Shown here: positions 1-64,000 of the stretch, piece by piece
Layout of the letters: each line of letters starts with the position of its first letter
Position numbering within the stretch: position 1 is the stretch's first letter
Notes under the pieces: model-generated
What the model was told of the DNA's origin: nothing
Databases searched by the model: none
The model's input: the letters and a program-made list of their open reading frames with translations, nothing else
Translations under genes and position numbers: made by a program
Source: Schizochytrium sp. TIO01
Taxonomy: Eukaryota > Sar > Bigyra > Thraustochytrida > Thraustochytriidae
Direction of reading: 5' to 3'
NCBI GenBank assembly: GCA_004764695.1
Contig: SMSO01000035.1
Coordinates: 2,230,001 to 2,294,000, forward strand
Length of the DNA stretch: 64,000 bases

Positions 1-1271
1 CATGTCGCTAATTCGCTCTTCGTAGACAGGTTTGCCATCTTCAGTCTCTGAAAAGTTACGAAGAAAGTCCTCGAATCGGCGCTTAACCTCATTTTGCACA
101 GCTTCATTCTCAACAAATTCAGTAAGTGGAACAAGAAAGTTCTGCAAGTCGACAGGGGCAGTATCAACCTCTTCTTCTTGAGAATCTCCAGGGCCTGTTT
201 CTCCATCTGCAGCAGCATACTCATAAGCCTCGCGCCTAGCTCGCGCACGGCGTCGGGCAACATCGTCTTCGTCTTCTTCGGAGTCGGAGTCATCCTGCAG
301 CATTCCAGGAAGACGAACCTGGCGTCCTTCTTCTTCGCGATCGCGTTCTGCAAGTTCTGCTTCTGCACGTTGCCGAGCAGCGAAACTCATGCGACCGTAA
401 TCGTTTTCATCAAGCAATGTTGTGTCATACCTATCGAGCTCTGCAATGGCACGGTAGTCTTTTTCCTCCGTATCTTCAAGGTTCTCGCCTTCGTCATCCT
501 CCTCCTCTAATCCTGGGGCAAGACCATCCTCTTCGTCAGAGTCATCCATGACAGCAGCAGCATTTCGACGCGGTGGCGCTGCATCGCCATTTTCTTCATC
601 ATTGCCAAATGTTCGACGCACCGCAGCTCCGGCATCATAGGCCGCATCAAACACTTCGTCACCGAGGTCCCTAGGTTGCCGAGCTCTGCCTGCATTATTT
701 GCAACGCCAGATTTATCACTGTCGACGCTGCCATCGCTGTCATCGCTATCATCACTTGCAGCGCGGTTTCGCCTTAAACGCTTACGAGGCCGCGCGAGTT
801 CTCGGCTTTCCAAGCCTTCACGCTGTTGTGTAAAATAAAAGGTATGAATGTGGCATTGATCAGACGAAAGTGAACAGGTTTATGATCAAGCATTGTGTAG
901 AAAGTGTGAGGGTACAACAAACCCAGATAATCAATGTGAACAAATAGCAAGTTAATCAAAGTCAGTCAAAGTCAAAGGTTTGGTTTTTAACAAGTATCAG
1001 CACAAGGATGGTGCTTCATTTTAAACACAAGTTAGCGCGCGAACGGTCAAACAAACAAACGAACGAGCACAATCAACTAAGTTCGTGGTCGAGTCTTTCC
1101 TGATAGGGCCTAATTCACTAATATTCTCAGTCGCATTGCAGTCGTAAGGGGGGTCTCAGGTGTCGTTGCTTATTGGTTTGTGCGCTTGCTTCAGTGTCTT
1201 CCACGTACATCTTCATTCTCCGAATCGTCGTCATTTTCGCTACGGCGACGAGCTCCACCTTCCTGCGACAT
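1..1271 (-). CDS. MCM2: MCM2 replicative helicase subunit, N-terminal part (two exons, truncated by window edge)
   Basis: Subunit of the MCM2-7 helicase that unwinds DNA at nuclear replication forks; the MCM2 N-tail also chaperones histones H3-H4. Exon 1 is 1271-1209 (21 codons) and exon 2 runs from 822 to the window edge (274 codons), in phase 0 with no stop. The visible 295 residues are the acidic, low-complexity tail: a basic NLS-like patch (residues 32-41), many Asp/Glu/Ser runs, then a block matching the metazoan MCM2 histone-binding region (DYRAIAELDRYD, about 143-154, Tyr144 and Tyr153) followed by the RxRDREE-type helix. The last residues, RFEDFLRNF and YEERISDM, match the start of the folded MCM N-terminal domain. 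The AAA+ ATPase core lies beyond the left edge. The start is the ATG at 1271, the only one in frame before the splice donor. The intron is my model and was not confirmed by transcripts. Confidence 0.88.
823..1208 (-). other. Spliceosomal intron in MCM2
   Basis: Donor GTACGT directly follows codon 21 (exon end 1209); acceptor ACAACAG ends at 823. The 386-nt length is not a multiple of three and the intron has in-frame stops, while both flanks join in phase 0 into acidic MCM2-like sequence. The same GTACGT donor occurs in the SPRYD7-like gene. Confidence 0.75.
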
Positions 1272-1780
1272 CTTGGGGCTCCGTTGGTGGTCGCCAGCTT
1301 GCTCGGCACGACCCAATCGCTGACCAGCACGTTTACAAACTGCTGATTGATTGATCGTTGAGTGAATGTTAGCTTGCTCTCTAAGTATTTTTTAGACTTT
1401 GATTGTCAACTGTAGAATTGACAACCTAACCACCGGAGACTTGCACAACACATTTTACTGCGGTTACACGTAACCGTATCATGTATTGGGACGTTTCATC
1501 TATTTGCGAAAAACAGGGTTTTGATTCTTGTTAGGGGAGGACTTGAAAAGGAGAAGGCATATGGAAATTAAGGTCACTATTATACGTTTATGAGGTAGTA
1601 CAAACTAAGCACATTCTTATCTGTTGACAAGGATTTCGCAGTATTTCAGAGTCCCATGGTACCCCATTCATAAGCAAAGGCTTAGAATACGAGGGTCATC
1701 CACAAGCAAACAAATGATTTTGCTTGCTCGTGAGCTTACAAGCCTTAAACGAAAAGGAAGCTAGTATGAGCGCAGAAAGT
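1272..1780. other. Intergenic region between MCM2 5' end and ankyrin gene 3' end
   Basis: About 0.5 kb between the MCM2 start and the stop of the ankyrin gene, both on the minus strand. It should hold the MCM2 promoter and the ankyrin gene terminator. I see no ORF, RNA gene or clear TATA box. Confidence 0.5.
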
Positions 1781-3601
1781 CTAAGGGCGAGATTCTGCAA
1801 GCCGATTAAGAATAATGTCAGCGGTAGTAAATGCATGTCCATGCGACCATGCAGAAGTAGTGATTTGATGGCCAAACGCCATTGCTAGGCAGCGAATCAG
1901 CATATCACTGGATAAAGAACCCCAAGGATGCTGGTCTGATTTGCTTGCTTTTATGATTCCAAGGCATCTTCGGCATTGCTGGACAGCTTTTGACTGCAGA
2001 GATTCGTACGCAAGGGCAATGCGGGGATCCAACTCATCAAGATTAGGGCCAAGAGAGACTTGAACTCTCTTGCTTCGCAAAATAGCCTCAAAGGTCTGGT
2101 CATCAGCCGCTGCCCTTAGTGCCCGGTTGTCCCAGAACGCAGGATCAACGTGTGGGTGGAACAAGAGAAGCTCCACCATTTCAAGGTTCCCACGCTCACT
2201 TGCTTTGTAAATTGCGTACTGTTGCTGTGCAGATGCGTCTGCGCCTTTTCGAAGCAGTAATCTAACCATTTCGATCTGTTCGTTGCGAACTGCGCGTCGC
2301 AAAGGTGCATCATAGTCCACGTGCAAGTCAATCTTGGCTCGATGTCGAGGGTGCTCAAAGAGCAAACAGACGAGCCACGTTTCTCCCATTTCGCTAGCAT
2401 ATCGAAGCATTCGATTCAGCAATTCTGGTTCCGGATTAACGCGTTCGTCATTGAGAAAACAAATGACAGTTTCGACATGGTTCCGGCTGTACGCAGCACG
2501 TAAAGCCCAGTAGCGACCTTTCGTTGGGTCAATACGCGGATCCTGTAAAAGAAGTCGTACACATTCTGAGTGACCACCCTGGGCAGCTCTTCGAAGTGCA
2601 TCGTCATTTGGGGTTACGCGAGGGTCATTTAAGAGTCCTTGCACAATATGCGCATGCCCATTTTGACAGGCGAGACGAAGAGGCAGATTGTCCTCGACGG
2701 CCGGGTCGACGCCGTCCACACCAAGGAGAAACTTGCACGTTTGCCACTGACCTCGCATGGCGGCGATACGGATTGCGTAGTTATGGTGGGTAGTTGGATC
2801 CACTCTATCGGGAAGGTTTGGTGCCCGAAGTTCTTCTGGGCGATGCCACTGAAGAAGTTCTTGGCAGATTTGCCAGTGACCATAAGCAGCAGCAGTTCTG
2901 AACGCATCATCTTGAAGTGCAGTAGGGTCAACTTCAGTGTAGGATAAAAGCAGACGTAGTAACTCAAGGTTTCCGGACCTGCACGCGATTCGCACAGGGA
3001 ATTGAGATGCCGCAGTGGGGTCGACGCGATCATCATCAAGCAAGAGTGCCACAATTTCATTTTGTTTTGCTGCGCATGACCGCCTCAATAATTCATTGTC
3101 TGAAATGCTTGGGTCAAGCCAGGCACCTTTATCACGAAATGACAAAGAGCTCTGTAAAGACTGAAAAACGACATCTTTCTTTTGCAATAGAGGTCTTTTT
3201 CGAGAGGTCTCTTCATCTCCACTGAGAGCATCTTCAGACTCTTCTAAAAATGCATGACTACCTTCCGTACTACTTGTAGTAGATGCTTCACTGCAAGCAT
3301 TGGTGTTTGATTTTGTGACCAGATGAGGCGATGGTCCATGATACCCTCCAGACTGAAGATTTCTAGTATACTCAAGCCTGGATCTCTCTAGAAGAACTTC
3401 TACCACCTCACGCTGTCCCTTCAGACACGCTCGAATAAATCCCGTAAATGCGCCACGCGAAGTGAGTGCTCTACGTCTGTCACACCCAGGCCTTTTAGAA
3501 TCAAGCAAAATTCGCACACGGCTGACATCTCCATTGGAACATGCCTGTTCGAATTCTTCAGCCGCTTGTTCTGAGCTTAAAAGGCTTTCACTAGCGCCCA
3601 T
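1781..3601 (-). CDS. Ankyrin-repeat protein with N-myristoylation-type N-terminus
   Basis: A 606-residue protein made mostly of ankyrin repeats, a protein-binding scaffold; the partner is unknown. Repeats fall at about residues 13-75 and 165-515, separated by a Ser/Thr/Glu-rich spacer (about 85-160). The repeats are of a recurring type, LLLxDxRVDPT followed by ALRxAAxxGH, with the VDP signature near 193, 224, 267, 298, 357, 389 and 486; several are degenerate. Residues 1-6 (MGASES) fit the N-myristoylation consensus, with Gly2 and Ser6, suggesting membrane attachment after Met removal. There is no membrane segment and no catalytic domain; the last 90 residues match nothing I know. The ATG at 3601 is the first in frame. 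Ankyrin protein is certain, the specific role is not. Confidence 0.9.
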   Translation of the reverse strand: MGASESLLSSEQAAEEFEQACSNGDVSRVRILLDSKRPGCDRRRALTSRGAFTGFIRACLKGQREVVEVLLERSRLEYTRNLQSGGYHGPSPHLVTKSNTNACSEASTTSSTEGSHAFLEESEDALSGDEETSRKRPLLQKKDVVFQSLQSSLSFRDKGAWLDPSISDNELLRRSCAAKQNEIVALLLDDDRVDPTAASQFPVRIACRSGNLELLRLLLSYTEVDPTALQDDAFRTAAAYGHWQICQELLQWHRPEELRAPNLPDRVDPTTHHNYAIRIAAMRGQWQTCKFLLGVDGVDPAVEDNLPLRLACQNGHAHIVQGLLNDPRVTPNDDALRRAAQGGHSECVRLLLQDPRIDPTKGRYWALRAAYSRNHVETVICFLNDERVNPEPELLNRMLRYASEMGETWLVCLLFEHPRHRAKIDLHVDYDAPLRRAVRNEQIEMVRLLLRKGADASAQQQYAIYKASERGNLEMVELLLFHPHVDPAFWDNRALRAAADDQTFEAILRSKRVQVSLGPNLDELDPRIALAYESLQSKAVQQCRRCLGIIKASKSDQHPWGSLSSDMLIRCLAMAFGHQITTSAWSHGHAFTTADIILNRLAESRP

Positions 3602-5307
3602 GCTCCAGTCTGTAGTCTCTAAACTCTATCAACACTATCTTTTCTTTTCTGTAAAACTCGAATTCGAATATTGCAAGTGCAGCTGCACCTTGTTCAGGAC
3701 TTTGATTCAGATCTCGCTTTTCCACACGGCGTTGCGAGGTTAGCAATCAACCTTTGAAGAACCTCAATCTGAGAACTTAGATATGTTACCTTTGCTATGT
3801 GACCTCCCCGACGTTGGCGTTGCCACCAGCGAGGTGTTATCCGTGTCTTTGCAAAGACAATATCGCTAGCTTTCAGGTTTTAAGGAATACAATCTATCTC
3901 CCTACTATTACTTCAAGGCCAGCACGGGCCCACTCCGATGCAAAAGTCACGCGAGGTAGCGGCAGCGGCGTTAGACGACTCACGTCAGGTCAGCCAGCCA
4001 GCCAGCTTGGGGCCCTGCTGCCATGCAAACCTGTTGTGTCAGTGCTAATCTGGAGCGATCGCTCGCTGGAGCTTTGACAATCGATTGGTGAATCGAGGAT
4101 TGAACTTCGGCTTTCAAAAGTGCGACTTGTGAAAAGAAACAATTTATTTTGTAAAACTCAACAAAGAATGTAATGCGCGAGTTTGTGACAATTTAGGTAA
4201 ATGTCACTATGCTAGCGGCTTTTATGAGGACTTTTTTAAAGAGCATGGTTACTTACCCAAAACTGATTACTTGTGTCGCAGGTCGTTTCAGTTTAGAGTA
4301 CTTACCTACCCATCTACAATTGAGTGAGATAACAAGAAATCTATGGATCGCAGGAGCAGAGCAAAGCTGTCGTTGGTTAGAACGCGAGGTTTTTATACAA
4401 GTTAGATGTGCACGAACGTGTTGGGGCAGCGACTTCATACATAGCTTTGTTTCTACTTGAGCTAGATTTTATTTTTAATAAAATATATATATTCCGCGGA
4501 GGTCAAACTATCATTATCATTTTGCTCACCGTCAATTATTCAATTGTGCCCAAACTTTTTGGCCAAGACCAATGTCCCTTACTCTTCCCACCATCAAAAA
4601 GCAAGTCGGTGTCCATGTTCTCTTGCGCTTTCCAGCAATTGTAAACAACAACCTGGACGAATTCGAAGGTTTCACCTTAGGTGTATAATTTTACTACCTA
4701 CCCATTTTCGTACCCCAAAAGCGAAATAAGCAGAGCCCACTACTGGTACTTCCTATCCATCGAATAGGCGAATAGGATTGTAAGTCCAGAGATTGAAAGA
4801 AAATCAAGATCAGAACTGAATAGTAGTATTCTAGAGCTATCTGGTGTCCAACGAGACCTAAGCAAGACAATTCTGAGTCGAAGCAACCTGGTCCAACGAA
4901 GCATTCATTATTCTGCGTTTGGCCGGGAGATCATACCATGGCATTGCAACTGCGGCTCACACAGAATCAGCTTTAGGTCATAGGTACTTCAGACACGATG
5001 ATTAGTTGTGATTGAGAATCCACGAAAGACCTAATAGGTACCTACTATTCTTCTCTAGAGCTGCCTGCATACTCCCCTCAAAAATTCCGAACCCAAAGTT
5101 AAAATAGTGCAATCGCTCGACTCTCTGTCGGTGGTTTGTGGAGCTTGGTTTTCTCGTTGCTGAGCGTTATCCTAACTCCGTTGTAATCCGTCTACAGGAT
5201 CTTATACAGATAGTTTACTTGGTCTTTCAAAGCCGCAGCAGGCATTGTTTATTTCCGGGTGTGCTCTTGTGTAGATAGTATAACGAAGTAAAGAGTGCCC
5301 ATCGTCC
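3602..5307. other. Divergent intergenic region, ankyrin gene / LtrA gene 1
   Basis: About 1.7 kb between divergent genes, so it must contain both promoters. It carries several TACCTA/TAGGTA motifs (near 4302, 4693 and 5033) and short AT-rich stretches near 4470-4500. Open frames here are short, lack similarity to anything I recognise and look random. Confidence 0.5.
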
Positions 5308-6663
5308 ATGGCAGAGCTACGAAGACTTTGGAGCCGCCCAACGGTGGCAGCTGAGTGGGATGAGGAACATGAAGAGCGCAGTGCACAGTGGTGGGAGCTC
5401 TTTTTAGACCTTGTGATCGTGGCAGCAGTGGCAAACGTTGCCGATGGACTCAAAGAGACCCTCGAAGGCACGCCAGGGGCGGAGGTCCGCGTTGGCATTT
5501 CTGTGTTCGATTTCATCATGGAATTCTCGCTCTTCTTCACCGGTTGGCTAGAGTACACGCTACACACAACAAGATTCTTGGACACCTCATTTTTGCATAG
5601 CTTGTTGTTGTTTGGCTTCTTCCTAGGAACCTCGGGAATGGTGGTCAACGCGGGCACAAGCGAAGCGTACCGTGGGTTTGCAATAGGAGTGATCTTTCAG
5701 CGGTTGGCACTCATGGTGATGACGTTGGTCGTCTATATGCTCTTGCCCCGAGGAAGGCATCAAGCCCTCGTTGATGCTGGCCATATGCTCCCAACAATTA
5801 TAATCTTAAGTTTTGCACTTTGCTTTAATGCATCTGATGTAGTATTTCAAGTTTTATTGGGCATCTCTGCAACATATGAGGTTATTTTCCCACTTATGGA
5901 GCACTTGGGACACCTTTCAACCAGATCAGGGGTGCCTATCAATAAGGATCACATTCAAGAGCGGTTAGGATGCATGCTGATGGTCATTCTCGGTGAAAGC
6001 GTTATGTCATCTGTAATGTCATACCACAAAGTATCACACAAACCCTCGGCATATTATTCTGGAATGGCTCTCACTTTGACAATTACATTTGCAGTGGCTG
6101 TAATGTACTTTGCTGTTGTGCCGCCGAAAGAGTTCAGTGCTTTTCGGCGGTCTACGATCACAGGAGTTTCCTTGGTTGTTGCGCACTGGGTTTTGTTTCT
6201 TTCATTAACGGCATTGGGCGTTGGGATCAAACTGTATATAGCAGTTATTTTGGAAAGGGATGAGGATATCTTACTTGATGCACCATGTTATTTAATACTT
6301 TTTATTTCTCTCGGCATAGCCATAGGCTCCATGTTAGCCATGCGATTGTTGCATTGGTGGGGCCGACAGCCAGCGCCCAGTGACCCTATCTACATCCGCC
6401 GTGCCAAATATATATGGTGGTTTGGTCTCGTTATTTCCACACCTCTTCCATGGATTGTTGCGAGTATCACGATAGGGCGCCACCCACAAGGTGTAGAACC
6501 TTTTGGGGCTCTTTGGCAGGCTGTAGGGTGCATTTTCGGTGCAGTGGTTTTTGAGTCGACCATGCTTCACTGGCTAGATGCTCAAGGTTTTGGGTCGTTC
6601 ATTGATGCTCCGTTAAATGAAGCCTCACCACTTTTATCAAACACTAGTCCTGTAGGTGGTTGA
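5308..6663 (+). CDS. LtrA-family multi-pass membrane protein (copy 1)
   Basis: A 451-residue integral membrane protein of the low-temperature-requirement A (LtrA) family, whose biochemical role is poorly known. The family N-terminal signature is present: RPTVAAEWD (about 10-18) followed by WWELFLDLVIVAAVANVADG. I count roughly ten hydrophobic segments over residues 30-425. A conserved soluble patch PINKDHIQERLG at about 211-222 precedes a GESVMSSVMSY segment, and HWWGRQPAPSDP sits near residue 350. The C-terminal tail is short and polar. The start is the ATG at 5308, ten residues before the signature. It lies 1.1 kb upstream of a second copy in the same orientation, so the two arose by tandem duplication. 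Family assignment is strong; substrate and membrane location are unknown. Confidence 0.85.
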   Translation: MAELRRLWSRPTVAAEWDEEHEERSAQWWELFLDLVIVAAVANVADGLKETLEGTPGAEVRVGISVFDFIMEFSLFFTGWLEYTLHTTRFLDTSFLHSLLLFGFFLGTSGMVVNAGTSEAYRGFAIGVIFQRLALMVMTLVVYMLLPRGRHQALVDAGHMLPTIIILSFALCFNASDVVFQVLLGISATYEVIFPLMEHLGHLSTRSGVPINKDHIQERLGCMLMVILGESVMSSVMSYHKVSHKPSAYYSGMALTLTITFAVAVMYFAVVPPKEFSAFRRSTITGVSLVVAHWVLFLSLTALGVGIKLYIAVILERDEDILLDAPCYLILFISLGIAIGSMLAMRLLHWWGRQPAPSDPIYIRRAKYIWWFGLVISTPLPWIVASITIGRHPQGVEPFGALWQAVGCIFGAVVFESTMLHWLDAQGFGSFIDAPLNEASPLLSNTSPVGG

Positions 6664-7802
6664 TGACTGTAATTATTTCACAGTCTGCAAATTCTTTAGC
6701 TGCGATGAACACCATCTACCTAAGTGTCTAAACGACTATTGCGGACACTCTCAAGGTCTTATCATTGGTTCCTGGTAGCAGAGCTGTCACAGCACATTCT
6801 TCAACGCGCTTCTCCTTTTTCCCAACAGAATCGTCATCTAAGAAACTTTAACAACGAAGGAACACAAATTACTTACTTGTCAAAGTTGACCTTGCCATAT
6901 TAGGCTACTAACTACCTAGTACCTACTATTATCTATAGCACTCATTGCAACGATATGTGGAAGTCAAAACTTGCTTTGTATGATTCAAACTATACCTAGC
7001 TAGTTACTTGATACTACTTTCGCTTGAGAATTGCATTCTTTCATACAGACTTCTATTCTTTGTATTTGTCGAACGCGCTTATTCTCTGAGAAATAAACCA
7101 CGAGACCTGAGCGTGATGCAGTAGGCAGCCGGTGGTGCTCAGGTCAGGTCGTGAGTCTCAGCGTGCAACTTTCGTGAGAAGACTCTCCGGCGTCGAAACG
7201 TCAACAGGAAACGCAACTTGGTGACCCAGCGGATCTGCAGAAGCAATTCTAGTATGGCTCTAACACTTGAAGTTTCATTGCTTGAAAGAATAAGCATGTG
7301 CTCGTTTGCGATTGAAGCGATGCAAAGGAACAACGACAATGGCTGTCAGAATTGAATTTATTCACACTCGCTCGTTTTGTTTACAAGTTAAACCCAACCT
7401 GATACAATGAAGCACAAAAACCAATAATCTAGGTACTAACAAAAGGCGACGTATTGCAGATGAGTATATGAGTCACACGTTGAAACCGCCGCATTCCTCT
7501 CGCGTTGACCAGAAATGATTCTTTATCGCAGGACATATTCTGATCCATTATTGAGACGAGATGACTTCATATCGAGGCTCTGCCCTGACTAGTTCCAGAG
7601 CATAACAAGTGTGAACCATCCACCCAGACTATCCTTGATACCGTACCACACGAGAATAATAGAGAGCTTATGCAACGCACTTAAATGAACGAGAGTCGTG
7701 CTAAGGAAAACCAGTTCCCGAACAAAACGGGGCCCGTATATTGAAAGGTCAACCGAAGGGCACATAAGTGAATTGCTCGACTAAAAAGCACAGACGAAGG
7801 AA
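6664..7802. other. Spacer between the two LtrA genes
   Basis: 1.1 kb without a supported gene. It holds TACCTA/TAGGTA motifs near 6717, 6915, 6994 and 7428. I see no remnant of a third LtrA copy. Confidence 0.5.
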
Positions 7803-9242
7803 ATGCCATCGTCAGCAGAACAGTGGCGCATATGCACCCGACCTACTGTGGCAGCCGAATGGGATCGGGAATATGAGAGTCGATCATCAGAATGGTGGGA
7901 GTATTTTTTTGATTTGGTCTTTGTGGCTGCGATGACGAATATTGCTGAAGGGTTTACAGAAGCACTTTATGAAGAGCCTTATGGAGAGCACGCACTCGCC
8001 CAAGCAGTGACAGATTTTATTTCACAGTACACTCTATTCTACTCGGGCTGGTTTCAATACCTGCTGTATACGACAAGGTTTATTGATACATCCTTGATGC
8101 ACTCTGCGATTCTATTCGTTCATATTTGGGGTACTGCTGGTATGGTGGTAAATGCAGGCACTGTAGAGTCGCGATTTGGGTTTGGTACAGGTGTCATCAT
8201 CCAACGTATTGCACTTTTCGCTATGATGTTCTCCATTTCTGTGGTGCTTCCCCGGGGAAGGCGCCAAGCATATGCAGAAATGCTTCATGTAACTCCTGGT
8301 ATTGTTATTCTCACAGTAGGATTTCTTCTTGGCCTTACAACAGGGTATATGCAGGCCCTTCTTGTTGCGATTAGTGTGTGGGAGCTCGCATATCCTTTGC
8401 TTCAAACGAGCTGCGCAGTACTTTCCAGGCAAGCAGTCCCAATTCATATTGACCATATGCAAGAACGTTTGGGAAGCTTTGCAATTTCGATGTTGAGCGA
8501 AAGTGTAGTCTCTTCTGTTACTTCATATCGAAAGGTTTACCACTGTCGTACTTATTACTACATTGCGATGACCATGTCTCTTTTCATAACCTTTGCGATT
8601 GCTTTAATCTATTTTGCGATCGTTCCACCTCGACATTTAAACGCACTTCGCCGTTCAAAGTACTCTGGTGTTGCAATGTCTTGGGCGCATTGGGCTCTTG
8701 GCATTTCACTTGTCTCAATGGGAGTAGCAGTTAAACTTATCCTGAAGGTCATCCTTCAACCAGAGTTTTCACTTTTGCGCCTTCCTTGGTACTGGATGTT
8801 CATGGGATCTCTTGGGCTCACTCTCGGTTCAATGTATTCGCTTCGGCTTTTGCACTGGTACGGAAGGCAACCAGCCCCAAGTGATCCTCCACAAGTTCGC
8901 AAAATCAAGTATATTTGGTGGATCGGCCTTGGGCTTATTACACCATCTCCAGTGGTTGTTGCAGCTATCACATCTGCCATACGTCCAGACGGAATCGATT
9001 CTTTTGTTGCTCTGACACAAGGTGTGCTTTGTGTTTTGGTTTTTGTGTGTTTTGAAGCTGGAATTGTACATTGGTTGGCAGCTTTGGGGCATGAAAGTCT
9101 ATCCGAAAGCGCATCCTATGATTTCCATTCACTTTTGTCTGTACCTGTACCTGCAGGAGAAACACTGCTTTCCCGAGATCAACAACCTCGGGGTGAACAA
9201 GATCGACAAGATTTAATATCTGGAGATCCCAATGACGCCTAG
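7803..9242 (+). CDS. LtrA-family multi-pass membrane protein (copy 2)
   Basis: A 479-residue paralogue of the preceding gene with the same order of landmarks: RPTVAAEWD, then WWEYFFDLVFVAAMTNIAEG, NAGT near 117, PIHIDHMQERLG near 217, LSESVVSSVTSYRKV, and HWYGRQPAPSDPP near 357. The hydrophobic profile again indicates about ten membrane helices. It differs in a longer polar C-terminus (about 430-479) rich in Gln, Arg and Asp, likely cytosolic. Codon use is more A/T-ending than in the 5' part of copy 1, and amino-acid divergence is clear, so the duplication is not recent. The start is the ATG at 7803. Confidence 0.85.
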   Translation: MPSSAEQWRICTRPTVAAEWDREYESRSSEWWEYFFDLVFVAAMTNIAEGFTEALYEEPYGEHALAQAVTDFISQYTLFYSGWFQYLLYTTRFIDTSLMHSAILFVHIWGTAGMVVNAGTVESRFGFGTGVIIQRIALFAMMFSISVVLPRGRRQAYAEMLHVTPGIVILTVGFLLGLTTGYMQALLVAISVWELAYPLLQTSCAVLSRQAVPIHIDHMQERLGSFAISMLSESVVSSVTSYRKVYHCRTYYYIAMTMSLFITFAIALIYFAIVPPRHLNALRRSKYSGVAMSWAHWALGISLVSMGVAVKLILKVILQPEFSLLRLPWYWMFMGSLGLTLGSMYSLRLLHWYGRQPAPSDPPQVRKIKYIWWIGLGLITPSPVVVAAITSAIRPDGIDSFVALTQGVLCVLVFVCFEAGIVHWLAALGHESLSESASYDFHSLLSVPVPAGETLLSRDQQPRGEQDRQDLISGDPNDA

Positions 9243-10301
9243 AGGTATAAACAATCGACACCATCGCTTAGAATGCATCCCAGAGAGGACACCATTTCTG
9301 GATTATTGTTTTGCAAATCCGAATTCGCGCTTGATATAATGGCAAATTATTCCTCAGGGATGTTTAGCATCGAGGCTTTCAACTCTTAATGCAAGTAACT
9401 TAATAAGACAGAACAGTTTCGCATTTATACTTTATGTCTATGTTACAAAGAACATAACGCTTAACTCTAATAACTCTAGCTAGAGAAGTTGTAACAACTT
9501 TGCGCTTTCTACTTAGCTTCGTGCTAAGCAAGGTGGCAAATTCGCGAACTCTCCAAAATGATATCTGCTCTTTATTACCTTCTGTATTGTCAGATATATT
9601 ATTGTACTGGCATAAATGTTTGCAGAGCTGCAAGATCAATTTATGCGAATCCCTATGCGCTATCCAATAAGTTATATAGTTCGCTCATTCACATTTAAAT
9701 ACTGTGTGCGGTATTCTCGTTGAAGCAGAAACAAAAATTGTCTTTGCTTGTCTTGAATCACTGGCAAATTTGGCATGTCTTGCGAGCTAAGAGAAGGAAA
9801 GGTATTCTGCCTCTCTTGTCAATGATTGTATCTTTTATTCACTGCTCCCCAAACATCAAGATAAACAGGAATCTCATCTTGGCCCAGTCACATTAAACAA
9901 GCAACAATTGTTTACACAAAATTCCATTTGCTATTTAGATACCTCGTACATTTGCATGCATCACACGCAGGTACTCTAGAGGTAGAGAAAGACGCTACTC
10001 TTAGTATATGCATATCAACGAATAGTAGGTACCTTCATAGGTACTTGCAGGTAGAGTGGTAAGTGGTTTATTTTTGTTTTTGAAACTAATTAGACCGTTT
10101 ACTCAACGGTCGTATTTAAGTCCTCTCCTCTCGGGACTCGTGTATGTAACCGGGCAAGCTTACCTATAGACTATGCAGCCCACCAATATCAAGTTGCCGG
10201 ATACATAGTCCTTGCGCCACGAGAGGGTGTCGATCAGCAGGACTATCGTTGAGTCCACCTTGGCTTGTTCCAACCTTCAAGCAGATCACTTCTAAATTAA
10301 G
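9243..10301. other. Intergenic region between LtrA copy 2 and CFAP70-like gene
   Basis: About 1.06 kb, AT-rich, no supported gene. A cluster of AGGTAC/GTAGGTA motifs lies at 10027-10055, about 250 bases upstream of the CFAP70-like start. Confidence 0.5.
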
Positions 10302-13300
10302 ATGGCGCCTGCCAAAAAGGACAGCAGTGGCAAAGGAAAAGCTAAACTAAAGGCAGCAGAGCACAACTTAGGAAATTTAAGCGACGCGGAGAAAGAATAC
10401 AATTTACAAGTTCCCCGTGGCGATCTGCGAATCCGATTCCCCAAAGTCGTGGTTTCTCCAGAAAATGATGAACAAGGTATATGGTTCAGATGGCGACTGG
10501 CAGCTATTGAACTTCCAGAGGAGGAAGGATTCGAGAACATAAAGAGCAAAGTTCAATCTGCAGGATGCACAGAGATTATCGAATGTACTAGTGGTGAGTT
10601 TGGGTTTCAAGGTGAAATCATGGGTGTACCAGTTTGCCCAAAATTTACAAATTTACTGCTACAAGAATCCCAAGATGGGGACCGCTACAAAGTTGTAGTT
10701 GAGGCTTTCCTCGGAGAATACGGCAACGCAGATGAAGATAAACTTGTGGGAAAGTCATCAGTTGACCTTGCTCCACTTATTGCGGATGCCATGAACTCTT
10801 TAAGACTCGATTTAAGACTTTGCCAGCTTGGAGAAGAAAGCCAAAGCTCACCAGAACAACTTACATCTTTGTTACTTGGCATCGAGATTGAGGCCAGCGA
10901 ACCTCTTAAAGATTTTTGGGCAAACGGTGCCCTCTTTTCATGCGAGAATTTGAAATTGCACAATGTACCCGATGAATGGAAAACTTTGTTTTCTTCGTCA
11001 GAAAATCCGGTAAAGGCGAAAGTAGATCTTGACACTATTACAATCCTGCACGGTCAGGTTTCGCAAGTCCCAGAAGATCCTAAGACTACTGCAAATAATA
11101 GCACCAACTCCAATGACCAGGAGAAAGGAAAGCATGGAGGCAGCTGTTCCAGTGAAGAGTGGGGAAGAAACTGAAATCAAGGAAGGTGAACCAGAGTCAA
11201 TCTGGACAATCTCAGCAGGTGCGATGTTTGGGCCTTCCGTATTTGTTCCAAGTTCAGTTTTGGAATCTCTTATGGAAAGTCACGAGCTTAAATTTGATTT
11301 TGTTGTGGAAAGTGAGCCATCTGCAGATGCAACATTGACTCTCCGTGGAAGGTCCGACGCTGACGTGAGTGGCTTACTCGTACAAAATGTGACCAAATCA
11401 AGTCTACAAAGTCAGCTTTCAATTCCTCGTATGCCGACACCGCAAAGTGATGAAGCAAATCACATAGACAACTCACATGAAACCATTAAAACCCAAGCTT
11501 CTGAACAGGAACCTCCATTTGTTTGTCTTATGACAATGGATATGTGTTTGGGTCGTCCGTTGGTTGCAAGTCCGCCAGAACCAAGACCTGTCTTACCTCG
11601 TGTGCGAGACCTCATTCAGGGCCGACCACCGCGTCGCATGCGGGCACCAAGCGCCATCGAGATGATCGATGAAGCTGCGGAGAATATCATTGATCGTGTG
11701 ACAAATGTATACGCATCTGCATCTACTGAGGAACAAGATCGCGTACAGCTTTTGCACAGTCTAAATATCAATGGTCACTACCAGGTAATGAGAAACTCAC
11801 TGAAGGAGGCACTAAGCAAATTTGTGACAACTGAACGTGATGGTGAATTTGCAGGACTACAAGGAGATGCTTTATATAGTGCTGTGTACGAGAAGGGCCT
11901 TGCATTGTTGAATCAAACCTTCAATGATAAGATTGAAGCCGCCAAACGAGGTCAAAATACTTTGAAGGACAAACCTACTCCAGCGCGTCGCGCATCCGAG
12001 CTTCAGCACCGCCTTGCGAATCTCCTGACCCGTGCTAAAGATTTTGAAGCTCAAGGCTTATATGAGGAAGCGGAAGAGCTGTATCAAGAGCGTGTTGGAG
12101 ATGCTGAAAAAACTTCTCTCATGGATAATGAGCAAGACCTTCCTGTCGATCCGCTTGTTTGGTTTCAGTATGCTACGTTTTGTCTTCGAAGGGGCCAATC
12201 TTATCGCGCAGCTGCCGCCGAATGTCTACAAAGCGCATTGGCCCTGGATGATCAGCATACTCCTAGTCTAATTGCGTACGGTGCTCTGCTGCTTGAAAGC
12301 GGCAGCGCAGCTCAAGCAGAAACGTTTTTGGCTCAAGCCTTGGCCGGCGATCCATCTGTGCAGGCTATTGGAGCGGATTTCTTTGCAACAGCACACGGAT
12401 TGTTGAAATTAATTCCTGAAAGATTGGCTGCATCTCAACCTCCAGCTAATTTCGTGGGAGCTTGCCTAGATTGGCAAATTGCAGAAGATGAAGACAAAAC
12501 GTGCCTTGCTTTGTACACCCATGCGTGCGCACGCTGTCTAAGTTGGAATCTTTCTCGTATGGCAGCCCAGCTTCTTAAGGCACGTACTCATGTATTTACC
12601 CTAGCTAAGGCGCGACTTTCGAATGAGGACATATCAGCTATTCGCTTTACAAACAAAATTCTTGAAGGTTGGCTTGAGTCAAATGAAGAGAAGCTAGAAG
12701 ATGCATTAGAAATCTGCGACTTTTCTCCGACAGGTTTTATGCTTCTCGCACAAGTTATGACCAGCAAGAACGAATTGCATCCAGGTAGTTCTTCATCGAG
12801 AGAACTGCACCGTCTCGCGCTCGAGCAAGCCTTCGGGCGGTTGACTTCTCCTGAGAAGTTTCCTTTAGCCGAGAATATTCTGTTTTGGCACATAACAATC
12901 GATGATGCTTTAGTGCAAAGGTCTGTGCTAGAGCTTGGTAAAATCTATTTGGAGGAGAAAGCAGCAGGGGCTGCGAAACGTGTTTTTCTTTATGCGTGCT
13001 CAAGATGGCCTTCGCCATTAGGTTGGATGGGAGCAGGGGAGGCGTGCATGCTAGGTGAGGCTTACACCGATGCCATCGATGCTCTTGCCGAGGCGAATTT
13101 GATGGATCAGTCTTCGCCTCGTATTTGGGGACTTCTTTCGCTTGCGTGTCTTCGATCAGGCATGCTTGAGCTTGGACAAATTTCTTTCAAGTACACCAAA
13201 GAACTTCGAGATACAAACCTTTTAGGGGACCTTGGTACCCAGTTTCTAGAGCTTGGAGACCTCGCCCGAGCGTCGGAGGCCCTCCATCAGAAGATGGCAA

Positions 13301-13464
13301 TTGACAGTTCTCAGGACCCAGCATTGGCCCAAACCTTGCTATTGCAGAATAGGTTTGAAGAGGCTAAAGTTCTCCTTAATTCCATGCAAACTGATGAGCA
13401 TGCACAATTAAATGACCTCCTTCGTAAGCTTGTTGTCCAAGACTGCCGTCTCGAGAGTGCGTAG
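10302..13464 (+). CDS. CFAP70: CFAP70-like ciliary TPR protein (frame change near 11010-11174: intron or frameshift)
   Basis: CFAP70 is an axonemal protein needed for ciliary beating; it implies a flagellated stage. Two overlapping frames make one protein of about 1,050 residues. The first (10302-11174, ATG at 10302) encodes an N-terminal beta-rich region plus a polar stretch. The second (from about 11070 to 13464) has no ATG at its opening and continues with PEPRPVLPRVRDLIQGRPPRR, then helical TPR repeats (about 11990-13400) such as LYEEAEELYQERV and DPLVWFQYATFCLRRG, resembling human CFAP70. Joining needs +1 mod 3. Two introns would do it: 11010-11073 (64 nt, donor GTAAAG, acceptor CCCAG) or 11053-11143 (91 nt, weak donor GTCAGG). 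A one-base sequence error is the alternative. I favour the 64-nt intron because of its better donor. Confidence 0.75.
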
Positions 13465-13861
13465 CCTCGTAATACATAACTCTACACGCTGCTTATATAT
13501 CATATCATAATTCGTTCAATGTATGAATCCAAATTTTGTTCTCTTCTCTTCTTTTTTAATCAAAAAGGCAAAGAAGAAATACCTTGATAAACGCATCAAA
13601 GTTGTACCCACGTTTCGCAATCCACTTTTAGTCTGTTAATAGATGGCGAAGCAAAATCGATGTCAAAAAAACAATAGCTTGTACAATACTTCCTAAGTCA
13701 CAGTCGAGTGCACACTAGAAGGCTTTCCTCCATAGTACCTTACTCCAGGTTAGAATGAAACTACACTAAGAGAGTTAAAATTTAAAAAGAAATCATGTTC
13801 AAGGATTTCTTGCCCGCACGCAGCACGCCATGCAAACTCCAGACTCCAATCATTGAGCATC
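13465..13861. other. Short intergenic region CFAP70-like / MOCS2A
   Basis: About 400 bases between tandem genes, AT-rich, with no gene seen. It presumably holds the upstream gene's 3' end and the MOCS2A promoter. Confidence 0.5.
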
Positions 13862-14167
13862 ATGGCTGACCCAGATACAGTTGGCGATAGCGCTGGACAA
13901 AGTTCTGGCGGCAAGAAAAGTATTCGAGTCAAGGTGCTATATTTTGCTCGGGCACGGGAGATTTGCGGACGGGCTTTGGAAACATGGGACCTCAGCTCAG
14001 GCGCGACTGCCAAGGACCTTGAAGCACAGTTGCTCCGTAAATATGAGGGGCTAAGTGAACTGACAGAAAGCTGTGCTTGGGCCATCAACGAAGATTATGC
14101 GGATGCCTCACAAGTTCTTGAGGACGGAGACGAAGTAGCTCTCATCCCTCCCATCAGCGGAGGCTGA
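13862..14167 (+). CDS. MOCS2A: Molybdopterin synthase sulfur-carrier subunit (MOCS2A/MoaD)
   Basis: Small ubiquitin-like sulfur carrier of molybdenum-cofactor synthesis: its C-terminal glycine is thiocarboxylated and donates sulfur to cyclic pyranopterin monophosphate together with MOCS2B. The protein is 101 residues, slightly longer than typical MoaD because of an 18-residue polar N-terminal tail. The beta-grasp signature is clear: IRVKVLYFARAREI at the start of the fold, ATAKDLEAQLLRKY in the helix, and the ending VALIPPISGG with the obligatory terminal Gly-Gly. The start is the ATG at 13862; the frame opens nine bases earlier at a TTG that is not a credible start. No MOCS2B or other cofactor gene is adjacent. 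Confidence 0.92.
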   Translation: MADPDTVGDSAGQSSGGKKSIRVKVLYFARAREICGRALETWDLSSGATAKDLEAQLLRKYEGLSELTESCAWAINEDYADASQVLEDGDEVALIPPISGG

Positions 14168-14921
14168 CTTAAAGTAAATAACCCCCCTTTATAGATTTAA
14201 CAATGAATTAGCTGGTGTAATTTAAGAGTCACCAGCTAGTTAAATTTTGCGCGATGTCACCCATCTCCAAAACGTATAAGAACGATAGCTTGGAATATCT
14301 CTTCCTTCAACAAAATTTCCTGTTTGTGATCAAGATATGAAATTCACATATAAAATCATATTGAAGCCCTTAATAGGAGAAGAGATTATGCAACTTTGCA
14401 CAGAAGTTTTTGGGTTTTTATAGAGCCATGGTATCGTGAAAAAAAAAAAATAGAAAATGAAGATAAGGAATGGTCAAGCTAGTTTGAAAAAGTTGCGTCT
14501 CGAAATGATTATGAAATATACGTTCGAGTATATCTGTAGATCAGAGCCTTGCTAAAGTCTCCTGTTAAGCAAAAGCTTTGTTAGAATTGTCGGTGCCTTG
14601 CTGATCCATGACCACGTGCGTTGCAATGGCTCCTTTCGTGTCAAGGCGTATACGCCTAGATTGCTTTTACAAAGTGGAATTTGCGTATGGGAGTGCGTTT
14701 GCTGAGATATCTACAATGGTTGAAATCTTCGACAGTTACAATAGAATTATAGCACCTAGAGTTGCCAAGTTTAAGTACGTTTGAAGGCAATGGTAATTCC
14801 TCAGTAGTTCAAGCTTCCTTCCTCCATATTCAGGGAAAATCAAAGCTCACATATAGATAAACTAATCGATCAAAGGCTCTACTATATTCAAAGATAGATA
14901 TAATAAAGCAGACTAGCATTT
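14168..14921. other. Convergent intergenic region MOCS2A / sorting nexin
   Basis: About 750 AT-rich bases between convergent genes, with short A and T runs (for example near 14440). Nothing else seen. Confidence 0.5.
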
Positions 14922-17231
14922 CTACATCATTCCTGATCTCGAGGACTGCTGGATCGCTTGAAGAAGGTCATTGGGTTGCGCTTTTGGCTCCTCATAGGTC
15001 TGTGTCATGTTAGATGACACAGGCGCTGGCGGCGGAGCAGTGGCATCTCTCAGTGCCAATTTGTCTGCTTCCTGGATAATTGTATCAGGGTCCTTGGACT
15101 CAAAATCAAAGTGTTTGGCGGGCACAGCCTCATCAGAAGCAGATGCACCGGTGGCTCCGTTTCCTTCGTGATGATCATAACCAGAATTAGATTGTGGAGA
15201 AGGCGGGAAAGAAAATACTGCACCTGTTGAAGAAAGTGGGGAAGCTACTGGAGAAGCTACTGGGCTTGCAAAGCCAGTGTCAAGACCCGGAGAAAGAGCC
15301 TCATTTTCATCAATGCGTGGAGGAACCGGGTCAAGCGTAGGTGCAGTATCATCAATTTCGGGCTCCAGATACGATACCGGTGCTAAGCCAACTCTGCCAT
15401 CGTGCGTTCTGACTTCACACCAACCATTATCGTCAGCGATAGGCCGTACGGCCTCGACAATATCACCTTCGCGGAGACTGATTTCGCCATCTTCTTCGGC
15501 CGTGAAGTTAAAGAGGACACGAAGGCTTCTGCGTGAGTCCCCAGACTCAAATGGTGGACTCATGCCAGGGCTACCAGCAGCAATGCTTGCTGCTGCAGCA
15601 CGTGCCGCTTGTCTAGCGAGTTTTTCTCGCTCAGCGTAGTCTAGAATGCAAGCTAGAGGTGCGACCTGGACTTGCTTCGGCGGAAGCGTTGACAGAGAAT
15701 TGCTGCACATCCGAACTACGTCTTGTAAATGATTGTTTTGAATCTGACCGAGGGTACGGCTCATGTCCGCCATCCGCACAGTCCGCTCAAACCGGTACCG
15801 ATCCATTTCGTAGCGGAGTCCACGAACAAGCTTTTTGACGTCACCCTGACGAGCACGAATCGTTTCCTGGAGATGCTCAGCCTTAACTTGAAGGCGGGCT
15901 TGTTTTTTATTTGGAACAGCCGAGCCAGGGGATGACGGGTTGCCAGTATGACTTTCAGCGAAACCATCATCATCATCACCATCTAGGAAAGGTTGACTCG
16001 CAATTAACTGCTGTTCTGATGCTTGCAGTTTGGTCCTCAGATTTCCGAATTCCCGCATTGAAATTCGGTGTTTATGCATTGATGCTTTGACCTCTGCAAC
16101 CAGAACCTCGAGTTCTTCTAATATTTGGATTTCAAAGGATAGCTTTGTTTGAATGACATTAAGACTCTCTGTAGCCTCTTGCTCCAGGGAGTGGGCACGA
16201 CCTTCGGCTAATTCGTGCATAGAATGGAGTACACCTGGCATATTAATGATGGCGTCATCAAAGCCCCAAGACCTGGTTGGGTCTGATGCACGACCAAATA
16301 GGTGGTTAAAGCCAGCTTCTTTAGAGTTCCATTTTTCCCATGTTTTAGCCATTTCTCGTTGATCTCTCGCCTGACGTTGAATCGTTGTTTGCATCTTGAG
16401 GAGAGCTTCGCGCATACTGGTGTATACGGAATGGACTGTTGAGATTTCCTTAGCTGCCTCTTTAAGAAAATCATGAACATTGGGCGGCAGTGGAACTCGC
16501 ATGAGCATCTCCTTCCATTGGTTGAGGCCTTCGCATTCGAAGGGCAAGTGACGGGTAGAATCAGAATTGAATTTGGCGATCTGCGGTGAGCAGAATGTCT
16601 CAAATACAGCATCCCGTTTGAAGACTGGGTTTCGTGCAACTTCGCGCATGAAATGGTCAAGCACTTCAACCATCTTTTCATCCGCGAGAGCACTTTTGGG
16701 TAAGCTCGGTACCATGGCACCTGTAAAGCGGTCCCTGAGGGCATTCTGAAAGACTTTGAACTCTTTGAACTTGCGCTTTGTGTCAATATGCATCCCATTA
16801 TTAGGGGGTTGGGGGTTTTCACCGCCGAGATATTGCATGTTGGCGGCCTCTTTGTATACTCGGATCATGTAATACTTTTCGGTCTTAATGAAGAATTTCT
16901 TCTTCTTTTCCACCTCCTTTGCAATTGACAAAGTGGACCCAGTGTCGTGAGTCACATATTCAAGCCACTGCTCCAATTCACTAGCAGTTTGCTGCGGTCC
17001 CGGACTTTCCTTGGATTCCTCATCGTGCAGAAATTCCCCAAGGGATTGCGTGCCTTGAAACTCGTCCGAATGGACCGGTCCGTCGAACGGAGTTGATGAG
17101 AAGCCGCTGGTTTTTCTCTGGTTGCCCACGGCCAGATCCATTGCAGTGTTGCTTGTCGCAAACCCGTCTTCGCCGCCGCTTTGCTTTGTGCTATTGCGCT
17201 GCAGCGACGACCTCATCTTCAGCACGCCCAT
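14922..17231 (-). CDS. PX-BAR-SH3 sorting nexin-like protein
   Basis: Membrane-remodelling protein of the sorting-nexin type, expected on endosomes or the plasma membrane, where PX binds phosphoinositides and BAR senses curvature. It has 769 residues. PX is at about 90-220 with the lipid-binding KRKFKEF motif and the PSLPKSAL loop. A long alpha-helical BAR region covers about 265-515. SH3 lies at about 570-627 (RVLFNFTAEEDGEISLREGD, NGWCEV, GLAPVSYLEPE) and should bind proline-rich partners. The last 140 residues are Ser/Pro/Glu-rich and disordered, with repeated SPVASPVASP-like motifs. The start is the ATG at 17231; the frame is open a further 75 bases but has no ATG there. The order PX-BAR-SH3 with SH3 towards the C-terminus differs from animal SNX9, which is SH3-PX-BAR, so no exact orthologue is claimed. 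Confidence 0.85.
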   Translation of the reverse strand: MGVLKMRSSLQRNSTKQSGGEDGFATSNTAMDLAVGNQRKTSGFSSTPFDGPVHSDEFQGTQSLGEFLHDEESKESPGPQQTASELEQWLEYVTHDTGSTLSIAKEVEKKKKFFIKTEKYYMIRVYKEAANMQYLGGENPQPPNNGMHIDTKRKFKEFKVFQNALRDRFTGAMVPSLPKSALADEKMVEVLDHFMREVARNPVFKRDAVFETFCSPQIAKFNSDSTRHLPFECEGLNQWKEMLMRVPLPPNVHDFLKEAAKEISTVHSVYTSMREALLKMQTTIQRQARDQREMAKTWEKWNSKEAGFNHLFGRASDPTRSWGFDDAIINMPGVLHSMHELAEGRAHSLEQEATESLNVIQTKLSFEIQILEELEVLVAEVKASMHKHRISMREFGNLRTKLQASEQQLIASQPFLDGDDDDGFAESHTGNPSSPGSAVPNKKQARLQVKAEHLQETIRARQGDVKKLVRGLRYEMDRYRFERTVRMADMSRTLGQIQNNHLQDVVRMCSNSLSTLPPKQVQVAPLACILDYAEREKLARQAARAAAASIAAGSPGMSPPFESGDSRRSLRVLFNFTAEEDGEISLREGDIVEAVRPIADDNGWCEVRTHDGRVGLAPVSYLEPEIDDTAPTLDPVPPRIDENEALSPGLDTGFASPVASPVASPLSSTGAVFSFPPSPQSNSGYDHHEGNGATGASASDEAVPAKHFDFESKDPDTIIQEADKLALRDATAPPPAPVSSNMTQTYEEPKAQPNDLLQAIQQSSRSGMM

Positions 17232-18311
17232 GACTGTTGTCCTCCTCCTCGTCGTCTCCCGCAGCGCTTGGCAGGAATCCGAGGCAACTCCTTTCCGAGT
17301 TTGCAAGCAGCAAACACCTACTCAGTCAATTGATGTGTCAATTCAATCCAGTCCGGGTTCGAAGCGACGCCTATGCGCTGCTCCTACCAGTTCCTAAGGC
17401 ACAAGTTCTTTTTCAACAAGAGTAACAGCAGCACGTAGTCGGTAGATAGTTGCTCGTTCGTAGTACAGCTTAGGAGGTAGGTAGATGGGCAACTCGAAGG
17501 AAAGTGGCACAATCTCAGGACTCTCGCTTTTGCTTTTCCTGTCAAGGCCGGTGGCAAGTGCTTCTGGTCACTCCTGTATCTCGAAAGCGGCAGCCTGCGA
17601 CGTGCCTTTCAACAGCGAGCTTGGTTTATGTAGTCGCTACGGTCAACAAATTCGAATGTCCTTGAAGTGACGTACTTCAAGATGATAGGAACTTCAAAGG
17701 AGATGATGACGCTGTGTTTTCAAGACCTCGTATCTCCCAAATTTCCAGCGTGGCGTGGCAGCTTGATGCTTGCCCGCCTACTTTCTGTCGAGCGAGTGAG
17801 AGGACGCCTGGCTTTGCCGGGGCCCAATCGACGAGAGCGGCGAGTAGTGGAGAAGGTGCAGAAGAAGCGCAAAGGGTGGAAAGAAACAGGATGTTGTGCT
17901 CGACGAAACGTCCAGACGGATAATGGATGGACCGTCTCTCGGTTACTTCTACCCACCAGCTTCCAGGTCTGCACGCGAGGCGGCGTGCCTCCACTCGAGC
18001 CAGGTAAGGCGAGGCGAGGCGAGGCCAAGGTGAGAGGTGGGCCACGCAGCCTGCTTGCTGAGTGAAAAGCTCTCAATTGGCTCCACGTTCCGATTTGCCT
18101 TTGTTGATATTTGAGTTTCGAATTTTGAATTCCAATTCTTTCTGCGGATTTTATTGTTGTGTTTTTGAGGCACTTTTTGAATTTGCCCTATAATGCCTAA
18201 CTATGAAAAACTATAATATTAGGAGTGGCATTTTCTTGAGTTTCGCAAAAACTCGGAGAACAAACAATGCAATTCTTAATTTTAAAAAATAATTATTAAA
18301 CTAGATAGCAG

Positions 18312-18349
18312 TTTTTTTTTTTTTAAATTAATTGATTTAATTAAAAAAA
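18312..18349. repeat. AT-rich imperfect palindrome (T-run, TTAATT core, A-run)
   Basis: A run of Ts, a core AAATTAATTGATTTAATT, then a run of As. It can fold as a hairpin and resembles the elements at 21813-21838 and 33402-33441. Confidence 0.6.
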
Positions 18350-21300
18350 GAAACGAGGACAATAAACCCATTGGCTTACCAGCAGATCATCGAAACTTGG
18401 GAAAGCTAAGACAACTTGTACGTGGCAGCGAGAAATAGTACCCACTTTGGTGTCTCGGTCGTCGGTGCTTACTTGCTTTCTTCGGAACCTTTTCCTGAGC
18501 TGCTGGGCGAGAAACTCCAAAAGAGCAGAGAACGAACCTGGTAAGACGTATGGTCTTTTCTAGCCACTCCTACCACTGCGCTGTCCCCAGTAATTGCGAC
18601 CTTTAGAAAATTAAAAATTAACAAATTGTAAAGGCCAAGGAAAACCTGATGTCTTTCATGATTGAGAGTTGCAAAAGTATAGTTTGAAGATACCAGCGGT
18701 GCACGTTTCTGCAAGACGTTTCTGAGAATGTGTAATTATCGAGTTAGGTCGCTTCATTGAGGCAGAACCATCGAGTTCCCACAACATGAGAAGAGGAATC
18801 TCTGCGGCACAGAGTCAGTGGGAAAAAAGAGTTCTTCATCATCTTCTTTTCCAACAGATAATATAAAATACCTGTGGATTTTGCCTTTAGTTTTGGAGAA
18901 CAGGCCGAAAGTGGATCTTGAAATCGTTGAGAGCATTGAAGTTTATCTTCTACAAAGAGACGTGCTGGTAAATGATTGAAGACGCGCACAAGGACAGCGA
19001 GGAAGCGCAGGAAAGAATGTCACGGGATGGAAGGCCTCGGGGACAATATCAACACAAAGTAAGCCGATGGGGACATGACTTTAAACAGAAGGACGCGTGC
19101 TCGAGAGAGCTCAGCTAACACATTTAAGACTTCTATGTCCCTGAATGAATCGATGGTGTATGCATTGGGGAAGTGAGATTAAGTTGATGGACTACCTCAA
19201 CTATTACCTACCTACATAGCTACCTTCCTACCAAAGGAAGACAACCTTCGTTTGACTCCATTTCTGCACCATCGTGCCATTTGTTTGACGCCGTGATTTG
19301 CCTGTCAACATGTCAACATCCAAAAGAAAGTTTGGTTCGATCTCGTAGCAGCTTTTTCACACAAATGTTTTGACACGTTGTGTTGCCATGCTGTAACCTC
19401 CATCGGAACAGCTTAAACCATTAGTGGTGAAGTGGTTAAAACAGTCAGTACAGGGTTTACACCCTGGAGCTCAGACAGTGGAACTGCCTCGCGAGGGGTG
19501 AGACGGACCTGCTCATTGCTACCGTCTCTTGATCAAATCCTAGCTTTTCTGCGGTGCGACCGAGCTTGTATTCAAAGTGGTTGAAATTTTTATATGTTGT
19601 ACAGCAATGAAAGTCACTGCAGTGATAAGCATAGTGATAAGCATAATCATAGCCACTCCACATATATGCTTTTATCGTATCATAATCTTTTCTTGATTTA
19701 AACAAATTAGTGCACATTCACGGATAATCTCCCTATTGGACTGGATATCCTTGGCAATATATGAGTTTATTTGGCGAGGGGCACTGTCACCAGATCGAGA
19801 ATGTTAGGAGAATTGGAGCTTTGTTATTGCTGGTAACCAAAGCTATGCGAGATTCATTCCACTCTTTTGAGGCTCGGAGTTTATTTACTCTGTGATGAAC
19901 CAACCATGCACAAATCAAAATCAGAGAGAGATTTAGAGAGATTTCAAGGCGCTCAGGCTAAGCATCAAGAATAGTAGTTCACTCTGGATATATTAATCTT
20001 CCTAAACTGTGTGATCAATCTTACTTTCCAAAACCAGATTATGAGCAAGAGAATTACCTATATCGCGTTAAAATTCACTTGATACACGCTAGGAATCATT
20101 GAATCTAAGCGACCATTATTTCAAACATTTTGTTTTATTCTTCGTGCCTTCTTTGGAGATATCCACCAAACGTTGGCCAATCTACAAGTCTGACCAGCAG
20201 CTAGACTTCCATGCTCTTGTTTACTCCAAGCCCTCACTCGCAAAGAAGGCAGGACGCTTGGTCCCCGAGGTTTCTCTGTTGATTCGGTGCACACACAAGG
20301 TCTATTGCGACCCTTGCTGCAATTTCATTCATAGAAAATAGGATCTCAGTGTAATCCTTCTCTATCGCTATGCAATATCAGCATACAGGCGAACTTCTCG
20401 GCCAGCACAGAAAACTTAACAGCATTTCTCTCTATCGATATTACTACAGTGTCAGATACCGAAAATAGTATAAATGGCAGCATTATATTGGAATCGTCAT
20501 CAGTACACTGTTGAAAACTTCTCCGACTTTCGGATATGATCTAAAGCAACTCCCTTCTCATCAATTTCGGTAAGGACAAGCCTCTTGGAGCTACACACAT
20601 TACTAGAAAGTCCACTCAAGCGGTTGCCTGATCCGCGTGGTCGCCCCCAATAAAGCGATTCGTGTAGTCTCAGATGTCAAGCCGACAGGGTGAAGTATTT
20701 TCAGTTAGTACTCGAGCGTGTACGATCAGAGAGCGGCTGCCATACTTTCTATAAACTTGTAGCACCTGCTCAAGGCCATGTTGTTGCTATTCTCAGGCCG
20801 TTGCTCATACGTAGAAAACCTACCTGGCGCTTTTCCTTCGTTTGACTTTGCTTGAGGCCAACAATCAATGACTCACAGCTCCGAAATCTTAGTTGTTGTG
20901 TGTTTTACTGTGGCACCGTGACAAACCAAGCCCGGTCATATTAATAAATCATCTCAAGACGGCGTGTATAGATAGAGCTAAAGATGTCTTGATATTGAAT
21001 AAGACAAGTGGAACAACTTCTATATTTGTTCAGATCTCCTCACATGGTTCCGAGTGTTTCGTCTGAGACTGTCCTAAGACTTTTACTTCATTAATCCAAA
21101 ACCATAGAAAGAGAATACTACTAGAACAGTTTTGCCTTCGTACTGCCAAGGCTTTATAATTTAACTTTGACAATGCCACCATGACATTCGATGTAAAGCT
21201 TGATGGAATGCAGGATGTTTTCAGACTAGGGAGCGCTAATCTAGCTCAAGCTCTACGGGATCACTAGATGGCCAAAGCTACTCTGTTTGTCACGATATCC

Positions 21301-21812
21301 TCTCACTATTTCTCGCAATAGAGCCCTGCGAGTTTACCAAAGAAGAATGGCATCACTGCGGCGGGTGCAGTGAGTCTTTCCCCACACGCCCATCTACTCA
21401 ACGACTTCTGCAACTGGCTGTGGAAAGATTCCAGAGCGACTCTGGAGAGACTATGACTATCCAGAAGCATTTCTCCTCTTACTCCGACTGATAAATAGGC
21501 AGCACAAATTCATTGATGAAAACACAGTGCCTGACCCTAAGAGTCGGAGGACATGAAAATTAATGAGCTGAGCAATCACAATGGATCAAAGCGAAACATA
21601 GCCGAGGACAAGCAAGCGGTAGGTTCTTCTTTTAAATTGTCATCTGCTGCGGTTCCCTTGGCTTTGCCAGAAGAACTCTTCGCACGGTCTAATTTCAATC
21701 CTTAAACTTTTGCGTCTTCAAGTTTATCATTCATGAGCACCAATAAAGAACTTGCAAGAAAGTTTCTCCTATCTTTTTATGCTGACTTTAGAACTCTTTA
21801 ATTGAAGTACAA

Positions 21813-21838
21813 TTTTTTTTTAATTAAATTAAAAAAAA
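21813..21838. repeat. AT-rich imperfect palindrome
   Basis: T9, then AATTAAATT, then A8; nearly self-complementary. It lies about 360 bases upstream of the RCC1L-like start. Confidence 0.6.
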
Positions 21839-22202
21839 GGAGAATTAAGCGTAGCTATGAACATACTAATATCTAATGTCACCCTGGTCCTAATACTACT
21901 TAATTAGGTACTATTGTATTAAAGTTAAAAATAGCTATTGTGGATTTACTGTAGCGTGAGTAGCTGACTTCTATCCATGATAAAGACAAGGCGAAGAGGA
22001 TTATTATCCCGGCCGCTTGCTCTCCTATAGCATATCCTTAGTCGCTGTCGCCGTGCCTTGGCCGTTGCCACGCACCGACGTCGCCCATCGCTGACGTTCA
22101 TTGCCTTTTCCCCGCTTGTCTTCTAGCTGGTGCTCGTGCGCCGTTTGAACTACCCACCTTTGAAATTTCAAACTCAGCAGGTCACTCAAATCTGCAAAGA
22201 TC

Positions 22203-23477
22203 ATGATGATGCTTGTGAACTCTGTCCAGAAGGCTGCTGGCCTTCGTGGTCTTGCCTCCTCATCTGCGTCCAGATCATCGGCTGCTCGCTCCCTCTCCAC
22301 TAGCGTGTACTCTTGGGGTAACGGTGATGAGGGTCAGCTCGCTCATGCTAGCATCGAGAAATCTGGACTCATGCAAACGTACCGCGAGCCTACACCTCGC
22401 CTCGTCGATGCTCTCGAGGGCCAGGATGCCGTATGCGTCTCCTGCGGACCCACACACGCTGCCGCTGCCACTGAGGACGGCCGTGTACTGACCTGGGGTA
22501 AGTCTACCGGTGACTCGGGCATGCTTGGATTCCTCCCGTTCGGTGGCGCTGAGCCCATGCTGGGCCACGACGGTGGCGACGGTACTCACTGCCTCTTCCC
22601 ACACTGGGTCTCTGAGGGCCTCGACGGCGTTCGCGCAAAACAGGTCTCTTGTGGCTCTGTGCACACGGCAGTTCTCTCGTCCGCCGGCGATGTCTTCTCC
22701 TGGGGTCTGGGCTCTGCTGGTGGCAGCACAGGTGCTCTTGGTGTTGGAGATCGCAGCTCTCGCGCGAGACCCACTCAGGTGCTCTTCGGAGGCTCGGACG
22801 AAGTTAAGATCAAGCAGCTCGCTTCAGGAACGAAGCACACAGTTGCTCTTGGAGTCGATGGTGAGGTTTGGACCTGGGGATGTGGCGAGAACGGAAGACT
22901 TGGCAACGGAGGCACCACCGACCAGCTCGAGCCATACCCGGTTGAGTTCTTTCTTGAGGTTGGCGTTAAGTGCGTCAGTGTAGCCTGCGGAAACTCTTTC
23001 TCGCTGGCACTTGGTGATGATGGCAAGGTCTACGGCTGGGGCAAGAATGACCAGGCGCAACTTGGCCTTGGAGGCAGCATGTCGATGGATGTCTATGCCA
23101 TGGAGGAGATGCCTAGACTTATTGACACACTGGCGGATGAGAAGATTGTTCACATTGCGGCTGGAGGATCTCACGCGCTTGCGATTAACAACAAGGGAGA
23201 GGTCTTTCACTGGGGAATGAGGCTCTGGGTGGAGCCTCACAAGATGACGGCGCTCCAGGAGCACCATGCGGTCAAGGCCGACTGTGGAGATGGCTTCTGT
23301 GCGGTTCTCACTGATGTCGGACAGGTTTACACCTGGGGTAAGGGACGCTCTGGCGCGCTTGGTCATGGCGATAACTCGCGTCACGCTCAGCCTACCCTTG
23401 TCGATACTCTCGCCAAGTCCAACGTTATCGATATCGCATGCGGCCCGAGCTACTCTTTCGCCGTTGTCAAGCACTAA
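22203..23477 (+). CDS. RCC1-repeat protein with mitochondrial presequence (RCC1L-like)
   Basis: A 424-residue seven-bladed beta-propeller protein of the RCC1 type. Residues 1-34 are rich in Arg, Ser and Ala and lack acidic residues (MMMLVNSVQKAAGLRGLASS then SARS-type repeats), typical of a mitochondrial targeting sequence. That points to RCC1L (WBSCR16), a mitochondrial protein linked to mitoribosome assembly, rather than nuclear RCC1. RCC1 blades start near residue 36 (VYSWGNGDEGQLA) and recur as VLTWGKSTGD, VFSWGLGSAGG, VWTWGCGENGRLG, VYGWGKNDQAQLG, VFHWGMRLW and VYTWGKGRSGALG. The start is the ATG at 22203. Codons are strongly C/G-ending compared with neighbouring genes, suggesting high expression. 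It converges with the ECHDC3-like gene. Confidence 0.8.
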   Translation: MMMLVNSVQKAAGLRGLASSSASRSSAARSLSTSVYSWGNGDEGQLAHASIEKSGLMQTYREPTPRLVDALEGQDAVCVSCGPTHAAAATEDGRVLTWGKSTGDSGMLGFLPFGGAEPMLGHDGGDGTHCLFPHWVSEGLDGVRAKQVSCGSVHTAVLSSAGDVFSWGLGSAGGSTGALGVGDRSSRARPTQVLFGGSDEVKIKQLASGTKHTVALGVDGEVWTWGCGENGRLGNGGTTDQLEPYPVEFFLEVGVKCVSVACGNSFSLALGDDGKVYGWGKNDQAQLGLGGSMSMDVYAMEEMPRLIDTLADEKIVHIAAGGSHALAINNKGEVFHWGMRLWVEPHKMTALQEHHAVKADCGDGFCAVLTDVGQVYTWGKGRSGALGHGDNSRHAQPTLVDTLAKSNVIDIACGPSYSFAVVKH

Positions 23478-24769
23478 GCACTAAACTAATTTGTTGCTTG
23501 CTTATCTGCATATAATCATACATGCATGCTCGAAAGCCTGTATGTATGAATGCAGGTATACACGCTAGCTCGGGTGAAACGCATGATTGGAAGCGGATCG
23601 ATCATTCTATTTGGCGGGAGACCATGCATAAGAGGAGAAACAACAACAATCTCACGTCTTGAGCTTGACTCTTAAATGACATGGTGTTTGCTTGGTGGGT
23701 TCGATCATCCTCTGTCCTTACTCTTCTTTCTTCGGTGTGCGTATTTATATCTGCGCGCATGCTGTTGTTGGATCCCCTCGACTATCATATATATCCGTCT
23801 CTTTTCGCACAGGAGACTATTCTTTTTCGAACAAAAAACTCCATTTCTGTTGCGCCTGGGAACTGCTGCTTTGGAGGATGCTCGTTTTCAAAGTGGTCTT
23901 TGATGAATCGATCTTGTCGAGCGCAATTGTTTCATGCCCTTATCTTTTTACTTTAAGTAGAGTATTCAAGAAGAACATCTTGAAAACCTATCCAAAAAAA
24001 TAAACAGCTTTAAATATGGAGGCACGTAACGCAGATACTCTACAACCGCGTATCGCAAGTTCGCCGATTTGGGGAAAGGCGAGCTGTCTACCAAAGCAGG
24101 TTGACATCAGCATCACTCTATACACCACTTGCTCGCATCTAAATAGCAAAATAAGCAAACTTTACATGATTTATTCTCTTGTTCTTTAGCTTCCTTTCTT
24201 GAATGATTAATTCCAAAACAAAGATCTCATTAAGAAACAAAAAACAAACAGGAAGATATGTGCTTTGAAAGTACGCGTTTCATTCTACACTCTGAGTTTC
24301 TTTAAATATTTTTTCTTTTGTGTTTTTAAGTATAGGACTGTAAGTAGCAAAAAGAAATACTTCTGTAGATCATTGGTTAGTGCCCATCTCACTATGCCCC
24401 TTTCACCACTTAGAATGTGGTTTTTGGCAGCGGAAGCATTTTTGAAAAGTTGGAACATCGATTTAGCAACGAGATGTGGCGGAAATTACATGATGCACGT
24501 CATCAACTCTTGAACCTGAACGAGGTGTACATCATGTTGGATTCGACGTCCAGGGGCCAACTTGAAAGGTCGCCAGGTAAGGTGCAGAATTTACGGACAA
24601 GGAGGACACAGATATGGCAAAGGCTTTCATACCTCTCTCCCAAGAATCAACCCTGGCTCAACCATATCAGAATCATTCAATTATGCATAAGAAATTATAG
24701 ACGTAACTCAGTCTCCCTATATTCAAGCCAAGAGCATTTTGGTCACCCTCAGTCCACCATTTTACTAAC
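23478..24769. other. Convergent intergenic region RCC1L-like / ECHDC3-like
   Basis: About 1.3 kb, AT-rich, no supported gene. Three overlapping short plus-strand frames near 23.68-24.0 kb have no recognisable content. Confidence 0.5.
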
Positions 24770-25690
24770 TTAGCGGTGCTTCCAAACGGGATCGCGTTTG
24801 CCGAGAAACGCTCCAATACCCTCCTGTGCGTCCTCGGTCTCCATGTTACGCACCATGGTCTCAGAAGCCAGCTTATATGCCTCCTCAAGCGGAAGGCTCA
24901 TTTGCTCCAAGAGAGTCTGCTTTCCCATACGAAGAGCACACGCAGAACGAGCCGCGATATCCTTGGCAATGACGAAGGCCTCCTCGTGAAGGTGCTTTGC
25001 AACGGCATCGCCATCTGCGCCGTGGCTAGGAGGCTCGACAGTGCGGGACACAAGACCCATAAGGCGGGCCTCGTTGGCAGGCACGAGGCGCCCAGTAAGC
25101 AACATATCCATGGCGTTCTTGCGGCCAACAGCGCGGACAAGAGGAACCGCGGGGGTAGAGCAGAAGAGTCCAATGGATACGCCAGGAGTAGCAAATCTGC
25201 ACAGAGACGAGGCGATTGTCATGTCAGCAGCAGCGGCGAGCTGGCAGCCGGCGGCAGTCGCAATACCGTGAGTGGCAGCAACGACAGGCTGGGGAACGGT
25301 CTCCACGAGCTGCATCACGCGGCTGCACAGCTCGAAGAGCTCGCGGCGCTTGGCGTCAGTGTTGTACTCGGGGCTCATCATCTCACGGAGATCGTGGCCA
25401 GCACAGAAAGCAGGGCCATTGGCCTGGATGAGAATGCAACGAACGTCACTATCAGAGGCAACGCGGGTAAGTTCACTTTCGAGGCGGCGGAGAAGCTCAA
25501 AGGAGAGGGCATTGCGCTGACGAGGACGGTTCAACGTCAAGGTCAAAACAGCATCCTTCGTCGAGCTGAGAAGCGGCTGCGGCTGCTCATCACCAACAGC
25601 ACCTTTGCCAGCATCCGTAGAGAAGAGGTGCGCAGAGCGGGCCCAAGGGCTCGCCCTCCGGGCGGTGGAGCGAAGAGCAGCAGTGAGCAT
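24770..25690 (-). CDS. ECHDC3: Enoyl-CoA hydratase/isomerase-family protein, ECHDC3-like, mitochondrial
   Basis: A 306-residue crotonase-fold protein. The N-terminal 30 residues (MLTAALRSTARRASPWARSA then HLFSTDAG) look like a mitochondrial presequence. The crotonase fold follows: LTLNRPRQRNALS, the oxyanion-hole loop FCAGHDL, and GIATAAGCQLAAAAD. The closest match I know is ECHDC3, which shares GCQL and FATPGV followed by GLFCSTP. As in ECHDC3, both catalytic glutamates of true enoyl-CoA hydratase are replaced (GCQL in place of GCEL; FATPG in place of the usual PE), so ordinary hydratase activity is unlikely. The first ATG is at 25690; the frame extends further upstream only from a GTG. Codons are C/G-ending, which also creates a long antisense open frame that I consider spurious. 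Confidence 0.85.
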   Translation of the reverse strand: MLTAALRSTARRASPWARSAHLFSTDAGKGAVGDEQPQPLLSSTKDAVLTLTLNRPRQRNALSFELLRRLESELTRVASDSDVRCILIQANGPAFCAGHDLREMMSPEYNTDAKRRELFELCSRVMQLVETVPQPVVAATHGIATAAGCQLAAAADMTIASSLCRFATPGVSIGLFCSTPAVPLVRAVGRKNAMDMLLTGRLVPANEARLMGLVSRTVEPPSHGADGDAVAKHLHEEAFVIAKDIAARSACALRMGKQTLLEQMSLPLEEAYKLASETMVRNMETEDAQEGIGAFLGKRDPVWKHR

Positions 25691-27315
25691 TATGTTCTTG
25701 CTGGATCGAGCTTTCGAGGATTTGTTGGCGAGCTTGGTCACGATTCAGGTTTGAAGTTAATCAACTTGAACTCAATTGAATACTCTAGGATGCCTCGAAC
25801 GAAAAGGACTCAGTTCTACCTACTGATAACAATAAGCACAACTACGACCCAGGCATGATCTCATGAGAGGGATACTAATTTAGCTGTGCCGTAAAAATGT
25901 TGTAAAAATGTTGTGGTTCTCGGAGCCCCGCCTCAGTAGCTTCTTCAAATCAGTTTAGAAAAATTGTCCTGTGTACCTCTCCGTGCTACCACAAGTGTGT
26001 ATCCCAGGCTCGCTTGAAGGGTCTGCTTGATGTGGCCGCGGGAGTGATGCCCTCTCCTTTCGTTGAACTTCTGTGGAGTTGAAAATACTGCATTCTATGT
26101 ACTACGACTAGAACTTCTACTACTAGACTACTACTCACATAGTGTTGCTAGCGACTCGTACGAGGTATGTCTAATTTACATTGCATTCTTCAACTTGTGA
26201 AGTTGTTTCAACTCGAAGATGCAGAAGCACAACGCGGACGAACAACCCTTCAAAGGCCACACTCGAAGAAAGGCGACAACGGCTGCTTTCGAGACGATAA
26301 ATCCCAGAGTAGCAGCTGCTCAATTCCCCGTAGGACTCTTGCGAAGTCGTTGGCTGAGGTTGCGAGAGCTCCGCGAATTAATTTGATTCATATCATGGTG
26401 TACTACCTAATACCTACCTACCTACCTACCTACCATTGGTAATGCGTACCTATTCACTCCGTTTGCTTTACAGCTAATTTATTCATCGAAGATCAACCAT
26501 AACCGATAGGTCTATCAGCCAATCCAATATTCGTTCATACTCTCATGGCAGAGTCAGAGACCTCTCTTATCTATTGATTCTTTGATTTGCTTTGCTTTGG
26601 CAAAGCTCAAGTCACAGCATATCAATCATGATCTTCGTTTGTATTGGACTTACCTGCTAGCAGTATCACTTAGCAGAACTAAGAGTGGAATTGCAATTTA
26701 TTTATGGTGCGACAGCAACCGATCAATGCAACTCCTCCTCTCAGGTACTTTGGAACCATAATGGAGATCCCTGTTCGCGAGCAGCTCGCCCGAAGGCCCG
26801 TTACAAAGGGTTTTCTTCCTAGGATTTCGTACTCTTTCTACGAATCTTGGAGCATGGAAACGAAGGGCTCAAATGTAGCATACAAGGAGAGGAAGATGGG
26901 CAAGATTGCGTTTGATTATTTCAAATGAATTGGTATGATAAATCGCACTATCTTTTTTGACGAATTCCCAACACATGGATAGGTATCAAAAAGTCATACG
27001 GGATAGATTCTTAACCCTTAAATCCATCGTATCCTCAAATGCGTTGGCGCAATGGTAAGATACATCGAGTGTAATAAGCGGCTAAAGCATCGAGTGTGCT
27101 TACCTATTAATTGCAAGATGGGTATTTTGCAAATGCTGGCCTTCTTAGTATTCAGGTAATATCAATTAGCTCAGGTATAACTGAGAAGAAGGGAACGGCA
27201 TTACTCCCAGAGATGCTTAAAAAGCAAGAGCAAGCAAGCAAGCAAAGCACGAAAAGCAAAGGTCTAATCTCTACAGATCCGCCCAGGTCTTTGAGCTCTC
27301 CTCCAGGACTAGACC
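25691..27315. other. Divergent intergenic region ECHDC3-like / PEX10
   Basis: About 1.6 kb between divergent genes, so it holds both promoters. It contains a (TACC)n tract at 26411-26434. No gene is supported; a match to an RNA polymerase III A-box at about 27044 lacks the rest of a tRNA. Confidence 0.5.
26411..26434. repeat. (TACC)n microsatellite
   Basis: Five to six uninterrupted TACC units, the longest array of a motif found singly in many intergenic regions of this window. Confidence 0.8.
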
Positions 27316-28584
27316 ATGGCGGAGGCGACAGCAGGACCGCAAGGCGTTCAGGTGTCCACAACTCGTATTTCTGCGCAAGATCAACAGCGCCGCAGTACGA
27401 ACGCAGCGGACGCACTGGTCTCATCAGCACCATGGCCACCTTCTTTCCAGCAGGCAGGCCAGCCAGATATGGTCTTGGCCGTCCAGAAAGACGCCTATTA
27501 TCGCCAAAAAGTTCGCGAGCAATTTCTGAGTGCATTTGATGTTTTATTGGAGCCCTACCAATCTGTAGTAGTCATGCCGGAAGTGAAACTGTTGGCAGAA
27601 TTGACATACTTTATGCTCACAACTGGCCAAGACAAGCAGACTCTTGGTGAAGAATACGTGGATATCATTCCAGTCGTAAGAGACAAGCTGAGGAATTCTT
27701 GGGATCTTCCACGCAAGCTTCAGAAATTAGCACTGCTTTTCTTTGGCGTTATTGCGCCGTATATGGTTCAAAGAATTGAAAGCGGAGGCTGGAAGTCCCT
27801 CGCGGTACTCTTTCAGAAACCCATGACAGCAGCAGAACGGGCTGCAGAAATGCGCAGGAAGATGCTTGAGCGTGCACGTCAACAGACACCGGCGGCTAAT
27901 GCGGGCTCGAATGGGCAAAACGGATCTTCGCAGATTGACATTGATGCACCAAAACCAAATTTGCGGCAACGACTTGTTGATTTTTACACTGCAAATCGTG
28001 AGCGCATTCTCTGGCTTCTGAGCTGGTCAGAGTTTCTTTACAAGGTTCACTTGGCAATATTTTATTTGCGTGGAACTTTTTATGAACTGCCTAAACGACT
28101 GGCTGGATTCCAGTATGTGTTTTCTCGTGTACCAAAGTCTGACAGGCCATCGTATAGGATCTTGGGTTGGTTTATTCTGGCGCAACTGGCTATTGAGGCA
28201 GCCCCCGCTGTACGTCACTCATTTCAAACCCTTCTTTTTTCCTGGGGAGTCCTTGCTAAGCGGCCTAATGAATCTGGGGAAGGCGATGCAGATTCCAAAG
28301 ACCGTGACGAAATCGTACCATCCTTACCTACTGCTGACAGTGCCTCACAAGACCTCGAAGATCTTGATCTCGTAGTTCTTCGTGACAAAAAACACGAACG
28401 AGGAATGGAACATATTAAATGTGGCATTTGTTTGAGCCCAGTCGAAAATGGTGCATGTCCCCCGTGTGGACATATGTACTGCTACGAACATATTGTCGAG
28501 GCAGTGGCAGTGAAAAGCGAGTGCCCGCTCTGTCGTCAAGCATGTACCCCATCTGATATAATGTGTGTTTACTTCACTTTGTAG
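27316..28584 (+). CDS. PEX10: Peroxisome biogenesis factor 10 (PEX10), RING E3 ligase
   Basis: PEX10 forms, with PEX2 and PEX12, the peroxisomal membrane ubiquitin ligase that recycles the PEX5 import receptor. The protein has 422 residues. The PEX2/PEX12-type membrane domain spans about 45-310, with family-like stretches such as VLLEPYQSV, ELTYFMLTTGQDKQTLGEEY and RLAGFQYVFSRVP. A disordered acidic linker (about 320-360) precedes the C-terminal RING (369-408): C369, C372, C384, H386, C389, H392, C403, C406. The sixth zinc ligand, normally Cys, is His (CYEHI). The start is the ATG at 27316, about 40 residues ahead of the conserved domain. Identification is firm; the ligand change could still bind zinc. 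Confidence 0.92.
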   Translation: MAEATAGPQGVQVSTTRISAQDQQRRSTNAADALVSSAPWPPSFQQAGQPDMVLAVQKDAYYRQKVREQFLSAFDVLLEPYQSVVVMPEVKLLAELTYFMLTTGQDKQTLGEEYVDIIPVVRDKLRNSWDLPRKLQKLALLFFGVIAPYMVQRIESGGWKSLAVLFQKPMTAAERAAEMRRKMLERARQQTPAANAGSNGQNGSSQIDIDAPKPNLRQRLVDFYTANRERILWLLSWSEFLYKVHLAIFYLRGTFYELPKRLAGFQYVFSRVPKSDRPSYRILGWFILAQLAIEAAPAVRHSFQTLLFSWGVLAKRPNESGEGDADSKDRDEIVPSLPTADSASQDLEDLDLVVLRDKKHERGMEHIKCGICLSPVENGACPPCGHMYCYEHIVEAVAVKSECPLCRQACTPSDIMCVYFTL

Positions 28585-29219
28585 AGGTATGGATAGGAGC
28601 TAGCACAATCAAGTCACTCTGAGCGCTCATCATGCTCTCAACTATATGTGTCAGTTTGAGTGGATTTGTATTTAGACAATCACCCCAGCACAAGCTCATG
28701 AAGGATTGTGAGATAGACATTACCTCTGGTTCATTCTCTTTATTGTATAATGAAACTAAAGTGGTAGACCTAATATGTAGTTTTCAATGTAACGGAAGAC
28801 CGGTACTAGAGATTTACGAGGTCCCATCCCGTGGCTCTCATTTTCACTTTTATGTCAGCTATTTAGAAAAGGCGAACAACACCTGCTTGGAGTTGATGAA
28901 TTCCATTTCATGCTCTTTTGCAAACAGTAGTCCTATTCGTTTTTAATTTATTTAGTTCACTTCGCTTATCCTCTATCACTTTTTTACTATTTACAAAGGA
29001 AAGGACGACAAGAACTTAGGATTGGAAGAGATATAATGATTCGTATCTTCTTTGAGATTGCAGCTTAGATACGAATTGTCTATAATTTTCATTTAGTAAG
29101 TGAGCTCCATAGGAGGGGCCGCCTCGTTGATATTTCTTTCAAAACCATTAATGGAGTAAGGAGACAATTAAAAAAGCAGAACAGGATATGAAATGAAATG
29201 GTATTTGCGTTCAACATAT
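28585..29219. other. Convergent intergenic region PEX10 / zinc-knuckle gene
   Basis: About 630 AT-rich bases. A 104-codon plus-strand frame (28632-28946) has no recognisable features and is not called as a gene. Confidence 0.5.
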
Positions 29220-30419
29220 TTACTTGCTTTCAGTAGTTGCGTTGGATGGAGGAGGTGTGGCTGCTGAAGAGGTTGGCATAGGAGGCGCTTCAAGCATTAC
29301 TGTAGGTTCTGGGAAGCCAAATGCACCAACAATTGGAGAAGCTCCCATGGGAGACCCAGGGATCTGCGGCATCATCAACCCTCCCGCGGGATACATAAAA
29401 TGGGGCGCAGAGCCGTAACTAAACCCAGTTGCAGCTGATGGTGATCCTGGAATGACTGTGGGGGATCCAGTTGCCATCATGTTCGAGAGTGACTGTTGGG
29501 TCATATAGTAAAGCTGGCTAGGCTGGAACATCATCTGCGGAGAGCCAGCATATTCACCGTTGACAGGTTGCGACAAGGAAAGCATTTGCATGTTTGCCAT
29601 GAGATCAGGCGGGAAATTCGGAGGAATTGGAAAGTTCGCTCCACCAATATTATTCTCCTCCAAGAGTGAAAGAGGACATTGCTGAAACCAGTGCGAATCG
29701 GGTCCCCCGCCCTCTTTGCCACAAATCTTGCACACATAACCTACTTTAGGAGGTTGAAAACTCTTTTTGCCAGATCTTCCCTTGGAAGCATCTGACATGA
29801 ACGGGTGAAGATGATGCTGATGAGCAAAGCCACCATGGAGATTGTTCATGTGAGAAGGGTGGTGTTGGTGATGGCGATGGTTCCCCATTCCGTTAGCCAT
29901 GCCCATTTGATCTGGGTATTGAAAGCCATGTCCTCCATTGAAGTTCGTATTCTTTGCTGAGGGAGCTGCACTATTTCCGTTCCAACCAGGAGGGAGCTCA
30001 CCTTGACGTTGAGGGCACAACTGGAACCAGTGGGAGTCTGGCTCGCCACCAGGCTTGCCACAAACCTTGCAGGTGTAGCCCGCCTTTGGTTTTGGTTTTT
30101 TCTGAGACGTATTTGCGTCCGTCTGCATATTGTCAAATTGGTTGTTTGCATGAATCTTGGCATTGGCATTGTTTCGATTCCGCGACCGGGACCCATGGGG
30201 TCCGTTTCCTGAGTGGAAGTCGTGTCTTGCAAGCCTTCCGCGGCTCGGAATGTGAGCTACCGGCTCGTCGACCGGAGCATCGGTTGTGCTATCCCCGTCC
30301 GTCGATGCATTAATCTCAAACTCCATATCCTTCCCGTTCCCGTACATGGGGTCGTTCGTGTCGATTGAAGACCGACCGGACTTTGATTCTAGTTTGTCCA
30401 ACGCGCGCGCTTCCTCCAT
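29220..30419 (-). CDS. Protein with two expanded zinc-knuckle motifs in a disordered chain
   Basis: A 399-residue, mostly disordered protein with two near-identical small zinc-binding modules. Module 1 has C117, C120, H130 and C135 in GYTCKVCGKPGGEPDSHWFQ; module 2 has C230, C233, H243 and C248 in GYVCKICGKEGGGPDSHWFQ. The spacing is Cx2C-x9-Hx4C, against Cx2C-x4-Hx4C in retroviral-type CCHC knuckles, while the following Cys-Pro is as in RNA-binding knuckles. The region between is His/Asn/Gly-rich; the C-terminal 150 residues are Pro/Met/Ser-rich with NFPIPPNFPPDLMANMQML-like sequence. This composition suggests an RNA-binding, possibly granule-associated factor, which is inference. The start is the ATG at 30419. 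I do not know a named orthologue. Confidence 0.8.
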   Translation of the reverse strand: MEEARALDKLESKSGRSSIDTNDPMYGNGKDMEFEINASTDGDSTTDAPVDEPVAHIPSRGRLARHDFHSGNGPHGSRSRNRNNANAKIHANNQFDNMQTDANTSQKKPKPKAGYTCKVCGKPGGEPDSHWFQLCPQRQGELPPGWNGNSAAPSAKNTNFNGGHGFQYPDQMGMANGMGNHRHHQHHPSHMNNLHGGFAHQHHLHPFMSDASKGRSGKKSFQPPKVGYVCKICGKEGGGPDSHWFQQCPLSLLEENNIGGANFPIPPNFPPDLMANMQMLSLSQPVNGEYAGSPQMMFQPSQLYYMTQQSLSNMMATGSPTVIPGSPSAATGFSYGSAPHFMYPAGGLMMPQIPGSPMGASPIVGAFGFPEPTVMLEAPPMPTSSAATPPPSNATTESK

Positions 30420-31383
30420 GGTGCACGACAGCTAAATAAACACACTAGTTTTGGCAACACAAAAGCGAACACAGAGCAGCTCGGTACACCAAGCCAATAT
30501 CAATATCCAAAAACAAAGAAAAGAAACGGTACAGTGAAAGAAACCCGCGGAGCTCTAGCGCTACGTCGCTCAACCAAACGATTCTTTGCAAGATTTCAAA
30601 ATAGCCTTTGCGAGGCCTCTCCACACACGTAGTTGATACTTTAATGAAAATAAAGTATTGAGTTTAACGTCTTTCACCCCACGACAAAAGGAAAGCAATA
30701 AACGTGTCCACCAAAGATTTTCGCTGTTCACGACTCCCTGCTCCTGCGGTACAGGCCACTGCGGAACCTTGTTTGATCTGCTTGCTTGCTTGTTTGCTTG
30801 CTACGGAAGCTCCTAGGTATCTTGCCTATTGGTCTTCACTGAAGACCTTGAGTTCGTTTGCTTCCCGCCCCGCGTAACCCTCAAGCCGCTCGCAGACGCG
30901 CCCCAACCTGGCGCTCCCAACAAATAAAAACCCGCCTCTTCAATCCCCGCGAGTCCCGTCCTCGAACTCTTTCCTGCAGTGCCTGTCAGCCCTCGTCGCT
31001 CCCACACCGCAACAGGAAACCGAGACAAATCCCTTGCGACTCGAGATTGTCGCTCGACGCCAACTTAGTTCTTCTCTTCACGCTCAAGAGCGAAGCGGGC
31101 GGCAGAAAAGAACACAAAAGAACAAAGGCGCGCCAATATGATCCAAAGAACGCCGAGGCGCCCCCAAAAAGAACAAAGGCGGAAAAGCAGAGAAAGGGAG
31201 AAAGAAGCGAAAGAAGAAGAAGAAGAAGAAGACGTTGACGCACGTTAACCGGCGGTCCGCGGCTCGCGAGGTCCGCGGCGGTTCCCAGAGGGTTCTGGGC
31301 CTCAAGGCTGGCCGGAGGGCAGCAGGAGGAGGGTACCTGAGGCGGAGAACGCTCAGGTGCTCCGCTGGGCTGGCGGTGTCGCT

Positions 31384-31411
31384 TGTCTGTCTGTCTGTCT
31401 GTCTGTCTGTT
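31384..31411. repeat. (CTGT)n microsatellite
   Basis: About seven CTGT units within a GC-rich island. Confidence 0.85.
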
Positions 31412-32808
31412 GTTTGTGGTTTGGCTTTTCGATTATGTTTTTGAAAAGGCTTTTTCCCCTTTTCGCCCCTATATTTGAAGGCAAAGAAAGAAAGAAAAAA
31501 AGAGAGAAAACTACTTTTGTTTGGTCGCTCGGAATGGCCCAATCCAGCCCGGCCTGCGCAAGCCTTCGAGGGAGCGGGGCGTCGCCGCGGGGAGGGGTCG
31601 CTGACCGGCGTGCGTGTGCCTCGCTGGCCCGCGCGGGGAGGGCTGCAATCTGGGCTTCGTCGGTCCCTGCGGAGCCTGTAGCGGTCTGGAGTCTGCGCTG
31701 CGCCTTTGAGACCAAATTCAAATTATTCTCTCTTCTCAATAATTCAAAGAAGAACTTCAATCGTAATGATTTCTTTCATCTCTTTCATTCATTTCTATCT
31801 TTCTATAACTCAGTTAAAGAAGAGTCACTGATCCTCATAACAAGGATAAGAACAGTTATAGTAGAAGAGAATAAAGAGTAAATTTATACTAAATGAATTG
31901 AAAAGTCGGTACCTCTCTCTCTTTACTCCTTTTCTTTCTTCTTTCTTTCTTTCCTTTCTCTCTATAGCGCCATATATCTCTTACTATAGGCCTCCGATTC
32001 TCCCAAGATGGGACGAGGCCTCCGCGATTCTCCCACTGGGCCCTTCCCTCACACCAACTTGTGGAACTGGGTCGCCTTCCCTGTAGGGAACGGCTGCTTC
32101 GCACTCCACTCGGTACAATACCCCCACTGGACATAAATTGGACTCGGAGTTATTATTTTGCATAAAGTTTTTGAAAAAAGTGTGATGCTATTAGGTACTC
32201 TATGAGTCGGAGAATAGTGCTCGAGTTACTCCGGTACCTCCGTGCGCTGTGCAGATACAACGGCTCTTTGAAAGGAGGGCTCTAAAATGATGGATGGGTA
32301 CAGCACCTAGGCATAGAGTAACAGGTAGCAGAGGCAATAGGAGTTTGGAGCCTGCCTATAATATTAGCGCGAGATCGCACGATTGTTTACTGGTTTCGGC
32401 ATTGGGCGAGGATATATATGTACAGCTTCGTGGCTCTAATGTTGCGAGACTGCATGAAATATATGCTGAGCTCAGGCAGTGATACCGAGCTATCAGCAGA
32501 ATGGAATCAAAAGATGTAACAAAGTGATGGCTTTCTTGGATGGATATCAAGAAGGAGCACTTCGAACCTTGTAATAAAAGGCTAAAGAGATAGTAGCCGT
32601 GTGAACCTATTTCTAATTATGAAAAAAAAGTAGGTACTTCAAGAGTAGACCTACTACGTTAGCCGCTAATACCGGCACTGAGGCAGGCTTGCGAAATGCG
32701 ATCTAACCTGAATGAGTGGGCTATCTTGATGTTGTATGTTTGTTCCTTGGTGTACTGATAGTGCTGATACAGGCCTTGCTATATTATGTTGGATTTTATA
32801 GATGAGGT

Positions 32809-32850
32809 TAAAAAAAAAAGATAAAAAAAAGATAAAAAAGATAAAAGAAA
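32809..32850. repeat. A-rich (A6-8GAT)n tract
   Basis: Successive A-runs separated by GAT, all on one strand; low-complexity repeat. Confidence 0.7.
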
Positions 32851-33401
32851 CCATTTTTTATTAGCTATTCGAGATGCTGCCCTTTTGTTGAGGTAGTTGT
32901 TGAGCACATGTGTACAAAGTTGTGTCACTTGCATAGCCGGATCTAAGTAATTACGAGTCAATCATTCTTAGCGCGAGGATAAAATCAGAGCGTTCTCACA
33001 GAGCAGAGCAAAAGAACCTGATGGAATACAGGAGGTATTGATTATTGCATTTTTCGTGTCTTGGCACATATTCCTAAATGAAACCTATGGTACTAGGCCT
33101 ACAATGGTGTTGGGCACAGGTGCTGCTAGCAGGATCCATTGATGCATTTATGCACTCCAAGCTTGAAGTGCGTAGGCTGATCACTCATATAACTCATGTT
33201 TTCTCCTTCCATAAACTAGGATGAATAAATTTGAAGAGAGGAACCTGTATCAAAGAAAAGGGTTATATATGGAGACGTTAAGAGAAGTTGTCCAATTTAT
33301 AATAACCTCACTTCAAATGCCCTGGGCAATACATGTTGAACAGAATACGGTAATATCTGGGTTTTCGCTGTCATTTTGTCACGTTAATATATTTTTATTA
33401 A

Positions 33402-33441
33402 CTTTTTTAAAAAATTTAAATTAAATTAAAAACAAAAACAA
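33402..33441. repeat. AT-rich imperfect palindrome
   Basis: T-run, A-run, then TTTAAATTAAATTAAAAA; same style as the elements at 18312 and 21813. Confidence 0.55.
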
Positions 33442-34168
33442 AATAAAAGACCCGTTACGGTGTTTCCCTTTATATTCATGTATGTTCCACAAGGTTTGCA
33501 TCCACCTGCGATACAAGAGTCGTGGCCACTTACATGACAATAAGCTGAAACACTTGGTCCAACGTGTAATAAAGCTTGGGTTACCATCCTACATAAAGAA
33601 CTCTTAGATGTGTACTATTTATCTATGGGTCAAAATAGAGACTCAGAAAGTTGGAAAGAAGACAAACAACACATTCTAGCGGACAAATTTAGTGCTCCTC
33701 TACTAGCTCCTTAGTACTACTTCTCTCAGCAAGAATAGAAACAACAGGAGTAGGATCAGTAGCAACAAAAAGGTCTTTCCCATCCGTGGCATTCGCAGCA
33801 ATCAAAATCTACCGCGCTCGCTCGGTGGGCGAGCGAGCGGGTGGAGTAGGTCCTTCAGAGGAACTGTACTCTGTTTGAAGGTCAAGGTCGTACTTCCCAA
33901 GGCTTATCTTGCTTTCTCTGAAACCTGTAGTCCTTCTGACTTTCACAACGTCAAGTAGTCTCGCCAAGGCAAACATCTACGCATTCAGTGAATTCAATCA
34001 AGAACCATTCAAGAGCAAGACTTCGCCTGAACTTCAATTCGCTAGACTCAATACAAAGCTTCACGAAACCTCTTTGAGTCCTCAAGAGGTAGAAACTACG
34101 ACATTTTAACAGAGAAAGCCTCTGATCGGATTGCTTGTAGAGGGCGAAGGGGGTTCCCATCTCTAAGC

Positions 34169-36367
34169 ATGAGGTCTGCTCTGTCTTCTGCGCTTGTTGC
34201 TCCAATGTCAAGACAAGCTGTGCATCCAACAACAGACATGAGCTCGCGCAAAGGTATGCTTCGCCGGACTCTTCCCCGATCAAACTCCAAGTCTTGGTCA
34301 ATGAGAAAACGTCGCAGGCATGCTCACTATCGATTTTCTAGAAAGCACCTCCTGAAGTTGCAACTTATGCTTTTTTGTATGGTTGCCTTGTACACATTGA
34401 TGCCAAGTGGTTCAACTTTGTGGGGCGCTTCTGATGATTTTGAGTCAGACTTCCACTCAACTTGGGGGCGGTTTTTAACAGAGGATTCCAATACGACAAG
34501 CTCATGCAGCTCTTCCTCATCAACAACATCAAATTCAACAGAGACTTCAGGTGGAGAATTCCCAGATGACTTTTTATCTTACGAACAGAAAGCCCACGGA
34601 GGCATCATTGTTCACATTTTTCTTATCTTTTACATGTTTATGGGTCTAGCTATTGTTTGTGATGAGTATTTCGAGCCTTCGCTGGAGATCTTATGTGAAG
34701 ATCTTCACCTGAAGGAAGATGTCGCTGGTGCAACATTTATGGCGGCGGGCGGCTCAGCACCCGAACTTTTCTCTAGTATCATTGGAGTTTTTGTAGCCAA
34801 AAGCGACATTGGATTTGGTACGATTGTAGGCTCAGCTACATTCAACGTCCTCTTCGTCATTGCTGCCTGTGCCTTTGTGACTGACAATCTGAGTCTAAGC
34901 TGGTGGCCGCTGACGCGTGATTGCGTCTACTACTGCGTTTCAATCGTTGTTCTTGTCTCTTGCATCATTGACCAGGCTGTGACAGCAGTTGATGCAACGA
35001 TTTTACTCATCATGTACGCCATATATATCACCATCATGTACTTTAATGAGCGCTTGGAGATTTACGTGACGAAAAAAGTCGAGGATGCTCAAATCCCGCG
35101 GCAAGGCTGGCGCTTGAAGCTCGAGCATGCACTGGACTCTCGCTTCTTTAATTACTTCATCTACATCATCATAGTACTCAATATCACTACTATATTTTAT
35201 GAGATGGCAAACGATGAAACGAAAGCCACTAACATCATCAATAGTGTGTGCTCAGCTCTCTTTATCACTGAAATGGTGGTCAAGATTGCGACGTTTTCTT
35301 TCTTTGGATATTGGCAGAACCCGGGGAATGCATTTGATGGCACTCTTGTTATTCTTATACTGGTTGAAGTAATTCTTTCTTCCTCAAGTTTCTCAGGTGG
35401 CCTTCGTGTTCTTCGCGCGTTTCGCTTCTTCCGTGTTGCTCGAGTCTTCCGCCTTTATATGGCTTCATTGGTTGAGAAGATTGATGCCGAGACGCAGACA
35501 TGTAGTGAGGACTGGGCGATGCTTGAACTGGCTGAAAAAATGACTTTTGAGGAGGCATCTCAATATGCGCTTCCTTTTGCTACACGCTCTGCCGCTGCAG
35601 TCGCACCGCATCACCGTCTTTCTCTGCGTGGCTCATCTCTGACTGAAGAATTGAAGGCAGAAGGTATTATCAAAGATGCTGAGCCCACAGAGGACAACGA
35701 CAAGGATGTCCGAGCCAGTAAAGTTTCATTCGACGATGATGATGACGATGATGATGGGCCGAGCAATCCATTTGAGCTTCCGGACGGAGGCCCCGTAGAT
35801 TTTGTACTGTGGCTGATAGCTTTTCCTTTGAGCTTCTTCATGTTTCTCACCATTCCCGATTGTCGGAGGCCAATCTTCAAGCGCTTCTACATGCTCACTT
35901 TTTTTATGTGCATTGTTTGGATTGCGCTGCTGGCTTATGTTATGGTTTGGATGGCGACAATCTTTGGGGACTTCTATGGAATTCCGGAGCCAATAATGGG
36001 ACTGACCCTTCTGGCTGCAGGCACGAGTATCCCTGACTTGCTGTCTAGTATTGCTGTGGCAAAGCGAGGATTCGGAGACATGGCTGTCTCGAGTTCAATC
36101 GGTTCAAACATTTTTGATATCTTGATTGGCCTTCCGGTACCTTGGTTTATCTACACGGTCTTTGTTGAGCGGGGTGGAAGCGTTGAGATCCAGTCCGAGG
36201 GGATTACCATCATGGTATTGACTCTCTTTCTGATGGTTGCAGCTGTTGTTTCAATCATCCACTGGAGCAACTGGGTCATGACCAAGAAGCTTGGAGTAGC
36301 AATGGTGGTCCTATACTTTCTATTTGTTGCTGAAAGCCTTATTCTTGAAATCTTGAAGGACTGTTAG
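34169..36367 (+). CDS. Na+/Ca2+-K+ exchanger (NCKX, SLC24-type) with inserted voltage-sensor domain
   Basis: One uninterrupted 732-residue frame. The two exchanger halves are complete: alpha-1 (about 155-235) with AAGGSAPELF, Glu199; alpha-2 (about 605-660) with AAGTSIPDLLSS, Asp623, and SNIFD, Asp650. These match the Ca2+/Na+ site residues of NCKX and the Asp linked to K+ dependence. Between the halves, where NCKX normally has a cytosolic loop (292-545), lies a four-helix voltage sensor: S1 326-345, S2 357-376 (F365, E368, K372), S3 387-405 (NAFD, D390) and S4 410-431 with R413, R416, R419, R422, R425 and R428. No S5-pore-S6 follows. A Ser/Thr-rich luminal or extracellular stretch (about 105-128) follows an N-terminal hydrophobic segment (61-78); an Asp run (522-529) precedes the second half. 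Expected role: electrogenic Ca2+ extrusion, presumably controlled by voltage. The start is the ATG at 34169. Confidence 0.93.
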   Translation: MRSALSSALVAPMSRQAVHPTTDMSSRKGMLRRTLPRSNSKSWSMRKRRRHAHYRFSRKHLLKLQLMLFCMVALYTLMPSGSTLWGASDDFESDFHSTWGRFLTEDSNTTSSCSSSSSTTSNSTETSGGEFPDDFLSYEQKAHGGIIVHIFLIFYMFMGLAIVCDEYFEPSLEILCEDLHLKEDVAGATFMAAGGSAPELFSSIIGVFVAKSDIGFGTIVGSATFNVLFVIAACAFVTDNLSLSWWPLTRDCVYYCVSIVVLVSCIIDQAVTAVDATILLIMYAIYITIMYFNERLEIYVTKKVEDAQIPRQGWRLKLEHALDSRFFNYFIYIIIVLNITTIFYEMANDETKATNIINSVCSALFITEMVVKIATFSFFGYWQNPGNAFDGTLVILILVEVILSSSSFSGGLRVLRAFRFFRVARVFRLYMASLVEKIDAETQTCSEDWAMLELAEKMTFEEASQYALPFATRSAAAVAPHHRLSLRGSSLTEELKAEGIIKDAEPTEDNDKDVRASKVSFDDDDDDDDGPSNPFELPDGGPVDFVLWLIAFPLSFFMFLTIPDCRRPIFKRFYMLTFFMCIVWIALLAYVMVWMATIFGDFYGIPEPIMGLTLLAAGTSIPDLLSSIAVAKRGFGDMAVSSSIGSNIFDILIGLPVPWFIYTVFVERGGSVEIQSEGITIMVLTLFLMVAAVVSIIHWSNWVMTKKLGVAMVVLYFLFVAESLILEILKDC

Positions 36368-38187
36368 TTACTCAGATACGTCCCTGTCTATATGTACTCA
36401 CCTTCGCACATCTATTCACAGACAACTGATGGATTGAGTCCACAGAATTCGTATTGCGCACAATTTTTTCCTTATTACCAAAAGAATAACAGAAGTACTA
36501 TATATACGCCTCGCACGAAAAGAGAGGGAGTGATAGAATCACCGGAAAGGACCTTTAAAGATGAAGAGCAACAAGTTGACAAAGCTTGTGCAACAAGTTG
36601 ACAAAGCTTGCCCGCTTCCCGCAAGGCCGCGATAGCTGCTTAAGTAGCATTAGTTAACGATATCACATTCATTTAATCCAAGTATTGCAATTCATGTTTC
36701 GGGTACATCTAGTAGTCTTTTCAAGTTGAGCGGAGCAGCCAATATTTTAACGACAGCGATTCGTACAATGCTTTCTTCGTACGATATTTTGGGTTGGCTG
36801 TTCAATTATCAAATGGATGAATATTTCCCAAATTCTTCAACGGTTCTACTAATCCCCGAAGCTAATTTTTCAAAAGAAGTATCTCGCGATCTAAATTCCA
36901 CCATATTACTCTTGCAGTTGAATTTCTAGTTATCACATCTCCCCCAAAGGTTCTCCTAATGTCAGGCCCCAATGAAAATATTCGACTTCCTCACTTGCAT
37001 TTCTTAACCGTCCAATCGTACTTTTACATGCACAAAGTAAATGTATATCATAGCAACTGAGTTAATGTCTTGGCCTGCTTTAGAAAGGCAGGTTGTTTGA
37101 TTGATTGCCTTCAAGTCAAGCTAACCCACAAGCGAAAATGTACTTTGCTTTCAATAGCGCTGATTTAATCAAGGAGCCATTCTGGATAGGCCGGAGGATA
37201 GGCCCTTTCTAGAACAAGACCGAGAGTACACCATCGAGTCATGCGTCCACAAGAAAACTTGAACATCTGACAACCTAGCTTTGCTTCGACTTGTGCAATG
37301 CCTTTTGACTAGCATTCACGGGGGTCTCGACTTCTTACAGAGAGTGCATCTCCATGATCCACTTGAAACTAGGATAGACCTTTAGAAATCAAGGATGATC
37401 AGCATGTATTCACTTGAACAATGTAGAGAACCTTTCGGTAACTACTAGAAGCTCAATTAGATGGCGTCCTAGGGTGACCACAAGTATTGTAATAATATAT
37501 CCATCGAAAGATAGATTGATTGTTTAACCAAAATAGGCCTATCAAAAGAAATGGAGTTCTTAGAGATACCTCTATCCGGGTAATACCTATAATATAAATA
37601 AACAAAGAATAGAAGGAGAAGAAAAAAAGAAAAAGGAAATGGAAAGCCTGACCATAACCAAAAGCTTTGCGAGTCAGAGCATCACATTGCACGGCGCCTC
37701 GTGCCGCAATAAGACGTATTGAAGAGGGTTTAGGACGACTTAAAGACCAAAGCTTTTAGCGGTGACGTCCGGCTCTGTAGAGGTCTCAATATTTGAAGGC
37801 CTAGGAGACTAGAGGAGCAGCGCTCACTAAGTCAACGTTTTGAGGTCACTCACCTCCTGGCTGGAGGGTCCTTAGGACATAACGCTCCTTCGTCAGAGGC
37901 ATATTAGGAAACCCTCGTGAAGGCGGTGCGGTAATAAGCTGTGTGTTCTAGAGCCAAAACAGGCGTTGTATCCGAAATCCGGCTGGAACACGTTATCGCG
38001 AGATCGTTTTTAAAGAGCTTGCCTGCCCCAAATTCAGAAGCTGAGGGGCCGCGAGGGTATCAATCACAAGATACTCACACCATACAAGAGTGCAAATTTG
38101 ACAAGTTTCACCTTGGTTTGAGTGAAGTCGTCAAGAGTTTGATTTAATACTGTTTTCCGCAGTTGCTAAATCCTTTTTTCAAACACC
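36368..38187. other. Intergenic region NCKX / importin
   Basis: About 1.8 kb between tandem plus-strand genes. It contains a 20-bp direct repeat at 36569-36610. No gene supported. Confidence 0.5.
36569..36610. repeat. Tandem pair of a 20-bp sequence
   Basis: CAACAAGTTGACAAAGCTTG occurs at 36569-36588 and, identically, at 36591-36610, separated by TG. The two identical copies suggest a recent slippage or duplication about 200 bases after the exchanger stop. Confidence 0.9.
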
Positions 38188-41100
38188 ATGGTCACCTGCG
38201 AAGAGGTAGAAAAGGTCGTCCATGTGGTCTACCAAGGAGGAGCCGCAGAAAAGGGTCGCAGGGAAGCATTAGCGTGGCTTCAAAATTTTTCTACTACTCC
38301 GGAGGCATGGGCAATTTGGCTAGAGTTAGTAGGCTCACCGACCAACCAAACGCAGTTCTTTGCTGCCAACATGCTTTACGCGAAGGTTCAGAAGGAATGG
38401 TATGATCAGCCCGATGCAACGAAACAGGATATCCACCAGCGTATTCTTCAGGTGGTTCGTGAATATGTCCGCGATGACTCGCAACGCCTTTGGAACAAAT
38501 CTCTGTGCCGCCTTTGTCTGGCATTGGCAAGAATGACAGTTCAAACGCCCTCAATCCTTGAAGCCTACATGAACGAAGTATGGAACTTGCTTCGTGGAGG
38601 CCTTGAGCAAGCAGCATCCAACTACTCTCCATCTGCAGATCGTGCTCTCTTCGTTGCTACGGAGCTCTTGATTGATTTACCTGAGGAAAAAGAGGCCGAA
38701 GAGTCCCCTGAAAGCGCGGTTATCTCTGACACAAACCCAGGTGGAATCGGTAAGCTCATGAATGCCATGCTTGGACAGGTTGTGGAGGCTGTGACGCAGC
38801 TCATGATGAAGGTTGATAAAGCTTCAGTCCACGCACGTGCTTTAGAGTGCCTTCACGCCTGGGCTCCTCTTGGCGTTGATGTCCCAACACTTGCTCGCTG
38901 CAACCTGCTGAGACCCATGCTGATGGCTCTAAATACTTGTCAGGAGCTGACAGTCTTAGATATGGCTTCCCAAGCACTCATTGCCTGCGTTAAAAAAAAC
39001 TCATTGGAAGAGGAGCTCGGGCAACCTGAGACACCTGAGACGCTAGCAAGCTTGGATCAACTCGTGGAAGGAGTTTTAGCTACTCAGTCACGGCTCGCCG
39101 CAACTTGCGACGCGTCGGGGTCGAACAATGGTATTAGTGGTGAAAAACTACCTCTTGAGCGCGATCCAAGCACACAAGAAGATGTCGCGCTCAGTTTGTG
39201 CAAGCTCACTGTAGCGGTGGCTGAAAGTCAAATTGATAGAATAATTCCGGGTTCCACACCACAACTTCTTGGTCTTGTAGACATGGTGATGTCGCTTACT
39301 GCCCACCCTAGCCACTCAGTTTCAATCCTCACTTTGAATTTTTGGCTTCTCATACAAGATTACGAAATGGCACGTCGACACGAGTCTTTGCGTGAAACCT
39401 GCTACTTCAAATTGCTGGAAGTTCTTCTTTGCCAGTCTAAATTAAATGAAGATGCTAGCTCGGGCTATGAGGAAGACATATTCGATGAGATTCAGAGTTT
39501 TCGCAATAGTGGCGATGGCGTAAAAGACGTTTTCTATATCACCATGTACGTTTTAGGTCCTCAGTACGTCGAATGTATGCTTTCTGTTTTGCGAAATACG
39601 CAAGATTGGCGGGATTTTGAAGCAGCAATGTTTGCACTGAGCTCTGCCGCTCGAGTGATCAATGAACAAGCTGTGCGCCCAGACCCGCGCAGTGCTAATT
39701 TACGTGGTATTGTTGAAGTTGTCTTGCAAGAGCTCTCAACTTGGAACCTTCTTGGTGCGAACGGAGCCACACTACGCTCTGGAGTGCAAATGATTGGCAA
39801 CTTTGCCTCCTTCTTGGCCCGTATGGATCTCGCACTAATTGAACGTAATTTAAACTACGTTATTTTTGCTCTTCCATTCTCCGATCCAGTCAGCAAAACT
39901 GCTGCGGAGGCCTTTGGCCGCGTTTGCATTGCGAGTCGGCTGGAGCTCGCGCTTCATCCTGATGCCGTGAAAACCTTAGCGGCCGGTATTGAAAAGGCAT
40001 ACCAGTCCTTTCCAACGGACCCCACGAAACAAGAAGATCAAAGCTTTGCTGCAACAAAGTCATCTTCTTTCCCAGTCGATGCACGACTCAAAGCAGTAGA
40101 AGGCATTGCCCGTGTTGCTTCATGCATGAAGCTAGATGCGTGTCAAGAAACACTTGTAGTCTTGTTGAATCCGAGCCTGGACCGTTTGACTAAAGCTGTA
40201 GACGGAGTTGACTGCAATATTGCCGCACAGGAGCTGCGGGTTTTATGTTGCGCGGTAAAGTTTCTGGATGTGAATACCAAAACTTTGGCTTCTCCAATGG
40301 ACCACCCTGTGGCCGCTATCCTCGCCCAGATTATGCCAATTTTGGAGAAAATTACTGCTATTCCTGCTCTGCAACATGACACAGAAGTGGTCGAGGCATT
40401 ATACTCTCTTATATCTGCGTCATTTTTTTCAGCAAAAACTGTCCTGGCTCAACATCTAGAGTCCTTACTGACAGCTGCTGTAAAGCAATTTCGAATTACA
40501 TGGTCCCCATGCTGTATTACATGTGTTGGGAAAGCTGTGGAGGTTTTCGTTCCATCCCAGCCAGGGTCCGAAAGTGGCTTTCAGCATTTGTTTGGCCGCC
40601 TCACGGAAAACATGGTTGAATGCATTCGCGATGGGCATGCTGTAAACGATCCTGTTATTATCTCCACATTTTTTGATACTGCACTAACATTCCTTATATT
40701 CTGCCCCGGAGCAATTTTCTCGTCAGCTCCTACATCGTCCGAGGATAATGTCCCTTCTGAAAGTACGCTTGATGCCTTCCTTCAAATTATGGCCAAGTGT
40801 GTTTCAAGTGATGAAGTAGAGTCTCTACGATCAGTTGCTATCTTCATCACGTCTCTCATGAGTCGCCTCGGAGGAGATGCGACAACTGCAGCAGCCGCAA
40901 TGGGGAACATGGAGGCTGCATGTAAGGCCCGTGATCTATCTCAATACAGACCATTCTTCGATCAAGCCCTTTCCCGCAATGGTCGCTACTTAGTTGGTGA
41001 AATAATTCTCGCATTGGCTTCAACCTGCCCACCAACGCCCCTAGCTAAACTAGCTCAAGGTCTCGCAGATCTCACGGTCCGTTATCCTCAACTGGTACAA

Positions 41101-41334
41101 GAATCTGTTTATGCAACATTCATGCAGAACCCACCTATTTTTGCACGCCTTAGCGATGCCGATAAGGAGTGCCTTGTAACAACTATTCCTTACATGGCAC
41201 AAGGCGTTGGCACCAAAGGTAAAGAGGCCTTTGAGGAATTTGCACGCTTGTGCCGTAAGCAGACAAAATCTGAAACGTACCAGAAGCTCCTAAATGATCT
41301 GCGCATTGCCCCCGAAGTCATTGAAATTGCTTGA
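38188..41334 (+). CDS. Transportin-3 / importin-13-like nuclear import receptor
   Basis: A 1,048-residue HEAT-repeat karyopherin of the importin-beta superfamily, expected to carry cargo such as SR proteins through nuclear pores under RanGTP control. The N-terminus resembles the Ran-binding start of TNPO3/Mtr10: repeated helices with WLQNFSTTPEAWAIWLELV and TQFFAANMLYAKVQKEW, then an exportin-1-like domain at about 100-250. Helical repeats continue to the end, and the C-terminal FARLCRKQTKSETYQKLL fits the family. It is about 120 residues longer than human TNPO3, partly through polar inserts near 165-185 and 300-325. The start is the ATG at 38188. It ends only 109 bases from the convergent gene on the other strand. 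Distinguishing TNPO3 from IPO13 needs alignment. Confidence 0.87.
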   Translation: MVTCEEVEKVVHVVYQGGAAEKGRREALAWLQNFSTTPEAWAIWLELVGSPTNQTQFFAANMLYAKVQKEWYDQPDATKQDIHQRILQVVREYVRDDSQRLWNKSLCRLCLALARMTVQTPSILEAYMNEVWNLLRGGLEQAASNYSPSADRALFVATELLIDLPEEKEAEESPESAVISDTNPGGIGKLMNAMLGQVVEAVTQLMMKVDKASVHARALECLHAWAPLGVDVPTLARCNLLRPMLMALNTCQELTVLDMASQALIACVKKNSLEEELGQPETPETLASLDQLVEGVLATQSRLAATCDASGSNNGISGEKLPLERDPSTQEDVALSLCKLTVAVAESQIDRIIPGSTPQLLGLVDMVMSLTAHPSHSVSILTLNFWLLIQDYEMARRHESLRETCYFKLLEVLLCQSKLNEDASSGYEEDIFDEIQSFRNSGDGVKDVFYITMYVLGPQYVECMLSVLRNTQDWRDFEAAMFALSSAARVINEQAVRPDPRSANLRGIVEVVLQELSTWNLLGANGATLRSGVQMIGNFASFLARMDLALIERNLNYVIFALPFSDPVSKTAAEAFGRVCIASRLELALHPDAVKTLAAGIEKAYQSFPTDPTKQEDQSFAATKSSSFPVDARLKAVEGIARVASCMKLDACQETLVVLLNPSLDRLTKAVDGVDCNIAAQELRVLCCAVKFLDVNTKTLASPMDHPVAAILAQIMPILEKITAIPALQHDTEVVEALYSLISASFFSAKTVLAQHLESLLTAAVKQFRITWSPCCITCVGKAVEVFVPSQPGSESGFQHLFGRLTENMVECIRDGHAVNDPVIISTFFDTALTFLIFCPGAIFSSAPTSSEDNVPSESTLDAFLQIMAKCVSSDEVESLRSVAIFITSLMSRLGGDATTAAAAMGNMEAACKARDLSQYRPFFDQALSRNGRYLVGEIILALASTCPPTPLAKLAQGLADLTVRYPQLVQESVYATFMQNPPIFARLSDADKECLVTTIPYMAQGVGTKGKEAFEEFARLCRKQTKSETYQKLLNDLRIAPEVIEIA

Positions 41335-41443
41335 TTATCATCTTTTATCATAAAATATACTTGTGATTTTAATAGGGTATTCTGTGTATGGAACTTTCTA
41401 ATTGATGGTTTATATGTGGGCTGATCAGGAAAACATATTGTTT

Positions 41444-44400
41444 TCATCCAATTTGGCTTTGTCTACTCGATAGACTTTTCCTCCTGTTTGATAGAGCGGT
41501 ATTAGTCATTTGCAATGTTTCCTCATCACTATTATCATCGTCGTCATCATTAGGATTGTTATCATCATCATCGGAGTTGTCCCTGCGATTCTCAGTATAG
41601 TACGAAGATGAAGCAGGAATTCCCTCTTCTTCCTCTTCCTCCTCTTCCTCCTCTTCTTGACTATTTCCATCAGCCTCGTCTGAGTAGTATTCGTCGTTTT
41701 CTGATAGCGGCGACTCTGATCGATTATCCTCTTGGCTATTGCCCTCATCTTCATCATCTTCGTCATCATCTTCGTCATCATCGTCTTCATTATCTTCATC
41801 ACCTTCGGAGTCTGACTCACGAGACTCCGCTCCTTCATCTTGAGCAGTTTCAGCACCATTGGTACCTTGCAGATGAGCTAGTGGCTGTCTTGCTAAGCTT
41901 CCCTCTTTAGCTCGAGCTTCCTCTTCTACTTTTCGTTGCTCCTCCTCTTCCTTTTCTATCCGTCGAGCCTTCATTTCATCATTTCGACGCTTCAACACTG
42001 AACGAGCTTCTTTGCTCAACTTTTCCTGCATAAGCTGAGAGTTTTGGACTTCAATTTCCTGCAAGAGATCCTCTGGGACATTGACATCTTCAGCAGCTTC
42101 AAATGCTTTTTGCAGAAGGCGCAGTATGCAACGATTATAAGTTGTCAAAATTTCAGATAAAAACCCTGGCTGATTCAAAATTTCAGAAAGCTGTTTGTCT
42201 GGAAGAAGTCCCCCAAGGTATGTCTCTATCCCGGCATGACGAACTCGCTGCTCTTCTTCTTCTTCTTCTTCTTCTTCTTCTTCTTCTTCTTCTTGCTTCT
42301 TGGTCTGGAGTTGCTCAAATTTATTTCCGACGGTAGTTTGTCCACCATTTGCATTTGAAAGTAAGGATGCTGCTGCAGAAACAGCAGGTTCAACACTAAT
42401 TTGAGCAGCATTGATATTTTCATGTTGAGTCGCTTGTGGAGAGATTTTATTTTTCTGTCTTCCAAACCCTAGCCATCGGGATTTGGATTTACGCTCCCCA
42501 CTAGCCGAGGTTTTGCTGGGTAATATGGCTGTTGCAACATCATCTGCTACTGATCCAAGATCTGTAGAGATCTGCCTCGTAGAAAACGACTCTCGCCGCG
42601 CCATCCGAGAAATTAGCGCTGAGTCTGCTGCCTTGGTGTAGTAGTCATTCGGTTGGCCTTGTTCCGGTCCACCAATTGTTTTGCGAAGTAGTACATAAAC
42701 TACAGACGCAAGAATCGTTAGGTTTGCTTGGGCTCGCTTCTCTGGTTTCTGAACAATGCCCATTTCCCATGGTCGACATAGCACAGGTAGAAGGCATCGT
42801 ATGATGACAAATGTCGATAAAATTAACTTTGAGCGCTCGTAGTCAAACTCCGGTTTGATTAATTCCTCGTCGGGAAGACTTGGGTTGCTGTTTGGTGCAC
42901 TTTGAGTAATCTGTTCAGAGATAGAGGCTTTTGTTGCTGCAGTTTGTTCCTTTTCACGGATCATCCATCTCGTGTATCCAGATGCGCCAAAGTCTAAAGA
43001 GTTATGTTCAATTGGAAACAAAAACCCATCTGGAAAAACTGCACCATCTGTAACAAGTTTTCCTAAGAAGCTAGCGATAGCTGCAGGAAATGGTGGTTTA
43101 TCTGTTTCTATCGAACGCAATAGAGACTCAAACACTCCTCGTACACGTACTTTTAGTCGAAGTCTTGCGAGATCAGTTTCATCTACCTTTTCCCCATTTG
43201 CATTCACTGGGGCGGTCTTTTTGCCACGAAACATACGCATACCTTTGGTTCCAAATGCACTAAGTCCCCCACTGGGGTTAAGGTTCAGGTCTTTTTTCGA
43301 AGCAATATCCGTAAGCTGGAGAGCCAGAACTTGCGATGTCCATGAGCGCACGAGGTCTGCAAACCAAATCACTGCCTTATCCATATCTTTTCGCTCTGCT
43401 TGCGATATGATTGCACGGTGCATCTCAGCATCGCGACGAATACGGGCCAATGCAATGAATACAGTTGCAATAGCGCGGAAAAGAGGCTTGCCTTTGAGAA
43501 TCTGGTCTGCCGGTGGTGCTGTGACGCCCTCTTTCCGCCATCTATATAATGGTTTTCCACTACCGTATACAATAACTTTAAGCACTTTTCGTGATCGCTC
43601 TGCTTCCTCGACTTCCTTCTTCTCATCCTTTGCTGCAACTTTATCAGCCTCGTCGTCACTGACCTGCAGCAAATCAGTGTCATCATCCAAAAGTTTTTCC
43701 CATATCGTGCGATTTTCCTCATCAGGAGGTTTTGTGACTTTGATGGAATCAATCTTACTTGTTGTATTTGATAATGCCTTTTCTGTTGTTGCTCCCGGTT
43801 GCTTGGCTGGTGATGATCCAGAATGCTCCTCATTTACAGGATTTCTTTCTGGAGCTGATGGATACTTACCTGATAAACTTGTTTGATTCGGTTGAAGTGA
43901 TGTCAAGCTACCATGAGAAGCATTTTGCTGTAATAATGGAGACTCACTTCGAATGCCTCCTGCTTGCGATAGTGGTAGCTTCAATAATCTGTTTTCAAGC
44001 GCTTCAAGTAGAGCCTTGTTTTGACCAACAATATGATCTTCGAGTCTCCGCTGAAAGTCTTCTCTTTGCCGTAGCTCCATGTGAGCCTGCAACTGATTGT
44101 CCAGTCCATTGAGAACTTCGAGCATCGTATTCTGCTGTATCTGCAATTGCTTTCGAAATCGGGCAATAGTTTCATTCCTTGTGCGAAGATGTTGTTGTGC
44201 TATTGCTCGCTGATTCGTTTGAAGTTCGTTCTTAATGTTGCGATGGCGTCGGCCATGACGGTCTTTTAAATCTCTTTTTCTCCTTGATCCCCCACCCTTA
44301 TCTTTTTGATGCCGTCTTTGACTTTTGTCTCTTCTGTGTTGTTTCTTTGGAGTTTCTACTGTGCTAGAACTTGATTCAGAGTTGTCCAATAAAAATGTAT

Positions 44401-44650
44401 TTACAGACGCAGACGTAGATGATGCTGCTGATGACGAGAGTATCATGCCCCCATGTTCCATTTCTGATCTTTCACAAGAGGAGTGCTCGCCGTTAGAGCT
44501 GCTGGAGTGGTAGTCGTTGCTGTTCTCATGGCGTTGATCGACATCAGCCTGAGCTCTCTTGGTGTGGTGTCCGAACTTTTCTCGTTCGCGAGCAAGTCTT
44601 TCACGCACTAGATGTGCTCTTATGCGCAGCACTCGCTCTTGTGCAGACAT
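41444..44650 (-). CDS. Large acidic coiled-coil protein, family not recognised
   Basis: A 1,068-residue protein I cannot place. From the N-terminus: a charged helix (SAQERVLRIRAHLVRERLAR), Ser-rich and Lys/Arg-rich low-complexity sequence (about 60-150), a coiled coil (about 150-235), a disordered Ser/Pro/Asn stretch, then what looks like a folded helical domain over about 345-690 (WRKEGVTAPPADQIL, KPLFRAIATVFIALARIRRD, WFADLVRSWTSQVLAL, SLLRSIETDKPPFPAAIASF, KLILSTFVIIRCLLPVLCRP). A run of glutamates (about residues 786-800) is encoded by a GAA microsatellite. The last 170 residues are almost all Glu, Asp, Ser and Asn. The start is the ATG at 44650; the frame is open a further 159 bases but with no ATG. 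The folded core suggests a real protein, possibly cytoskeletal or ciliary, but that is a guess. Confidence 0.8.
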   Translation of the reverse strand: MSAQERVLRIRAHLVRERLAREREKFGHHTKRAQADVDQRHENSNDYHSSSSNGEHSSCERSEMEHGGMILSSSAASSTSASVNTFLLDNSESSSSTVETPKKQHRRDKSQRRHQKDKGGGSRRKRDLKDRHGRRHRNIKNELQTNQRAIAQQHLRTRNETIARFRKQLQIQQNTMLEVLNGLDNQLQAHMELRQREDFQRRLEDHIVGQNKALLEALENRLLKLPLSQAGGIRSESPLLQQNASHGSLTSLQPNQTSLSGKYPSAPERNPVNEEHSGSSPAKQPGATTEKALSNTTSKIDSIKVTKPPDEENRTIWEKLLDDDTDLLQVSDDEADKVAAKDEKKEVEEAERSRKVLKVIVYGSGKPLYRWRKEGVTAPPADQILKGKPLFRAIATVFIALARIRRDAEMHRAIISQAERKDMDKAVIWFADLVRSWTSQVLALQLTDIASKKDLNLNPSGGLSAFGTKGMRMFRGKKTAPVNANGEKVDETDLARLRLKVRVRGVFESLLRSIETDKPPFPAAIASFLGKLVTDGAVFPDGFLFPIEHNSLDFGASGYTRWMIREKEQTAATKASISEQITQSAPNSNPSLPDEELIKPEFDYERSKLILSTFVIIRCLLPVLCRPWEMGIVQKPEKRAQANLTILASVVYVLLRKTIGGPEQGQPNDYYTKAADSALISRMARRESFSTRQISTDLGSVADDVATAILPSKTSASGERKSKSRWLGFGRQKNKISPQATQHENINAAQISVEPAVSAAASLLSNANGGQTTVGNKFEQLQTKKQEEEEEEEEEEEEEEQRVRHAGIETYLGGLLPDKQLSEILNQPGFLSEILTTYNRCILRLLQKAFEAAEDVNVPEDLLQEIEVQNSQLMQEKLSKEARSVLKRRNDEMKARRIEKEEEEQRKVEEEARAKEGSLARQPLAHLQGTNGAETAQDEGAESRESDSEGDEDNEDDDDEDDDEDDEDEGNSQEDNRSESPLSENDEYYSDEADGNSQEEEEEEEEEEEGIPASSSYYTENRRDNSDDDDNNPNDDDDDNSDEETLQMTNTALSNRRKSLSSRQSQIG
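42251..42294. repeat. (CTT)n / (GAA)n coding microsatellite
   Basis: About fourteen triplets, read on the minus strand as a poly-glutamate tract. Length polymorphism would change the protein without breaking its frame. Confidence 0.9.
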
Positions 44651-45008
44651 GGATAGTGCATGAAGCCCCAAATTTGTTGACTGGATTGCTGATTCCTTGG
44701 TTGCTTTAAAATATGAAAAACTATTGGTGAACAAAGAGCCGTTAACTCGTTTATTAAAGTTACTTTTGACCAAGACTGAGACAACACGAAATACAAGTAG
44801 TCTCGACAATACTATGTAAAAACGAAACTTGAGAGTGCATAATGTACATGAATGGTTGCAAACGAATTTTTAGGTTTTGGACGCTTGGGAGCAACTGCCT
44901 GGCATTTCAATGCAGCTTGACACTAATGCAAATATGGTTGGAGAATGAAAAGTTTTTTTGTAGAATGTGATGTTTCATTTTAAGTCATGGTAATTCAGAT
45001 TCATCATA
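44651..45008. other. Intergenic region SPRYD7-like / acidic protein gene
   Basis: About 360 bases, AT-rich, between tandem minus-strand genes; presumed promoter of the acidic protein. Nothing else seen. Confidence 0.45.
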
Positions 45009-45903
45009 TTAGACAAGTGACCTAGAAGGAATAATACCAGAAAACCCAGACGGTGGTTTGTACACAAATCCATCGTTGTCGATTGAAAAGTTAACTTCGA
45101 GTTCACAGCCGGGGCTTACTTCTACAAAACCGAATTTACAATACACAGACAGAGAAAGCAATACAAAAGGTTGGAAATGAATCACACGGTGATATGAGTT
45201 CTCACAATGAAAGTATGTTAGTAATCAAATAATGCAGAGAATTCAAGTTGAAAGGAAGTGTTTCCAAACAAAGAATATAGCAACCAACGTACCAACAGCA
45301 GGGTACACAACACCTCTAAACCCTCGAACCTCTGAACCAGGAGGCAAAAGATGGTCATTCTTGCGAATAGTCAATACAGGTCGGCCTGAGCTCTGGTCGA
45401 ACGAGCAGCCTAGAATATCCCCTTCGGTGAAGGTTTCTGTACTTGTGCTACTCTTAAAGGCCCAGCTATTTGTAGAGTCTCCTAATTCACCTTGTACAAC
45501 CTCTGGTTTACGATGAGCGACCCCGATGGCAAATTTAGCATCCTCGCCCTCAAATCTTACAATCTTTACTTCAAAATAGCATTGATCTTGATGTAAAGCA
45601 GCGTTTGCTATGCAAGGGCCTGAGCCTTTGATGAGTGTACCCTGCTTCTCAATCACAACATTCCCGCCCTTGGCCTTGTCATCTGCCATATTGGAGGGAC
45701 ATCAGGTTTTTAGACATTTTGTACACAAACGTCTTGAATCAATTTCGTTATGTCAATGGTTAGCCTGACTCAACAAGTACATTTGAATTTCATTGCAATG
45801 GTTATGGAAGCAGATCCTGCACGTGTTATTTGTTTTCTAACTCACCAAAAAATGCCTGGTCAACGGTAGACACTGCATCACTCTTTGACTCGCTGTTGCT
45901 CAT
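45009..45903 (-). CDS. SPRYD7: SPRY-domain protein, SPRYD7-like, three exons
   Basis: Exons: 45903-45846, 45682-45293 and 45121-45009, together 561 nt coding 186 residues. Exon 1 encodes a polar leader (MSNSESKSDAV then STVDQAFF). Exon 2 carries most of the SPRY beta-sandwich: GNVVIEKQGTLIKGSG, ANAALHQDQCYFEVKIV, GVAHRKP, EGDILGCSFDQ and GFRGVVYPAV. Exon 3 adds EVSPGCELEVNFSIDND and the SPRYD7-type C-terminal VYKPPSGFSGI. Human SPRYD7 ends its domain the same way (VYPVV, then an F-rich strand, then PPPGF). Both introns are phase 1 with donors GTGAGT and GTACGT. Using only the middle exon, with a start at 45689, would lose the last strand. SPRY domains bind proteins; the function of SPRYD7 is not established. 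Confidence 0.85.
45122..45292 (-). other. Spliceosomal intron 2 of SPRYD7-like gene
   Basis: 171 nt; donor GTACGT after phase-1 codon G, acceptor TTTTGTAG with a pyrimidine-rich run upstream. Removal restores the missing SPRY C-terminus. Confidence 0.85.
45683..45845 (-). other. Spliceosomal intron 1 of SPRYD7-like gene
   Basis: 163 nt; strong donor GTGAGT, acceptor ATGGCAG. The acceptor overlaps the ATG at 45689, so splicing removes that ATG and joins FF to DDKAKGG in frame. A retained intron would allow translation from 45689 instead. Confidence 0.7.
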
Positions 45904-46675
45904 TTTTCCACATGTAAGCGTATCCGTCAGTCGGATAATATGAATGTTAGTCTCAGCGAAGTGATGACGGTCTTTATGCAGTACGAGCTGTAGCGCGTCG
46001 TTCACCGATCTTAATTTTTCGTTGATTCCTCTTTCGATATTTAGACTTGGTCTGAGATAGCTCGTCGCAAGACACAGCAAAACCCTGACAAAGGCAGCCC
46101 TGGGGCGCCGAAGGGAACGCACCAGCAATCGAGAATCTGACCCATGGCAACGCCAGCTCAAGATCTCTCTAGCACTCGATAGCTTGCCCTATTTGATTCC
46201 TGATTTGTATTTGTTGGGTGAGCTGTCACTTTCTTTATTATTGTCGATAACATTCTCTATATTCACTTTCTTCTCTTGTATATAGGTTAAACATGATTTC
46301 TAATTAGTTTACCTAGTCATTCGCTTCTAAAACCTTTTTAATTAAAGTTTTAATTCAAACAAAATAGAGAATAGGAAAGCACAGAAACGAGTTATCGATT
46401 TTTATGTGAGCCTTAATCTTACTTTAAAATCACGAACGGAAACCCAGTATCTAGCTCGAACATAACACTGGGCTTCAAACCCCTCTGGTGTGACCTAGTT
46501 CGAGCCGTAGTTCCTTTTTTTTTTTTCTCCATATTATATTAGTCATCTACTAACTTTTGCTTGGTGCAAAATAATCGTTTGAGTGTAAAAAAAAATAGAG
46601 AAAAAAAGATTGAGAGAACTAAAAGAAAGACCAAAACCGCGATTCTTGAGAGGGCAAACCCCGATTACCGCTACG
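45904..46675. other. Divergent promoter region SPRYD7-like / fucosyltransferase
   Basis: About 770 bases between divergent starts, with T-runs near 46520. The segment 46436-46504 contains two CTCGAAC/GTTCGAG arms but does not fold as a tRNA. Confidence 0.45.
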
Positions 46676-48298
46676 ATGCCTTTGTCGGTGAGCTTACACC
46701 GCGTTCTTCGGCGGTGGAGGCGGAAATGGAGGTCTGCCCAGGCTTCCGGCGCTGCTCCACCGAAGGTGTCGTGTGTCGCTGCGCTCATGATGGCGATCCT
46801 AGTGGCGACCCTGGTAGTCGCAGTCACGCTGACCGTGGGGTCGGCGATTTTCAGTCTTGTTGAAGATTCATCCGGTTTACAGGCAGAGCTCTTAAGTTTT
46901 GAGGTCTTTTCGAGCGAGACAGACGATATTTCTGGTAATTCTGGAAGTGATATTGCTGAGATCGGCCAAAAATTGATGAAGCAACAAGCAACGCTGATCA
47001 TTGGATATTGCCCTGGAGACAATCTGGCAAGATTTGCACGTGATGTTGGCGCTGCTCTTGCCAAGAGACGCCAAATGCGGTTCAAGATGATGCCTGTGCA
47101 AAGCCCTGAGCATGAGGCTTTTGTGGACATTATCATGTGCGAAAGAGGTACCACTGGAATGGTCCAGCGAAAGCGGGATCGCATGAGAGCTAAGGCCCCC
47201 TCCAGCTCGCTCTCGTTACAGTCATTGATTCCGCCTCCTCACGGGCCTGGTTGGCGGGGAAATATCATGTGGCCTGCCAGAGTACACGTGCTCAACGTGG
47301 AACGTGAGCCAGTTAAACCTTTTATTATTCGCTATCATATGGAACCATGGTACACACTCCCTGCAGAGGGTGTAGATCTCTCGATTGACTGCAAGCATGA
47401 CTCTGAGAAGCTCTCCAATCAGCACGTACATATGTACGCGCCATACTTATACATGAGTTTTACACACCGTGGCTCTGACGTGAAGCCTGAAGTTTTGGCG
47501 TCACAGCAGGTGAACCAACTTGACTCTCCACTTCCACTTCACCATTTAAGCAAGGGCGAGGACCTAAACCACGAAGAACGCAGGTTCATGGGGTTCCTCG
47601 CCAGCTACTGCAGTTCACGGGTACCCAGTGCTGTTTTTAGAGTAATGTTCTTCAATGCTGTGCATGACCGCTTTGCGCCGCTTGGGAAAGAAGTGGCAGC
47701 TGTTGGAAATTGTAGACCTCGCACCGTGTCACAGAAGGAGCCCATATTTCGCTTGCGAGCGTCTGCAAATCTTGTTAAGCCAGACATGTTTTCAGACGCG
47801 GTCGCTGCATTTAGCAGGTTTAGATTTGGTATTGCCTTCGAGAATAGCCAAGTGGAGGGCTATATTACAGAAAAGATTGTTAACGTGAAGCTTGCGGGCG
47901 CAATTCCGGTGGTCTGGGGTGCGCCTGATATTGATAAATACCTCAACACACGTGCATTTGTTTGGTGCAACATTGACACTGGTGTAGTTAACTGGAATGA
48001 CCTTGCAGCTAGAGCAAGTAAGCTCTCGGAAGTTACTTCGCAGCCAAAAATTGACATTATAGAGAAAGAAGCGCTAATGTTGCTCGGCGGCAGTGATAAA
48101 GTCTTTAGATCTTGTCTCGACGAAATTGCATACTTGGAAAGTAATCCAGCGGCCTACGATTCTATGCGCAATGAGCCCTTGATCTTGGAATTTGAGGGAT
48201 CTGTGATTGATCCTGATATGTACGCTGCTTCAATCGAGGAGGTGATGCGCGGACAACAGTCTGGGTTGACTATGATCTCATCCCACGAGGGACCTTAG
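46676..48298 (+). CDS. GT10-family alpha-1,3/4-fucosyltransferase, type II membrane protein
   Basis: Golgi glycosyltransferase that moves fucose from GDP-fucose to N-acetylglucosamine-containing glycans. It has 540 residues. A short basic cytosolic tail (LHRVLRRWRRKWRS) is followed by a signal anchor (about 31-62), the usual type II layout, then a stem and the catalytic domain. The GT10 C-terminal motif is clear at about 376-410: FRFGIAFENS, VEGYITEKIV and LAGAIPVVWGAPDIDKYL, which binds GDP-fucose. The N-terminal half includes a WYTLPAEGVDLSIDCKHDSE segment in the acceptor-side lobe. The start is the ATG at 46676; the open frame reaches 66 bases further upstream without an ATG. Linkage and acceptor cannot be read from sequence. 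Confidence 0.88.
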   Translation: MPLSVSLHRVLRRWRRKWRSAQASGAAPPKVSCVAALMMAILVATLVVAVTLTVGSAIFSLVEDSSGLQAELLSFEVFSSETDDISGNSGSDIAEIGQKLMKQQATLIIGYCPGDNLARFARDVGAALAKRRQMRFKMMPVQSPEHEAFVDIIMCERGTTGMVQRKRDRMRAKAPSSSLSLQSLIPPPHGPGWRGNIMWPARVHVLNVEREPVKPFIIRYHMEPWYTLPAEGVDLSIDCKHDSEKLSNQHVHMYAPYLYMSFTHRGSDVKPEVLASQQVNQLDSPLPLHHLSKGEDLNHEERRFMGFLASYCSSRVPSAVFRVMFFNAVHDRFAPLGKEVAAVGNCRPRTVSQKEPIFRLRASANLVKPDMFSDAVAAFSRFRFGIAFENSQVEGYITEKIVNVKLAGAIPVVWGAPDIDKYLNTRAFVWCNIDTGVVNWNDLAARASKLSEVTSQPKIDIIEKEALMLLGGSDKVFRSCLDEIAYLESNPAAYDSMRNEPLILEFEGSVIDPDMYAASIEEVMRGQQSGLTMISSHEGP

Positions 48299-49167
48299 AT
48301 TACAAATAATCATGTCCTTATGTAATTAACAAGGCCATGCAATGCGCAGGCTTGTTTTAAAGTCTAGTGTGGCAAATGTAAGATACAGATATGCCATCTA
48401 CCCTTGGATATACAGAAATGCCACCCCAAATACTTCGATGGAGAGCTCTTTTCAAGTTAGAGCATACATTACAACATCCACACTTATTATTAAAATTATG
48501 AAAGAATAGCTATCTTTACACTTTTGTTTATGTCAAGAATACTCGGTAAGGTTGATTTGCGATAAATAGCCCGTTTCTTGTTGTTAATTTTGGCTCGGAA
48601 AATAATATTTTAACCAGGCATTCAGGAAAAAAACAAAAAAAACTGATTTTTTTTTTTGCAACGAACGAACATTTCTAGCATAAAAGTAGAATTTGGAGAT
48701 TTACTCAAGGAAAAAGGGTCATTTTTATTGTTTTTGTGTTGATTCATGATGTAATGATGTTGTTCTTGTTTTGATGGAATGTGTATTAGTCGTACTAGTA
48801 CTAGAAAAAATGTGAGGGTATTGTGAAGTGGCAAGCTTGATGAATGTAGGGATAGAACATTGAGTAACTATCTTTCTGTGTTGGTAAGAAAAACAAAGAG
48901 GCTGACACATGCATCTGGTCTTTTACCGAGACGGGAGGAGAACTGTGATAAATTTTCTTCAAATAAGATGGAAAAAAGAAAACTGACATGCAACACATAT
49001 GCAGCAGGGCAGACGTCGGTCAAGAAGTCAGACAAATCTTGGTTTCGTGTCATGCACAAATATCGTCCGTCTTCTCATAAGCGATAAAGACTAGATCAAC
49101 TTATGCACAGCGAGGTAAAGTGCACGAATGAGAAGTTGTCAAGCGGGGCATGGAGGGAGGAAGGAAA
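48299..49167. other. Convergent intergenic region fucosyltransferase / CDK
   Basis: About 870 AT-rich bases with A/T runs near 48630-48660. No gene seen. Confidence 0.5.
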
Positions 49168-50073
49168 TTACAGCTCCATGCTGAGCTCCTCAAAGTAAGG
49201 GTGGCGCAAGGCAGTGCGCGCGGAGATACGCTTTGCGGGATCATAGAGAAGGCATTGACGCAAGAGGTCAATGCCATCAGCATCAAGGCCTGGCACGGCA
49301 CGTTCAAGAGGCTGTGGCCTCCAGTGTGGAAACTCCGAGTTAAAATCAGGGAGCGAGTGGACACCCGGCCAGGTCTCCTCAGTTGGGGTTCCGAGCTGTC
49401 TGAAGATACGAAAAACCTCATCAATTTCACACTCACCAGGCCACAAGGGGCGACGGTTGACCATTTCTGCGAAGATGGTGCCGACAGACCACATGTCTAC
49501 AGGCAAAGCATAACGACGCTGACCGAGAAGAATTTCCGGAGCACGGTACCAAAGAGTAACAACCTCATGAGTGTAGGTACGGAAAGGGAGCGAAAATGCA
49601 CGCGCAAGGCCGAAATCGGCGACCTTGAGCACACCGTGCTGGTCGATAAGAAGGTTCTGTGGTTTAAGGTCACGATGGAAGATTCCTGAGGCATGGCAGT
49701 ACTCAAGGCCAAGCAGCATTTGAGACATGTACGACTTGACGAGCTCAGGGCTCATGTTTCCGTCCATGTTATCCATATACTTGCGAAGGTCCTGGTCAAG
49801 CCACTCGAAGACGAGGTGCAGACGCGGAGGACTCTGCTGGTGCTCGACATCGCGAAGACGAACAATGTTCGGGTGATCGAGTTCCTTGAGAAGACTGATT
49901 TCACGAAGCGCAGTACTCGGTACTCCCTCATCTTCAACCTCAAGGCGAATCTTTTTGAGAGCGACAACCTCGCCAGTTGCGCGATGTTTGGCCTTGTAAA
50001 CGACGCCATAGGTGCCCTCACCAACGGGTTTCTCCACCTTGACATACTTTTGCATTAACGTCGAAGACGACAT
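49168..50073 (-). CDS. Cyclin-dependent kinase, CDK1/CDK2 type (PSTALRE)
   Basis: Cell-cycle Ser/Thr kinase, 301 residues, near the minimal kinase length of CDK1/2. Visible landmarks: glycine loop GEGTYG with inhibitory Thr21 and Tyr22, ATP lysine K40, cyclin-binding PSTALRE helix (52-58, against PSTAIRE in the animal and yeast proteins), catalytic HRDLKPQN (133-140), DFG (153-155), activation-loop Thr168 in [15 protein letters not shown], and the CDK insert. The T-loop sequence ([10 protein letters not shown]) and the rest fit CDK1 or CDK2 rather than a transcriptional CDK. Codons are strongly C/G-ending. The start is the ATG at 50073, ten residues ahead of the kinase domain. Confidence 0.93.
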
Positions 50074-52646
50074 TATGATTGACTTAAGCTTGGTATCGTA
50101 ATATCCACGCTTGCTACAGCCTCAGCTCTTGTGTGAAAGTGATGCTCGCAGTAGTTTTGACCTGCTCCTTGTCAGGCAAATTTAGCTTCTCAGCAGCGGT
50201 TTGACGCACGGCGAGCGAGTGGGCTCTGCCGGAAAGTCTGAATGAATGTCAAAATGACAAGTCTGCACCCAGATCTTACCGCGCTAGGCGCGAGCTGCTG
50301 CTCTCAGTTACGCAAGCAAGTCCGCGCTGGGCTTGCCACTAACAACGGGAAGTGAGGTTTGCCACCCTGCCCTTCTGACAGCTTTGCTTCGAGTTTTGCG
50401 CAGCTTCTCGCCTCGAGAAAGTTGTGCCCGTTAGTCATTTTCATTCGCTTTAAAAACTCGAGCTCTCCTTTTACCTCGACTGGAACAGTAAATGAAACGA
50501 AAAGAGATTAAGTAGGCATATAACAGCAACACTAGCAATGCCTCAGCACATCACCTCTAAAAAATTTCGAAGCGAATAAAAGGTTTTATGAAGAGATAAA
50601 GAGGGGGTCCTACCATGAATCGTTAAGTGTTGCTACTGCGATTTGTTGTAAAAAATAATCGAAACATAAAACTATTAGTAGGCGGCGGTTTTTCATTTTG
50701 TCTGGATTTAGTTCTGCATGCCACCGCAGCGAGTGAAAGGCAAGGCCGCTAGCTAGAAAGCTGACCATGGCACTCTCGATTTCGCAATTGAAAGGACAAC
50801 TTATGACTATCAGGCAGAAAAGTTGTGGCTGAAGGTTGTGATATAGAGCTTATGGAGCGGGCGGGCTCGTGCGAAGCAAGCGCTTGCTAGGTTTTATACA
50901 TGTTTAATATACTCCCTAGGAGGTTTGAACGGGAGTTAGGTAATGAATCGATCAGAGGAAATGTTGAGAGTAAAAATTGCGAGAGCGGTTTTGCAAAAAT
51001 GGGGGGTATTGTAGAAGAGACAGAGCGTTGCTTATGGATTGCGTGGAGGACGCCATTGAGTTCTCGATGGGGCACAGAATCGCACAGGAGTAGAAGAAGC
51101 TTTTTGGGGAGAGTTAAGATTCATCCGACAGAGTACTCTGTAGCATCACTGACAAACTAAAGAGTTGGCGTTGGATTGCGGGTTGGAGCACCTAATGTGG
51201 AGCATCACAACGAATGGAGTTTCGTTTGCTATGGCGGTTTGCAGATTTTGGAAAATGCTGACTAATAATATCTATGGCACTGGGTAGTCGAAGAGAACGT
51301 TTGAGGTTAAAAACTTCTGGAGAGACTTGAGAGCAAAGGAAATCTATAATTTCGTTCAGGGCGTCACAGGGATACCATGATGTACCCATAAAATAGGTTC
51401 TTATACGGGGCCATTTTGTATAGCGCAGGAAGCTGGTTTGTCTGGAATAACAATCATTGGCAATTGTGGATAGCTGCAATAACTCAATCTTCTTTAGTTA
51501 TATACTTTTCACAAATAACAAACCTCCGAAGGTATCATCTCTCCACTTTACACTTCATTAAATTCTATAGACCAATTAAATTATCTACTTATGTGTCACC
51601 CTCCACAGGTCAATTGATCACTCTTACTCATTTGATTTTCACCCAAAGATCACCAAACCAAGAAAAGAAACTCTATGCGCGAACATGGGGAATAAACTAA
51701 GCTTTGTGTCAGGGGTATTGCACATTACACATTTCCAATCTGACAAAATTTTGACTCTTGTACTTAATGTTCCAGTTGTTCTGATATCATTCGGGTTGTT
51801 GTGATTATTGGTTGCTACAAATTATAATATCAAGTAAACGTTTTTAACCTTACACAGTGATTCTTAAGGTTTATATAAATGTTGCTTGTCAGTTTGTGAG
51901 TTTGGAAATGTGTAATTTGGGATAGCTAATGTATATCTAGTTTGAATACGCAAGCTTTGTTATTCTTTCAATTTACAAAGGCCACAGAAGGTTTCAAAGA
52001 GGTGGTTCTAAGTGTTCGAGCTCCCTGGTTTAAACGACACTCAATTCTTCAAGAGTTCCTCGAAAATGGATATGATTTACACTTATGTATACGCTTGTCT
52101 TTAGAGATCTTCCGTTGCTATAGACCACTCTCGTTAGCAGCCCTCTTTTATAAAATAAAGCAGCACCCTTATAAACGAGAGTACCTACGACTTACTCTCA
52201 TACCTCAATCACGCCTTCAAATACTACCCGTCGATGTCTTTCTTGTACAGATTTGGTCTGTCCGTCAATGACAAATATATAGCACAAATACGACTCCACA
52301 GATGCACATATATATATACTACTTACATGTACCCAAAGGAGTGAATATCGAGTGTACACCTGTTCTTTTAATCCATCGAAGGTTAGTTAATATTAGTTTC
52401 ATGTTACAAGATTTTCTTCAGGCGGACTTGGGCCAAGCTTGCCTTAAAAAAGAGGAAGCTATACCAAGCTTAGGCAGGACCAAATATCTTCTTTGCCTCT
52501 GGGTGCCAGGCAGAACCAGATCAAGAACTGTAGCTTTTGCCACTCGAGCAGAACGCCAGCGTAGCCGCTGCTCCTTTTCTCGTAGCCAAGGTTTCTGCAG
52601 TGGCGTTTCAAGAATTGTCGTTCCCTCCGCTCCGGGCCTCGAGACG
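50074..52646. other. Divergent gene-poor region CDK / GST kappa
   Basis: About 2.6 kb. The first 400 bases, GC-richer, are presumably the CDK promoter. The GST kappa frame is open from an ATG at 52302, but that extension has no family similarity. No other gene supported. Confidence 0.5.
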
Positions 52647-53363
52647 ATGCGTGTGGAGTACTTTTTTGACGTGATTTCGCCGTACTCATGCTTCTCATGG
52701 CATGTTTTAAGGAGATACCAGAGTATTTGGGGAATAGAACTCGTCGCGCGTCCGGTGTTTTTGGGAGGTATTATGCAAGGCACGGGTAACAAGCCTCCGG
52801 CGATGTTACCTGCTAGAGCCGTAATGCAGGCTGCAGATTGTGCTCGAAATGCAGCGCTTTTTGATGTGCCGCTCCTGCCGACACCTGCGAACTTCTTCAC
52901 AGAAGTGGCTCGGACGGTCCTTCAATGCCAGCGTGTTCTTGTAGCAGCCCAACAGCTAGAAAAAGAAGGCAAGGTTAATATTGATATGTTTGCTTTGATT
53001 GACTCTCTCTCCGAGGGAGTGCATTTGGATAAATCCAAACGAACGGCAGAGAACAACCTCTTGATTGATGATAGTTTCCTTGCATCTTGTTGTGCAAATG
53101 CTGGAATAGCTGAAGACGTCACTCAAGAGCTACTTGCGAACCGATCGAGCAAAGACGTCAAAGCAGCTTTACAAAAGAACACTGAGGATGCTATCGCAGC
53201 CGGGGCATATGGAGCACCATTTATGTTGATTGAGGGTGGTCAAGCACCCTTCGACAATCAATTCGCAATTTTTGGCTCTGATCGATTTGAGCAAATTGCA
53301 TATATGTGTGGAAAGCCGTGGTATGGCCCTCAGCCTAGCCGTCAAATGGGTGCCAAGCTCTAG
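52647..53363 (+). CDS. GSTK1: Glutathione S-transferase kappa (GSTK1-like) with PTS1-like C-terminus
   Basis: Thioredoxin-fold (DsbA-like) glutathione transferase, 238 residues against 226 in human GSTK1. The start of the fold is VEYFFDVISPYSCFSWHVL, with the active-site Ser in the DVxSPYS motif. Helical-domain sequence follows (PVFLGGIMQGTGNKPP, then ALFDVPLLPT), and the C-terminal half has AGAYGAPFMLIEGG, the cis-proline loop APF, and the dimer-type FGSDRFEQIAYMCGKPWYGP. The last three residues are AKL, a peroxisomal targeting signal of the type used by human GSTK1 (ARL). The preferred ATG at 52647 begins just before the fold. An upstream in-frame ATG at 52302 would add 115 residues, the later part Arg/Ser-rich and acid-poor, possibly a mitochondrial leader in a longer isoform. 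Confidence 0.87.
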   Translation: MRVEYFFDVISPYSCFSWHVLRRYQSIWGIELVARPVFLGGIMQGTGNKPPAMLPARAVMQAADCARNAALFDVPLLPTPANFFTEVARTVLQCQRVLVAAQQLEKEGKVNIDMFALIDSLSEGVHLDKSKRTAENNLLIDDSFLASCCANAGIAEDVTQELLANRSSKDVKAALQKNTEDAIAAGAYGAPFMLIEGGQAPFDNQFAIFGSDRFEQIAYMCGKPWYGPQPSRQMGAKL

Positions 53364-53896
53364 ATTGAAGACATCTTACATACATGTACCTCTAACTCTC
53401 TAACTCTCTAATTCATTAATTCAAGCAACGTCTTCTAACAACGCTACCACGTTTTACTTCAAGAGAGCAGCAACTCTATGCAAAGGCATCTGTGGAAAAT
53501 TTTCATTGGTTAACTACGCCAAGCCTTGGTGAGCGTTGGTGTCTAACATTTATAGGAGAAGTTCAAAACACTCAGAAAAGTTGGGACTAATATTACATTT
53601 TGTCATTATCTATCGTTTCCTTATTTAATTTTCGGCACACAATTCCTTAGCAGATTTTTTTATGGTTGAACAGTCTTTGTTTCTTGCTTTTGATTGATGC
53701 TCAACACTAATAAACTAACACATTCTTCTAAATTTCCTGTCTGGAAAAGTAGAACAGACGTTGGCAAATTTAGCAAACAAAAACGAAAACGAGCTGAAAG
53801 GATATAGCTGGCAGCTTCATTTTGAACAAGACCCTACCCTAGGATTGGTTTCTTCAATCTGTGTCTACAAGTAAAACCTAAAGCATGACACAATCC
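53364..53896. other. Convergent intergenic region GST kappa / PP2C
   Basis: About 530 AT-rich bases between convergent genes; begins with three short copies of TCTAACTC-like sequence near 53390-53410. No gene seen. Confidence 0.5.
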
Positions 53897-55309
53897 TCAT
53901 TGAAAGTCACGAAAACAAATCAGAATAGCACTCAGGTTGTCCGCGGATCCGGCATCATATGCATGCCGCAGAAGCCTTTGTGCCACTTGATCAGGATGTG
54001 CCCCAGTCTTCAACTCCTCAAGGCAGATTCGGACTGCTGTATCATTCTGAATGCAGTCCCAGACACCATCGGAGGCAATAAGCACAAAGTCATCATCAGG
54101 ACAAAGCTCCGAAACATAGACCTCTGGAATAGAAGACAAAGGGTTTTGTTCCTGAAGCTGCCAGTCAACATCCTGTTCTGCTGAAAAGTGGTCCAGAGTA
54201 AGGTCGTGTTGTTTGTGCTTGAAGCTACCCAACGCACGAGAGACACTGAGATCGTGATTAAGTCTACCAGAGGAACTTAGCATACCACCCGAGCGAGTAA
54301 TACGCTCTTTTTCAGTTGGTGTGGTGGGCTTGTGATCTCTTGTGAGTGGGACCGCACGACCTGCCTTGGACATGACAGCGCGAGAATCGCCAACCCAGGC
54401 AACTACAAGCTGCGGAATTTCACTAGGAACAATGACAGCAACTGTTGCAGTTGACCCTGAGTCTTCAAACAAGTCAGCTTGATGTGAGCCACCGAATTGC
54501 ATAGTTGAATACTGGCTAGATTTGCACCTTCGAAGGCCGAGTCGTTGTTGTGGCTGAATACTTGCCTCTGCTATGGCTGACGCCTGACGCTGGCGCATGA
54601 GGGTAAGAAGTTCGAGATCTACCCTCCGCATTGCATTGTTCATCAATGAAGTTAGATCCCGAGGCGATTCAGGACTTTTGAACAATTCATCGAGCACTTC
54701 TCGACAAAAGTTTGCCTGGAGCCAGCGACTCACCCTTGCACCACCGTGACCATCGAAGAGACCTGCAACAAGGGCTTGGTTTGTTTTGACTGAGACGTAG
54801 TCTTCCATTGAGGAGCGCCGGCCCTGTTCTGTAGCAGTTCCGACTGGAAGGCTAGCAATGCGGGCGCTCATGCTGCTGCTGCAGCTGCTTTGACTGTTGC
54901 TCCGTTCGCGATGCATGGCAGGCAAAAGTTTAGATGCTGACTCGTGTGTTCTGAGTGTTTTTGCTAGAAACTGAGGTTTGGCTTCAAGAGACTTTCTCTT
55001 TTTAATCAGCTGTTTGCTTCCGGAATCATTGCTGCTGCCATTCACGTTCTGGCGACGATGTTCAGGGGTACGTAAACGCGGTGATCCATCTTCACTTGGG
55101 ACTAATTCGTCACCCAAAAGTCCTAACGAGGCCTCGAGAGCTTCTTCGTCTTCCATGAGGTCATCAAGCGAACCGATTGAAGATGCATCAGAAAAGTCTT
55201 CTGCGTCACTATCCTCATCGACGCTGCTGTGTTGGCTTGCCTGTGAGCCTAGTTGTTTGCGAGTGCCCATTTTCATGAGGCTCATACGGTCGCCTTTTGT
55301 CTCAATCAT
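53897..55309 (-). CDS. PP2C-family (PPM) protein phosphatase
   Basis: Metal-dependent Ser/Thr phosphatase, 470 residues. The first 145 residues are disordered and acidic/Ser-rich (DEDSDAEDFSDASSIGSLDD), likely regulatory. The PPM domain covers about 150-468 with all metal-site motifs: GRRSSMEDYV, LFDGHGGARVSRWL, WVGDSRAVMSK, LTRDHKPTTPTEKERI, SVSRALGSFKHK, LIASDGVWDCIQND and the closing SADNLSAILI. An insert of about 35 residues (around 235-270), rich in Gln and Ser, sits between early core motifs. No membrane segment. The start is the ATG at 55309, with further in-frame ATGs at residues 9, 12 and 14. Substrate unknown. Confidence 0.92.
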   Translation of the reverse strand: MIETKGDRMSLMKMGTRKQLGSQASQHSSVDEDSDAEDFSDASSIGSLDDLMEDEEALEASLGLLGDELVPSEDGSPRLRTPEHRRQNVNGSSNDSGSKQLIKKRKSLEAKPQFLAKTLRTHESASKLLPAMHRERSNSQSSCSSSMSARIASLPVGTATEQGRRSSMEDYVSVKTNQALVAGLFDGHGGARVSRWLQANFCREVLDELFKSPESPRDLTSLMNNAMRRVDLELLTLMRQRQASAIAEASIQPQQRLGLRRCKSSQYSTMQFGGSHQADLFEDSGSTATVAVIVPSEIPQLVVAWVGDSRAVMSKAGRAVPLTRDHKPTTPTEKERITRSGGMLSSSGRLNHDLSVSRALGSFKHKQHDLTLDHFSAEQDVDWQLQEQNPLSSIPEVYVSELCPDDDFVLIASDGVWDCIQNDTAVRICLEELKTGAHPDQVAQRLLRHAYDAGSADNLSAILICFRDFQ

Positions 55310-56242
55310 AGTATGAAATAAGTTGAATTACTGTGCGCTCCCCACAAAGCAAAGCGCAGTAGTTCCTTGATTTTCTTGATTTGATCTCTAATTCCTACGC
55401 TGCTGCAGTTTAAGTAAAACTATACAGTGCCTTCCTCTTGATGTCCTTGAAGCCGGAATCAACTTTGCACCAGCAAGCAATCGTTGTTCAAGTATCGTTT
55501 TGTGCTCGTTCTGGTTCTGGTTCCTGTTCCTGCACTGTTGAGTCTTGATTTGCTCAGTGTGTACAGAGAGATGTACGTGTTTTATTATGTACTATATTAT
55601 ATATATTGATTGATATAATAAGCGTTCTGCGAAGGCGGACGTGCTCGGCGCTGGCCAACCCTTTCGTGCCGAGCACAGGCAGACTAGGCGAACGCGTCGC
55701 TTGATGCAGCTCTGCCCTGCCGTGTTCTCTGAGGAGGGTTTCCACAGCTATGTGCCGTTTTGTTTCGGTCTTGAGTTTGGGTTTTGCTCTAAAGCGAGCG
55801 AGTTCCTGCCTTTTTGATTCAAGTCTTTCTAAATGAGCACCCTCAATCTTCCCCTGAGCTTTCGGGCTTTGCTTTCGTGGCTTCGATGAGTGCTTTGCCT
55901 TTGGCTCTGCCTTTGGCTTCGGTCTAGCGGGCCTGGGTTTGGCGCTGCGTTGATGAGTGGGCCTGGTTTGCTTGCTTTGGGAGTGGTTTTGGTTTTGCAG
56001 ACCTTGCAGCTTGTAGTTCTTTGCTAAGTGTTCGACTCCTCCTGTGCTTGAACAAGCAGGTCGTCTTCGGGGTCCTTCCAAATTGTACGGGTACAAGTAG
56101 AGACCTCCAAGAAGGGGCTGGACTAGCTGGAGCTAGAACTGCTGCGCTTCCAGTGCTCCTTGACGGCGCCGCCGTTCTCTTCTCTCTTGAGACCTAAGCT
56201 AGGTCGCGATTGAGTTCTGCTGCTTCCGCTGCTCGCGATGGT

Positions 56243-56261
56243 GTGTATGTATGTATGTATG

Positions 56262-56304
<43 letters not shown>

Positions 56305-56331
56305 CGATCGATCGATCGATCGATCGATCGA
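56243..56331. repeat. Compound tetranucleotide array (TATG)n-(TTGA)n-(TCGA)n
   Basis: Three tetranucleotide arrays abut: about five TATG, ten TTGA and seven TCGA units. TTGA and TCGA differ by one base, so the last block could be a mutated and re-expanded copy of the middle one. Confidence 0.9.
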
Positions 56332-56700
56332 GGGCTGCTTGGGCTAGCTAGTCAGGAGCGCCGCAAGATGCTCTCGCTCGATTTGGAGTCAAGTGCTGCT
56401 GCCTGCGCCTTGCTGCTCTCTCTCCCCGCGTTCGTGGAGCAGTTAAGGAAGGCTTGCTGGTCACGCTACTGGTCTTTGCGGCTCGAGCGACAGCTCGAAG
56501 GGCGACGAGGAGCGAAGAATGTGGGTGATGGCTCTTGAAGAAGCGAGCACTTAACTGGGCTTGAACTTGAACTCGATGAAGTGTTTTCTTCTACAATTCA
56601 CGGCTTGAAGAACTGAGAGAGAGAGAGAAGAGAGAGAGAAAAGAAACGTAGAATTATGTGCATCGATGTATCATTGATTGCGTTACATTCATTCCTCTAT

Positions 56701-56762
56701 TTCGTTCTATTCTATTCTATTTTATTCTTAGTTTCATTTTATTTTATTTTATTTATATTCTT
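56701..56762. repeat. (TTCTA)n/(TTTTA)n pyrimidine-rich repeat
   Basis: Imperfect pentanucleotide array drifting from TTCTA to TTTTA. Confidence 0.8.
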
Positions 56763-57257
56763 TAATTTTAATGAAAAGTTATTTTCATTAAAAATACAAA
56801 CAAATAAACACAAATGACATTACAATTGACAAAAGTAGACCCACAATAAACGAATGACAAGAAGAGGGGCTTTGCTCCTTCCAAACTTTTCATCCTCGTA
56901 ACCTTAAATAGAAAAGTAATCATTATTGATTTCCCCACGCAAAAAGAGAGAGGAAACTCGAAGAAAAGAAAGAGAAAAGAGAACTTGAGGGTCAATCAAT
57001 CTCTCTCCGAGTCGCTTGCAAATTCAACCTTGCGCTCCGGACAAGACTCGCGAGGCTGCAAGAGCTGCAAATTCGAGGGCCGTCTGGACGCGTATGCAAA
57101 GAAAAGCAAAGAAGCAGCAGAGCAAAACCAGCCCACCTTTCAGGGCCTGGAGAGGAGCTGCAAAGGCCTCAGGAGAGAACACCGGAGGCCCGGGAGACGC
57201 GGCACGCGCGGGGAATGGCCCGTAAAAAGAAATGCAAAAGAAAGAACGCGCTCAAAG

Positions 57258-57265
57258 ACAAGAAA

Positions 57266-57296
<31 letters not shown>

Positions 57297-57347
57297 GAAA
57301 AGAAAGGAAAAGAAGAGAAAAGAAAGGAAAAGAAGAGAAGAGAAGAG
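57258..57347. repeat. (GAAA)n / GGAAAAGAA polypurine tract
   Basis: About 90 bases of pure A and G on the plus strand, first (GAAA)n then GGAAAAGAA and GAGAA units, with mirror symmetry. Confidence 0.9.
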
Positions 57348-57971
57348 GCACGTTTTGGGAAAAGCGCGAAGTGACAGGGACTTCAATCAAAGCCCGTTTC
57401 GCGTGCGGACAAGGACAGCCTAGGACCGGCCTTGGCTCTGAGGGAGACACAGGCAGCACCACGAGCACCTGGGCCTGCACAACACAGGCGGCGGCGCAGC
57501 AAGAAGGCGTGCTGCCGTAGATACGCGCGAAGATCGTAGCTTGCATCGACTGCAATTTGTTGATGACTCATTCGTTCGTTCAATTCGTTCGTTGTGAGAA
57601 AAGAAGCGAAGCTTTAAGAGCGGCACTTTTCTCAAGTTATGACTCCGATTATTAACTTAAGTTGACAATCTTTTTTATAGTTATAAACAAATAACTTGGA
57701 ATAAAGTAAGTAAATTAAGTGAATAAGATGGTATGAATTAAAACAGTGTTTTGCGTTTACCATAAATGCTTCTTTCGCTCATGAGCCGTGAATAAACAAA
57801 GCTTCTTCTCAGCAACAGTGCGGCGCTTAACACTGTGACCAGGGCTGATGCGGACGGTACGTAGTAAGGAGGTATAGAGGAACGGTGGCCAGGCACCGGA
57901 ATGGGCTCTAAGGTGGGTGGAGATATAATGAGGAAGCAAAGAATCACTGAGGAAGCGAAGAAAGTCGATCT

Positions 57972-58018
57972 AAGTTGAAGTTGAAGTTGAAGTTGAAGTT
58001 GAAGTTGAAGTTGAAGTT
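57972..58018. repeat. (TTGAAG)n hexanucleotide repeat
   Basis: About seven perfect units; any reading frame through it would be a two-residue repeat. Confidence 0.9.
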
Positions 58019-58570
58019 CGTATGGAAAATAAGAAAAAGCGACCCTGGTGGATTGTGTGTTCTTCGTCGAGGACGAAGATCTTCGAAGATTGTGCTGAGG
58101 CAAGCTGCTTGACTATATACCGAGGAGGGAAAGTCAACAGGTTTGCATTATTTTGAGATTGAAGATCGACCAAGTCAAGGTTCCTGATGTGAAGAGATAG
58201 CAGAACCAGTACAATTCTGTTTCTTTCTCTCAGTCTGCTTTTCTAAAGAATATAGAAATGAAAAATGGTGGTTCATAAGTGTCTTCAAGCAACCGACTAG
58301 ATGTGATGGCTGAGTGCTTAACGTTCAGAATTCCCTTCGATCAATTCGTTCGGCAACTAAATCGGTCTTGTGGTGCTATGGAGATCTAAAACCTAAACTC
58401 AGCTCTGAAGCCGAATTCAAAATTAAGCTTGGATTGCTCCTTTGCAATGATTCGAAGTTTTTGTTTCTTGTTTTGTTTTTTCAGTTGGAAAAACTGAAAA
58501 GAAAAAAGGCGAGATGGTTACATACATATTATCTAAAACTGTAAGAGTTGAGTGCACGTGAGGAAGAAAT

Positions 58571-58626
58571 ATATTTTTTACTTTTACTTTACTTTACTTT
58601 ATTTATTTATTTTATTTTATTTTAAT
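58571..58626. repeat. (TTTAC)n/(TTTAT)n repeat
   Basis: Imperfect AT-rich tetra/pentanucleotide array, similar to 56701-56762. Confidence 0.8.
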
Positions 58627-59190
58627 AGGATTGGAAAGGATGCAGGTCCATGATCGAGGGCCGGCTGGGAATAATTGCGAGCTTTGCGGTTGCGCTCGCT
58701 TAAACAATTTGGTGGTTCGCGGGAGGGGGTAGACATTTTGGTGTCGTCGTCTCATGTTGACATCGCGCGCGCAGCTCTGTAAATAAATGGGGCTATGCGA
58801 GTTTGGTAGTCCAGGCCCGGAAAGGGGTGGTGGTGAAATTGATGCGAAGAGTGCGGGGTCAAAAGTGACCTTGAAAATGGAATAACGTTGAAAATGCTTC
58901 TTTTTACTCGAGTATTACGGGGGGAGCTAAGGCAACTTTGGCAACTTCAATCCTGGGAAATGTAACAGAGGGCATTGATTGGATGGGTTTGGAACGGTGG
59001 CGTCATTATAAATATGTGTTGGTGAAAAAATATATGCTCAAGGTTTGAGAGGTTGACGCGCGAAAGGACAACTCAGAAATGATACACTACAAGGAATTCG
59101 GAGATACAGACATCCAGCAGGTAGGCACAGTAAAGCTGGGCACGTTAGGAGATTTATAAACCTCAATCAATTTGCAATGTTGGAAATCAG

Positions 59191-59218
59191 CATACGTACG
59201 TACATACATACATACATG
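59191..59218. repeat. (TACA)n/(TACG)n microsatellite
   Basis: About seven units; starts as TACG and continues as TACA. Confidence 0.85.
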
Positions 59219-62200
59219 CTTGGCCACATACAAAAAGATACATACAACAACGCTTTAAGCTCGAAAATACCATGGGAGCGGAACAAAGGATGGAAGTTCC
59301 ATGAAAGATTATTGATTAAAAAAAGTGCGGTGCGAGCCCAGAGGCATAATCGACGATGATGAAAGCGATGGCGAAGATGTACTTGTCTTAGCTAGCTTTC
59401 CCTCAACTTACTGTACGTGAACTTGAAGGTTGGAACGTAGGTGCCCTGAGTGGGTGGGTAGCAGACGTTGTTGAAAAAGTTACCGAAGGAGAAAGCTTCT
59501 ATCTGTGCGAGCTCTGGCTTTCGCCTTTGTACATCGTCGCTATGGATTTCAGCAAATCTTGTTCTAGCTAGAGACATATAGTTTTAGAAGCTGAAGAAGT
59601 CGAAGACCCGGCAGAGAATCAAGAACCGCAAAGCTTGCCCTGCAAGACATGAGCAGCAAATGAGTGGGCAGGTGGCTTGGGATAAGGCAAACAGCATCTC
59701 GCGAGCGGATTGCCAATGTGCAAGCTTGGCGACGCGTGAATGTAATCCTGACAACGAGAATGCAATGCGATTCATCTTCGTATGATGGAACAGAACAACT
59801 TGAACTGCGAACTCAGAGTGTGCGGCTCCCGCGGCTTATTAGAAGCAGGCAGTTAAAACTGGTGTCCCATACGTACCCAGGTACTAGAACCTACTACTGC
59901 TGTTTATTCGCCAGAGGTACCTGGAGGCACAGAATGTGGCATGCAGCAGTTGCGATCTGGAGGAATCCAGAGTAACCGCTGCCGTGGATGGTAATGGGCT
60001 CCGTGACGAAGGAAGACTCAGTTGAAGACGTTGAATTTCTTTCTTGCACAGGTTTGTGTGGGCCCGCGCTCTGCAAAGTAGTAGGACAAGGTGAAGACTG
60101 GTAGCTAGCTAGCTGCCTACACTTCACGGCGCTCCAATCTGGCTGCTCAAAAAGCAAATCCTGTCAAATGTTATTTTTACTCAAACTCAAAGCATATCAT
60201 ACCGTATCAACCGATCATGAATGGGGTACGGGGTGCATATCTACGCTCTAGAAGCAGTTGAGGATTTTTGACGCAATGGAATGGTGGACACCTACCTTGC
60301 TCCGCTGCAAGCTTTAGTTGCGACGGCAGAACTTGATCCAACCTGAACTACGCAGGAAGGTACTAGCGATATCGAGGATCGGAGACTCTTCACTTCGAAT
60401 GACTTGTGAAGAAGTTCTACCGGTAGTAGTCTTCTCGCGTCCACACAAAATAGTGCTCATACGAGCCCTACTACACTTAACTATACCAGGCCATGCAGAG
60501 CTGAAACCAGGGGGACAATATGACGATCATAGGAAGCGATTGCTGAGCTTAGTGTATCTACGAATTATCGTATTGATATTAACAAGCTCCGAATCCATTC
60601 ATGGACACAACTCGAAGCAGCGGCCTTACAAATAAAGTTGCCTCTAGAGCAAGCAAAGGTTGATGAGAATAGTGGGAATAACCAGTCAATCCTTACACGA
60701 GTTGGACTAGCCACTCCAGGATAGAAATTACAACGATGATTTAGTAGGTATACCATACCTACTCTTGGGATCGACTATTCTGCGTCTACGGGGGCGGATC
60801 TTTTGAGATCAGACTTTGGAAATGAAGATAGAGTCAGCCGCTCGAAGGAGTAAATTCTGTCACACGTCTTTTCGGTCTGAGATAAGTTTGTGTGATGTGG
60901 AGTTTCATATAAAATCCATCTCAGGACGTCTCGTGATAACTTCTCATGCCTTCGCCTTGGACCGAGTTGTTCTATCCCTTTGCACCATGTTCGGCTAATC
61001 TTGCGGACTTCTTTGCATACGCAAAGACCTTTCTTCACCTGTAGAAAACTAGGTCAAGTCGAGGGTGTTGTACTGTTGAGCGCGATAAAGGCATAGAGGA
61101 AGAAACGAGATTCCCGAATCTTGACCTTTCAAGATAGCACCACCGATCGACTTTCTTTGATCATACAAGGATGAGACTATTTGAGGCAGAAAAGCTTGGC
61201 AAACTCTAGGGCCGGCCAAGCCCTAAAGCGGTCGTGTTTCTGTAAATAAGTCGCGAAGAGTTAGAAAGTACGTGTTAACGCAGCATCCCGAAGGAATTAA
61301 TAATACGAGGCGTCCCGGTGGATTGTCTCGCAATCATGCAAGCAGTCGGTTTGAGATTCGTTCGGAAAGGTCAGCAATGTCGAATTTTGGATGTACGACT
61401 GCCTGCAAGGCCTTGTTTACACTCGAAGCAAAGCCTAATAATCTAATCTATAAGGTATATGTAAATCTATGTTACTCTTGCTAACCAAAATTTGGGTGAG
61501 ATGTAAAGTATTAGCAACGAATGATGTCTAGTTCCTACTTATATGAGCAAAGAAGTTTGCTCAGATAAACCCACGTCATCAATTTTCTGCGAACCTTTCG
61601 TCTGTTTGCATAATCCCGACCAAAAAACGCTTTTAAAATTCTTTGTATTTTCATGTTAAACTTTATTCAAATTCGTGCTGGATTGAGTCATCATTGCGTC
61701 TGAAGTATTCATCGTTGTAGAATGCAGCGTTGTTGGAATGTCTAAACAAAGTGTTTTCTTGGTTACAGTTTGAGATCAGACCTTCGAAGCGCAATTGGCG
61801 GAGCATTTTCAACGTAAAATTTATCAGGAAAATAGTGTGGTGAAATAAAGATTGGTGCTCGAGAAGAAGAAAGAGTGCAGCGTCCTTAGATTAGGCATTT
61901 ACATTCACCTAACCTCTCCTCAACCGCCTTCCCCAACATACAGAGGGTACTGAGGAAAGTTGCCAGAAGTGCTTACATCTTGAAGACAAGTGTTCGAAGC
62001 GTATTCAGAGATCTTAGGTTAATAGAAGCATCAGATACTCGGCGAACAAAGGTACTAGGAATACTTCTTGCCCGCATGTAGAGATCTACAGGCTTAACAA
62101 ACTTTGAGGCAGGCCTCCATCATCGTGTCATGTCAAATTCATCACAGACAATATAAAATCTGAGTCAGTCGACTTGAAGAACGGCCTCTTATGCCTCGCA

Positions 62201-62843
62201 GCTGAGGGTGCATATGCACTATAGAGATCCCATTGCGCACACGTTCACGAATCTCATGTTAGCACGAGACCAAGACTCTACTACAGCTCAAACCCCACTC
62301 TCACGAGCCAGAGGCAATGTTTCCAAGCCTTTTCGCTTGAGCAAAAGCTGAAGCAAAAGCAACCACTGTCTCAACCGTATTCTGGAGATACCTAGCTAGG
62401 TGATCTAGCTAAGCACATTTTGCATGGAGGATAGCGCAGCCTCGCGACGCCTTCTCAGCATCACCACTGGCCGCTTGAGGTCTGTGACTGATGGATCTCG
62501 CAGGCCCCAAACTCGGAATTCTTTCCAGCGACACAGGCCAGATCCCTAAGAGTTACGTTGAGAAAGCAAACCCGGAGGCTGGCTGCCATGGGAGGTCTAG
62601 TCGGGTACATCAAATCCATGGGCCAGGCGAGGCGTGCATTTCTTTCCACTTCTCTAGGCCTCGCCGGTGTCCCAGAGGCAGTGGGTTTGCGGTGCCCTCC
62701 CTGACTGCCGTATCATTCAGGTTTTGATCATCCCCAAATTATCAGATTCCAGTCCAGCTTCAAGCTGCGTTCGAGTTCTTCAGAGGGAGGTTGGTCTTCG
62801 AGCTCTTGCGCAGCTCTGGCAGCCCTGGTGAGCGAGTAGTAGA

Positions 62844-62880
62844 ATTCATGAATTCATGAATGAATGAATGAATGAATGAT
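62844..62880. repeat. (TGAA)n microsatellite with ATTCATGAATTCATGAAT leader
   Basis: Tandem GAATTCAT palindromes run directly into (TGAA)n. Confidence 0.85.
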
Positions 62881-63073
62881 TGGAAAGCCGTGCTTCCTCA
62901 GCTGCAAGAGGTCTCCAATCCCGAGCCTGGAAATTCCAAGCGAGCTGGGTGTCTGGTGCTGTACCTCTTCTTCACATTCGCCAACAGCTCTTTCAAGTTC
63001 TTCGTTCATCGTGGTCCCAATTAGTCACCATTACGAAGAAGACCCAACAAAGCTGTACCTTCCTTCCAAACCC

Positions 63074-63074
63074 A

Positions 63075-63173
<99 letters not shown>

Positions 63174-63176
63174 GAA
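63074..63176. repeat. (GAAA)n polypurine tract
   Basis: About 25 GAAA units with one register break near 63141. It generates spurious Lys/Glu/Arg or Phe/Leu/Ser open frames on both strands. Confidence 0.95.
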
Positions 63177-63660
63177 ACAAGCGTAGGGCCTTTCACCTAA
63201 GTGGCACTCTCTCGCAAGACTCCGCGCATCTAAGGCCTTTCTCAACAAACCTCGTCCACTTAACAAATGGCAATATAATACGCGTGGTCCTGTAATACAG
63301 AAAAATGCAGTAAGTTTCTCTGCGTCAAACAGCACATTACACAAGCGGATAACGCCTTTTCAGGTCCCAGGCGCGCAAGTGGGGTATAGGTGGATTGTTG
63401 ACTTGCGGCATCTTGCCCAAAGTGGAGTATAGCGCCCCGCAAGTGGGCTTTTGTGGACCAAAGTGAAGGTAGTAGCCAGTGAGCGCCTGAGGGCGCTGTA
63501 ATGTGAATTGCAAGTTTCATTCAACCAGCCGGCTGAAGCTCGGCTGTTATTTAAAAAACACCCATGAAGAAGGAAAGGCCCCCGCTCTGATCCTAAAAGC
63601 GCCTGATACCTTCGCCGCAGTGTCGCCATCGACGCGTTTAAGACCGCTTCAGAGCAATCT

Positions 63661-63736
63661 ATCGATCAATCAATCAATCCATCAATCAATCAATCCATCA
63701 ATCAATCCATCAATCAATCAATCCATCAATCAATTC
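63661..63736. repeat. (ATCA)n/(ATCC)n microsatellite
   Basis: About nineteen units, mostly ATCA with ATCC at irregular intervals. Confidence 0.9.
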
Positions 63737-64000
63737 ACTCAATTCACGAACGGTGTCCTATGGTTTCTCATAAGAAAGGGGTAACAGACAGAAGTGAAGT
63801 GTCTTCAGGAAGAAGCAGAAGGATCATTGCAAAATCTGACGTCAGAATTGCAAAACGGGTCTTTTTTGGGTGAGGTTGAAAGCGATTGCAATGCGGAGGG
63901 AAAGGAGGTCCCTGCGTGGATAGGTTCGCGTGCAGACAGGCAGGAGAGAAGGGTTGGGGGCTCAGGAGGCTTTTCTTAACTGGGCACCATCGCGAGTGTG

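Follow-up and report, generated by a model that had tools for sequence, protein, structure and literature searches.

According to Yeo et al. (2023), no transporter other than the sperm Na+/H+ exchanger SLC9C1 (sNHE) is known to be controlled by voltage-sensing domains (VSDs), and the coupling of an S4-bearing VSD to a transporter was considered there to appear unique to it. This exchanger is activated by hyperpolarisation, and its VSD is needed only to lift inhibition, according to PMC10620092. The charge moved by non-channel VSDs and by SLC9C1 is given in the same literature as about 1-3 e0. Two reviews, one from 2023 (PMC10651576) and one from December 2024 (PMC13095418), name the sperm exchanger as the VSD-bearing transporter, and the term “NCKX” is absent from both texts. 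Proteins combining a voltage-sensor segment with a cyclase domain have been reported in stramenopiles and alveolates, in the available part of a study on Phytophthora (PMC12223298). The NCKX passages of PMC2784329 mention no voltage sensor, and PMC11085791 mentions exchangers once and voltage sensors never. No description of a VSD-bearing NCKX was found in the literature searched (bioRxiv and most subscription papers lay outside its scope), in agreement with the preliminary description of this locus, which knew of none. The sequences are public, and database entries already bear the two corresponding Pfam labels under exchanger names.

The window analysed here is a stretch of 64,000 nucleotides from Schizochytrium sp. 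TIO01, and all coordinates below refer to it unless otherwise indicated. The gene of interest (34169..36367, + strand) has an intron-free frame, with an unbroken translation of 732 residues followed by a stop codon; the open frame recorded at this place in the genome search was 773 amino acids long. A Pfam profile search with the 732-residue protein identified two Na_Ca_ex stretches (176.3 bits, E=4.9e-52) and, between them, one Ion_trans stretch (residues 325-430; 67.6 bits, for a cut-off of 25 bits; E=1.3e-18). This is the outcome foreseen in the preliminary description, which had read both exchanger repeats and an S1-S4 module in a single frame. The Ion_trans match spans positions 2-109 of the 241 positions of the profile, corresponding to S1-S4 without S5-S6, and the next long helix in the predicted structure lies at residues 542-561. 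The earlier claim that no pore helices follow S4 was therefore borne out, and the end of the Pfam match and the AlphaFold helices together rule out a channel fragment. The Pfam search found nothing else in the protein: no Calx-beta domain in the loop, no Na_H_Exchanger domain and no cyclic-nucleotide-binding domain. When sequences of solved structures were searched, the middle of the protein matched T-type calcium channels, with domain II as the best match, and the outer parts matched NCLX, NCX1 and NCX_Mj. A chance match is excluded by the E-values for Ion_trans and Na_Ca_ex and by conservation among relatives. The architecture of this protein (hereafter referred to as VSD-NCKX) is certain. 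The neighbouring genes, encoding Pex2/Pex12-like (27316-28584), zinc-knuckle (29220-30419) and importin-13-like (38188-41334) proteins, showed no link to VSD-NCKX, and a fourth neighbour (41444-44809) had no Pfam match. A perfect 10-base inverted repeat (cgctcgctcg/cgagcgagcg, with a 5-base spacer; 33815-33839) stands about 330 bases upstream of the VSD-NCKX ATG.

The protein has an N-terminal hydrophobic helix, TM0 (residues 50-77; 34316..34399, + strand), modelled by AlphaFold with block-mean pLDDT values of 48, 75 and 67 over residues 51-80 and followed by a low-confidence loop. The first exchanger half, TM1-TM5 (residues 138-291; 34580..35041, + strand), was delimited by the Na_Ca_ex stretch and the AlphaFold helices, as was the second (35792..36361, + strand), which comprises the helix at residues 542-561, taken as interfacial, and TM6-TM10 (Na_Ca_ex, residues 574-721). 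The alpha-1 repeat contains the GGSAPE motif with E199 (34763-34765, + strand) and the alpha-2 repeat contains D623 (36035-36037, + strand) and D650 (36116-36118, + strand). The ion-site acids of both repeats are thus present, including the Asp of SNxFD, and the three residues singled out as such in the preliminary description proved invariant across a 72-row alignment with animal NCKX3 among its rows. We assume for E199, D623 and D650 the roles of ion-site residues. D650 is the Asp of SNIFD, at the position at which NCKX keeps Asp and which we take to be that of NCKX2 D575, a residue needed for K+ dependence; on this basis, K+-dependent Na+/Ca2+ exchange of the SLC24/NCKX type is expected. 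A run of eight aspartates (residues 522-529; 35732..35755, + strand) precedes G530-P531 in the alignment. The acidic run and the GP pair were also found in the VSD-less protein P0093, in animal NCKX3 (P0112) and in an EF-hand paralog from the same genome, indicating that the run is a general NCKX feature and no part of the VSD.

Relatives were sought by protein searches in which the candidates were sequences sharing short words with the query. Among the matches listed, 100 of 120 relatives (an identical one included) had a voltage sensor at the corresponding place. This count, 101 of 121 with the query, was obtained by a loose motif test, which required one acidic residue, one basic residue and a spaced set of three charges at the S2-S3-S4 position; in the rows displayed, residues 320-432 were covered to 93-100% in sequences counted as having a VSD and to 60% or less in those not counted. 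Both Pfam domains were precomputed in 91 of the 120 matches listed. The identical protein (P0002, 100% identity) was recorded on two contigs from a different source. The best named relative, from Hondaea fermentalgiana, was 72% identical over 84%, and a transcriptome-derived protein from Mucochytrium quahogii (P0005) was 56% identical over 99%; the same domain order, which the preliminary description had proposed to look for in other stramenopiles, was present in both. Transcriptome sources also yielded P0079 and P0083, both with a VSD, the latter under taxid 136419 (Cercozoa). A search from P0083 provided at least eight further proteins with both Pfam domains, and a search from P0089, which is 94% identical to an Aureococcus protein over 44% of the length, provided at least one. 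Sensor motifs were lacking in 20 of the 120 matches listed; these 20 included the animal proteins bearing a name, as well as a partial gene model from Aureococcus (P0105) that breaks off after S2 and was counted as sensor-less. No named animal protein had PF00520 among the matches listed in three protein searches; P0004, with both domains, is recorded under an animal-style name that is truncated ahead of any species. Judging from these sequences, VSD-NCKX is a broad family present in thraustochytrids, a cercozoan and probably a pelagophyte, a large family rather than a single gene, something that could not be seen in the preliminary description.

The VSD (S1-S4, residues 325-434; 35141..35470, + strand) was defined from the Ion_trans match, the AlphaFold helices and conservation in 100 VSD-NCKX sequences (the 101 mentioned above minus the identical P0002, with the window's protein included). 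In S2 (35222..35296, + strand), the F365-x2-E368-x3-K372 motif was conserved as F/Y, E and K/R, respectively, in 100/100 sequences. In S3 (35321..35383, + strand), which contains the motif N387-A-F-D390, D390 was found in 100/100, an acid (E/D) at the position of E400 in 100/100, and N387 in 95/100. N358 was likewise invariant (100/100), and N338 in S1 was present in 98/100. The six S4 arginines (35405..35470, + strand) were Arg or Lys, among the residues present, in 94/99 (position 413), 99/100 (416), 98/100 (419), 93/95 (422), 100/100 (425) and 96/100 (428) sequences; all six positions were occupied by Arg/Lys in 81 of the 100 proteins and at least five in 99. The S4 positions between the arginines were mostly variable, with the exception of F420 (88/99). 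The S2, S3 and S4 signatures noted in the preliminary description were, thus, all found and are conserved. The mean proportion of differing sites was 0.61 for the VSD versus 0.43 for the exchanger. In 19 channel VSDs from the same genome, the E and D of the charge-transfer centre were present in all 19, with N358 in 5/19, the acid at position 400 in 6/19, and Arg/Lys in 13/19 at position 425 and 3/17 at position 428. On these residues, the sensor looks functional.

Known exchangers of the NCX type take regulatory input in the TM5-TM6 loop. The same genome contains 15 Na_Ca_ex loci (29 matches, grouped manually), of which one has an Ion_trans match inside, overlap with the 86 Ion_trans matches of the genome being judged by coordinates. 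In the best-scoring NCKX-type paralog (L033:297-2534, + strand; C24, ~4.636-4.638 Mb), the loop corresponding to the VSD-NCKX sensor slot holds EF-hands, and its TM5 and pre-TM6 segments align in register with those of VSD-NCKX on both sides of the loop. A Calx-beta domain follows one Na_Ca_ex stretch in the frame of another locus (L042). These data are consistent with the earlier proposal of a sensor taking the place of the regulatory loop, and suggest that the TM5-TM6 loop is a slot filled by a voltage sensor in VSD-NCKX and by a Ca2+ sensor in the paralog. No sNHE-type gene was detected in the genome: by coordinates, none of its 10 Na_H_Exchanger matches coincides in position with an Ion_trans match (86 in all). 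A Na+/H+ exchanger of 1209 residues (L068:507-4136, - strand; C30, ~1.423-1.427 Mb) has, by eye, apparent cyclic-nucleotide-binding segments and no S1-S4. Several other VSD proteins were observed. One of 750 residues (L047:271-2520, - strand; C24, ~396-400 kb) may be a voltage-sensor/RGS fusion, with an Ion_trans S1-S4-type match at residues 143-255, an arginine-rich S4 and RGS at residues 537-645; such a fusion is absent from the titles among the literature matches listed. In another of 888 residues (L046:1-2664, - strand; C33, ~4.243-4.246 Mb), an Ion_trans match of the S1-S4 type (161-301) is accompanied by a guanylate/adenylate cyclase domain (615-804), recalling the Phytophthora family of PMC12223298. 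A third, of 333 residues (L048:574-1572, + strand; C3, ~1.845 Mb), reads as Hv1-like, with an S1 Asp and RLWRLLR in S4, and had Ion_trans as its only Pfam match. The last (L045:316-1227, + strand; C13, ~2.892 Mb) is VSD-like with few S4 charges; Ion_trans scored 31.0 bits there in the genome search, and its 304-residue frame had no Pfam match.

A phylogeny of the exchanger halves was inferred by a quick method from 82 rows (67 with and 15 without a VSD), after the removal by hand of 46 of the 121 rows, mostly near copies but also P0090 and P0105, and the addition of seven paralogs from the genome. The VSD label requires three changes on this tree. A clade of 69 rows (support 98) contained 64 VSD rows and five VSD-less ones: P0093, nested among VSD rows, and a group of four on long branches (P0104, P0120 and the paralogs L033 and L036; support 93). 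Three VSD rows (P0075, P0083 and P0100) lay outside this clade, nearer to animal-type NCKX. The position of P0093 and of the four-row group inside the main clade shows that related exchangers manage without the sensor. The VSD tree was based on 35 NCKX sensors (32 of the 101, plus three from the second search) and the 19 channel VSDs, and omitted weak, partial or divergent sequences (the Hv1-like protein, L045, the cyclase and RGS proteins, L049, L050 and L067). The NCKX sensors all fell on one side of a branch separating them from the 19 channel sensors, with moderate support (87/93, without a star; the tree carried warnings of long branches and of unsettled bootstraps). P0100 was placed differently in the two trees. 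VSD and exchanger distances were correlated (r=0.70; 2211 pairs from 67 rows), as expected from shared inheritance, such correlations being eased by the relatedness of the rows. The simplest reading of the trees would be that the sensor was recruited once and lost subsequently in some lineages; alternatively, the sensor may have been transferred between exchanger lineages.

The AlphaFold2 model, obtained with the 72-row alignment, had a mean pLDDT of 78.7 and a pTM of 0.73. It placed a four-helix S1-S4 bundle (S1, 325-347; S2, 352-376; S3, 385-405; S4, 413-434) between the two exchanger halves. Block-mean pLDDT values were 80-97 across both halves, lower only near the C-terminal end, 89-96 for S1-S3, and 66-78 over residues 401-430, encompassing the S3-S4 turn and S4 (66 and 78 over 411-430); values below 50 were obtained for most of the N-terminus and for residues 438-444 and 467-526. 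TM5 is joined to S1 by two helices (293-307 and 314-322; 35045..35134, + strand), and no helix longer than 12 residues was predicted between S4 and residue 542. Most of the segment linking S4 to TM6 was modelled with low confidence, and the model therefore reveals no rigid path for coupling. The top Foldseek matches were NCLX (E=1.3e-9, TMq 0.39) and NCX1, with Nav, Cav, CatSper and TPC sensors lower down (E>0.01). With such a loose global superposition, the model supports the exchanger fold, the sensor fold more weakly, and not their mutual placement. A post-S4 segment, DAETQ (439-443; 35483..35497, + strand), is a candidate coupling element partially conserved within the family (D439, 44/93; T442, 60/100; Q443, 75/100); the DAxTQ motif was missing from P0079 and P0083 on reading of the alignment.

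We consider it likely that VSD-NCKX is an exchanger of the SLC24 type, with its activity gated by membrane voltage through the built-in sensor. The motion of the sensor, its coupling to transport and the route of that coupling are all inferred, as follows. The S1-S4 sensor in the cytosolic TM5-TM6 loop would set exchanger activity according to membrane voltage. A change in voltage would move the six-arginine S4 through the charge-transfer centre formed by F365, E368 and D390. The sensor is covalently attached at each end to one half of the exchanger (TM5-linker-S1 and S4-linker-TM6), so that movement of S4 would alter the position or tension of the linkers and thereby permit or block alternating access. 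As S1-S4 provides an even number of membrane passes, its insertion would preserve the topology of the exchanger. With the hyperpolarisation-activated SLC9C1 taken as a model, transport would be permitted at negative voltages and shut on depolarisation, a sign that we favour at slightly better than even chances; if transport does shut on depolarisation, reverse-mode Ca2+ entry would stop.

Could the VSD instead serve in structure, targeting or dimerisation, or in docking a partner channel, without sensing voltage for transport? The mostly low-confidence S4-TM6 linker is compatible with such a role, as are the VSD-less rows within the main clade, which make loss of the VSD likely. A mere anchor, however, would have no use for the strict conservation of E368 and D390 (100 of 100 sequences) or for Arg/Lys at no fewer than five of the six S4 positions (99 of 100) in a VSD that is variable at many other sites; this explanation is, therefore, unlikely. 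A bifunctional protein in which the VSD itself conducts ions, as in Hv1, is more improbable still: Asn338 is present in 98/100 sequences, at a position occupied in the Hv1-like protein of the same genome by Asp, presumably the proton-selectivity residue, and the arginine series is uninterrupted in S4 of the protein studied here. Isolated VSDs do conduct in some proteins, but gating-pore currents are usual for VSDs lacking S4 charges, according to the sections available of PMC10651576. An assembly chimera, a pair of genes or a spliced-out exon has a negligible probability, given the frame without internal stops and the relatives, which rule it out for the family: the transcriptome-derived M. 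quahogii protein aligning over 99%, the recurrence of the layout in the 100 relatives among the 120 matches listed, and the identical protein on two contigs from a different source, with no sign of the misassembly envisaged in the preliminary description. Carriage of VSD-NCKX by viruses was also rejected: the viral-collection contigs scanned yielded seven short Na_Ca_ex-type relatives (L051-L057), none with room for a VSD, as five of the seven had matches to both halves within 657 to 1026 bases and the matching frames of L054 and L055 were 347 and 351 residues long.

Voltage gating of the exchanger remains the preferred reading, and VSD-NCKX is a second kind of VSD-bearing transporter. Taken together, the data make it likely that VSD-NCKX constitutes a separately evolved and widespread class of protist Ca2+ exchangers, with halves bridged by S1-S4 and the loop serving as a sensor slot, in which voltage directly sets Ca2+ transport. 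If so, voltage sensors have joined transporters more than once, here by being inserted between the halves of a transporter with an unrelated fold, and a single molecule would couple electrical signals to the clearance or entry of Ca2+ in protists, at least some of them marine. VSD-NCKX also offers a naturally occurring chimera in which to study the driving of a transporter by a sensor.

Comparison with known systems places these features as follows. VSD-NCKX resembles SLC24/NCKX proteins, such as animal NCKX3, in its two Na_Ca_ex repeats, its GxSAPE and SNxFD sites and the acidic-GP segment before TM6, but differs from them in having a complete S1-S4 in the TM5-TM6 loop, where the aligned VSD-less NCKX rows have unrelated sequence. 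It shares with NCX and EF-hand exchangers the housing of a sensor in this loop, but the insert is, by sequence, a voltage sensor rather than a Ca2+-binding domain. Its S1-S4 is similar to the VSDs of Cav and Nav channels, with its best structure matches in T-type Cav domain II and charge-transfer residues in common, whereas VSD-NCKX lacks S5-S6 and keeps N358, the acid at position 400 and Arg/Lys at positions 425 and 428. Hv1 has a signature that we take to be an S1 Asp and an RxWRxxR-type S4; VSD-NCKX, by contrast, has N338 and RVLRAFRFFR in S4. Like SLC9C1, VSD-NCKX belongs to the secondary-active exchangers and combines an S1-S4 sensor with the lack of a pore. In SLC9C1, the Na_H_Exchanger domain is followed by the VSD and a cyclic-nucleotide-binding domain; VSD-NCKX does not match this layout, differs in transporter fold and ions, and carries its sensor between the two halves. 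Finally, VSDs without an S5-S6 pore (VSP and Hv1) or fused to an effector, as in the VSD-cyclases of PMC12223298, are already known, and VSD-NCKX differs from these proteins in that its effector is an ion exchanger.
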